A DNA stretch of 41,846 bases from Devosia equisanguinis. GTDB lineage: Bacteria > Pseudomonadota > Alphaproteobacteria > Rhizobiales > Hyphomicrobiaceae. The first letter of the stretch is position 1. Every line of letters begins with the position of its first letter. This document shows, one piece after another, positions 1-41,846 of the stretch. The DNA is taken from positions 1 through 41,846 of the forward strand of contig CAMAYR010000009.1 of the NCBI GenBank assembly GCA_945862355.1, in the 5' to 3' direction. A program made the position numbers and the translations under genes. The notes beneath the pieces are model-generated. The model was not told where the DNA came from. It worked only from the letters and a program-made list of their open reading frames with translations, and searched no databases.

Positions 1-57
1 AGTCGACGGCGGCTCGGTAATGCTCTGAGCTCGACGCAGCCCCAACCGGAGATCTCC

Positions 58-957
58 ATGACCATCCGCATCGGTACCGCCGAGCCCCGCAGCACGTTTC
101 TCGCGCAGGGCAACGCGCTAGCCGCCGTGCTACCGCGGCATGGCGCGCGCGGCCCCTATGAGGTTTTGGAGAGCCCCGCCGCTTCCATCGACAACGCCGA
201 TCGCCTCGATCGCGGCGAGATCGATCTCGGCTTCATGGCCGCCAACTGGATCGGCCGGGCACGACGTGGCGAAAAGCCGTTCGCCGGCCCGATCGACCTT
301 CGCATGGTCGCGCCGATGAACGTCGGCCCGCTGTTCTTCATCGCCCGCGCCGGTTCGGGCATAACCTCCTTCGATGACCTCGCCGGAAAGCGCGTCGCGA
401 CCGGCCCCGCCGGCAGCGGCATGACCCAGCACGCCCACACGATTCTGGCCGCACTCGGCCACGACATCGACTGGATAAAGCCCGCATATCTGTCGTTCGC
501 TGACGGCGCTAAGGCCCTCGCCTCCGGCGAGATCGACGCCCAGCTCCAGTGCCCGATCCCCAACGTCGTCATGTCCGGGCTCGATGCCGCCGTACCTCTC
601 TGCGTGCTGCGCTACACTGATGCCGAGCTCGCAACGCTTCAAGCGAAGGTCTCGTTCTATCGGCGCGCCACCATGCGCAAAGGCGCCCTGCGCGCGCTGA
701 CCGAGGATGCAGCCCAGCCCGGCGTGCTGAACGTGCTGGTCTGCCACGCGCGTGCCGACACGGGAAAAGTCGCTGAGGTTACCGCAGCGATCCTGTCAGC
801 CGCCGCCGATCTCGCCCGCGCCGAAGGACTTTTCAACGGTTTGGCCGACCTTCTCGCCAGTGCCCGGACCGAAGGCGCCCGTCTGCTCGAACCCGACGGC
901 GTCTTCCTCCACGAGGGTGCCCGCCGAGCCTATGCGACCGCCGGTCTTTGGGATTGA
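58..957 (+). CDS. TAXI-family TRAP transporter solute-binding-like protein without obvious signal peptide
   Basis: ORF MTIRIGTAEPRSTFLAQGNALAAVLPRHG...; motifs resembling TAXI SBPs (DDLAGKRVATGPAGSGMTQHA, ALASGEIDAQL). N-terminus starts directly in the first beta-strand. Confidence 0.75.
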   Translation: MTIRIGTAEPRSTFLAQGNALAAVLPRHGARGPYEVLESPAASIDNADRLDRGEIDLGFMAANWIGRARRGEKPFAGPIDLRMVAPMNVGPLFFIARAGSGITSFDDLAGKRVATGPAGSGMTQHAHTILAALGHDIDWIKPAYLSFADGAKALASGEIDAQLQCPIPNVVMSGLDAAVPLCVLRYTDAELATLQAKVSFYRRATMRKGALRALTEDAAQPGVLNVLVCHARADTGKVAEVTAAILSAAADLARAEGLFNGLADLLASARTEGARLLEPDGVFLHEGARRAYATAGLWD

Positions 958-1103
958 GCACACATCCGACCCTCAAAAGCCGTTCACGGGCAATTCACGC
1001 TAAGTTCACTACGAAAGACGGGCAACCTCGTGCAGGTTGTCGCCGCCTTGGGTGCGGCGCTGCCGCACCACAGGGAGCATCGAGAGGCTGACGGGAGCAG
1101 TGG

Positions 1104-3032
1104 ATGACAGGCGAAGTTCGCGCCGTGAACGCAACCGGCGCGGTGATGTTGTTTGGCGGCCCCTACAGCAACCTCGAGGCCACACGTGCAGTCCTCGCGG
1201 AGGCTCAGCGCCGCGCCATCCCCGCCGAGCGGATCATCTGCACGGGCGATATCGTCGCCTACTGCGGCGACCCGGTAGCCACGCTCGAACTCGTGCGCAA
1301 GTCTAATATCCACGTCGTGATGGGCGACGACGACGAGCAGCTTGCCCAAAGCGCGGACGACTTCGATCGCCTCCCTGGCGCCTGGTCCGCCGCCGCCTAC
1401 GCCGACACCCGCATCTCCGCGGAAGACCGCCACTGGCTCGCCGCGCTGCCACATCGCATCGAGCTTCGCATTGCCGGCCTGGACTTCTCGATCGTTCACG
1501 GCGCACCAGACGAGATCAGCCGCTTTATCTTCGCTTCCACACCAGCCCTCGCCAAGAAACGTGAGCTCGAGCGCGCTACGACCGACGGCATCATCGCGGG
1601 CCACTGCGGACTGCCCTTCACCCAGGTGATCGACGGCCGGCTGTGGCACAACCCCGGCGTCGTCGGCATGCCCGCGCACGATGGCACGCCGCGCGTGTGG
1701 TTCTCTATCCTGACGCCCATCGAAGACGGCATCGAGATCGCCCACCACGCGCTTGCCTACGACCACGCTTCCGCCGCCACCGCAATGCGCCGCGCCGGCC
1801 TTCCAGCCGAGTACGAGGCTGCACTTCGCACCGGCATCTGGCCGAGCTGCGATGTGCTGCCGCAACGGGAGATCCACGCCGCCGGCATTCCCCTCGAGCC
1901 CGCCAGCGTGGTCTGGCGGCCGGACCCGAAAGAGCGCGCCACGCGCCGCGGCGCAACGATAACCGAGCGCACGCTCTGGCCGACGAGGCCCCGCGACAAC
2001 CGCAAGCCGCTGGCGCCGGAAAAGTTCAAACACCCCGGCGTGACCGCGAAAGGCGAGCAGCGCGCCCGCGTGCCACTCCGCTCCCTCGATACGCTGTGGT
2101 TCAACACCGGCACGCTGTGCAACATCACCTGTCGCAATTGCTACATCGAATCGAGCCCGAAAAACGATCGCCTCGTCTATCTCGGCCTCGAAGATGTGCG
2201 CGGCTATCTCGACGAGATCGAACGCGATCGCCTGCCGACGAAGGAAATCGGCTTCACCGGCGGCGAGCCGTTTCTGAACCCGCAGTTCCTCGCGATCCTC
2301 GAAGAGTGCCTGTCGCGCGACTACCGCGTGCTGACCCTGACCAACGCGATGCGCCCGATGCAGCGCCACAAGAAAGCGCTGCTCGCCATGAAGGCGCGCT
2401 ACGGCGAGCGCCTCGCCTTTCGCATCTCCCTCGACCACTTCAATGCCGACCGGCACGAGGAGGAGCGTGGCATCGACACGTTCGAGCCGGCGATGTCGGG
2501 CCTCTCCTGGCTCTCCGAGAATGATTTCGAGATCGCCGTTGCCGGCCGCGGTATGTGGGGCGAGACCGAGGCCGCGAGCCGCGCCGGCTTCGCCGCCCTT
2601 TTCGAAGCCCGAGGCATCCGCGTAGAAGCGCGCAATCCTGCAGCGCTCGTGCTGTTCCCCGAGATGGACGAGCACCTCGACGTGCCCGAGATCACGACCG
2701 CCTGTTGGGACATCCTCCACAAATCACCCGACGACATGATGTGCGCCACCTCACGTATGGTCGTGAAGCGAAAGGGCGCCGAGAAGCCTGCCGTGGTCGC
2801 CTGCACGCTACTTGCCTACGAGCCGCAATTCGAGCTTGGCGCAACGCTGAAGGACGTAAGCCGCGCCGTGCCGCTCAATCATGCCCACTGCGCCAAGTTC
2901 TGCGTTCTGGGCGGCGCCTCCTGCTCCCCGGCCGGCACAGAAGCACCAGCCGGACCCGAGCTGCACGAGGCCCGTGGCCAGGCTGCCAACATGGCTGCCG
3001 GCAGCGCCGACCTCGGCCCGATGGACCGCTGA
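1104..3032 (+). CDS. Fusion protein: N-terminal calcineurin-like (metallophosphoesterase) domain, degenerate, plus C-terminal radical SAM domain
   Basis: N-terminal part: CTGDIVAYCGDP, VMGDDDEQ, IVHGAPDE, IIAGHCGLPF, WHNPGVVGMP (metallophosphoesterase-like pattern). C-terminal part: CNITCRNCYIESSP (CxxxCxxC), FTGGEPF, and a C-terminal Cys cluster HCAKFCVLGGASC. Confidence 0.85.
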   Translation: MTGEVRAVNATGAVMLFGGPYSNLEATRAVLAEAQRRAIPAERIICTGDIVAYCGDPVATLELVRKSNIHVVMGDDDEQLAQSADDFDRLPGAWSAAAYADTRISAEDRHWLAALPHRIELRIAGLDFSIVHGAPDEISRFIFASTPALAKKRELERATTDGIIAGHCGLPFTQVIDGRLWHNPGVVGMPAHDGTPRVWFSILTPIEDGIEIAHHALAYDHASAATAMRRAGLPAEYEAALRTGIWPSCDVLPQREIHAAGIPLEPASVVWRPDPKERATRRGATITERTLWPTRPRDNRKPLAPEKFKHPGVTAKGEQRARVPLRSLDTLWFNTGTLCNITCRNCYIESSPKNDRLVYLGLEDVRGYLDEIERDRLPTKEIGFTGGEPFLNPQFLAILEECLSRDYRVLTLTNAMRPMQRHKKALLAMKARYGERLAFRISLDHFNADRHEEERGIDTFEPAMSGLSWLSENDFEIAVAGRGMWGETEAASRAGFAALFEARGIRVEARNPAALVLFPEMDEHLDVPEITTACWDILHKSPDDMMCATSRMVVKRKGAEKPAVVACTLLAYEPQFELGATLKDVSRAVPLNHAHCAKFCVLGGASCSPAGTEAPAGPELHEARGQAANMAAGSADLGPMDR

Positions 3033-3150
3033 CGCGCCAGCCCACCCCCAGCAACTCACCCCAGTGGACGCAAATCCCGGAACAAGGTAGGCGAGGTCAT
3101 CGCTCGAGCCGTCTCGGGCAAATCGAGCAGCGCGCAGGGGAGTAACGGTC

Positions 3151-4014
3151 ATGGCCGATCCGGCATTGAGGAAGGCGCTGAAGAAGCCAGGCATCGTCGT
3201 CGCCCCCGGTGTCTACGATCTGATCTCGGCGCTGGTTGCCGACCGCATGGGCTTCAAGGCCCTCTACGTCACGGGCTACGGCACGGTCGCCTCCGCAATG
3301 GGCCTGCCTGATGCCGGCATCGCGACCTACCGCGACATGGTCGAGCGCATCGGCACCATCGCCCGGATGACCAGGACGCCCGTGATCGCCGACGCCGATA
3401 CCGGCTACGGCGGCCTGCTCAACGTCCGCCACACCATTCGCGGCTACGAGGCGGCCGGTGTCACCGCGATCCAGCTCGAGGACCAGGAGTTCCCCAAGAA
3501 GTGCGGCCACACGCCCAACCGCCGCGTGATCCCGACCGCCGACATGGTGCAGAAGATCCGCGTCGCCTCCGACAGCCGCTCGTCGAAGGACTTCCTGATC
3601 ATCGCCCGAACCGACAGCCGCACCGGCCTGGGCCTGGACGAATCCATGCGGCGGATGGAGGCCTACGCCAAAGCCGGCGCCGACGTCCTCTTCATCGAAA
3701 GCCCCGAGACCGAGGCCGAGATGAAGGCCATCGGCAAGCGCTTCGATCAGCCCCTGCTCGCCAACATGGTCAACGGCGGCAAGACGCCGATGCTGCCCGC
3801 CAAGCGCCTCGCGGAATTGGGCTACCGCATCGCGATCTTCCCCGCGGCAGGCTTCCTCGCAACTGCCGCCGCGCTCGAAGGCGCCTACGGCGAGTTGAAG
3901 GAGGCTGGCACCTCGACCGGCAAGACGCCGATGTACGAGTTCTCCGAGTTCAACAAGCTGATCGGCTTCCCCGACATCTGGGAATTCGAGAAGAAGTACG
4001 GCGTCGGCGATTGA
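3151..4014 (+). CDS. Isocitrate lyase/PEP mutase superfamily protein
   Basis: PGVYDLISALVADRMGFKALYVTGYG, PVIADADTGYGG, AGVTAIQLEDQEFPKKCGH, IIARTDSR motifs; Shine-Dalgarno-like GGGGAG about 8 nt upstream of ATG. Confidence 0.9.
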   Translation: MADPALRKALKKPGIVVAPGVYDLISALVADRMGFKALYVTGYGTVASAMGLPDAGIATYRDMVERIGTIARMTRTPVIADADTGYGGLLNVRHTIRGYEAAGVTAIQLEDQEFPKKCGHTPNRRVIPTADMVQKIRVASDSRSSKDFLIIARTDSRTGLGLDESMRRMEAYAKAGADVLFIESPETEAEMKAIGKRFDQPLLANMVNGGKTPMLPAKRLAELGYRIAIFPAAGFLATAAALEGAYGELKEAGTSTGKTPMYEFSEFNKLIGFPDIWEFEKKYGVGD

Positions 4015-4079
4015 GTAGTCCTGCCCTATCCCGTTCGTGCCAAATGACGATACGGGAAAGGAGGAATCACGAGGTTTGC

Positions 4080-4922
4080 ATGTCCCATCCAGAAAAATTC
4101 CTCCTCGCCGGCGTCATGGGCTGGCCCGTGATGCATTCTCGCTCGCCGCATCTGCACAATTACTGGTTCAAGCAGCACGGCCTCGCAGGCACCTACGTGC
4201 CGCTCGCCATCGAGCCGGACAAGCTCGCCCCCGCGCTGCGCGCGCTTGCGCCCCTTGGTTTCGCCGGCTGCAACCTGACCATCCCGCACAAGGAGGCAGC
4301 CCTCGCCATCGTCGACGAAATCGCTCCGACCGCGAGGAAGATGGGCGCCATCTCCTGCGTCACCGTCCGCAAAGATGGATCGCTCGTCGGCACCAACAAC
4401 GACGGCTACGGCTACATGGCCAACCTCATCGAGGCCCAGCCGACATGGCGGGCGGACGCCGGCCCGGCCGTCGTCATCGGTGCGGGCGGCGGCGCGCGCG
4501 CGGTCGTGATGAGCCTCGCGGAGAAAGGCGCTCGCGAGATCCGCCTCGTCAACCGCACGATGGCGCGCTCCGAGACGCTGGCGCGCGATCTCGGCGGCCC
4601 CGTCGAGCCGCTGCCGTGGGACAGCCGGCACGATGCGCTGGAGGGCGCCAATCTCGTCGTCAACACGACGAGCCAGGGCATGGTCGGGCAAGGCACGCTC
4701 GACTTGAAACTCGACAAGCTGCCCAGGACCGCCGTCGTTTCCGATATCGTCTACATCCCGCTGGAGACGCCGCTGCTGGCAGCCGCGCGCCAGCGGGGCA
4801 ACCCGACGGTGAGCGGCCTCGGCATGTTGCTGCATCAGGCGCGGCCGGCCTGGGAATCCTGGTTCGGCATCAGCCCAGAGGTGACGCCCGAGCTGCGCGC
4901 CCTGATCGAGGCCACGCTTTGA
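4080..4922 (+). CDS. aroE: Shikimate dehydrogenase-like (AroE family) oxidoreductase
   Basis: Internal ATG of ORF 3501..4922 (MSHPEKFLLAGVMGWPVMHSRSPHLHN...); SRSPHLHN, CNLTIPHKEAA, NNDGYGY, VVIGAGGGARAVVMSLAEKGAREIRLVNR. Confidence 0.85.
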   Translation: MSHPEKFLLAGVMGWPVMHSRSPHLHNYWFKQHGLAGTYVPLAIEPDKLAPALRALAPLGFAGCNLTIPHKEAALAIVDEIAPTARKMGAISCVTVRKDGSLVGTNNDGYGYMANLIEAQPTWRADAGPAVVIGAGGGARAVVMSLAEKGAREIRLVNRTMARSETLARDLGGPVEPLPWDSRHDALEGANLVVNTTSQGMVGQGTLDLKLDKLPRTAVVSDIVYIPLETPLLAAARQRGNPTVSGLGMLLHQARPAWESWFGISPEVTPELRALIEATL

Positions 4923-4933
4923 AATCAGGGGTC

Positions 4934-4987
4934 GAGGGCCACAGGCCCTCGTCGGAGAGCGCGAGAGGCGGACAGCCTCTCGCTTTT
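4934..4987 (+). terminator. Two adjacent hairpins, the second followed by TTTT (probable intrinsic terminator)
   Basis: GAGGGCC-ACA-GGCCCTC (4934-4950) and GCGAGAGGC-GGACA-GCCTCTCGC-TTTT (4961-4987), between convergent genes. Confidence 0.75.
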
Positions 4988-5007
4988 GCCCGCCAGGGCA
5001 AACCAGC

Positions 5008-5949
5008 TCAAGCCCTGACCAGCCGCTCGATCGGCTGCGGCGGCGTCGCCGACTTGCCCGTGATCGGAACACGCGGCAGCTTCGGCTCCCCCGGATCGAG
5101 CTCGAACGTGAACGACAGCGAAAACCACGGTCCCGTCACGTCGCCATATGGCGCGGGCTCGTTGTCGTGCCGCACGTAGTGCCCGATCAGCCGCTCGGTC
5201 ACGCCGAACTGGCTGTCTGTCTCGAGGTTCGGATCGTCGCTTGAATAGACTTGGCTGATGTGCGCCTTGAAGCCTTGTCTGGTGACCAGGAAGTGGAGAT
5301 GTGCCGGCCGCATGTTGTGCCGCCGAAGGGTGCGCAGCAGATCCCCCGTCGGCCCGTCGAGCGGGATCGGATAGCCGATCGGCTTGATGGTGCTGAACCA
5401 GATCTTGCCTTCGGCATCGGTCGTGAGCTTGCCACGCAGGTTCATCTCGGCCTGTGATGGGTCCTGGTTCTCGTAGTAGCCATCCTCGTTGCAGTGCCAC
5501 ACGTCCACTTCTGCGCCCGCGACCGGCCGACCCGCGCGATCCTTCACGAACGCCTCCACGAACAGGGGCGTGCCCGGTGTCGGCGAGCGCAGCAGCGAGC
5601 CGCCATTCGCCGTCTGCGGGCTCTCCATCCGCCAGAACGGCCCGAGCAGATTAGCCGTCGTCTCGGTGTTGCCGTTGTCGCCGTTGTTGATGAGGCAGAC
5701 GAGCGAGGAGACACCCAGCGAGCCGCACATCAGCACGGCCTCGTTGTGGCTCTCGTTCGACTTCTGCCCGATGCGATTGATGATCGCGCAGGCCTGCTGG
5801 AACTCCTGCTCGCTCAGCTTGGTCTCGCGGATGAAGCCGTGCAGGTGCTTGATGAGCGAGGTCATGATCTCTCGAGTGCGCGGATCCTCCGCGCGCGCCA
5901 TCTCGGCAAGCACAGCGGGCGTCACATCGGCTTGAGTTTTGATGATCAT
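5008..5949 (-). CDS. Intradiol ring-cleavage dioxygenase (hydroxyquinol/catechol 1,2-dioxygenase-like)
   Basis: MIIKTQADVTPAVLAEMARAEDPRTREIM...; ANLLGPFWR, EVDVWHCNEDGYYENQD, GYPIPLDGP, RRHNMRPAHLHF, FTFEL. Confidence 0.9.
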   Translation of the reverse strand: MIIKTQADVTPAVLAEMARAEDPRTREIMTSLIKHLHGFIRETKLSEQEFQQACAIINRIGQKSNESHNEAVLMCGSLGVSSLVCLINNGDNGNTETTANLLGPFWRMESPQTANGGSLLRSPTPGTPLFVEAFVKDRAGRPVAGAEVDVWHCNEDGYYENQDPSQAEMNLRGKLTTDAEGKIWFSTIKPIGYPIPLDGPTGDLLRTLRRHNMRPAHLHFLVTRQGFKAHISQVYSSDDPNLETDSQFGVTERLIGHYVRHDNEPAPYGDVTGPWFSLSFTFELDPGEPKLPRVPITGKSATPPQPIERLVRA

Positions 5950-7280
5950 GATGTCTCGCACGAGCCTGAGTGTTGAACGGAGCAGGCGGCATCTGCACTC
6001 ACGAATACCGGTGCGAAGCCTCCTCCGGGAGTGCGGAAGTTGGTAGTTTGGCCCTGATACAGCCTGGCGGCAAGAAGCTGCACGCGGCCATCGTAAGTGA
6101 AGTTTCTGAAGTCGACCTTCAGGGCCTCGCGCCGACCGTCCACAGCGATGGCACGCATGCTCGGGGGGACGATTTCCTGCGCGACGTAGTCGCCGGACAG
6201 CACCAGTTCCCACGCGCGGCGGGTGATCTTGTCGCCGCGGTAAGCCGCCTTGCTGCCGTAGCCGGACATGGGCTTGAAAAAGTACCGATTGCGACCTGCC
6301 CAGAGTTCGCCGGCATTCGCGGCAGTTACGACGATCGTACGAGGAATGCCGATGCGCAGTGCCTCCACGCAATCTGCCGCCACGCCCCACTCTCTCAGCA
6401 GGTCCACGTCGGTCAGCACAGCGAGGTTGGCCTTGTTGGAAAGTATCGCATGGGCACGTGGATTGGGCGATACCACGACATCTCCAGCGAGATAGGCAGA
6501 GCGCAATGCCGCGCTGACGCCGTCTTCGAGATAGAAGTCGGTCAGCCGATTATACACGACGTCGATACGGATCTGGCCGAGCCATAGCGCACCGTCGCGA
6601 TGCGACAGCTCCTGCGGCTCGGCGATGTACGCGGCCAGCCCCTTCGCCTCCAGGTGCTTCCTGAACAATATGAACTCCGGATAGAGGTACTGCGTTGCCG
6701 GAGCGACATCGACGATCCCGACCGTCGCCATCACGCCACTACGCCCCTGCAAGGACCACTCCGAAGCCAGATTGGCGACGAAGCGATCCTCCACGGCCTC
6801 CGCAGGCTCGGCGGCCGACATCCCGAGCCGCATCTCCTCGCAGCAGGCCCGGTGCGCCCTCGCCACGAATGCGTTGACGATCGCACCCCCGGCATTCGTG
6901 TTGACCTCGATGAGCTTGGGTCCGTCGCCGCCGAGATGGAAATCGTAACCCATGAACACGCCGATCGGGCCTGGACGATACCGGGCGATATCCGGCGCTT
7001 GGCCTAGGACGGCGGCCTCGTATTGCGGCAGCCGAGCGACCGTCTCCACAGCCTCGATCGTCCGCACCATCGCAGCGGCGTGCTCGGTCGACAGGAACAC
7101 GGGCTGACGGGAGACCAGATGCGCATGAGTCCGCAGCAGATCGGCACAAAAGCCGGGATCGCCGACGGCCCGTGTCAGAGCCGCGCATAAGGCATCGGCA
7201 TCCAGAGTCCTGCACGTGCAGTCCTCATTCAGTTGCTCGATGCCGCTTTCTGTCGAACCCGAATTGGCAGCCGCGACCAT
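5946..7280 (-). CDS. ATP-grasp-like protein, apparently circularly permuted
   Basis: FHLGGDGPKLIEVNTNAGGA in the N-terminal half and YFFKPMSGYGSKAAYRGDK ... YVAQEIVPP in the C-terminal half. ATGA overlap with the downstream dioxygenase start. Confidence 0.6.
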   Translation of the reverse strand: MVAAANSGSTESGIEQLNEDCTCRTLDADALCAALTRAVGDPGFCADLLRTHAHLVSRQPVFLSTEHAAAMVRTIEAVETVARLPQYEAAVLGQAPDIARYRPGPIGVFMGYDFHLGGDGPKLIEVNTNAGGAIVNAFVARAHRACCEEMRLGMSAAEPAEAVEDRFVANLASEWSLQGRSGVMATVGIVDVAPATQYLYPEFILFRKHLEAKGLAAYIAEPQELSHRDGALWLGQIRIDVVYNRLTDFYLEDGVSAALRSAYLAGDVVVSPNPRAHAILSNKANLAVLTDVDLLREWGVAADCVEALRIGIPRTIVVTAANAGELWAGRNRYFFKPMSGYGSKAAYRGDKITRRAWELVLSGDYVAQEIVPPSMRAIAVDGRREALKVDFRNFTYDGRVQLLAARLYQGQTTNFRTPGGGFAPVFVSADAACSVQHSGSCETS

Positions 7281-7323
7281 GATGCTCGACCTGCCTTTGG
7301 TTTCCCCAAGCTGAAAACCGTTC

Positions 7324-8754
7324 CTACGGCCTGATTCCGACGAATTTCAGCTGGCTCATTTCCTCGACAGCATAACGGATGCCTTCACGACCGACGCCCG
7401 AATTCTTCACCCCGCCGAACGGATAGACGTCGACGCGGAAGCGCGAAGGCTCGTTCACCCACAAGCAGCCGACATCGAAGTCGTCCGCGAATCGGAACGC
7501 CGCCTTGAGGTTGGACGTAAACAGCGCGCCCTGCAGGCCGAAATCACTGTCGTTGGCGAGCCGCAGGCCCTCGTCGATGCCCTCGAACGGCGTCACGATC
7601 GCGATCGGGCCGAACACCTCCTCGCACCACAGCCGCGCCACGCTGGGAACCTGCACGAGAATACCCGGCGACACCGTCGCTCCCTCACGCACAGGTTTCA
7701 GCGCATAGGTCGCGCCGCGCTTGATCGCGTCCTCGCACATTCCCATCACGCGATCGGCGGCCGCCGCGCTGACCATTGGGCCGACGTCGCTCTTCGGATC
7801 GTCGGCACGGCCGACGACCAATGCCTTGGCGGCAGCGACGAACGCCTCGACGAACTTCTCCAGCACCGGCTTTTCCACCAGTACGCGCTGCGCGGAGATA
7901 CACTGCTGCCCACTGGCCTCGAAGGCCGCGCCGGCGATCTTCTTGGCCGCATCCGCGATGTCGGCATCCGCCAGCACGATGTTGGCCGCGTTCGAGCCGA
8001 GCTCGGCGACGAACTTCTTCGCGCCCGCCAAACGCGCCAGAGCATCGCCGCCCGCCGTCCCGCCCGTGAACGAAACACAGCGCACATCTGCGTGAGAGAC
8101 AAGCGCCGCGGCCGACGCCTTGTCACCGGTCAGCACCGTGAACATGCCCTTCGGCCAGCCGGCCGCCTGGAACAGCTCCGCGAGCTTCAGCGCCGTGCGC
8201 GTCCCCGCCGGATGCGGCTTCGTGACGATGGCGTTGCCGGCGGCAATGGCTGGCGCCACCTTCTGCACGAGCAGGTTGATCGGCCCGTTGAACGGAATGA
8301 TGCCGGCGACCACGCCGTAAGGAATTCGGCGCGTGAAGCCGAAGTGCCCTTCACCCGGCGCGGTGGCGTCGAGCGGCAGAACCTCGCCGTTCATCTGCGG
8401 CAGGCACGCGGCAACGGCTTCCATGAACTCCGCCCCGCGCGCGATTTCCCCACGGCACACGCGGATCGGCTTGCCGACGTCCTGGCTGATGATCGGCGCG
8501 ATCTCGTCGACCGCCTTGCGCAGCGCTGCAGCACCGTCGCGCAGCCACTTGACGCGCAGGTGCACGGGCGACTTCCGGTTGGCCTCGTAGGCCGACTTCG
8601 CGACTGCGACGGCAGCCGCCACGCCGGCCTCGCCCGCCTCCACGATGGAGCCGATCGGCTTTGCCGTCTGCGGATCGACGAGGTCGAACGCGCCCGTGCC
8701 GGCAGGAACGGGATCGCCGCCTAGAAACGATGTGATCTTGGGGATGTTGGTCAT
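7324..8754 (-). CDS. NAD(P)-dependent aldehyde dehydrogenase family protein
   Basis: MTNIPKITSFLGG...; FTGGTAGGDAL, VAELGSNAANIV, EASGQQCISAQRV (catalytic Cys), EEVFGPIA, PFGGVKNSGVGREG. Confidence 0.92.
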   Translation of the reverse strand: MTNIPKITSFLGGDPVPAGTGAFDLVDPQTAKPIGSIVEAGEAGVAAAVAVAKSAYEANRKSPVHLRVKWLRDGAAALRKAVDEIAPIISQDVGKPIRVCRGEIARGAEFMEAVAACLPQMNGEVLPLDATAPGEGHFGFTRRIPYGVVAGIIPFNGPINLLVQKVAPAIAAGNAIVTKPHPAGTRTALKLAELFQAAGWPKGMFTVLTGDKASAAALVSHADVRCVSFTGGTAGGDALARLAGAKKFVAELGSNAANIVLADADIADAAKKIAGAAFEASGQQCISAQRVLVEKPVLEKFVEAFVAAAKALVVGRADDPKSDVGPMVSAAAADRVMGMCEDAIKRGATYALKPVREGATVSPGILVQVPSVARLWCEEVFGPIAIVTPFEGIDEGLRLANDSDFGLQGALFTSNLKAAFRFADDFDVGCLWVNEPSRFRVDVYPFGGVKNSGVGREGIRYAVEEMSQLKFVGIRP

Positions 8755-8835
8755 GCTGGCCTCGCAATATCGAAGGGGTCGCGCGCAATGTGCATCGGCC
8801 AAAGATAAGGAGCAAGGGCAGCGCCCCGACGCCCC

Positions 8836-10779
8836 TCAGCCCGGCAGCTTCGCGTCTGCGGGCCGCAGCGCACCGGCCTTCTCTGCTTCCTCGAGCGTGC
8901 GGGCGAGCTCCTCGCGCGCCTTCTCCGCCTGTCGCTGGCGGTTCCACAGCGACGCATAGAGCCCGTCCTGGGCGAGCAGATCCGCGTGGCGGCCCTGCTC
9001 GACGAGTTGGCCCTGCTCGAGCACGAGGATGTTGTCGGCGTGCACGATGGTCGAAAGGCGATGCGCGATGACGAGCGTTGTTCGATCCTTGGAGATCCGG
9101 TCGAGCGCGTCCTGGATCTCCTTCTCGGTGTGGCTGTCGAGCGCGCTCGTCGCCTCGTCGAGGATCAGGATCGGTGGCGACTTGAGGATAGTCCGGGCAA
9201 TCGCAACGCGCTGCTTCTCGCCGCCGGAGAGCTTCAATCCCCGCTCACCCACCATCGTCTCGTAGCCTTGCGGCATCTGCCGGATGAAACCGTCGATCTG
9301 GGCGAGCCGAGCAGCCTCCTCCACCTCCGCGAGGCTCGCGTCGGCGCGGCCATACTGGATGTTGTACCGGATGTCGTCGTTGAACAGCACGGTATCCTGC
9401 GGCACGACACCCATCGCCCCGCGCAGCGAAGCCTGCGTCACGTTGCGGATGTCCTGGCCGTCGATCGTCACGCGCCCGCCGGCGATGTCGTAAAATCGCA
9501 TCAGGATGCGCGAGATCGTCGACTTGCCCGCACCCGACGGCCCGACGATGGCGACCATCTTGCCCGCTGGCACCTCGAACGACAGGCCTTTCAGGATCGG
9601 CCTGTCCGGCTCGTAGCTGAAGCTCACCTCCTCGAACCGGATCGTCCCACCGGCCACGCCGAGCGGAACCGCGCCGGGCCGGTCCGCGACCTCCGGGTTC
9701 TGCTCGAGGATGTCCATCATCGTCTCGATGTCGAGCAGGCTCTGCTTGATCTCCCGGTACATCGTGCCCATGAAATTGAGCGGGATGAACAGTTGCAGGA
9801 AGATCAGGTTGACCATTGCGAAATGGCCGACGGTGTTCTTGCCCGCCATCACGTCGAGCGCCGACATGACGAGACAGGCGGTAAGGCCGGCTGTGAAGAT
9901 GATGCCCTGCCCGGTGTTGAGAACCGCCAGCGAGATATAGGTGTTGACGCTCGCCTTCTCGTAGACGGCGAGCGACTTGTCGTAGCGCTCCGCCTCGCGC
10001 TTCTCCGCACCGAAATACTTCACCGTCTCGTAGTTCAACAGGCTGTCGACGGCCTTGGTATTGGCCTCCGTATCGCTCTCGTTCATCGTGCGGCGGATCT
10101 TCATCCGCCACTCGGTCGCCCAGAAGGTGAACCACAGATAGAGCGCGATCATCGTGAGGATGGCGACGATGTAGCGCCAGTCGAACTCGATCGCACAAAC
10201 GGTCAGGACGAGGGCCAGTTCGACGATGGTCGGCAGGAACGTCATCAACGTCATGCGCGTTAGCTGCTCGATGCCGTCGCGGCCCCGCTCCAGCACGCGC
10301 GTCAGCCCGCCCGTCTTGCGCTCCAGGTGGAAGCGCAGCGACAGCCGGTGCATATGCTCGAACGCGCCGAGCGCCATCTTGCGCACGGCATGCATGGCGA
10401 CCTTCGCGAACAGACCCTCGCGAACCTGCATCAAAATAGTCATCACGATGCGGACGAGGCCGTAAAGCAGTGTCGCCGCGAGCGGTGCCGCCAGCACCCA
10501 GAACACCGCTTGCCTGGCGTCTGGCTTGCCGTTCACGACGGCCACGAGTGCATCCGTCGCCCACTTCAAGGTGTAGGGCATCATCACGGTGACGAGCTTG
10601 GCCACCACCATGAGGCCAAGCGACAGCAACACAGTGCGCTGCAGATCAGGCCGCTCATGCGGCCAGACGTAAGGCAGCAGCCCGCGCAACACCCGCAGGC
10701 GCGCGGCATTGGGGCGCAGTCGTTGCCAGAAGCTGGCTCTCCCGCCTGCACCGGGAACAACTTTGGAGGAACGTTGCAT
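8836..10779 (-). CDS. ABC transporter ATP-binding/permease protein, Atm1/ABCB7 (heavy-metal/Fe-S export) type
   Basis: Walker A GPSGAGKST, LSGGEKQRVAIART, ILDEATSALD; Atm1-type signatures NYETVKYFGAE and LNFMGTMYREIKQSLLDIE. Confidence 0.92.
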   Translation of the reverse strand: MQRSSKVVPGAGGRASFWQRLRPNAARLRVLRGLLPYVWPHERPDLQRTVLLSLGLMVVAKLVTVMMPYTLKWATDALVAVVNGKPDARQAVFWVLAAPLAATLLYGLVRIVMTILMQVREGLFAKVAMHAVRKMALGAFEHMHRLSLRFHLERKTGGLTRVLERGRDGIEQLTRMTLMTFLPTIVELALVLTVCAIEFDWRYIVAILTMIALYLWFTFWATEWRMKIRRTMNESDTEANTKAVDSLLNYETVKYFGAEKREAERYDKSLAVYEKASVNTYISLAVLNTGQGIIFTAGLTACLVMSALDVMAGKNTVGHFAMVNLIFLQLFIPLNFMGTMYREIKQSLLDIETMMDILEQNPEVADRPGAVPLGVAGGTIRFEEVSFSYEPDRPILKGLSFEVPAGKMVAIVGPSGAGKSTISRILMRFYDIAGGRVTIDGQDIRNVTQASLRGAMGVVPQDTVLFNDDIRYNIQYGRADASLAEVEEAARLAQIDGFIRQMPQGYETMVGERGLKLSGGEKQRVAIARTILKSPPILILDEATSALDSHTEKEIQDALDRISKDRTTLVIAHRLSTIVHADNILVLEQGQLVEQGRHADLLAQDGLYASLWNRQRQAEKAREELARTLEEAEKAGALRPADAKLPG

Positions 10780-10853
10780 GGCCAGGGGTCTTATCGAATG
10801 GACCGGGACTTGTCGACGGCGCTGCCGGACTGTGGAGACGAGCGCAACCCGAC

Positions 10854-10889
10854 AAAAAAACGACGGGCACCGGTCAGTCCCGGTGCCCG
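10854..10889 (-). terminator. Rho-independent terminator for the LysM gene (minus strand)
   Basis: Perfect 10-bp stem CGGGCACCGG / CCGGTGCCCG with 6-nt loop at 10864-10889. On the minus strand it is followed by TCG and T7 (A7 on plus strand at 10854-10860). Confidence 0.85.
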
Positions 10890-10976
10890 CTTCAGCCTCT
10901 CATATCACGACGCTACTCGAACCGCGCCGCCCGAGCCATGGCAGGGCCGTGCGTCGCAGTGGTTCCAGCCCTCAAT

Positions 10977-13382
10977 TCAGCGGCTTACCCGCGGGATAGC
11001 GATACGTTGGCAGGGATAGATCACGTTCGACATGCCGAGCTGGCTCCGGTTGACCTTCCTCAGGAAGCGATAGCGATTGCCATTGCCGTAGTGCATCCGG
11101 GCGATGTGCCACAACGAGTCGCCGCGTTGCACGACGTACCAGCCCCCCTGTTTGACACGCTTTCCGGCAACTTGACGACACACGCCGGGGCATACCCGCT
11201 TGATCGCGACCTTGGCGTGCTTCAGCTTGCCGCCGGCACTCCCCATCTGACGCGAACTGCCGGTCCCGGCCAGGCGCTTGGCCGGCCGAACCGTGCGTTG
11301 GACTCTGGCCCGCGAAGCGACCGCGACGGGGGCCCCAACCTTACTCCCAGCCTTACTCAAAGCAGGCTTGTCCGCGGCAGCTTTCGCCGCGGCAGCCTTG
11401 GCCGCAGCTGCTTTCTCGGCAGCAGCCTTGTCGACTGCGGCTTTGGCCACAGCGGCCTCTGTAGCCCGCTTCGCGTTCTCCGCAGCGCGGCGTTCCTGCT
11501 CGACCTTGGCTTTGGTGATGCGAGCAGCTTCCGCGGCCTGCCGGTCACTCACGGCCTTGGCCGCATCGGCCACTCGCCTGGCCTCCGTTTGCGCCTTGGC
11601 CGCAGCGACTTGCCGCGCCTTCTCCGCACGAGCAGCAGCCGCAGCAGCAACCGCCACCGCAGCTGAGGCAGCCTTGGCGTCGGCCTCGGCCTTCTGCTTG
11701 GCCTCCGCTTCCACCTTTGCCTTCGCCACAGCCGCTGCAGCGACGCGTCGCGCTTCCAGCTCTGCCCGGGATTTCGCCTCGGCGTCGGCCTTCGCCTTCT
11801 CGTCGTCTTCAGCCTTGGCACGTGCCGCCGCCGCCACACGGCGCGCCTCATTCTCGGCGCGGGCTTTCGCCTCGGCCTCAGCCTTGGACTTTGCCGCGGC
11901 CGCAGCTGCGACCGCAGCAAGGCGGCGAGCCTCCTGCTCGGCGCGCACTTTGGCATCGGCTTCTGCGCGCGCCTTGGCATCGGCCTCTGCTCTGGCTCTC
12001 GCCACCGCGTCGGCCTTGGCCTTGGCGGCAGCAGCTGCAGCGACGCGACGAGCATCCTCGTCGGCCTTGGCTCGCGCAGCCTCGCCATCCGCCTTGGCCT
12101 TGGCAGCAACAGCAGCCGCGGCGATGCGACGGGCCTCCTCGTCGGCCTTGGCCTTCTGCTCGGCGAGACGCTTGGCCTCCGCCTCCCGGCGCTGCTGCTC
12201 GGCAAGACGTGCCGCCTCCTCGACTGCTCTCGGCTGGGCGACCGGTGCTGTTGGCGCCATCACCGCCACCGTCGATATCCCTGCTGGCACCGACTTCGGC
12301 GACGGCATCGCAGACTCGCTCGGATTGGGATCCGACAACCGCCTTACGACCACGGCCTGGTACTGCCTCTTCGCTCTGTCGAGCCAATCCGTCACGGCTT
12401 CTTGCGCCTGCTCGAAGTAATCCTTTTCCGCAGTAGCGGGAGCCGCCGCATTCGCGCCCCCCGCATTCGTAGTAGATGCCAACGGCAATTGCCCCACGCG
12501 CTGCGAGAGCGGCGATGGCGCCTTTGGCGTAGACGTCGCAGGCGGTGTCGTGGTCGACTGCGCAGCCGCCGTGCGCGTCGGCGTTGCCGCTGGAGCGGCT
12601 GCCGCAAGACTGGCTGCCGGCTCGCCCGCCGACAGCTGTTTGACGATCACGCCTTGATACTGGCGATTGGCACGCTCGAGCCACTCCCAAACGGGATTGA
12701 GAAAATCGTCCTCGCCCCGCCCACCTGGCGCACGGGCGGCCGACCGCTCGCCAGCTCCGACCTGAGCCACCCTCGTCTCGGGAGTTCTCACTTCGGCAAT
12801 TCTCGGTTGAGGTCCGGCGGCCGCACCTGACACCGTTGGCGCGTGCTTGGTATCCGCTTGGGCGACACGAGTCTCCGCTTGCTTTGCGGGCCCCTTGCTC
12901 ATGATTTCGTCGAAACGCTTCGTTGCCGCTTCGGCAAGCGTACCCGCCCGAATCAGTTGCTCTTCTGCGTTTCCACCAGCAATTCTGGACAGTGCCGCAC
13001 GCGCGGGCCCTCCATCAGCCGGCAGCGCCACGCGCACATCATCGCCCGAGACATCCCGGTCGACACCGACCGTGCGTGACGTCACGCTGATCCGGTAATC
13101 GCCGGCCTCCAGCGGACGGGAGGTCTCGACCCGCCACAGGCCATTGTCTCCTGCCACACCATGTCCGAACAGCCGACCGTTCGCGCGAAGTACGACATGG
13201 GCACCGGGCGCGCTCTTGCCCTCCACCAGTCCGACCTGACCCGCACCGATCGCAATCCGCTCGATGACGGGTGCAGCGGTGCCCGTTGCCCTGGCAGGTC
13301 CAAACGGGGACACGACGATTCCGGCCGCAGCCACGGAAAGTCCCACCGCAACGGCTGCGATGGCGATACGCGAGCACATCAT
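10977..13382 (-). CDS. Ala/Lys-rich TolA-like protein with N-terminal Ig-like region and C-terminal LysM domain
   Basis: MMCSRIAIAAVAVGLSVAAAG signal-like start; Ig-like segment (VEGKSAPGAHVVLRANGRLFGHGVAGDNGLWRVETSRPLEAGDYRI); long A/K/E/R repeat; C-terminal YVVQRGDSLWHIARMHYGNGNRYRFLRKVN...IYPCQRIAIP = LysM. Confidence 0.85.
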   Translation of the reverse strand: MMCSRIAIAAVAVGLSVAAAGIVVSPFGPARATGTAAPVIERIAIGAGQVGLVEGKSAPGAHVVLRANGRLFGHGVAGDNGLWRVETSRPLEAGDYRISVTSRTVGVDRDVSGDDVRVALPADGGPARAALSRIAGGNAEEQLIRAGTLAEAATKRFDEIMSKGPAKQAETRVAQADTKHAPTVSGAAAGPQPRIAEVRTPETRVAQVGAGERSAARAPGGRGEDDFLNPVWEWLERANRQYQGVIVKQLSAGEPAASLAAAAPAATPTRTAAAQSTTTPPATSTPKAPSPLSQRVGQLPLASTTNAGGANAAAPATAEKDYFEQAQEAVTDWLDRAKRQYQAVVVRRLSDPNPSESAMPSPKSVPAGISTVAVMAPTAPVAQPRAVEEAARLAEQQRREAEAKRLAEQKAKADEEARRIAAAAVAAKAKADGEAARAKADEDARRVAAAAAAKAKADAVARARAEADAKARAEADAKVRAEQEARRLAAVAAAAAAKSKAEAEAKARAENEARRVAAAARAKAEDDEKAKADAEAKSRAELEARRVAAAAVAKAKVEAEAKQKAEADAKAASAAVAVAAAAAARAEKARQVAAAKAQTEARRVADAAKAVSDRQAAEAARITKAKVEQERRAAENAKRATEAAVAKAAVDKAAAEKAAAAKAAAAKAAADKPALSKAGSKVGAPVAVASRARVQRTVRPAKRLAGTGSSRQMGSAGGKLKHAKVAIKRVCPGVCRQVAGKRVKQGGWYVVQRGDSLWHIARMHYGNGNRYRFLRKVNRSQLGMSNVIYPCQRIAIPRVSR
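11355..12230 (-). repeat. Region encoding degenerate Ala/Lys/Glu-rich coiled-coil repeats
   Basis: Repeated units such as KA(R/E)AE(A/N)EARRVAAAA(V)AKAKA(E/D)AEAKARAE in the translated LysM protein. Confidence 0.85.
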
Positions 13383-13850
13383 GTTCTTTTCATCCTCCAC
13401 GCCGCGGCAGCCCCCAAGACCCGAGGCGACCCACCCGGCTCCACCCTTCGGCGGCCGGCGCAACTCTACCGTCCCGGATCGAAACAATACCTGCTCTGCC
13501 CGCGCCCCGCCAGCATTCGTCTATGTTTCCTTAACTCCGAGCAGCAGTAACGATCCGTAAGCGAACGTTATCCACCGGTGGACGAGCCGAATGCTCCCGC
13601 CAGATCGCCCTTGCGCAGCGCTCCAGCCGGACCGGACAGCCCCGCCGCCCACCAGCCCACCCCGGCTGCCCCCGGGTTGCAGCCACCTCCGCACCCGCGC
13701 CGCCGCCGCAATTTCGACCGCGTTAGGGCTCAGTGCTGACGCCACTTTCCACGAAGCAGAAGACTTGTGCTTGCCTCGCCGAAATGCAAGGTCGAGCGTC
13801 GAACGAGTAACTTGAACATCGAGCCGACAGACGGACGCGAAGACCCAACT

Positions 13851-14501
13851 ATGACAAAGCGCAAGACCGCCGACAAATCCATCACTCCACCACGCCATAT
13901 TGCTACCGACCGGCTCAAAAGCATCTGCGTATATTGCGGCTCGGGCAACGGATCGAGCCCCGCTTACGCGACTGCGGCCAGAACACTCGGAAAAGCAATG
14001 GCCAAATCAGGCGTCGAGCTCGTCTACGGTGGGGGCAGCCTCGGCTTGATGGGCGAGGTCGCGACCTCTGTACTGAAGAACGGCGGCCGGGTCACCGGCA
14101 TCATCCCGACCTTCCTGATGAATCGCGAGCGCATGCTCTCCAGCGTCCAGGAAATGGTGATGACGGAGGACATGCATCAGCGCAAGATGGAGATGTTCAA
14201 GCGCTCGGACGCCTTCGTCGCCCTGCCGGGCGGTATCGGTACACTGGAGGAACTCGTCGAGCAGCTCACCTGGTCGCAGCTCGGCCGCCACCAGAAACCC
14301 ATTATCGTCGCCAACATTGAGGGGTTCTGGACACCTTTCCTCTCGCTGTTGCGACACATGGGCAAGGAGAGCTTCATCCGGCCGGGCCTGGAGATCACCT
14401 ATCATGTCGTCGACCGCGCCCAGGACATCCTGCCGACCGCGCTCGACGCCATGAAGGCAACCGACGAAAAGCGCGAGGCGGAGATAGCCGAGCACTTCTG
14501 A
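13851..14501 (+). CDS. LOG-family protein (TIGR00730-type; putative nucleotide 5'-monophosphate nucleosidase)
   Basis: ICVYCGSGNGSSPAYA, ELVYGGGSLGLMG, LPGGIGTLEELVEQLTWSQLG. Confidence 0.92.
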   Translation: MTKRKTADKSITPPRHIATDRLKSICVYCGSGNGSSPAYATAARTLGKAMAKSGVELVYGGGSLGLMGEVATSVLKNGGRVTGIIPTFLMNRERMLSSVQEMVMTEDMHQRKMEMFKRSDAFVALPGGIGTLEELVEQLTWSQLGRHQKPIIVANIEGFWTPFLSLLRHMGKESFIRPGLEITYHVVDRAQDILPTALDAMKATDEKREAEIAEHF

Positions 14502-14740
14502 CCGGGCACGCCGGCCTGTCTGCAAGCGCCGAACGCTTACCGAGTGGGGGAACGCATGGCGCGGATTGCGAGGGTGCCAGCCGACCGGTACAATGCCGGC
14601 CTGATCCTTATAATGGCGCCGCACGCCTCGCAACTCGCTGAAGATGTCGAGGCGATGGCTCCGCTCGGCGGATCGAATATTTCGCTCGCCGATGTGACGC
14701 GCCACGCATTGCCCGTTTGGCAACGCCCGGGAGATCGACG

Positions 14741-15715
14741 TTGAACTCGTTTCTCGATCCGCAGGCGCTGAGCGCACACAAAAAGCAGAACGCATTGCAT
14801 ACCGGCCTGCTGTTCGCCGGATTGGCGGTGCTGGTGGCCGCATCATCCTGGCTGGTGTTCGGACTTTCGGGGCTCGCCTGGTCGGCCGTGCTGCTCGGGC
14901 TGCTACTGCTGACGATGCCGAGCATGCCACCCGAGTTACTTATGCGGATGTACCGCGCGCGGCTCGTCGCCCCACTACCCGACGATCAGCTGAGCGAGCT
15001 GTTGGACAGCCTCACCGAGCGTGCCCAATTGCCCCGCCGCCCCGCGCTCTACGTCGTGCCCAGCATGGCGCTCAACGCCTTCGCGGCCGGCAAGCCGGAC
15101 AACGCCGCGATCGCCCTCACCGAAGGCTTGCTGCGCCGCCTTACTCTGCGCGAAATCGCCGGCGTCATGGCACACGAGCTCTCCCACATCCGCAACAACG
15201 ACTTGTGGGTGATGGGTGTCGCTGACGCGCTGACGCGGATGACACAGGTGATGTCTTTCCTCGCCGTTTTTCTGGCGATGCTGAACCTCCTGGCGGCAAT
15301 CCAGGGCGAGCAGTACGTCGCGTGGGCGGCCGTGTTCTTCCTCTACCTCTCGCCTCTTCTTTCCAACATTCTCCAACTCGGTCTCTCCCGGACCAGGGAA
15401 TACGACGCCGACCTCGAGGCCGCACAGATGACGGGCGATCCCCTGGGGCTTGCCGCCGCGTTGCGTCGCCTGGAGAACCACACCGGCCGCATCTGGGAGG
15501 ATGTGATGCTCCCCGCGCCCGGACGACGGGTCGCTTACCCATCGATCCTGCGCTCCCACCCGCCAACCGAGAAGCGCATCGAACGTCTCGTCGCGCTCAC
15601 GGCAGAACCCTCCCTGCCGCCGCTGGTGTTTTCCGACCGCCCGCTGATCTCGCTCGTCGGCTTCGGCCCGGTAGGCATGCGGCCGCGCATCCGCTTCCCC
15701 GGCGTCTATTTCTGA
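14741..15715 (+). CDS. M48-family zinc metalloprotease (HtpX-like), probable TTG start
   Basis: GVMAHELSHIRNNDLWVMG (HExxH) and SRTREYDADLEAA, with TM segments. TTG at 14741 is preceded by GGGAGA at 6-nt spacing; no ATG near the N-terminus. Confidence 0.88.
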   Translation: MNSFLDPQALSAHKKQNALHTGLLFAGLAVLVAASSWLVFGLSGLAWSAVLLGLLLLTMPSMPPELLMRMYRARLVAPLPDDQLSELLDSLTERAQLPRRPALYVVPSMALNAFAAGKPDNAAIALTEGLLRRLTLREIAGVMAHELSHIRNNDLWVMGVADALTRMTQVMSFLAVFLAMLNLLAAIQGEQYVAWAAVFFLYLSPLLSNILQLGLSRTREYDADLEAAQMTGDPLGLAAALRRLENHTGRIWEDVMLPAPGRRVAYPSILRSHPPTEKRIERLVALTAEPSLPPLVFSDRPLISLVGFGPVGMRPRIRFPGVYF

Positions 15716-15848
15716 CGCGCACGCGTTCATGACCAGTTCAGGGCGGCTTTGCGATACGTCACGCTGCGTCCGTGGGTCACTTCGACGAGATGCGCCGCCG
15801 CCCGCATCCCCGTGAGCGCGGTGCCCGAACCCACAAGCGAGGGCAGCC

Positions 15849-16967
15849 ATGTTGGCAACCATGTCGAATACTCGACCGACTTCAGGATTGATGCGGATCA
15901 TCTTGGCCGGGCTGCTCGGCCTCATGACGATGCTGACGCCACATCTGGCTGCCCCGGCCGCCGCCCAGGGCTATGATCGAGATCCCGCCTATGCCGAGTT
16001 CTACGAGACGCTCGACCAGCACGGCGAATGGGTCGTCCACCCCCGTTACGGCCAGACCTGGGTCCCTTATGCGAACGAAGACCGCGCCTGGCGACCATAT
16101 TCCCGCGGACAATGGGCATACACCGAGCAGCACGGCTGGCTCTGGGATACCGAGGAGGAGTTCGGCTGGGTCGTCTACCATTACGGCCGCTGGCTTATGG
16201 ACGATCGCCACGGCTGGATGTGGGTGCCGGGAACCGAGTGGGGGCCCGCCTGGGTTGCCTGGCGCGAAGGCGACGACGTCATAGGATGGGCGCCGCTGCC
16301 GCCGGAAGCCGACTTCGACAATTCCGGCGAGTTGGTCTTCGATGCCTACGCCTCCTCGCGCTACGCGCCGATGTGGATGTTCGTGGCCCCCGCGATGCTG
16401 ACGATGCCGGCGATCTATCGCCATTTCTATCCGCGCAATAGAGCCAGTTTCTACTTCGGCCGCTCCCGCTCCGCGACCTTTTACGGGTTCCGGGATCGCC
16501 GCGTGTTCAATCGCGGCATCGACCGCCGCTTCATCGAGCAGCGCGCCCGCAGGCCCGTACCGATCATCCGGATCCAACCCGTTGAGCGGCCACGCGACAT
16601 CGATCGCCGCCGTCCTCGCGACGACCGTCGCCAGATCGGCATCTACCGGCCCAACCTGCCGCCTCCGGGTGCACGCCCACCTGTCGGCCGGGGTGATCGC
16701 GATCGGCGCCCGCCGTTCGATGGCCGCGGCCCCCGCCCTGGTGCGGGCCCAGGCCCCGGCTTGATCCCACGCCCCGGCACACCGCCGCCGAGCCCCGGCG
16801 TCGGATTGCCGCCCGGGTCGCCAACCCCCGGGCATCGATCGACCGAACATCCAGCCAGGCTTCGGCAGGCCCAACCCAGGCCGGCCCGAACTTGGAAGGC
16901 CCGAACTTGGAAGGCCAGAGTTCGGAAGGCCCGGCGAAAATCGCACGCCCCCACGCTTCGATGGTAG
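15849..16967 (+). CDS. DUF6600-like secreted protein, apparently frameshifted near 16825-16832
   Basis: Signal-like N-terminus; WVVHPRYGQTWVPY, GQWAYTEQHGWLWDTEEEFGWVVYHYGRWLMDDRHGWMWVPGTEWGPAWVAWREGDDVIGWAPLPP. Frame changes to a low-quality translation after about 16830. Confidence 0.8.
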   Translation: MLATMSNTRPTSGLMRIILAGLLGLMTMLTPHLAAPAAAQGYDRDPAYAEFYETLDQHGEWVVHPRYGQTWVPYANEDRAWRPYSRGQWAYTEQHGWLWDTEEEFGWVVYHYGRWLMDDRHGWMWVPGTEWGPAWVAWREGDDVIGWAPLPPEADFDNSGELVFDAYASSRYAPMWMFVAPAMLTMPAIYRHFYPRNRASFYFGRSRSATFYGFRDRRVFNRGIDRRFIEQRARRPVPIIRIQPVERPRDIDRRRPRDDRRQIGIYRPNLPPPGARPPVGRGDRDRRPPFDGRGPRPGAGPGPGLIPRPGTPPPSPGVGLPPGSPTPGHRSTEHPARLRQAQPRPARTWKARTWKARVRKARRKSHAPTLRW

Positions 16968-17409
16968 CGTAAGGCCGCCTGCACCCATAGCAGCGCCGCC
17001 GCCCGCCAATCCGCCGCCGCCACCGCCGCGCACTGGGGGACCGCGGATCGAGGCCCCGCCCGTCCGGCAACCTGGAAACGCCCCGTCCGGACCGGGCCGG
17101 TTCGAGGAGCGCCGCCGCTTGGATGGCGGCGCAAGACCTCCCATCCCCGGCGTGGCCCCGTCTGTCCCGCCCCCGCGGCCACAAGTGCAGGTCCCGCCGC
17201 CGCGACCGCAGATCCAGGCCCCGCCGCCACCGCCGCGGGCAGCCCCACAACCTCAGCCCCAGCGCCAGCCGCCGCCGCCGCCACCGCCGCGAGCAGCCCC
17301 ACAACCCCAGCCCCAACGGCAGCCGCCGCCGGCGGCGCCGCCGCAGAAGCGTCCGCCGCAGGCGGGATCAGCCGACGACGCTCGACCTCGCGGTAACCCA
17401 CGCCAGTAG
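16833..17409 (+). other. Out-of-frame continuation of the DUF6600-like gene (Pro-rich C-terminus)
   Basis: Plus frame starting at positions congruent to 1 mod 3 reads ...PGIDRPNIQPGFGRPNPGRPELGRPELGRPEFGRPGENRTPPRFDGSVRPPAPIAAPPPANPPPPPP... through to the 17409 stop without interruption. Confidence 0.75.
17227..17334 (+). repeat. 54-nt tandem duplication in the Pro-rich tail
   Basis: 17227-17280 and 17281-17334 are identical except for 5 substitutions; each encodes PPPRAAPQPQPQRQPPP-type units. Confidence 0.9.
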
Positions 17410-17461
17410 ACCTATGCTGGCGTGCATGAAGGCTGGCTCCTCGACGTGGTAAGCTCTCTCC

Positions 17462-18412
17462 ATGAGCGATGAACGAACGCCGGCCGACATCTCCCCCCTC
17501 CTCGCGGGCCTCCTGGCCGGTGATCGCCGCGCCATTGCGCGCACCTGCACCTTGCTCGAGACCATGAAGCCCGGTGCGCTCGAGCTTATCGCTGCCCTCG
17601 CCCCTCGGCTCGGCCGCGCGCTCGTCACCGGCTTCACCGGTCCGCCAGGCGCGGGCAAGTCGACCCTGGTCAACGCCTATATCCGCCACCTTCGCACGAA
17701 GAACCGCAGGGTCGCGGTAATCGCTGTCGATCCCTCCAGCCCCGTCAGCGGTGGCGCCATTCTCGGCGACAGGGTCCGCATGACAGCCGCCGTCGAGGAC
17801 GACGGCGTGTTCGTTCGCGCACTCGCCTCGCGTGGCGCACTAGGCGGCCTTTCACCGGCTGCGGTGCGCATCATCGACGCTCTCGACGGCGCAGGCTTCG
17901 ACGACGTGCTGCTCGAGACGGTCGGCACCGGCCAGAGCGAGATCGACGTCGCCCAGGTGGCCGATGTCCGCGTCGTGATCGCCGCCCCCGGTCTCGGCGA
18001 CGACATCCAGGCAATGAAATCCGGTCACCTCGAGATCGCCGACGTCGTGGTCGTCAACAAGGGCGACTTGCCCGGCGCCGAGATCACGCGAACGCAGCTC
18101 TCAGCAACGCTTGGAATGCGCGCAGGCGGCCTGAGCTCGGTGCCGATCCTCAAGACGACCGCCACTACGGGCGACGGCATCGATGCGCTCGCCGCTGCGG
18201 TCGCGCGTGCCGCCGAGCCCCGGTTGGCAGCCGGCCCGGCAACGCGGCGGCGTCGGCGCGCCCGCTATCTGATCGCACGCGCCGCCGCCGAACTCGTCGC
18301 CGAGCGCATCCGCAGCGAGAGCACCGTCGATCTCGACCGCCTCGCCGACGAGGTCCTGCTCGGCAAGGCCCTCCCGGCCGAGGCCGCCGCCCGCTTTCTG
18401 GATCACGGATAG
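17462..18412 (+). CDS. meaB: Methylmalonyl-CoA mutase-associated GTPase MeaB (ArgK/LAO family)
   Basis: GFTGPPGAGKSTLVNAYIRHLR, VIAVDPSSPVSGGAILGDRVRM, ETVGTGQSEIDVAQVADVRVVIAAPGLGDDIQAMKSG, VVNKGD. Confidence 0.93.
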   Translation: MSDERTPADISPLLAGLLAGDRRAIARTCTLLETMKPGALELIAALAPRLGRALVTGFTGPPGAGKSTLVNAYIRHLRTKNRRVAVIAVDPSSPVSGGAILGDRVRMTAAVEDDGVFVRALASRGALGGLSPAAVRIIDALDGAGFDDVLLETVGTGQSEIDVAQVADVRVVIAAPGLGDDIQAMKSGHLEIADVVVVNKGDLPGAEITRTQLSATLGMRAGGLSSVPILKTTATTGDGIDALAAAVARAAEPRLAAGPATRRRRRARYLIARAAAELVAERIRSESTVDLDRLADEVLLGKALPAEAAARFLDHG

Positions 18413-18495
18413 CGCGAGCCGGAACCGGCAACGCCGGCACCCCTGAAGGAGCACCGGCGCCGAAAGCCAGCCCACGCGGTAATATCCGAGCTACC

Positions 18496-19374
18496 TCAGC
18501 CGATCATGTAGCTGCCGCCAGCCCGCTTGATCTTGTGCGCGAGGGCCCCACGGAAGTGGCACGGCACCAGCCAGCGATTATCGCTGGCGCAAGCCTCGAG
18601 GAACTTCCGCCGTGTCTCGCGCGCCTGCTGCTTGTCGGTGTCGAACCCGGTCGACAGGTCCGGATAGACGACCTGCAGCGGCGAGTGGATCGCATCGCCG
18701 ACGAAGAACGCGCGGTCGTTGCCGCGCGCAACGTCGAGACCGAGCTGGCCCGGCGTATGGCCCGGCAGCAGGCACAGCGACAGGCCCTTTGCGAGATCGT
18801 GCCCATCGTCGACCAGATCGCACGCCTTGGCTTCGACGATCGGGATCACGCTGTCGACGAGCGAGCCACCGCCGACCTCGGCCCGGTTCGGCTGCCCCAT
18901 CCAGAAGTCGAGTTCCTTGCGGCCGAACAGGTAGCGCGCCTTGGGGAAGGTCGGCACCCACTTGCCATTCTCGAGCTTGGTGTTCCAGCCTACGTGATCG
19001 ACATGCAGATGCGTGCAGAAGACGACGTCGATGTCCTCGGGCCTGAGGCCCAGCTTGGCGAGCTGACCGATGTAGTCCGTGCCCTCGCGCTTGTTGAAGA
19101 ACGGTCGCGTCGGACGCTCCTTGTGCTCGCCCACGCAGGCATCGACCAGAATGTTGCGGCCGTCCACTTCCAGCACCATCGTCTGCACGACGAGGCGGAT
19201 CTTGTTGCCCGTCAGCCAAGTCGGCTCGAGCCAGCTCCGGTGCGCGTCCACCTCCTCCGCCTTTGCGTCTGGGAAGATGAAGTTGACGTCCATCTCATAG
19301 GGGTCAAGGTCGACCACCGCGCGCACGCGGATGTCCCCGATCATCATGCTGGTCGCAGTCTCAGCCATCTTCAT
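18496..19374 (-). CDS. MBL-fold metallo-hydrolase
   Basis: MKMAETATSMMIGDIRVRAVVDL...; VVFCTHLHVDHVGWNT (HxHxDH), LLPGHTPGQLGL, FFVGDAIHSPLQV. Confidence 0.92.
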   Translation of the reverse strand: MKMAETATSMMIGDIRVRAVVDLDPYEMDVNFIFPDAKAEEVDAHRSWLEPTWLTGNKIRLVVQTMVLEVDGRNILVDACVGEHKERPTRPFFNKREGTDYIGQLAKLGLRPEDIDVVFCTHLHVDHVGWNTKLENGKWVPTFPKARYLFGRKELDFWMGQPNRAEVGGGSLVDSVIPIVEAKACDLVDDGHDLAKGLSLCLLPGHTPGQLGLDVARGNDRAFFVGDAIHSPLQVVYPDLSTGFDTDKQQARETRRKFLEACASDNRWLVPCHFRGALAHKIKRAGGSYMIG

Positions 19375-20120
19375 CTCCGTTGGAACAGCGCCCCGAGGCG
19401 CGGGATTGGATCGTCTATGCCAGCACGCCTTAGCGCGGCCCACAAGGTCGCCTGATTGGACGTGATCACCGGCACACGCAAGCGCTGCTCGAGGCTCTCG
19501 TGCAGTAGCAGCGTGGGAAAATCGGTGCAGGTCACGAGGCAGGCCTCCGAGCCCTCGCGAAATGTCGCGCAAACGTGGGCCTCTACCCGCTCGAGCGGTG
19601 TCTCCGCGATCAACGGATAATCGACCGGCCCATTGGCCCCGAGGCCGAGCCCCGCGATGGCGAGCGTCTCGATGCCATTCACCGCAAGAAACTCCCGCTC
19701 GTGATCGTTGAGCGCGTCGTGATAGGGCGTCGAGATGGAAACCCGCCGCGCGCCCAGCGCCTCCAGCGCATCCACGATCGCGGCCGCCGTGGTCACCAGC
19801 GGCACGCCCGTCGCCGCCTCGACCTCGCGCGCGAGCGAGTGCCGCGGATTGACCATCGAGCCCGCCGTGCAAGCATAGGCGACGACATCGACGCGCGCCT
19901 GCGCCAGCTCGGTGACCTTCGCTGAAATGTCGGCGACCAGCGCCCGCCGCCCCACCTCGCTCGCGTGGTCGAGATGGATCGGCATTCGGACCACGTGATG
20001 CGTGACGCCGTCGGGCAGCACGCGCGCCCACTCCGCCTCGTTGACCGTGTTGGTCGGCGGCACGATGAGGCCGATTTTCGCACGGAAGGAGTAGGCCGAC
20101 TTGTGGCGACGAGGTGTCAT
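19371..20120 (-). CDS. Asp/Glu racemase superfamily protein (maleate isomerase/arylmalonate decarboxylase-like)
   Basis: AKIGLIVPPTNTVNEAEWARVLPDGVTHHVVRMP, VVAYACTAGSMV, RVSISTPYHDALNDHEREFL, CLVTCTDFPTL, VITSNQATLWAALRRAGI. ATGA overlap with the MBL gene. Confidence 0.85.
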   Translation of the reverse strand: MTPRRHKSAYSFRAKIGLIVPPTNTVNEAEWARVLPDGVTHHVVRMPIHLDHASEVGRRALVADISAKVTELAQARVDVVAYACTAGSMVNPRHSLAREVEAATGVPLVTTAAAIVDALEALGARRVSISTPYHDALNDHEREFLAVNGIETLAIAGLGLGANGPVDYPLIAETPLERVEAHVCATFREGSEACLVTCTDFPTLLLHESLEQRLRVPVITSNQATLWAALRRAGIDDPIPRLGALFQRR

Positions 20121-20130
20121 CGAGCCCGCA

Positions 20131-20556
20131 CTACATGATCGGCTTGCCGCGCACATCGGCGGCGCGCGTGATCTTGACGAGAACACCGAGCCCCGTGTCC
20201 GCGCCGACGTGCTCCTGCTCGCGCTTCGTCAGCCTGGCGAAAATGGCATCGTGGATTGGACCGGTCTCGTGCAGCTCCGCCGTCCCCCAGAAACGCAGAA
20301 ACCCGGACTCCAGCAACCCCTCCCGCTGCACCTGGAAGTTCGCGTACATCACGCTCACCCGCCGGTCGTGCCCGAGGTTTTCGAGCGCCCCCTTCTTCGA
20401 GCGCTCCCCATAAGCGAGATGATCGTCGTCGAACACCAGCATGCTGCCCTTGGGGCTGATGTTCGGTCCGTCCGGCCCCGTCGTCGCCAGGAGGCACGGA
20501 TAGCCGTCATCCCAGGCGTTGTTGATGAGCCGCTTGACCGTTTCGCTCAGTGCCAT
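20131..20556 (-). CDS. Pyridoxamine 5'-phosphate oxidase-like (FMN-binding split-barrel) protein
   Basis: CLLATTGPDGPNISPKGSMLVFDDDHLAYGERSKKGALENLGHDRRVSVMYAN typical PPOX-like fold pattern. Confidence 0.87.
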   Translation of the reverse strand: MALSETVKRLINNAWDDGYPCLLATTGPDGPNISPKGSMLVFDDDHLAYGERSKKGALENLGHDRRVSVMYANFQVQREGLLESGFLRFWGTAELHETGPIHDAIFARLTKREQEHVGADTGLGVLVKITRAADVRGKPIM

Positions 20557-20752
20557 GTCAATTGCCTTGCGTATCGCAGAAATATCGGCCGCGGATTGAC
20601 CCGCTTCAGTCGATGCTACCCGGCTGCCACCACGGATGCCAGCTCGAACCTCCGCACGATCGTGGGCACGATCATGGAGCGACCACGAAACGCGACCCGA
20701 CCTCCGATCGGATCGCGTTTCGCACTACCACCGGCTGCTCGGAAAGCCGACC

Positions 20753-22489
20753 TCACTCTCCGCCCGCATTGGTATCGACCGCGCAAACCACATTGAGCAG
20801 CGCCTGCCGCTTCTCGACCGTGACGGCCTTCATCGCCCGCTCGAGCGCCGGCAACATCTGCTCGGGATCGGTAACCTGCTCGCCGTAGCCACCCGACACC
20901 TCGACGACTTTGTCGTAGCGCTGCTCGACATTGAAATAGGTCAGCGGTGCGTTGTTGGACTTCGCCGCATAGCCGTCCGGGTTGAGCCCAAGCGTGGCGC
21001 CGCGCACGGCCTGCCAGCGCTGGTTGTTGAACACCACCCACAGGATCGGCAGTTGCTGCTCGGCCGACACGTAGTGTGCCGATACCGGCACGTTGAACAT
21101 GTAGGCGCCGTCTCCCAGCGTGCCGATCACGAGCTGATCGGGAGCCGCGAGCTTCGCGCCGAGCGCCACGCCCATGCCGTGACCAAGCCCCGAGGCCGCA
21201 CCCGCGTTCAGCACCATGCACGGCCGGTCGACGTCGAGATACTGCGTCTGCAGCGGCGATTCCTTGATGACGATCGCGTCCTTGGTGCGCACCTGATTGA
21301 TGCAGTGCGAGATCCATGCTGGCGCGATCGGGCTCGAGCCCTTGGAGGCCTGCAGCTTCTTGGCCCAGTTCTCCTCGAGCCGCGCGTGATGCGCTGCCAC
21401 CTCGGCCCTCCGCTTTTCGATACGTACCGCGTTCGTTTTGGCAGGCCCCGCCATTGCCGCATCGAGCATCCGAAGGCCCAGATCGCTCGCGCACGCCATA
21501 GAGATATCGGCGGGGAACCCGCGCACCGGCACGAACGCGTACATCGGGTCGGGAGCCATGTGGATGACCTTGCACTCTTCGCTCGGCTTGACCTTCGAGG
21601 GCAGCCACGGCACTGCACAGTCGAACACGAGGATCGCATCTGCAGCCTTGACGTAGGCATCGGGATTGCCGCCTGCCATCATGGAATGATGTGTCGGCAT
21701 TGCGATATAGCGATTGCGATACTCCACGACCGGGATGCCATAGTGCTCCGCCAGCGCCGTCAGCGCCGGCATCACGCCAGGGTTGCGCCCGCCCCAGTTG
21801 GTGATGATCACCGGGTTCTGCGCCTTGGCCAGAATGCTCGCCGCCTCCTCGAGCGCCTCCGGCGACGGCGCGGACGGCGAAGCGGGCTTCATACGGCTCG
21901 GGCTCGTGTAGGTGAACTCGTCCAACTCGACCGACAGCACCTCGCGCGGCAGCGACAGGTAGACTGGCCCCTTGGGGTCCGACATCGACAGCGTGATCAT
22001 CCGATCCACAATCGTCTCGAGCTGCTGGGCGTTCCGCAGCTCATAGTCCCACTTCGCCGCCTCGCGCGTCATGCCCGCCTGGTCGTACATCTCCTGCGTC
22101 CAGTGACTATCGAGCGAGCGATGCCCCGTGAGCCCTTCCGCGTTGGTCGGCGTCCGCCCGGCCGTGAACAGCATCGGCACCTGCCCGCGGGCAGCGTTGA
22201 GCAGGCCGTTCATGGCGTTCGCTGTGCCGACATTGACGTGATGCATGGTGAGCTGCGGCCGCCCCGAAACGAGATAATGGCCGATCGCCATGTGCTGGGC
22301 GGTATTCTCGTGCGGGCATGTCACTGGCTTCGGATGCGGCAACCCCAGCGCCTGCGCCTTGGCAAGCGCCTCGATGATCGGCGCGAAATCCGTGCCGGCG
22401 TTGGCAAACAGGTAGTCCACGCCGCGATCGGCCAGCAGCGCCAGATAGGCGTCCGACACCGTCACGTTCTTCAAGGTCTTCTTGGGCAT
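20753..22489 (-). CDS. Thiamine diphosphate-requiring enzyme (acetolactate synthase/benzoylformate decarboxylase superfamily)
   Basis: VDYLFANAGTDFAPIIEAL, CPHENTAQHMAIGHYL (catalytic Glu region), and ThDP motif GDGAYMFNVPVSAHYVSAEQQLPILWVVFNN. Confidence 0.92.
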   Translation of the reverse strand: MPKKTLKNVTVSDAYLALLADRGVDYLFANAGTDFAPIIEALAKAQALGLPHPKPVTCPHENTAQHMAIGHYLVSGRPQLTMHHVNVGTANAMNGLLNAARGQVPMLFTAGRTPTNAEGLTGHRSLDSHWTQEMYDQAGMTREAAKWDYELRNAQQLETIVDRMITLSMSDPKGPVYLSLPREVLSVELDEFTYTSPSRMKPASPSAPSPEALEEAASILAKAQNPVIITNWGGRNPGVMPALTALAEHYGIPVVEYRNRYIAMPTHHSMMAGGNPDAYVKAADAILVFDCAVPWLPSKVKPSEECKVIHMAPDPMYAFVPVRGFPADISMACASDLGLRMLDAAMAGPAKTNAVRIEKRRAEVAAHHARLEENWAKKLQASKGSSPIAPAWISHCINQVRTKDAIVIKESPLQTQYLDVDRPCMVLNAGAASGLGHGMGVALGAKLAAPDQLVIGTLGDGAYMFNVPVSAHYVSAEQQLPILWVVFNNQRWQAVRGATLGLNPDGYAAKSNNAPLTYFNVEQRYDKVVEVSGGYGEQVTDPEQMLPALERAMKAVTVEKRQALLNVVCAVDTNAGGE

Positions 22490-22647
22490 CAGGCGCTCTC
22501 CCGTCGGTTTCGATCGAATTGAACGCCATCTTGTGGCGTCACGGCTACACTGGCAACCCCTGGACGCCACACCCCCAGAAGGAGGCCCAGACGGCGGCCC
22601 GTCTGGACGGAGACAGACGGCGAGTACCTGACGCCGTGGTCCACTTG

Positions 22648-23562
22648 CTATTCGGGCTTCCCAGCCGATCGTTCCCGCACGCCCAACACGACGGCGAGGC
22701 TCGTCGTGGCGCTGCCGGGGGCGAGCGGCTTCTGTTGGCTGTCGTGCGGGGACCAGCCGGTCATGGAGATGATTTCGAATGTCGCTTTCACGCGGCCGTC
22801 CGGTGTCGAGAAACGCTCGGCGTAGATCTCGGCGGCGCGCATCAGCGTGGTGCGGGCAAGCGGGGTGCGGCGGCGGGCTGCGAGCGCATTGGTAGCACCC
22901 ATGCCGCGCAATTCGCGCATCAGGTCGAACGGCGTGGCATAGGTGACGGTCAACGCATCTGCGTCGGCTACGGGCAGCGCAAAGCCTGCGCGCTGGAGGA
23001 GGGCGCCGGCGTCGCGCACATCGGCGAACGGAGCGACGCGTGGGGAGGCTCCGCCCTCGATCTCAGCCTCGGCGGCGAGGAATGCCTCGCGCAATTCGGT
23101 CAAGGTTGCACCGCCCAGCATGACGCCGAGAAACAGGCCATCGGGCTTCAATGCACGACGGATCTGCAAGAGCGCGCCCGGTACGTCGTTGACGTGCTGC
23201 AACGTGAGGGGGGCGACGACGAGATCGAGGGTTTCAGCGCGGAACGGCAGCAATTCCTCGTCGGCGAGCGCGCGGGGACCATCGCAGCGGGCGAGCAGGG
23301 CCGGGGCGCTCTCGGCTTCGATCACGAGCCGAATGGAGGGCAACGCACGCAGGCGGCGTCCGACGATGCCGTGATGCGCGCCGAGCACGAGCGTCACCTC
23401 GAAAGTACGGCGCACGACGGCGAGGCGGTCGGCTAAGTCGTCGGCCACGTGCGCCAGCAGGAAATCGTGGCGATCAGCGCACGCGGCTGCGCGGTCGCGA
23501 CGTCGGACGAGGAGGGCTCGGTCGAAGACGATCGGGGCGGTGGGCGGTTGGGGAGAGCGCAT
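22648..23562 (-). CDS. SAM-dependent methyltransferase (BioC/NDUFAF5-like)
   Basis: MRSPQPPTAPIVFDRALLVRRRDRAA, LPFRAETLDLVVAPLTLQHVNDVPGALLQIRRALKPDGLFLGVMLGGATLTELREAF. Confidence 0.87.
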   Translation of the reverse strand: MRSPQPPTAPIVFDRALLVRRRDRAAACADRHDFLLAHVADDLADRLAVVRRTFEVTLVLGAHHGIVGRRLRALPSIRLVIEAESAPALLARCDGPRALADEELLPFRAETLDLVVAPLTLQHVNDVPGALLQIRRALKPDGLFLGVMLGGATLTELREAFLAAEAEIEGGASPRVAPFADVRDAGALLQRAGFALPVADADALTVTYATPFDLMRELRGMGATNALAARRRTPLARTTLMRAAEIYAERFSTPDGRVKATFEIISMTGWSPHDSQQKPLAPGSATTSLAVVLGVRERSAGKPE

Positions 23563-23709
23563 GGGTTCAGTCTACAGGTCGATAGGGCTGCCGTCGCCTT
23601 TCAACACGCCGCGCATGGCCGGTGGCTGGTAGCTGATGGCAGTGACTTGCCGGCCGAGCGCGCTCGGGGCACAGTTCTCGCGGAACCATTGATGGAGAAA
23701 CAAGTCACA

Positions 23710-24702
23710 ATGAAGCGAATTCCGCTGAGCCTTTCCGTCTGCAACTACGATCGCACCGCGGCGCTGTTCGATGGGCGCGTGACGATGGAAGGCGTCGATC
23801 TCAACCCGGTGGCGCTGGAGCCGGAAGAATCGTTCCACCGCGCCTTCAAATACCGCGAGTTCGACGTCTCCGAGCTGTCGCTGTCGAGCCATACGCTGTC
23901 GGTGGCGCGCGGTGACAATCACTACGTGGGCATCCCCGCATACGTCTCGCGGTTGTTCCGGCATTCTAGCCTCTACATCCGCACCGACCGGGGCATCAAG
24001 TCGCCGGCCGACTTGCGCGGCAGGATCGTCGGATTGCCCGAGTACCAGATGACGGCCAACGTCTGGCTCCGCGGTATCATTACTGACGAGTACGGCGTGC
24101 ATCCCCGCGAGATAAAGTGGCGCAACGGCGGGCTCGAGGAGCCGGGCCGGGAGGAGCGCACCAAGATCAAGCTGCCCGACGACGTCGAGCTGAAGGCGAT
24201 CCCGACGGATCGGACGCTTTCCGACATGCTGGAGAAGGGCGAAATCGACGCGCTGCTCGCCGCGCGTGCGCCCTCGTGCTTCCTGCGCGGTGCGCCGAAC
24301 GTCGATCGGATGTGGCCGGACTACCCGAAGGTGGAGGAGGCCTATTTCAAGAAGACGGGGGTATTCCCGATCATGCACATCATGGGCGTGCGGAAATCCC
24401 TGGCCGAGGCGCATCCGTGGCTGCCGGTGAGCATCTTCAAGGCGTTCATCAAGGCGAAAGAACTCTGCACGCACGAAATGGGGCAGATTGGCCACCTGTT
24501 CTCGTCGCTGCCGTGGAGCGTCTACGAGCATGAGCGGCTGCAGCGCGAGATGGGCAGGGACTACTGGAGCTACGGGCTCGAGGCGAACCACAAGGTGCTC
24601 GACATGCTGACGCGCTATTCATACGAGCACGGGCTGTCGTCGCGCAAGGTAGCGCCGGAAGAACTGTTCTGGCCCGCGACGCACGACCTGTCGAAGATTT
24701 GA
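23710..24702 (+). CDS. 4,5-dihydroxyphthalate decarboxylase-like / PBP-fold protein
   Basis: MKRIPLSLSVCNYDRTAALFDGRVTMEGVDLNPVALEPEESFHRAFKYREFDVSELSLSSH..., VGIPAYVSRLFRHSSLYIRTDRGIKSPADLRGRIVGLPEYQMTANVWLRGIITDEYGV. No signal peptide. Confidence 0.83.
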   Translation: MKRIPLSLSVCNYDRTAALFDGRVTMEGVDLNPVALEPEESFHRAFKYREFDVSELSLSSHTLSVARGDNHYVGIPAYVSRLFRHSSLYIRTDRGIKSPADLRGRIVGLPEYQMTANVWLRGIITDEYGVHPREIKWRNGGLEEPGREERTKIKLPDDVELKAIPTDRTLSDMLEKGEIDALLAARAPSCFLRGAPNVDRMWPDYPKVEEAYFKKTGVFPIMHIMGVRKSLAEAHPWLPVSIFKAFIKAKELCTHEMGQIGHLFSSLPWSVYEHERLQREMGRDYWSYGLEANHKVLDMLTRYSYEHGLSSRKVAPEELFWPATHDLSKI

Positions 24703-24721
24703 CGACCTGTCGAAGACTTGA
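24684..24721 (+). repeat. 19-bp tandem duplication spanning the stop codon
   Basis: CGACCTGTCGAAGATTTGA (24684-24702) followed immediately by CGACCTGTCGAAGACTTGA (24703-24721), 1 mismatch. Confidence 0.95.
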
Positions 24722-24733
24722 CCAAATGGCACG

Positions 24734-24756
24734 CGGCCTCGCCTTCGGCGAGGCCG
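24734..24756. terminator. Perfect 10-bp hairpin between convergent genes (possible bidirectional terminator)
   Basis: CGGCCTCGCC-TTC-GGCGAGGCCG; no clear T-tract. Confidence 0.6.
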
Positions 24757-24795
24757 ATGTCACTTGCGATACGCGCGGCTCGCAATCAGCGAGGT

Positions 24796-25023
24796 TCAGG
24801 CCGCGCGCTTGAGCAGGAAGCGGTAGACGCCGCCGGACTCAGAATGCTCCAGGAGTTCGTGGCCGGTCTGGCGAGCGAAGGCCTGGAAGTCGGCAACCGC
24901 GCCGGGATCGGTAGCGAGAATTTCGAGCGTGCCGCCAACCGGCACCTCGCCGATGGCCTTCTTGGCCTTGAGGATGGGAATGGGGCAGTTCGCGCCCTTG
25001 GTATCGATGGTCTTGTCTGCCAT
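24796..25023 (-). CDS. TusA-family sulfurtransferase
   Basis: 75 aa, MADKTIDTKGANCPIPILKAKKAIGEVPVGGTLEILATDPGAVADFQAFARQTGHELLE; CPxP motif. Confidence 0.93.
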   Translation of the reverse strand: MADKTIDTKGANCPIPILKAKKAIGEVPVGGTLEILATDPGAVADFQAFARQTGHELLEHSESGGVYRFLLKRAA

Positions 25024-25194
25024 GCTCGTTTCCTCCTCGCCCGTATTACCGATGCCAATATTCCAACATGCGAAAGTGTCTATATCTCAACCCATGCGGC
25101 ACGTCGATAGTTTGCAGGCCGCATCTTTGCCCGCGCACTCAGATGGCCTATCAGGCGGGATCGCCGTCACGTGATGATCCTGCCGGAGCCACCA

Positions 25195-26100
25195 ATGCGC
25201 TTCGCCATGCTGGCCCGCAATCCTGAACTCTACTCGCACAGGCGGCTGGTGGAGGCAGCAGTGGCGCTCGGGCATTCCGTCGATGTCATCAACACGCTGC
25301 GCGTGTACATGAACATCACATCGAACCGGCCGACGCTGCACTACGGCGGCAAGACGCTGCCGATTTACGACGCGGTCATCCCGCGCATCGGGGCGTCGAT
25401 CACCGGGTTCGGTCTCGCGGTGCTGCGCCAGTTCGAGATCCAGGGGGTCTATCCGCTGAACGAGAGTGTCGCGATCGGGCGCTCGCGGGACAAGCTTCGC
25501 GCGCTGCAATTGCTGGCGCGGCGCGGGTTGGGGCTGCCGGTGACGGCGTTCGCGCACGGGCCGCGCTCGGCTGAGGCCGTGGTCAAGGAAGTCGGGGGGG
25601 CACCGGTCATCATCAAACTGCTCGAGGGCACCCAGGGCATGGGGGTCATTCTGGCGGAGACGGATCCGTCCGCCATCTCGATCATCGAGGCGTTCAGCGC
25701 GGCCAACGTCAACATCATGGTGCAGGAGTTCATCGAGGAGGCTGGCGGCACGGATATTCGCGCGCTGGTCGTCGGCGGCCGGGTGGTCGGCGCGATGAAG
25801 CGGATTGGGCGCAAGGGCGACTTCCGCTCCAATCTGCACCGCGGCGGCAAGGGTGAGAAGGTCGAGATCACGCACGAGGAAGCGGACACGGCGATCCGCT
25901 CGGCGGAGGCGCTCGGGCTCAACGTGTGCGGTGTCGACATCCTGCGCTCGCGACGAGGACCGGTCGTGATCGAGGTGAATTCCTCGCCGGGGCTGGAAGG
26001 CATCGAGCGCGCCACGGGGGTGGACATAGCGGGCGAGATCATCCGCTTTCTGGAGATCAACGCACGGCACGGGGCGACCGAGACCAAGGGGAAGGGATGA
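25195..26100 (+). CDS. rimK: RimK-family ATP-grasp ligase (ribosomal protein S6 L-glutamate ligase-like)
   Basis: [22 protein letters not shown]..., [79 protein letters not shown] 6 nt before ATG 25195. Confidence 0.92.
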
Positions 26101-26209
26101 GCGGGGTAGCCGATCGTCAGATACGGGCGGTCTGGAAGATGCCTTTCCTTCGTCCCACATTAAGGGCAATAGGACCCCCCTGACAGTCGTTCGCTGAGCC
26201 AAGGCCCCG

Positions 26210-27526
26210 ATGACCAACTTCTCTCCCCGTGAGATCGTCTCCGAGCTCGACCGATATATCGTCGGGCAGGCCGACGCCAAGCGCGCCGTTGCGATCGCGC
26301 TCAGGAACCGCTGGCGGCGCCAGCAGCTCGAGGGTGAGATGAAGGAGGAGGTGCTGCCCAAGAATATCCTGATGATCGGCCCCACCGGCGTCGGCAAGAC
26401 GGAGATCTCGCGGCGTCTGGCCAAGCTGGCAGGCGCGCCGTTCATGAAGGTCGAGGCGACCAAGTTCACCGAGGTGGGCTACGTCGGCCGCGATGTGGAG
26501 AGCATCATTCGCGATCTCGTGGAGGTCGGCCGCGCGATGGTGCGCGAGGTCAAGCGCAAGGAGGTCCGGGTCCGCGCGGAGAAGGCGGCGGAGGAACGCG
26601 TGCTTGATGCGCTCGTCGGCGGCTCGTCGTCGCCCGCTACGCGTGAGAGCTTCCGGCGGCGGCTGCGCGGCAACGAGCTCAACGACAAGGAGATCGAGAT
26701 CCAGGTGGCCGACGGCGGCGGCGGTGGGCTGCCGATGTTCGATCTGCCAGGCCAGCCGGGCGCCTCGGTCGGCATGATGAATCTGCAGGATATGCTCGGC
26801 AAGGCGCTCGGCGGGCGGACGAAGTCACGCCGCGTCACGGTCAAGGACAGCCACGAACTCCTGATCAGCGAGGAGAGCGACAAGCTGATCGATCCGGAGG
26901 TGATAACCGCGGAGGCGATCCGGGCGGTGGAGGACAACGGCATCGTGTTCCTCGACGAGATCGACAAGATCTGCTCGCGGTCGGAGGCGGGGCGCGTCGG
27001 CGCGGACGTATCGCGCGAAGGCGTGCAGCGCGATCTCCTTCCGCTGATCGAGGGCACCACGGTCTCCACGAAGTACGGACCGGTCAAGACCGACCACGTG
27101 CTGTTCATCGCATCGGGCGCGTTCCATATCGCAAAGCCGTCCGACCTTTTGCCCGAGCTGCAGGGGCGGCTGCCGATCCGCGTCGAGCTGAAGCCGCTCA
27201 CACGCGATGATTTCCGCCGCATCCTGACCGAACCGCAGGCGAGCCTCATCAAGCAGTACATCGCATTGATGGCGACGGAGGGCGTCAAGCTCGTCATCAC
27301 CGACGACGCGATCGACGCGCTGGCCGACATCGCCGTGCAGGTCAACTCGACGGTGGAGAACATCGGCGCGCGGCGGCTGCAGACGGTGATGGAGCGCGTG
27401 CTCGACGAGATCTCGTTCGAGGCATCCGACAAGAACGGCGAGGAGATCACCATCGACTGCGCGTACGTCGAGGCGCATCTCGGCGACCTCGCGCGGAACA
27501 CCGATCTCAGCAAGTTCATTCTGTAG
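26210..27526 (+). CDS. hslU: ATP-dependent protease ATPase subunit HslU
   Basis: [63 protein letters not shown]-terminal LSKFIL. Confidence 0.98.
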
Positions 27527-27705
27527 CGGGAAATAAACGCACCACCCGCTATCGCAAGCGAGAGCGGAGGCCGAGATCAGGGTTTCATGCGTCGCGCGTA
27601 TCGTGCGCGCTTCGCATGCGTCTCGCCCCCGGTTCCCGGGCGGCGCTGCGCCATGCTTGGCTCTTCCCCGATGACCGCCGCGACTTCAATCAAAACGGAA
27701 ATATC

Positions 27706-28965
27706 ATGTCCATCGCCTGCGGTATCGACTTCGGCACCTCAAACTCGGCAGTTGGCGTCTCACGCAACGGGCGTGCGCGCCTGCTCGCCTTGCAGGAGGA
27801 CGCAACCTCGGTGCCGACTGCGCTGTTCTTCAGTCTCGAAGACGACACCCGTAGCCACGGGCGCGAGGCGATGAAGCGCTATCTGAGCCAGGAGCCAGGG
27901 CGGTTGATGCGCTCCATCAAAAGCCTGCTCGGCACCTCGCTGTGGAGCGAGACGACGCAGGTGAAGCATCGCCGCTACGCGTTCGCGGACATCGTGGCGG
28001 ATTATCTGCGGTTCCTGCGCACGGCGGGGGGCAGCCAGCTCGATGCCGAATTGGACAGCGTCGTGCTCGGCCGGCCGGTGTTTTTCGTCGACGACGACGC
28101 GGAGGCCGACCGCGCCGCGCAGGACCAACTGACGGCGGCGGCGCACGCGGCGGGCTTCAAGTCTGTCGAGCTTCAGCTCGAGCCGATCGCTGCGGCGCTG
28201 CACTACGAGACGAGCGTTGCCGCAGAGGAAATCGCGCTCGTCGCGGACATCGGCGGCGGCACGTCGGATTTTTCGATCGTGCGCGTGTCGCCCGAATTGG
28301 CTGGCAAGACGGACCGTCGAGGTGACGTGCTCGGCACCAGTGGCGTGCACATCGGCGGAACGGACTTCGACCGCCTGCTCAGCATGACGACACTGATGCC
28401 GTTCCTGGGGCTGCGCTCCAAACTGAAGCGGGAAGGGATGGAGGCACCGTCGTGGTATTTCGCCGACCTTGCGACGTGGCACCGCGTGAACTTCCTCTAC
28501 GACCAGAAGGTGATCGCGGAAATCAAAACCGTGCGGCGTGATTCGGCGGAGCCAGCAAAGATCGAGCGCCTTTTGCGCGTGCTCGATAAGCGGCTGGGAC
28601 ACGAGCTGCTGGGGCGCATCGAGACGGCCAAGATCGCGATCGGCGAGGAGAAGATGGCGCCGCTGTCTCTGTCGGGGGTGGCGCAGGGGCTCGCGCTTCG
28701 CGTCGAGCGGGGCCGTTTCGAGCGGGCCATCGCGGAATGCCTCGACAGCATCGAAGGGCGCATCGGCGAGGTCATCAGGCAGGCCGGCATCGAGGCTGGC
28801 GACATCCGCACGGTGTTCATGACGGGCGGCTCGTGTGGCGTGCCGGCGGTGCGCGATGCGATCGTGCGCGGAGTTCCGGAGGCACGCGTCGTCGCGGGCG
28901 ATGCTTTCGGCAGCGTGGCGACGGGGCTCGCGCTCGAGGCAGAGCGGCGTTTCGGAGGCAGGTGA
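27706..28965 (+). CDS. Hsp70 family protein (YegD-like)
   Basis: MSIACGIDFGTSNSAVGV, LEPIAAALHYE, ALVADIGGGTSDFSIVRV, GGTDFDRLLS, VFMTGGSCGVPAVRDAI. About 419 aa, so no full-length DnaK substrate-binding region. Confidence 0.92.
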   Translation: MSIACGIDFGTSNSAVGVSRNGRARLLALQEDATSVPTALFFSLEDDTRSHGREAMKRYLSQEPGRLMRSIKSLLGTSLWSETTQVKHRRYAFADIVADYLRFLRTAGGSQLDAELDSVVLGRPVFFVDDDAEADRAAQDQLTAAAHAAGFKSVELQLEPIAAALHYETSVAAEEIALVADIGGGTSDFSIVRVSPELAGKTDRRGDVLGTSGVHIGGTDFDRLLSMTTLMPFLGLRSKLKREGMEAPSWYFADLATWHRVNFLYDQKVIAEIKTVRRDSAEPAKIERLLRVLDKRLGHELLGRIETAKIAIGEEKMAPLSLSGVAQGLALRVERGRFERAIAECLDSIEGRIGEVIRQAGIEAGDIRTVFMTGGSCGVPAVRDAIVRGVPEARVVAGDAFGSVATGLALEAERRFGGR

Positions 28966-29221
28966 GCCGGCCCCGCTCGGCGGATGCCTAGAAGATATGT
29001 GTGGGATGGAGGGGAGGGATCATCTGTTCACCTCGCCGACAGGAATGCGCCACGGCATGGCCGCACGCACAACCAACTGGCGCCCCAAAGGAACCTTAGC
29101 TGTGAGCTGGGATTTCAGGTGAGGGATGGCTCTGTCCGATGGTCTGTAGGTGCCGTGGCGCGGATCGCGGCGGCAGGACCATGCCGGGTGGCATCCGTCC
29201 ATGTCAGGGGCAGTGCGCACC

Positions 29222-31807
29222 ATGAGCATTTCCGGCAGCGCAGGACAGCCAGGTGGAGGCCGCTTCGAGGATTGGGCCGACGGGCCAGCCGATCCCAAGG
29301 ACTGGAAGAAGGTCGTCCTGATCGTCGGGCTCGGCATCCTGTCCTGGGTCGCCACCTACGTCGGTATGCTCGAGCTGATCGAGGCCAACATGGGCGAGCT
29401 GCCGCTCGTCCACAAGCTGATCGTGGCGTTTTCGGTCGCCATGCTGATGATCATGATCGTGTGGCTGCTCGACCAGATGTTCGCGCCGCTGCCGCTTTTC
29501 ACCAAGCTGCTTTACGCCCTGGGCTACGTGTTCCTGACGCTCATCTCGGTGGGCTTCGGGTTCGGCTTCTACTGGAAGGTTCTTGAAAGCCGATCGGAGG
29601 CTTCGCGCTCCGCCGAGGGCGCCGTTGGGCAGGTGCAGAACTCGCTTCTCGCGGCGTCCGCCCGTCTCGACCAGTTGCAGCAGACGCTCGATTCGCTCAC
29701 CACCATCTCGCGCCAGAAGGCCGACAACGAGCGGACGACGGGGACCTCGTGCCCCGGCTCGCGCGCTGGCGACGGGCCCCGTCGCAAAATGCGCGAGGAT
29801 GACGCTGCGCGGTTTTCATTCGCGGGTGACTTCGTCAAGGGGCGCGCCGGACTGGTGAAGAAGGAGATCGGCGGTCTCGAGGCCGAACTCCTCAAGATTG
29901 CGCGCGACGACAAGTCGATCGTCGACAAGTCGGGTACGCGCAACGAGTTCATGCGCAGCCTCGGCCGCAAGCTCGACGGTACGGTGACCGGCTTCAATGC
30001 GTTCCGCACTGATCCGCAGCTTCGCCAGATCCGTGCCGATCTCGCCGAACGCGCGGACAAGACGACGTTCCCGGACAGCCGGGGCGGCACCTATTCCTGT
30101 CCCGATGCGCAGCTCTCGACAGCGCTCAAGGGCGTCGTGCGCGCCATCGACGGTCTGCCGGAGCTCGAGAAGCCCAAGATCGCGACAGTGGAGGGCTCGG
30201 AGGCGACCATCGAGGCGTTCCGCCGGCTGACGGCGACATTCCATGGCCTCATCGTATTCAAGCTGCCGCCTTCGGCCGACGAGCAGCGCGAGTTACAGAA
30301 GAAAGCCGTGCAATCGGTGGAGAATCCGCAGGCCGCCCGGCTCGCACAGGCGGCCAATCAGCAGGCGGGACTTTCGAGCCGCGACTACATTCCATTGGCG
30401 GTCGCGTTGTTCGTCGACTTGTGTCTGTTGCTCGTTTCGATGGGTAGGCCGATCAATCGCCTCCAGAGCCTGGTGCCGAAGATGCGCGAGGCGGAGCGCG
30501 GGCCGGTGATCCAGATCCTATCGCGCTTCAGCGAGATCCACCGCGACCAGAGTATGCGCGAGAGCTTCGAGGTGCTGCGGCACGTCGTGTTCGACTATGC
30601 CGGCGCCTATTACGTGGCGGTGCCGCTAGATGCGCCGTACTTCGAGACGAGGCGCGAGCAGGTGGTCGATCAGGCAACTCGCAAGGCCCGTCTCGTAACG
30701 CGGCAGGTTGCGCTGCCGCCCGCTCGGCGCGACGAGATGCGGGTCGAGGCGCACCTCATCGGCAACCTGTTCGCCAGCTTCGAGAAGGACAAGGTGTTCA
30801 AGCGCGTGATGTGGCTCAACACGGAAGCCGCGCGCCGGCGCTTGCAGCAGCAGGGCAGCAAGTTCGCGAACTCCGAGGCTTTCCGCATCTACCGCTTCGC
30901 GGATGGAGCGTGGTCGCAGATCATCCTGGGGGCTGTGATGGGTGCTGCCCGCCGGGTGGAGGCGCGGCGCGGCGTCGTCGCAGACGAGGCCGGCCGGCGC
31001 GAGCCGACGCTCGAACTGCTGAGCGACCGGATGCGACAGGCGGAGGTCGAGGCGGAAGCTGATCGCCACGCACCGGCACCCAAGCCGGTGCCGGAGCGCC
31101 GCCGCGGATACGCCGCCGTGCCTTTGCCGGTCGATCCGGATCTGGCTGCTCAATTCGGACCGTATGCCACCGGTGCGCAGGCCGAGCGCGCCGAGCGCTA
31201 TCCCGCGGCTGCGGCCCACGACAGTCGGCACGCCAACAACAACACGCGGCCGGGTCCGTCGGCGTGGGCGGGGCCTTCAACGGCAGCGCCCGCCGAGCTG
31301 CCCGAGGCGCCGAACGTGCTGCCCTTCAAGCAGCAGCCCGGCGGCCCGCGCGGTCTGGCCGACGAAGGAACCGGTGAGGCAGACGACATGCGGTTGCCCA
31401 ATATCATCGCGCGCGGCCACGCGGTCGCGGCGGCTCGCCTCGAGCCCACGGTGGGGGCGATGCCTGACAGCCGAGCCATGACGGTGACGGCGACCGAGCG
31501 ACGGTTCTCGTTCGAGGTGCCGCTCAACGAGGCCGGCTTTGCGCAAGGGCTTTATGGCGTTGCCGGTGTCCTTCGCAGTCGAGCTGCTGGGATGTCGCTG
31601 GCGGCCCAGGAAACGACCGTGGAACAGGACGTGCAGGCTGGCGGCGAGGCTGGCAGCGAGGCTGGCGAGACGGATCGCACCGAGAGTGCGCCAACCATCG
31701 TTGCACTTCCTGTCACAACAGTGGCGACGGCCCAGCCTTCGGTTGCCGACCGGGCGACCGCGCTGGCCTTGCCGGCGCCGATACGGGAGCACGAGCACCG
31801 TGGGTGA
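29222..31807 (+). CDS. Uncharacterised membrane protein with about 4 predicted TM segments and a large Pro/Ala-rich cytoplasmic tail
   Basis: Hydrophobic segments VVLIVGLGILSWVATYVGML, LIVAFSVAMLMIMIVWLL, LLYALGYVFLTLISVGFGFGFYW, and later YIPLAVALFVDLCLLLVSM, flanking a roughly 240-aa charged helical region with two Cys (TSCPGS, YSCPDA). Confidence 0.8.
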   Translation: MSISGSAGQPGGGRFEDWADGPADPKDWKKVVLIVGLGILSWVATYVGMLELIEANMGELPLVHKLIVAFSVAMLMIMIVWLLDQMFAPLPLFTKLLYALGYVFLTLISVGFGFGFYWKVLESRSEASRSAEGAVGQVQNSLLAASARLDQLQQTLDSLTTISRQKADNERTTGTSCPGSRAGDGPRRKMREDDAARFSFAGDFVKGRAGLVKKEIGGLEAELLKIARDDKSIVDKSGTRNEFMRSLGRKLDGTVTGFNAFRTDPQLRQIRADLAERADKTTFPDSRGGTYSCPDAQLSTALKGVVRAIDGLPELEKPKIATVEGSEATIEAFRRLTATFHGLIVFKLPPSADEQRELQKKAVQSVENPQAARLAQAANQQAGLSSRDYIPLAVALFVDLCLLLVSMGRPINRLQSLVPKMREAERGPVIQILSRFSEIHRDQSMRESFEVLRHVVFDYAGAYYVAVPLDAPYFETRREQVVDQATRKARLVTRQVALPPARRDEMRVEAHLIGNLFASFEKDKVFKRVMWLNTEAARRRLQQQGSKFANSEAFRIYRFADGAWSQIILGAVMGAARRVEARRGVVADEAGRREPTLELLSDRMRQAEVEAEADRHAPAPKPVPERRRGYAAVPLPVDPDLAAQFGPYATGAQAERAERYPAAAAHDSRHANNNTRPGPSAWAGPSTAAPAELPEAPNVLPFKQQPGGPRGLADEGTGEADDMRLPNIIARGHAVAAARLEPTVGAMPDSRAMTVTATERRFSFEVPLNEAGFAQGLYGVAGVLRSRAAGMSLAAQETTVEQDVQAGGEAGSEAGETDRTESAPTIVALPVTTVATAQPSVADRATALALPAPIREHEHRG

Positions 31808-31958
31808 GACGCAGGTGTTCAACGTAGAAATTTCACCGGGCGTGGGACACTGTGAAAGACTTATTTAACCGCCCTGGGCTTTACATGATGCCTACAACCA
31901 GACGGCTTCAGCGGCGGCTGCCCATCGCCCCTACTGAGCCGCGACAGAGGGAACTTGC

Positions 31959-32558
31959 ATGAGCCGGAAAGTCGCGCCTTTCATCGACATCGTCAGGCTG
32001 GAGGACAAGGAGGCCAAGTTGACGGCCTTTATCCGCACTCTCGTCGAGCAGACGGGCGGCGTGAGCGATGCCGATCCGAAAGGAAACGCGGTGCTGCTCA
32101 TCGCACGCTCGACCGAGAGCCCGGTGGCGAAGGCGGTCGCAGCGCTCGTCCGCGAGGGAACCATTCGCGTGCCGGTCAAGACAATTCTGGCGCTTGCACC
32201 AAGGCAGGAGGCCGAGGGCGTCAGCGAGACGTTGTCGGCGATCGTCGGTACGCATGGCGGCCGGCTGGTGCGCGATGTGCGCCTCTTCGATGCCCACGAG
32301 CAGATCGTTCTTGGGCAGGCGGCGAGCTGGACCGGCGACTGCATGCGCCGCGATCCGATGAAGCGTGACGCCTTCGAGTGCTTCGCTGGCGACTGCAGCA
32401 AGACTGCGGGCTGGGCGCGGACCTCTTTCGAACGGCTGTGGAACATCTGCGAGCCGCTGCCGGAAGACCTGCTGCAGCCCGTCACCGCTGAGACCTGTCC
32501 GCCGCCGGTCGGCGTTGAGGATGCGGTGGCCGAACCGCTAGGCAGCCCCCAAGTCTGA
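31959..32558 (+). CDS. Uncharacterised protein (199 aa), Cys-containing C-terminal half
   Basis: MSRKVAPFIDIVRLEDKEAKLTAFIRTLVEQTGG...; ORF downstream of the membrane protein gene and ended by a terminator-like hairpin. Confidence 0.75.
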   Translation: MSRKVAPFIDIVRLEDKEAKLTAFIRTLVEQTGGVSDADPKGNAVLLIARSTESPVAKAVAALVREGTIRVPVKTILALAPRQEAEGVSETLSAIVGTHGGRLVRDVRLFDAHEQIVLGQAASWTGDCMRRDPMKRDAFECFAGDCSKTAGWARTSFERLWNICEPLPEDLLQPVTAETCPPPVGVEDAVAEPLGSPQV

Positions 32559-32592
32559 GACGGATTGATCAAGTCAGCCAAGAGTTTTTGCG

Positions 32593-32618
32593 CGCCGGCA
32601 GGGTCTCTCCTGCCGGCG
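32593..32618 (+). terminator. 10-bp stem hairpin downstream of the 199-aa ORF
   Basis: CGCCGGCAGG-GTCTCT-CCTGCCGGCG followed by TTCTCGTT; 35 nt after the stop codon. Confidence 0.75.
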
Positions 32619-32802
32619 TTCTCGTTCGACGGTCGGCATCACAGTCGAAAGCGTGGGGATCGCGCCCGCAATTGGGCGCAATTATCCGATTTTGTCGGTA
32701 GCAGTCTTTCGCCAGTGGCTGGAAATGCGCGCCGCGTTGGGTGATGCTACACTCGACGTCCATCCGCAATTCCGGTTCGCGTGTCTCGTCGAGAGGTTTC
32801 CC

Positions 32803-35800
32803 ATGCTCCGCGCGCTCATCGTTCTGCTGACTGCGCTCGCAGGCTTGCCAGCGATGGCTCAGCAGGCCGCGACGACTTCGGTTTTCACTCATCAAGGGGC
32901 ATCACGAGATGCCGCGCGCTACGAGGCGCAACTCAAGGCAGCGCTGCCGGCGCAACAGCAGAACCGCCGGGCGCGTGATCTCAAGGCGGCAGGGGAGAAG
33001 CTGCTCGCAGCCGGCGCCGACGTGCGGGGAGCCGCACGACAGCTTTCGCAGGCAGCCGCCCTGGAGCCGCAGGATTGGGAGAGCTGGCTCGGCCTGGCTC
33101 GAGCATTGCTCGCCATCAAGCCCTCCGAGAACACCTCCGAACGCTTCGAGCTTCCCACCCAAGCCACCGCCGCAGCCTACACGGCCTATCAGCGTGCGCC
33201 GAACGATGCGGCACGCGCGCTCGCGCTCGTCGTGCTGGGGGAAGCGTTCCGCCGCCGCTCCATATGGCGGCCGGCGATCGATGCACTGCGCGTCAGTCTC
33301 GCGCTCGCGGACAATCCTACCGTCCGCAGGACTTACGAAACGCTGCGCGCCCAGCACGGCTTCCGGATGCTCGACTATACGGTCGAGAACGAAGCGCAGG
33401 ATCCGCGGCTGTGCATCCAGTTCTCCGAGCGATTGCAGCGGGCGGAGGTGGATCTGGCGCGCTTCGTCGCGCTGGATGGCAAGGCAGCCGACAACATCAC
33501 GGGCGAGGGGCGGCAGGTCTGTATCGAGGGGCTGAGCCACGGCAAGCGCTACGAGGTGACTGTGCGCGCGGGGCTGCCTTCGGTGATCGGCGAGGCGCTG
33601 CTGAAACCGGCGATTATTCCAGTCTATGTGCGTGACCGGTCACCGGTCGTGCGCTTCCCGGCCAAGAGCTACGTGCTGCCTTCGCGCGGCCAGCAGGGGC
33701 TGCCCGTCAATTCGATCAACACCAGCCGGCTCGGCATCGAGATCTATCGCGTCGGCGACAGGAACCTGACGGCGGTGACGGGAAGCAACGGCGATTTCAT
33801 GCGGCAGCTATCGGGCTCGGATGCAGCCACGCTCGCGGCCGAGCGGGGCGCCAAGGTCTATTCAGGCGAGCTCGAGGTGACGCCGAGGCTCAATGCGGAA
33901 GTGACGACCGCAGTGCCGATCGGCGAGGCCGTTCCCGAGCTCAAACCCGGCGTCTATGCGATGCTCGCTCGCGTGCTCGATGCCAAGGGCAAAGGCGACG
34001 ACGAGAGTACGGGGCGGAGTGCGACGCAATGGTTCATCGTCTCCGACCTCGGTCTGGCGGCGTTCACCGGCGACAACGGATTGCACGCCTTCGTGCGATC
34101 GCTCACCACGACGGAGCCAGTTCATAATGCCGGCGTGCGGATCGTCGCGCGCAATAACGAAGTGCTGGCGCAGGGACGCACGGACGGAGCCGGTTATGTG
34201 CGGTTCGAGCCGGGAATGGTGCGCGGTGAGGGCGGTCTGCAGCCGGCGCTGCTGATCGCGGAGACGGCGAATGGGCAATACGCTTTCCTGGATCTGGCGA
34301 GTGGTGCTTTCGATCTGTCAGACCGGGGCGTGAAAGGCCGTGCGAGCCCAGGTGCGCTCGATGCCTACCTGTATTCCGATCGCGGGGTCTATCGGCCGGG
34401 CGAAACTGTCCATCTCAATGGGCTCATGCGCGACAAGGCGGGTGCAGCATCGGTGGTGCCGGCCACGCTCATCGTGACGCGACCCGACGGCGTCGAGCAT
34501 GTCCGCATCGCGCTGACGGATCAAGGGCTGGGCGGGCGGGCGCATCAGTTGCGTCTGTCGGGCACCGCCATGACGGGTACGTGGCGCGCGAAGCTTCACA
34601 CCGACCCGAAGGCAGATCCGCTTTCGGCGGCCGCGTTCCTCGTCGAGGATTTCGTGCCGGAGCGACTCGAGTTGCGCTTGAGGCCGGCACAGCCCGCGCT
34701 CGTGCCGGAGGTGGCCGGTACCATCGACGTCACGGGGCGCTATCTCTACGGACCGCCTGCGGCCAATCTCGCCGCAGAGGCGGAGATCGTCGTGAAGACA
34801 GGAACCGTGGCGGGCGCAGTACCGTTCCCGGGCTATCGCTTCGGCCTGGTCGACGAGAAGATCACTCCAGTCCGCAAAGCGCTCGAGAAGGTGCCTGGAA
34901 CGGACGCGAAGGGCGAACTGCCGCTCGAGGTGCTGCTGCCGCCGATCCCGCGCACGGTCCAGCCGCTGATGGCGGAGGTGATGGTACGCCTGCGTGAGCC
35001 GGGCGGAAGGACCATCGAGCGCAAGGTGAGCCTGCCCGTCGATGCGCGCCTGCCGCGGATCGGCATCAAGCCTGCCTTCAGCGGCGATGGTGTCGGCGAT
35101 GGCGAGGCGGCGTCTTTCGATGTCGTCATTCTCGACGAGAGCAGCCGCCGGCTCGGCGGCAAGAGACTGGCATGGACGCTCTACAGGCTCGAGAGCAATT
35201 GGCAGTGGTACCGGCGGGACGATTCCTGGCAGTACGAGGCTGTCACGCTCACGCGAAAGGCCGGCAACGGCCACATCGACAGCCAGACCGACGTGCCGGC
35301 AAAGATCGAGCAAAGGTTGGAAGGCGGACGCTATCGGCTGGAGGTTGCGAGCACCGAGGCTGGCGGACCGGTCACGACAGTCAACTTCAATGTCGGCTGG
35401 TATGGTGGCGAGCAGGCCGATACGCCCGAGATGCTCGACCTAGCGCTCGACAAGTCGGACTACAAGCCGGGCGAGACGGCGAAGCTCAAGGTCGCCTCGC
35501 GCCAGGGCGGCAAGTTGCTCGTCACAGTGCTCGGCGGCGGGCTGCTCGCGCAGCGCACTGTCGATTTGCCCAATGGCGGGGGAGAGGTGTCGCTCGATGT
35601 CGGGCGCAACTGGGGCTCGGGCGCCTACGTGACCGCCTCGCTCTATCGTGCGCTGGACGAGAAACAGCGGCGGATGCCGTCGCGGGCGATCGGGCTCAAG
35701 TGGCTGCAGATCGATCAGTCCGAGCGAACGCTGAAGGTGGCGCTCGGTGCTCCCGACAAGATCGGTTCAGGCTCGCGGCTCACGGTGCCGATCAAGGTCG

Positions 35801-38118
35801 AGGGGCTGGCGCGCGGCGAGGAAGCCCGCGTGACGGTTGCAGCCGTAGATACCGGCATTCTCAATCTGACGCGTTTCGAGGCGCCCAAACCTGAGGGTTG
35901 GTTCTACGCGCAGACGAAGCTTGGCTCGGAAGTGCGCGACCTCTACGGCCGCCTCATCGACGGGATGCGAGCAGAGCGGGGCAAGCTGCGCTCGGGCGGC
36001 GACGGCGCGGAGGGTGGTGGCATGTCGATGTCCGGCAGCCCGCCGGTCGAGACGCTGGTGGCGCTGCATTCAGGCATCGTGAAAGTCGCACCGGACGGCA
36101 CGGCCAGCGTCGCGTTCGATCTTCCCGACTTCAATGGACAGGTGAGCCTGATGGCCGTCGCGTGGAGCGGGGCCAAGGTCGGGCACGGCACGAGAAACGT
36201 GATCGTTCGGGATCCGATCGCGCTCACGGTAACGGCGCCGCGTTTCCTCACGCTTGGCGACGAGGCGCGGCTCGATCTTTCGCTGCACAACGTCGAAGGA
36301 GCAGCGGGTGCCTACAAGCTCGCCGTGGAGCTGGAAACCGCTGCCGGTGCTGGAGCTTCTATCCTGCAGCGCGACGTGGCGCTGAAAGCCAGCGAGCGGC
36401 GCTCCGAACGGCTCACGGTGAAGCCCGGCGAAACGGGTCTCGTCAGCTATGCGGTGCGGATCACCGGTCCCGGCGGCGTGGACGTGAAGCGCCGCCTGAC
36501 GCTCGACGTGAAAGTGCCCGGCGGCGACATCAAGCGGGTGACGGTGGCAAAGATCGCGCCGCGGACAGGCAAGCTCACATTGTCGAAGGATCTGCTGACC
36601 GACCTCATTCCCGGCCGTAGCATGGTCAACGTGAACGTCGGTCCCGTGGCCGCGTTCGACGTGCCGGGCCTGCTGACCCAGCTCGATCGCTATCCATATG
36701 GCTGTGCGGAACAGACGACCTCGCGCGCCCTGCCATTGCTCTACGCCAACGAGATGGCTTCCCAGCTCGGGCTGCGCGCGGACGGCGACATCAAGGAGCG
36801 CGTGCAGGGTGCCGTCGATCGCGTGCTCGAAATGCAGACGTCGTCGGGCGCATTCGGCATATGGGGTCCGCGCAATCCGGACATGTGGCTCACCGCCTAT
36901 GTCACGGACTTCCTGACGCGGGCGAAGGAGACGGGATATCAGGTAAAGCCGCAGGCGTTCACCGCCGCGCTCGACCGGTTGCAGTCGTTCGTGTCCTACG
37001 CCTCCGACTTCGACAAGGGCGGTGAGGACCGGGCCTATGCACTCTATGTGCTGACGCGCAACGGCCGTGCACCGGCCGGCGAGCTGCGCTACTACGTCGA
37101 CACGCGGCTCGAGCGGTTCTCCTCGAGCCTGGCGAAGGCGCAGCTCGGTGCAGCACTCGCCATGATCGGCGAGCGGGAGCGGGCCGAACTGGCGTTCCGC
37201 GCAGCGCTCGATCTGCCGGCGGAAAAGGGGACCGAGTACCGTGGCGACTACGGCTCGCGCATCCGCGATGGTGCCGCGCTTTTGACGCTCGCCTCCGAGG
37301 TGAAGGCCGTGACGGGCGAGGTTCCGCGGCTTGCCAGTGTGCTCGCCAAGGCGTTCTCCGAGCGCACGTACACCTCGACGCAAGAGCAGGCGTGGATGCT
37401 TCTGGCCGCACGCGCACTTTCCGAGCAGGCCCGGACGACGGAGCTCACTGTCGGGGGGATTGCGCACAAGGGTCAGCTCATGCGTCGTATTCGTGGCGCC
37501 GAGCTCATCGACGGGCAACTCGTCATCACCAACGAGAGCGATCAGGCGGTGGATGCGGTGGTGTCGGTGATCGGCGCTGCGCTGACGCCCGAGCCGGCGG
37601 TCGAGAAGGGCTTCCGCATCGAGCGCAGCTACTACACGCTCGACGGGCGGAAGGTGGATCTCGAAAGCGCATCGGGCGGCGCGGGACGCTTGCAGCAGAA
37701 CGATCGCCTCGTCGCGGTGGTGAAGGTCGAGGCCTCCGAGAAGGGCGGGCGGGTGCTGCTCGTCGACCGGTTGCCGGCGGGGCTCGAAATCGAGAACCCG
37801 CGCATCGTCGAAAGCGGCGACGTGAAAAGCCTCGCCTGGCTCAAGACGACGGCGCGGCCGGAGCATTCCGAGTTCCGCGACGACCGGTTCGTGGCCGCAT
37901 TCAATTTCTCCGGGCGGCAGCGCGGCCGGGGAGACGACGACGAAGCCGAGGGCGATGCTACCAAGGGGCCGGTCGCCAGCGCCACCGTCGCCTACATGGT
38001 TCGCGCGGTGACACCGGGCAGCTTCGTGCATCCGGCCGCGACGGTGGAGGACATGTACCGTCCGGAGCGGTATGCGCGGACCGCAACTGGCCGCCTCACT
38101 GTGACGGCGAAGGAGTAG
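32803..38118 (+). CDS. Bacterial alpha-2-macroglobulin family protein with thioester motif
   Basis: Signal-like MLRALIVLLTALAGLPAMAQQ; DRGVYRPGETVHLNGLMRD; DLYGRLIDGM; YPYGCAEQTTSRALP (CxEQ thioester at 36703-36714). Linked to the downstream PBP1C gene. Confidence 0.95.
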   Translation: MLRALIVLLTALAGLPAMAQQAATTSVFTHQGASRDAARYEAQLKAALPAQQQNRRARDLKAAGEKLLAAGADVRGAARQLSQAAALEPQDWESWLGLARALLAIKPSENTSERFELPTQATAAAYTAYQRAPNDAARALALVVLGEAFRRRSIWRPAIDALRVSLALADNPTVRRTYETLRAQHGFRMLDYTVENEAQDPRLCIQFSERLQRAEVDLARFVALDGKAADNITGEGRQVCIEGLSHGKRYEVTVRAGLPSVIGEALLKPAIIPVYVRDRSPVVRFPAKSYVLPSRGQQGLPVNSINTSRLGIEIYRVGDRNLTAVTGSNGDFMRQLSGSDAATLAAERGAKVYSGELEVTPRLNAEVTTAVPIGEAVPELKPGVYAMLARVLDAKGKGDDESTGRSATQWFIVSDLGLAAFTGDNGLHAFVRSLTTTEPVHNAGVRIVARNNEVLAQGRTDGAGYVRFEPGMVRGEGGLQPALLIAETANGQYAFLDLASGAFDLSDRGVKGRASPGALDAYLYSDRGVYRPGETVHLNGLMRDKAGAASVVPATLIVTRPDGVEHVRIALTDQGLGGRAHQLRLSGTAMTGTWRAKLHTDPKADPLSAAAFLVEDFVPERLELRLRPAQPALVPEVAGTIDVTGRYLYGPPAANLAAEAEIVVKTGTVAGAVPFPGYRFGLVDEKITPVRKALEKVPGTDAKGELPLEVLLPPIPRTVQPLMAEVMVRLREPGGRTIERKVSLPVDARLPRIGIKPAFSGDGVGDGEAASFDVVILDESSRRLGGKRLAWTLYRLESNWQWYRRDDSWQYEAVTLTRKAGNGHIDSQTDVPAKIEQRLEGGRYRLEVASTEAGGPVTTVNFNVGWYGGEQADTPEMLDLALDKSDYKPGETAKLKVASRQGGKLLVTVLGGGLLAQRTVDLPNGGGEVSLDVGRNWGSGAYVTASLYRALDEKQRRMPSRAIGLKWLQIDQSERTLKVALGAPDKIGSGSRLTVPIKVEGLARGEEARVTVAAVDTGILNLTRFEAPKPEGWFYAQTKLGSEVRDLYGRLIDGMRAERGKLRSGGDGAEGGGMSMSGSPPVETLVALHSGIVKVAPDGTASVAFDLPDFNGQVSLMAVAWSGAKVGHGTRNVIVRDPIALTVTAPRFLTLGDEARLDLSLHNVEGAAGAYKLAVELETAAGAGASILQRDVALKASERRSERLTVKPGETGLVSYAVRITGPGGVDVKRRLTLDVKVPGGDIKRVTVAKIAPRTGKLTLSKDLLTDLIPGRSMVNVNVGPVAAFDVPGLLTQLDRYPYGCAEQTTSRALPLLYANEMASQLGLRADGDIKERVQGAVDRVLEMQTSSGAFGIWGPRNPDMWLTAYVTDFLTRAKETGYQVKPQAFTAALDRLQSFVSYASDFDKGGEDRAYALYVLTRNGRAPAGELRYYVDTRLERFSSSLAKAQLGAALAMIGERERAELAFRAALDLPAEKGTEYRGDYGSRIRDGAALLTLASEVKAVTGEVPRLASVLAKAFSERTYTSTQEQAWMLLAARALSEQARTTELTVGGIAHKGQLMRRIRGAELIDGQLVITNESDQAVDAVVSVIGAALTPEPAVEKGFRIERSYYTLDGRKVDLESASGGAGRLQQNDRLVAVVKVEASEKGGRVLLVDRLPAGLEIENPRIVESGDVKSLAWLKTTARPEHSEFRDDRFVAAFNFSGRQRGRGDDDEAEGDATKGPVASATVAYMVRAVTPGSFVHPAATVEDMYRPERYARTATGRLTVTAKE

Positions 38119-38228
38119 GCACAAAGCTGCGTGCTTCCCCGCCGCAGTTCGGGCTCGCGATTCCGGGAGCCCCAAAAAGCAACATGACTGAAACGATGCG
38201 ACTGCCCATTGCCACCGGAAGACATGAC

Positions 38229-40358
38229 ATGGCGTTCGGTAAGCGAGACAGCGACGCCAGAAGAACTTCACGATTCCGCAGAATAGCGACGGGTGTTCTG
38301 CTGGTCGCGCTGTCGCCGTTCATTGCTTTCGGCACGGGCGCGCTACTCATGGGGCCGGCGCCGATCGCGCGCGGGGAGCACGTGTCTACGACAGTGCTCG
38401 ACCGTAACGGCGAGCTGCTGCGGGCGTTCACCACGCCAGAAGGCCGCTGGCGCTTGCCGATCGAGCCCGGCGATGTCGATCAGCGCTATCTGGCGCTGCT
38501 CTTGGCATTCGAGGACCAGCGCTTCCACCAGCACCGCGGCGCCGATCCGATCGCGTTCGCGCGTGCTGCGTATCAGCTCGTCAAGCACCGCCGTCTCGTC
38601 TCCGGCGGCTCGACACTCACCATGCAGGTCGCGCGCCTGCTCGAGGGCGAGCACGAGAAGACGGCGATGGGCAAGCTGCGCCAGATCGTGCGTGCAGTTC
38701 AGCTCGAAGCGAGCCTCTCGAAGCAGCAGGTGCTGCGGCTCTACCTTCGCCTCGCACCGTTCGGGGGCAATCTCGAAGGCGTGCGGGCAGCGTCGTGGGC
38801 ATACTTCGGCAAGGAGCCGCGGCGGCTGTCGATCGCCGAGGCGGCGCTGCTCGTCGCACTGCCGCAAGCCCCTGGCGTGCGCCGGCCGGATCGCAATCCG
38901 CAAGCCGCGCAGCGCGCGCGCGATCGTGTGTTGGCGCGGGCAATGGAGAGCGGCATCATAACGCGGGAAGAAGCCGCGCAGGCTGTCAGGGAGCGCGTGC
39001 CGACTGCGCGTGCGGAGTTTCCAAAGCACGCCCCGCATCTGGCCGAGGCAGAGATGGCGCGGCAGCCCAAGCTCGCGGTGCATCGGCTGACCGTGGTGCG
39101 GCAGGTTCAGGCGAACCTCGAGACGCTGGCCCGCACCCATGCGCGTGCGCTCGGCGAGCGGTTGTCGGCCGCGATCCTCGCGATCGACCATCGCAGCGGA
39201 GAGGTGATCGCGCATCTGGGCTCGTCCGACTACTTCGACGAGCGCCGCCTCGGAGCCATCGACATGACGGCTGCAGTGCGCTCGCCGGGATCGACGCTGA
39301 AGCCGTTCATCTACGGGATGGGTTTCGAGGCCGGGATCGCACATCCCGAGACGCTGATCGAGGACCGTCCGACGCGGTTCGGCAACTACGCGCCCAAGAA
39401 TTTCGACGAGGACTTCCACGGCACCGTGACGATCCGCGAGGCGTTGGCGCAGTCGCTCAACATTCCTTCGGTCAAGGTGCTCGATACACTGGGACCGGCG
39501 CGGCTCGTCGCGCGCTTCAAACGCAACGGCGTGCTGCCCGTGCTGCCCGGTGATGGCGAGCCCACGCTGGCGATCGCGCTCGGCGGCGTGGGAATGCGGC
39601 TCCGCGATCTGGCGCAGCTTTACGGCGGTCTTGCGCGCGGCGGCGAGGCGGTGGCGTTGTCGCATATCGCAGGCGGCGGAGGAGAGGCCGGCACTCCGGT
39701 CTCGGCAGGGGCCCGCCAAGCGAGAGCGAATCTGCTCACACCGGTCGCGGCGTGGTACGTCACCGACATCTTGAAGGACGCTCCGCCGCCGGCGAGCGCG
39801 ATCGGCGGCCGGATCGCCTACAAGACGGGAACCTCTTACGGGTACCGGGATGCATGGGCAGTCGGCTATGATGGCCGGCATACGATCGCTGTCTGGGTCG
39901 GCCGTGCCGACGGCAGCTCGACGGCGGGCCTGACGGGGCGCGCCGCAGCCGCGCCACTGCTGTTCGATGCCTTCCCACGTGTTGCCCACAGACGTGCGGC
40001 TTTCCCCGCATCGCCGAACGGGACGCTACGCGGGAGCGGGGGCGATCTGCCGCAGCCGCTCAAGCGCTTCCGCGAAGGCGGCGAGGACAGGCCGGCTGGT
40101 GCCTTCCTCGATCCCCCCGTGCAGATCGCGTTTCCGCCCGACCGGTCTGAGCTGGAAGTGGCCGGCGAGGACATACCGCTCGTGCTCAAGGCCCAAGGCG
40201 GCGCGCTGCCGCTGACCTGGCTCGTCGATGGTGCGCCGATCACCGAAGCCGATGGCCGCCGCGAGATCGAATGGAAGCCTCACGGGCGAGGCTTCGTGCG
40301 GCTGTCCGTGATCGATGCGAAAGGGCGCGTCGACCGGGTCACGGTGCGGCTGCGCTGA
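38229..40358 (+). CDS. pbpC: Penicillin-binding protein 1C
   Basis: Glycosyltransferase motifs EDQRFHQHRGADP and GGSTLTMQVARLL; transpeptidase SPGSTLKPFIYG (SxxK), SLNIPS (SxN), KTGTSYG (KTG). ATG 38229 has GGAAGA upstream; ATG 38184 is an alternative start. Confidence 0.95.
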   Translation: MAFGKRDSDARRTSRFRRIATGVLLVALSPFIAFGTGALLMGPAPIARGEHVSTTVLDRNGELLRAFTTPEGRWRLPIEPGDVDQRYLALLLAFEDQRFHQHRGADPIAFARAAYQLVKHRRLVSGGSTLTMQVARLLEGEHEKTAMGKLRQIVRAVQLEASLSKQQVLRLYLRLAPFGGNLEGVRAASWAYFGKEPRRLSIAEAALLVALPQAPGVRRPDRNPQAAQRARDRVLARAMESGIITREEAAQAVRERVPTARAEFPKHAPHLAEAEMARQPKLAVHRLTVVRQVQANLETLARTHARALGERLSAAILAIDHRSGEVIAHLGSSDYFDERRLGAIDMTAAVRSPGSTLKPFIYGMGFEAGIAHPETLIEDRPTRFGNYAPKNFDEDFHGTVTIREALAQSLNIPSVKVLDTLGPARLVARFKRNGVLPVLPGDGEPTLAIALGGVGMRLRDLAQLYGGLARGGEAVALSHIAGGGGEAGTPVSAGARQARANLLTPVAAWYVTDILKDAPPPASAIGGRIAYKTGTSYGYRDAWAVGYDGRHTIAVWVGRADGSSTAGLTGRAAAAPLLFDAFPRVAHRRAAFPASPNGTLRGSGGDLPQPLKRFREGGEDRPAGAFLDPPVQIAFPPDRSELEVAGEDIPLVLKAQGGALPLTWLVDGAPITEADGRREIEWKPHGRGFVRLSVIDAKGRVDRVTVRLR

Positions 40359-41097
40359 TACCCTGCATGATTTGCCGGCAAAGTCCGGCGTCGAGCGTGC
40401 GGGGCTCGGGCGGTGAGGTGAGGCATTCACGGGGGCCGGCAATCGCGCCGTACAGTCCGTCGGGCAGCTTCAGGCCGGCAACTGCGAGGCCGGATGCAGA
40501 AAGAACCGTTCGGGCGCTTGCGACGGTGTCGCCCGGCCGCAGAGGGCGCGCCCGCGAAGCCGTGATGCCAAGCTCGGTCAACAGCGTGCCGATGCCGCAT
40601 CCTCGCGCCTTTGCGAGAGCCTCCAAACAGGTCCAGGCGTCCAGAAAGTCCGAACCCAGGCCGGGTGCCATTGCCTGGGCTGCGGCTTCGATCAGCACGC
40701 GTCGCTCGGGTCCAAGCTGGACCTCGCGTTCCATTTCGAGATCGATGCCGAGGGGCCCGCAGCCGCCGATGGCGAACAACGCAAGGCCGGTCGTATGGGA
40801 CAGACTGAAGTGAAGATCACCTGCGGCGAGACGCGGCTTTCCCGCCGGATCGATGAGCAGCTCGGCGCCGGGCAGCGCGGGGGCGCCTGCTGCGACGAGC
40901 AGCATTCGCAAGGCGATTCGCGCTCTTCGTCGATGAATGCGTGCGGGATTAGCGGGAGGCCTTTCCGACCAGTCACGCTCGGAGGGCGCGAGGAGGTGGA
41001 CGGCCGCCTCGGCGCTTTCGAGCAGTTGCGCGATCGCATCGAGGTCTGCGGACCAGATCTCCAGCGCCCGGCCGGCAGGCGCCGATGGCGACGTCAT
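40339..41097 (-). CDS. 4'-phosphopantetheinyl transferase superfamily protein
   Basis: [55 protein letters not shown] (WxxxEAxxKA-like). Confidence 0.87.
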
Positions 41098-41591
41098 CGC
41101 CTTCCGCGGGCGCGCGGAGCAGCAACGATCTTGGCTGCGACCTCACCGCTCAGCAGGTCACGGCAGGCCTTCAGCTCGGATGCGATGCGGGCCAGCAGCG
41201 CCTTGCGATCGATCATCGGCTGCGGGACGCGCGCTGAACCCTTGCCGCGCCGGGCGCCGCGGGACCTGGCCGTCTGCGAAGCAGTCGTGGCGCGCGTACC
41301 GGGTGCTTCCAACCCCTTGCCGGGCTGCCAGCAGGTTTTGACCGCATCGAGCCCCTGCTCGCGCAGGATCTTCTGCACGCCCTTGATGGTGTAGCCTTCA
41401 TTGTGCAGGAGATGACGAATGCCGCGCAGGAGCTCGAGGTCGGCCGGCCGATAGTAACGCCGCCCGCCGCCGCGCTTCATCGGCTTGATCTGCGGGAAGC
41501 GGTTCTCCCAGAAACGGAGAACGTGCTTGGGCACGTCGAGATCGTCGGCGACCTCGCTTATGGTCCTGAAGGCGTCCGCGGCCTTGCTCAT
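41094..41591 (-). CDS. MerR family transcriptional regulator
   Basis: [69 protein letters not shown]. Confidence 0.94.
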
Positions 41592-41655
41592 GGGTGAGCC
41601 TTTCTATGGACCGGGCAACGCTGATCGATCGCCGCCGGCCTGGCCTCGTCTACGG

Positions 41656-41697
41656 TACGCAGTTTACGCTACTCGGGATACGTTACGCAGGATACGT
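41656..41697. promoter_or_regulatory. Repeated TACGCAG / GGATACGT motifs in the ihfA-merR intergenic region (possible operator)
   Basis: TACGCAG at 41656-41662 and 41684-41690; GGATACGT at 41676-41683 and 41690-41697 (14-nt period). Confidence 0.4.
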
Positions 41698-41743
41698 CAG
41701 GCAGCACATCGGAGCAGCTCGGAATTGTGCTCGTTCAGGCAGG

Positions 41744-41846
41744 TCACTCGGCGGCTTTGACAGCGTTCGTGGCCATGCCCTCGTTGATGCGCTCCTTCAT
41801 GATGTTGCTGGGCCGGAAAATCAATACCCGGCGGGGTGTAATGGGA
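41744..41846 (-). CDS. ihfA: Integration host factor subunit alpha, C-terminal fragment (truncated by window edge)
   Basis: Reverse strand reads ...PITPRRVLIFRPSNIMKERINEGMATNAVKAAE*; not in the ORF track because it is partial. Confidence 0.85.
   Translation of the reverse strand, partial: PITPRRVLIFRPSNIMKERINEGMATNAVKAAE

Follow-up and report, generated by a model that had tools for sequence, protein, structure and literature searches.

A calcineurin-fold domain with an altered metal centre fused to an ArsS-like radical SAM enzyme in Devosia equisanguinis

A gene in a 41,846-nt stretch of the Devosia equisanguinis genome (hereafter, the window) raises the question of what a calcineurin-like phosphoesterase domain may be doing at the N-terminus of a radical SAM enzyme when several of its canonical metal ligands have been replaced. 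The preliminary description of this DNA had read the gene as one uninterrupted 642-aa ORF joining both domains, had termed the phosphoesterase half degenerate, had suggested that it might act as a non-catalytic sensor or substrate-binding domain, and had not recognised the architecture as that of a characterised system. Architecture, family, ligand pattern, co-occurrence, operons and fusions were computed here, and the features on which the argument draws are located in Table 1.

The single reading frame was borne out by ORF reading, Pfam and orthologues, and the fusion architecture and family assignment are near certain. Metallophos_2 (PF12850) matches residues 24-196 with 38.9 bits, above its Pfam gathering cut-off of 27, and Radical_SAM (PF04055) matches residues 334-479 with 57 bits (cut-off, 29.5), while orthologues of the same architecture are 69-71% identical over some 620 aa. 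The fusion is present as a single copy in the genome of the window and also in three other genomes of the genus, at full length in two of them (71-72% identity) and truncated at a contig end in the third. An antisense ORF of 578 aa (984-2720, minus strand) spans most of the gene and is probably a high-GC shadow ORF; gene calling by codon usage preferred the plus-strand gene. An AlphaFold2 model of the fusion (pLDDT 81.8, pTM 0.67) supports the two folds, the arrangement of one half with respect to the other being not well determined. A full-text literature search, judged by title and abstract, returned no description of a calcineurin-like domain fused to a radical SAM enzyme. The architecture recurs in at least 13 genomes, with 13 complete fused copies. 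Relatives of the whole fusion lie on contigs titled Bradyrhizobiaceae, Devosia, Afipia, Ancylobacter, Acetobacteraceae and Acidocella, several of which are metagenome-assembled genomes whose names may be imprecise, and whole fusions were additionally identified in five of the sampled genomes.

Table 1. Location of the fusion gene, its domains and motifs, and the adjacent upstream gene in the window.
Feature	Position (nt)	Strand	Basis or conservation
TAXI/NMT1-type substrate-binding-like protein, directly upstream of the fusion	58-957	+	Conserved in four genomes of the genus
642-aa fusion ORF, calcineurin-like domain and ArsS-like radical SAM enzyme	1104-3032	+	ORF, Pfam, gene calling
Calcineurin-like (MPE) domain	1137-1925	+	Family profile A1, 373 bits; fold match to 3rqz, 3qfm (SapH) and 1nnw
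Motif I GGPYSN (aa 18-23; canonical DxHGN); D to G19 and H to Y21, site-1 ligands lost	1155-1172	+	G in 48/48 readable
Motif II, Asp49 of GD; bridging ligand retained	1248-1250	+	D in 46/49
GDDD (aa 74-77) for the family GN(C/V)E; window-specific N to D75 and C to D76	1323-1334	+	Comparison with relatives
Site of 30-bp in-frame deletion between D86 and F87; CGCGFxxGS loop removed, third Cys now F87	1359-1364	+	DNA alignment with L031 and L032
Motif IV HG (H132), retained	1497-1502	+	49/49
Motif V GHCG (aa 166-169); H167 retained, second His to G169, site-1 ligand lost	1599-1610	+	First His 46/49, second His 0/49
Radical SAM domain	2013-2930	+	Family profile A2, 540 bits
CNITCRNC, CX3CX2C radical SAM [4Fe-4S] motif (C339, C343, C346)	2118-2141	+	Invariant in the family
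C-terminal C534, C547, C567, C596, C600 and C607	2703-2924	+	Invariant or at least 90% conserved

In the standard two-metal scheme of the calcineurin-like superfamily, the ligands lost here make up site 1 and those kept make up site 2. The motif readings given earlier (GGPYSN, GD, GDDD, HG, GHCG, CNITCRNC and GGEP) all agreed with the sequence. Comparison with 49 homologues reveals that the site-1 ligands (the Asp and His of motif I and the last His of GHxH) are missing from the window copy and from every homologue that can be read, with the motif I Asp and the last His of GHxH each present in 0/49; in the alignment with 3rqz, the Asp and His of motif I are likewise replaced by Gly and Tyr, and the last His of GHxH by Gly. 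The site-2 ligands (D, N, H and H), on the other hand, are each conserved in at least 45 of the 49 (motif III Asn, 45/49), and a loop of the form C-x-C-G-(F/Y)...C, bearing three cysteines, is found in 45/49. Set against catalytic two-metal metallophosphoesterases, the family lacks the ligands of site 1 and possesses those of site 2. The term degenerate is apt for site 1, but not for site 2 or the three-Cys loop, and even at the GHCG position, where the second His has indeed gone, the first one (H167), likewise a metal ligand, is retained. Because the losses comprise exactly the three site-1 ligands, while the site-2 ligands and the three cysteines are conserved, the family pattern is the mark of a repurposed site and not of decay. 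Abolition of site 1 with retention of site 2 is very probably a trait of the whole family, and binding of a metal at the remaining site 2 seems, on balance, probable. A non-classical role for this half is likely, and a sensor or substrate-binding role, as originally suggested, is possible.

The best structural matches of the MPE half are 3rqz (Foldseek TM-score of 0.78 by target length), SapH (3qfm), 1nnw and 2gju. SapH and 3rqz have in common with it the fold, the motif order and the retained GD, GN and GH, but they still possess the Asp/His region of motif I lost here (SDVHAN in 3rqz) and lack the three-Cys loop. The Pyrococcus proteins 1nnw and 2gju share the calcineurin fold and the absence of most catalytic motifs (1nnw alignment), but have lost more ligands and are not fused. 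VPS29, a eukaryotic retromer subunit that uses the calcineurin fold as a protein-binding scaffold, is a weaker structural match. Beyond the aligned homologues, locus L054 encodes, at 3852-4802 and two genes from a solo radical SAM gene, a 317-aa protein without Pfam match; it is a distant homologue of the MPE family (hhalign probability of 97%, 21% identical) and keeps the CGC of the Cys loop. Divergent free-standing MPE proteins without GD, GH and Cys loop were also observed at three loci, in genomes without the radical SAM partner.

Within this family, the window copy is exceptional in having lost the whole cysteine loop. Besides the 30-bp deletion, DNA alignment with two congeners (L031 and L032) reveals a 6-bp insertion and the replacement of AAC-TGC by GAC-GAC (Asn, Cys to Asp, Asp) and of TGC by TTC (the third Cys to Phe). 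The GDDD noted in place of GNHD was read correctly, but it is confined to the genome of the window, given that all three readable congeners present GNC and relatives in general GNC or GNV; metal binding by D75, which replaces the motif III Asn, is conceivable. A frameshift or assembly artefact was considered as the source of the loop loss and is unlikely, because the deletion and the insertion are both in frame and separate substitutions affect other Cys and Asn codons. The MPE half of the window is 68-70% identical to that of the congeners and the radical SAM half 77%, whereas between the two congeners identity is similar for the two halves (73% and 71%), which argues that change in the window lineage affects the accessory half and spares the radical SAM half. 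Since the Cys loop is absent from this lineage, its accessory half would have given up or altered this part of its role, with the radical SAM half left intact.

The radical SAM half had been described as possessing intact CNITCRNC and GGEP motifs, and this was confirmed, the three cysteines of the former being invariant in the family; the six conserved C-terminal cysteines are possible ligands of an auxiliary cluster or of the substrate. Its best NCBIfam match is NF049973, the Rv1681 family (84 bits, yet below the cut-off of 380), followed by TIGR04167 (ArsS; 54.4 bits, cut-off of 300), and no ArsL model was among the 25 NCBIfam matches listed. Given the distance between 54 and 300 bits, equivalence to ArsS is drawn from genomic context only. 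The best structural matches are SkfB, BlsE and SuiB. The family has in common with ArsS the radical SAM core, the TIGR04282/TIGR04283 glycosyltransferases and genomes with ArsM-like genes, and it differs, besides the score, in its N-terminal calcineurin-fold domain or separate partner of that fold. Rv1680, an NCBIfam name for a family of substrate-binding-like proteins, is echoed here by the substrate-binding-like gene beside the fusion, the product of which begins directly with the mature domain, shows no evident signal peptide and is a possible partner of the fusion. Downstream, a gene of the PEP-mutase/isocitrate-lyase family (3151-4014) was considered as an organoarsenical or phosphonate partner and rejected, as it is absent beside the fusion in L031 and L032. 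Elsewhere in the window, a 444-aa protein (5946-7280, minus strand) with a sub-threshold match to circularly permuted ATP-grasp (E of 0.007) and no NCBIfam family adjoins an intradiol dioxygenase, and a bacterial alpha-2-macroglobulin (32653-38115, plus strand) precedes a penicillin-binding protein with transglycosylase, transpeptidase and BiPBP_C domains (38349-40355, plus strand), an ordinary known pair.

The relationship between both halves can be followed in genomes where they are encoded apart. Among 298 genomes of the order, the MPE profile was found in 41 and the radical SAM profile in 95, with both in 36 (Fisher test ignoring relatedness, 1e-15); the corresponding figures for 231 genomes of the class are 19, 71 and 16 (7e-7, relatedness again ignored). 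Only five genomes of the order present MPE alone: three of one genus, in which the remaining MPE ligands have been lost too, and two that are 85-86% complete. Conversely, 59 of the 95 genomes with the radical SAM gene have no recognisable MPE partner, and hence the radical chemistry can do without MPE; the latter being found where the radical SAM gene is, but not vice versa, it behaves as an accessory. Most genomes encode a radical SAM protein of about 340 aa and some also an MPE protein of about 300 aa elsewhere. The class sample includes six genomes with adjacent genes on the same strand, radical SAM first and MPE second, so that the fusion has the opposite order. Trees are star-like and neither demonstrate nor reject a single origin of the fusion (AU p = 0.26). 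A functional pairing of the two halves can be put forward with high confidence and, since in related bacteria both parts are separate genes that travel together, the altered MPE domain probably functions as a partner in a little-known arsenic pathway instead of being a relic. Two further observations concern separate genes. A complete genome of the same class, of only 1.2 Mb and 31% GC, has retained the radical SAM and MPE genes alike, and at five loci a free-standing MPE, with GNV or GNI instead of GNC, lies just 3' of three conserved genes that, by eye, resemble nitrile hydratase subunits and an accessory protein.

The case for arsenic comes from the company of the radical SAM gene. TIGR04283 (at least 124 bits) occurs in 89 of the 95 radical SAM genomes of the order, though in most genomes of the order its gene lies away from the radical SAM gene, and relatives of TIGR04282 and of TIGR04283 lie near it in 10 loci each. 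ArsM-like methyltransferases are found beside or near the gene in three loci (L039, L040 and L041), that of L040 resembling the arsinothricin ArsM (355 bits, cut-off of 500), and MTAP also in three (L033, L034 and L041). Other recurrent neighbours are a MerA-like oxidoreductase, PhnD-type transporters, TVP38-like membrane proteins (these recognised by eye) and, in six loci, the TIGR03169 (N-terminal to SelD) oxidoreductase family; several genomes have the pair close to metZ/apaG/folE-type genes, linked to methionine and other housekeeping functions, and not to arsenic genes. Canonical ArsS was identified in one of the 298 genomes of the order, which has TIGR04283 but lacks this radical SAM gene. 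No arsenic genes lie inside the window itself. Elsewhere in the same genome, one contig carries TIGR04283 and TIGR04282 above their cut-offs and another an apparent ArsR-ArsC-ArsM operon beside a phosphate-type ABC transporter, with ArsR and ArsC read from the sequence, as the family scan covered the methyltransferase and the two glycosyltransferases. The ArsM-like protein of this operon scores lower than the curated ArsM cut-offs and is 61% identical to its counterpart in the L041 cluster (Pontixanthobacter). Radical SAM enzymes are reported to adenosylate arsenic during oxo-arsenosugar synthesis and, in arsinothricin synthesis, to transfer a 3-amino-3-carboxypropyl group to it (PMC12159101, a review; PMC8552651); for ArsS in such a context, our literature search gave only a review and the arsinothricin cluster paper. 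An organoarsenical pathway is, on this evidence, the reasonably likely setting of the radical SAM family.

The best explanation, to which we give about even credence, is that the radical SAM half is an ArsS-like enzyme belonging to an organoarsenical (arsenosugar-type) pathway and is coupled to a repurposed calcineurin-fold partner. We infer an arsenic chemistry in which ArsM would supply a trivalent methylated arsenical and the radical SAM half would cleave SAM and add a 5'-deoxyadenosyl group to it, the product being then processed by TIGR04282/TIGR04283-type glycosyltransferases and, in some relatives, also by an MTAP-like phosphorylase. The calcineurin-fold half, with no two-metal centre but with a putative mononuclear site (D49, N/D75, H132 and H167) and, in relatives, the three-Cys loop, would most likely bind or process the substrate or product of the radical enzyme. 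A more specific form of this proposal, in which an unnamed calcineurin-fold family serves an alphaproteobacterial ArsS-equivalent as dedicated partner and performs or gates a missing step of organoarsenical synthesis in bacteria, its thiols holding trivalent arsenic, is offered tentatively, and arsenic binding by the Cys loop, which the window copy lacks, is equally speculative.

Several other readings have to be weighed against this one. The MPE half might be an active mononuclear hydrolase that removes phosphate or a nucleotide from the product of the radical enzyme, such as a sugar-1-phosphate made by the MTAP-like phosphorylase; the conserved site-2 ligands, the presence of MTAP near the gene in three loci and the closeness to SapH, named as an asymmetric Ap4A hydrolase and phosphodiesterase, are congruent with such an activity, but site 1 is lost in every copy and the window copy also lacks the Asn ligand and the Cys loop; we regard a hydrolase as unlikely. 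The view of the preliminary description, extended to a VPS29-like scaffold or sensor that stabilises or regulates the radical SAM enzyme, appears no more probable: it fits the structural resemblance to VPS29 and to the ligand-poor 1nnw/2gju, as well as the loss of the loop in a window copy whose radical SAM half stays conserved, but a mere scaffold would not require site-2 ligands and three cysteines that persist in at least 45 of 49 homologues, nor a CGC kept even in the distant L054 protein.

It would be equally improbable for the MPE half of the window to be a decaying relic, with only the radical SAM half of any consequence. The disappearance of the Asn, of all the family loop cysteines and of the loop itself, together with the relatively faster divergence of this half, might be taken in that sense; the half has neither stops nor frameshifts, however, and it preserves D49, H132 and H167 at the identity to congeners reported above. 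Finally, the pair could act on a substrate other than arsenic, in selenium, sulfur or methionine-salvage chemistry for instance, as the recurrent metZ/apaG/folE-type neighbours, the TIGR03169 family and a nearest NCBIfam match to the Rv1681 family instead of ArsS might indicate. Set against the ArsM-like genes at L039, L040 and L041 and the near-complete co-occurrence with TIGR04283, this possibility is a minor one, if slightly less remote than the preceding three.

To our knowledge, the enzymes acting after ArsS in bacterial arsenosugar synthesis have not been established. A partner protein that, across the Alphaproteobacteria, is co-inherited with an ArsS-like enzyme and occurs fused to it or in one operon with it constitutes a concrete candidate, and with it the question becomes testable. 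In addition, the family clearly exemplifies how a two-metal phosphoesterase fold appears to have been rebuilt as a one-site, thiol-bearing domain.

Follow-up and report, generated by a model that had tools for sequence, protein, structure and literature searches.

We identified a real, conserved and previously undescribed gene pair in a 41,846-nucleotide stretch of Devosia equisanguinis DNA (hereafter, the window): one gene encodes a membrane protein with four transmembrane (TM) helices, termed MEM, and the other a 199-residue soluble protein, termed C199 (Table 1). Across the Rhizobiales, the order to which the window belongs, the two are co-inherited, and share a common gene order, with the gene for a divergent class A penicillin-binding protein (PBP), termed aPBP-X. 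We consider it probable (roughly 60%) that MEM and C199 are dedicated partners of aPBP-X and jointly switch or position it from the cytoplasm. What is new here is two protein families without names, MEM and C199, together with a divergent class A PBP.

Table 1 Features of the MEM–C199 region within the window.
Feature	Position	Strand	Description
Hsp70-like ATPase gene (YegD-like)	27706-28965	+	419 aa; Pfam and NCBIfam matches; local neighbour outside the module
MEM (membrane protein)	29222-31807	+	861 aa; predicted 3 TM, periplasmic helical domain, TM4, cytoplasmic domain
MEM, maximal ORF	29150-31807	+	885 codons
Promoter-like element 5′ of C199	31855-31895	+	CTT-N2-TTAACC ...; motif conservation
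C199	31959-32558	+	199-aa soluble protein; one predicted phospholipase-D-like fold domain
GC-rich hairpin 3′ of C199	32592-32619	+	12-bp stem, no U-tract
Alpha-2-macroglobulin gene (YfhM type)	32803-38118	+	Pfam bMG domains; synteny
pbpC	38349-40358	+	PBP1C: GT51 + transpeptidase + BiPBP_C; after the macroglobulin gene

MEM and C199 form a conserved gene pair

A first-pass annotation of this region had described three consecutive plus-strand genes, encoding a short Hsp70-like ATPase, an 885-codon membrane protein and a 199-residue protein. All three open reading frames are present, and they are coding: homologues retain the frame down to approximately 35% identity for MEM and 22% for C199, which identifies them as genes rather than chance ORFs. 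For MEM, the ATG at 29222 is a more likely start than the beginning of the maximal ORF. In the draft genome of one congener (L031, 3142-4618), the MEM frame is broken into two pieces in different frames, an interruption that is a frameshift or an assembly error. The annotation had recognized neither protein, and both in fact gave zero matches in Pfam, NCBIfam and PADLOC and only noise against PDB sequences. A defence system was considered and rejected, the one PADLOC match of the Hsp70 being weak (23.7 bits, over a short ATPase stretch).

We found MEM in 45, C199 in 55 and both in 44 of the 298 genomes analysed from the order (p = 5 × 10⁻⁴¹, a value inflated by shared descent, as are all p-values for gene co-occurrence reported here; a paralogue-level match in G049 was left out of the MEM count). 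The sole MEM genome without C199 (G183) has its MEM gene cut by a contig end. In about 35 of the 44 genomes that carry both, C199 lies immediately after MEM, and the exceptions are mostly members of family f30, where the two genes are unlinked, plus contig breaks. C199 occurs without MEM in approximately 11 genomes, as seen in family f31. Most carriers fall within part of the order; since the first stage of the genome searches scores few candidates, some absences may be misses. Beyond the order, 240 genomes of the class, almost wholly from other orders, yielded no clear match to MEM, and 230 such genomes yielded one weak partial match to C199 (E = 3 × 10⁻⁴). The three-gene locus initially proposed, which was to be abandoned if its members never co-occurred in other genomes, thus shrinks to two: the neighbourhood of MEM and C199 is conserved and the pair shares 44 genomes, whereas the Hsp70 gene adjoins it in a single genus and loses its place in the locus.

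A promoter-like element is strongly conserved 5′ of C199, and not of MEM or aPBP-X. It reads CTTGnTTAACC...CTTAATG, approximately 94 nt ahead of the C199 start, and its core TTAAC was found in 31 of 35 upstream regions (the window plus 34 homologues), compared with a mean of 4.2 and a maximum of 11 in shuffled sets. The TTAACC within it resembles a CtrA half-site. Downstream of C199, the strong hairpin that had been said to bound the locus does have a stable stem of 12 bp (−27 kcal/mol, z = −2.65), but with neither a trailing U-run nor an entry in the terminator scan, it is no canonical intrinsic terminator. The region gave zero Rfam matches for RNA elements. The macroglobulin gene and pbpC, both envelope genes, often come after the MEM–C199 pair in synteny comparisons, the macroglobulin gene adjoining it in several genomes (families f1, f9, f18 and f39), and the envelope role suggested earlier fits the pair.

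MEM has a periplasmic domain flanked by TM helices

Hydropathy analysis of MEM located TM helices at approximately residues 29–53, 59–86, 95–121 and 387–412, giving a layout of three TM helices, ~265 periplasmic residues, one TM helix and ~450 cytoplasmic residues. The AF2 model agrees with this arrangement, and the topology first read from the window, with a periplasmic helical domain and a cytoplasmic tail, is thereby upheld. The cytoplasmic part comprises an alpha/beta domain (~443–590) followed by a long variable tail. Overall confidence in the model is low (pTM 0.40), and at that confidence a comparison with PDB folds returned zero matches, only helical-bundle noise.

The TM and periplasmic regions are the most conserved parts of MEM (mean majority 0.69–0.82, versus 0.63 for the cytoplasmic domain), a distribution that fits a periplasmic partner. 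Cys177 and Cys293 are invariant and, by topology, periplasmic, so a disulfide between them is likely.

We also noted a family of MEM paralogues of ~620 residues with the same plan of three TM helices, two periplasmic cysteines and TM4 (L046, L048, L049 and L050). A MEM paralogue lies near C199 on the opposite strand in family f33 (G050 and G125; L113 and L114). The genes around the paralogue are ordinary and have no common theme.

A divergent class A PBP is co-inherited with MEM

The upstream neighbour of MEM in many genomes is the gene for aPBP-X, a protein of ~800 residues with a divergent GT51 domain that scores 53–62 bits against PF00912 (cut-off 27). The same genomes also hold other, canonical GT51 proteins scoring about 150–230 bits, so aPBP-X, at 55–65 bits in that comparison, is an additional one. 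It aligns with E. coli PBP1A (E = 6 × 10⁻⁹) and keeps the GT51 motifs EDR, GGST..MQ and RKxxEWW, with EDR and RKxxEWW, the two catalytic Glu motifs, found in nine of nine sequences. A search against PF00905 returned zero matches at E 0.001; the transpeptidase motifs SxxK and KTGT are present in all nine sequences, and the remaining motif is SxN in six and SxS in three. Judged by these motifs, aPBP-X is a divergent class A PBP, that is, a predicted bifunctional peptidoglycan synthase. It would have the same two activities as the known class A PBPs of the Rhizobiales (Agrobacterium PBP1a, PBP1b and PBP1c; PMC8546619), from which its GT51 domain differs in being very divergent.

Of the 298 genomes, 36 encode aPBP-X, and every one of these also encodes MEM (p = 2.5 × 10⁻³⁸). 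In 20 genomes, which represent nine families (f1, f2, f9, f11, f25, f31, f38, f39 and f48), the aPBP-X gene immediately precedes MEM in the same orientation; in five more (f33), it lies no farther than ~8 kb from MEM. In the window's own genome, it is found with intact motifs on another contig (C6:23666-26053). Two genera of family f31 lack both MEM and aPBP-X, and the other members keep both. MEM is encoded without aPBP-X in family f30, where it persists together with C199, mostly unlinked, and in two f33 genomes. The f30 pair and the C199-only genomes indicate either that C199 has a role beyond aPBP-X or that genes were missed.

These exceptions bear on a different account, in which MEM and C199 constitute an envelope signalling or organizing unit of their own, tied to aPBP-X only through common inheritance from an ancestral cluster of genes. 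Its appeal lies in the persistence of the pair in f30, the presence of C199 without MEM in f31, the separate conserved element upstream of C199 and the clustering of carriers in part of the order. We nevertheless regard it as unlikely, if worth serious attention, because aPBP-X never occurs without MEM (0 of 36 genomes), the order and orientation of the two genes are constant across nine families, and both are missing together within f31.

C199 is predicted to be a phospholipase D-fold protein lacking the catalytic lysine

The AF2 model of C199 is confident (pLDDT 83.5, pTM 0.78). Its best PDB matches in Foldseek were Nuc (1byr), NucT (6ehi) and Zucchini, with a probability of 1.00, E values from 2.4 × 10⁻⁵ and TM scores by target length of 0.54–0.58 (best of each); the non-catalytic TrmBL2 and FAM83 domains were also among the matches. 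As modelled, C199 is a single-domain phospholipase D (PLD) fold. It shares this fold and the motif histidine, which is the nucleophile in PLDs, with Nuc, NucT and Zucchini, but not their catalytic motif HxK(x)4D: the histidine (H113) is present in 36 of 36 homologues and the lysine in none, its position being occupied by Q, I, V or F. The position of GSxN reads G[DE]x[ML]. Across the 36 homologues, H113, E114, W124, G126, R131 and W161 are invariant, and D127 is conserved in 35. Hydropathy analysis detected no hydrophobic segment in C199, and on this ground we propose that it is cytoplasmic.

The most economical reading is that C199 is a pseudoenzyme used as an adaptor, by analogy with FAM83, in which the PLD fold is employed without PLD activity (PMC6008594). 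The DUF1669 domain of FAM83 and TrmB/TrmBL2 are non-catalytic PLD folds that serve as anchor or regulator, as we suggest for C199; most FAM83 proteins have lost the histidine and kept the lysine, whereas C199 shows the reverse, and the likeness seen is one of fold. Given its invariant polar residues, C199 may instead have a changed enzymatic activity. It might, for instance, catalyse a reaction at a rebuilt PLD-type site: anchored by MEM, C199 would act on a phosphate substrate close to the membrane, and aPBP-X would use the product downstream. The fold, the universal nucleophilic histidine and the further invariant polar residues would suit such an enzyme, but the loss of the lysine in every homologue, the altered GSxN position and the precedent of non-catalytic PLD-fold proteins make it improbable. 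A bolder variant, which we treat as a long shot, has C199 founding a family of PLD-fold enzymes that use a rebuilt active site to act, on the cytoplasmic face, on a phosphorylated envelope precursor, with MEM relaying the signal or substrate state across the membrane to a private synthase; a Gram-negative class A PBP would then be under inside-out control.

The label "Cys-containing" that the 199-residue protein first received does not describe the family, as its most shared cysteine (C128) is a cysteine in 18 of 36 homologues. Following an unconserved tail, the extreme C-terminus reads TRH in 20 of 36 homologues and SRH, KRH, IRH or TKH in four more; TRH is absent in the window's genus.

A proposed role in the control of aPBP-X

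From gene order and co-inheritance, we place MEM between the synthase on the periplasmic side and the proposed adaptor on the cytoplasmic side. If MEM and C199 are dedicated to aPBP-X, MEM would be an inner-membrane scaffold that contacts aPBP-X through its periplasmic helical domain and binds C199, a putative pseudo-PLD serving as the adaptor, through its cytoplasmic domain and tail. The MEM–C199 assembly would then switch or position aPBP-X from inside the cell, a role that we liken to that of unrelated class A PBP co-factors such as MacP (PMC10746261, PMC7205459). We infer both the physical contacts among the three proteins and the direction of control.

Class A PBPs use varied dedicated co-factors (PMC10746261; PMC7205459). 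LpoA and LpoB of E. coli, MacP and CozE of pneumococcus and a reported Corynebacterium co-factor fill the role proposed here for MEM and C199, namely that of a lineage-restricted partner dedicated to one bifunctional peptidoglycan synthase (PMC10746261, PMC7593971, PMC7205459). MEM differs from these co-factors in its four TM helices, its ~265-residue periplasmic domain, its pairing with a PLD-fold protein and its lack of any library family match. Neither protein resembles an outer-membrane lipoprotein of the Lpo type, given the four TM helices of MEM and the absence of a hydrophobic segment from C199.

Members of the Rhizobiales grow from one pole, and the canonical Rod complex is absent in the species studied; they rely on a class A PBP, and the forces behind insertion at the pole are poorly understood (PMC8546619). 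In 77 genomes of the order, the Rod-complex marker MreC exceeded its cut-off in 15 of 35 MEM genomes, five of six C199-only genomes and one of 36 family representatives with neither gene, and is thus far commoner with MEM or C199 (20/41) than without them (1/36). By this distribution, the module belongs to that part of the order which has kept the Rod complex or lost it patchily, and the overlap may reflect shared ancestry. A synthase with a four-TM partner and a cytoplasmic pseudo-PLD, recurring across many families, would offer a deletable handle on class A PBP control, and one that bears on control from inside the cell in Gram-negatives. In the literature on Hyphomicrobium PBPs and on macroglobulin and PbpC, we found nothing bearing on the module.

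The neighbouring Hsp70 gene lies outside the module

The Hsp70 encoded beside MEM matched PF00012 with 105.3 bits over the ATPase part only, above the Pfam cut-off of 20.6, which places it in the Hsp70 superfamily. Against NF008673 (YegD), it scored 274.7 bits over most of the model, under the curated cut-off of 331, as did every NF008673 match in the 298 genomes. As first described, the protein is a short YegD-type Hsp70, but it falls short of the YegD equivalog.

Only in the window and in one congener (L031/G003) is this gene next to MEM, and the linkage appeared in none of the genomes examined outside the genus. Five genomes of the window's family (G006, G007, G011, G013 and G014) carry the Hsp70 orthologue on contigs other than that of MEM. 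YegD-like Hsp70s (counted at E ≤ 10⁻³⁹) are encoded by 142 of the 298 genomes, yet by 10 of the 45 MEM genomes, an under-representation with an odds ratio of 0.26. The Hsp70 gene beside MEM is a chance neighbour. An Hsp70 dedicated to MEM, working as a chaperone on its cytoplasmic tail as the adjacency in this genus would suggest, has very little chance of being correct in view of this distribution. In G014 (L167, G014:C3), the YegD-like Hsp70 gene instead immediately precedes the macroglobulin and pbpC genes.
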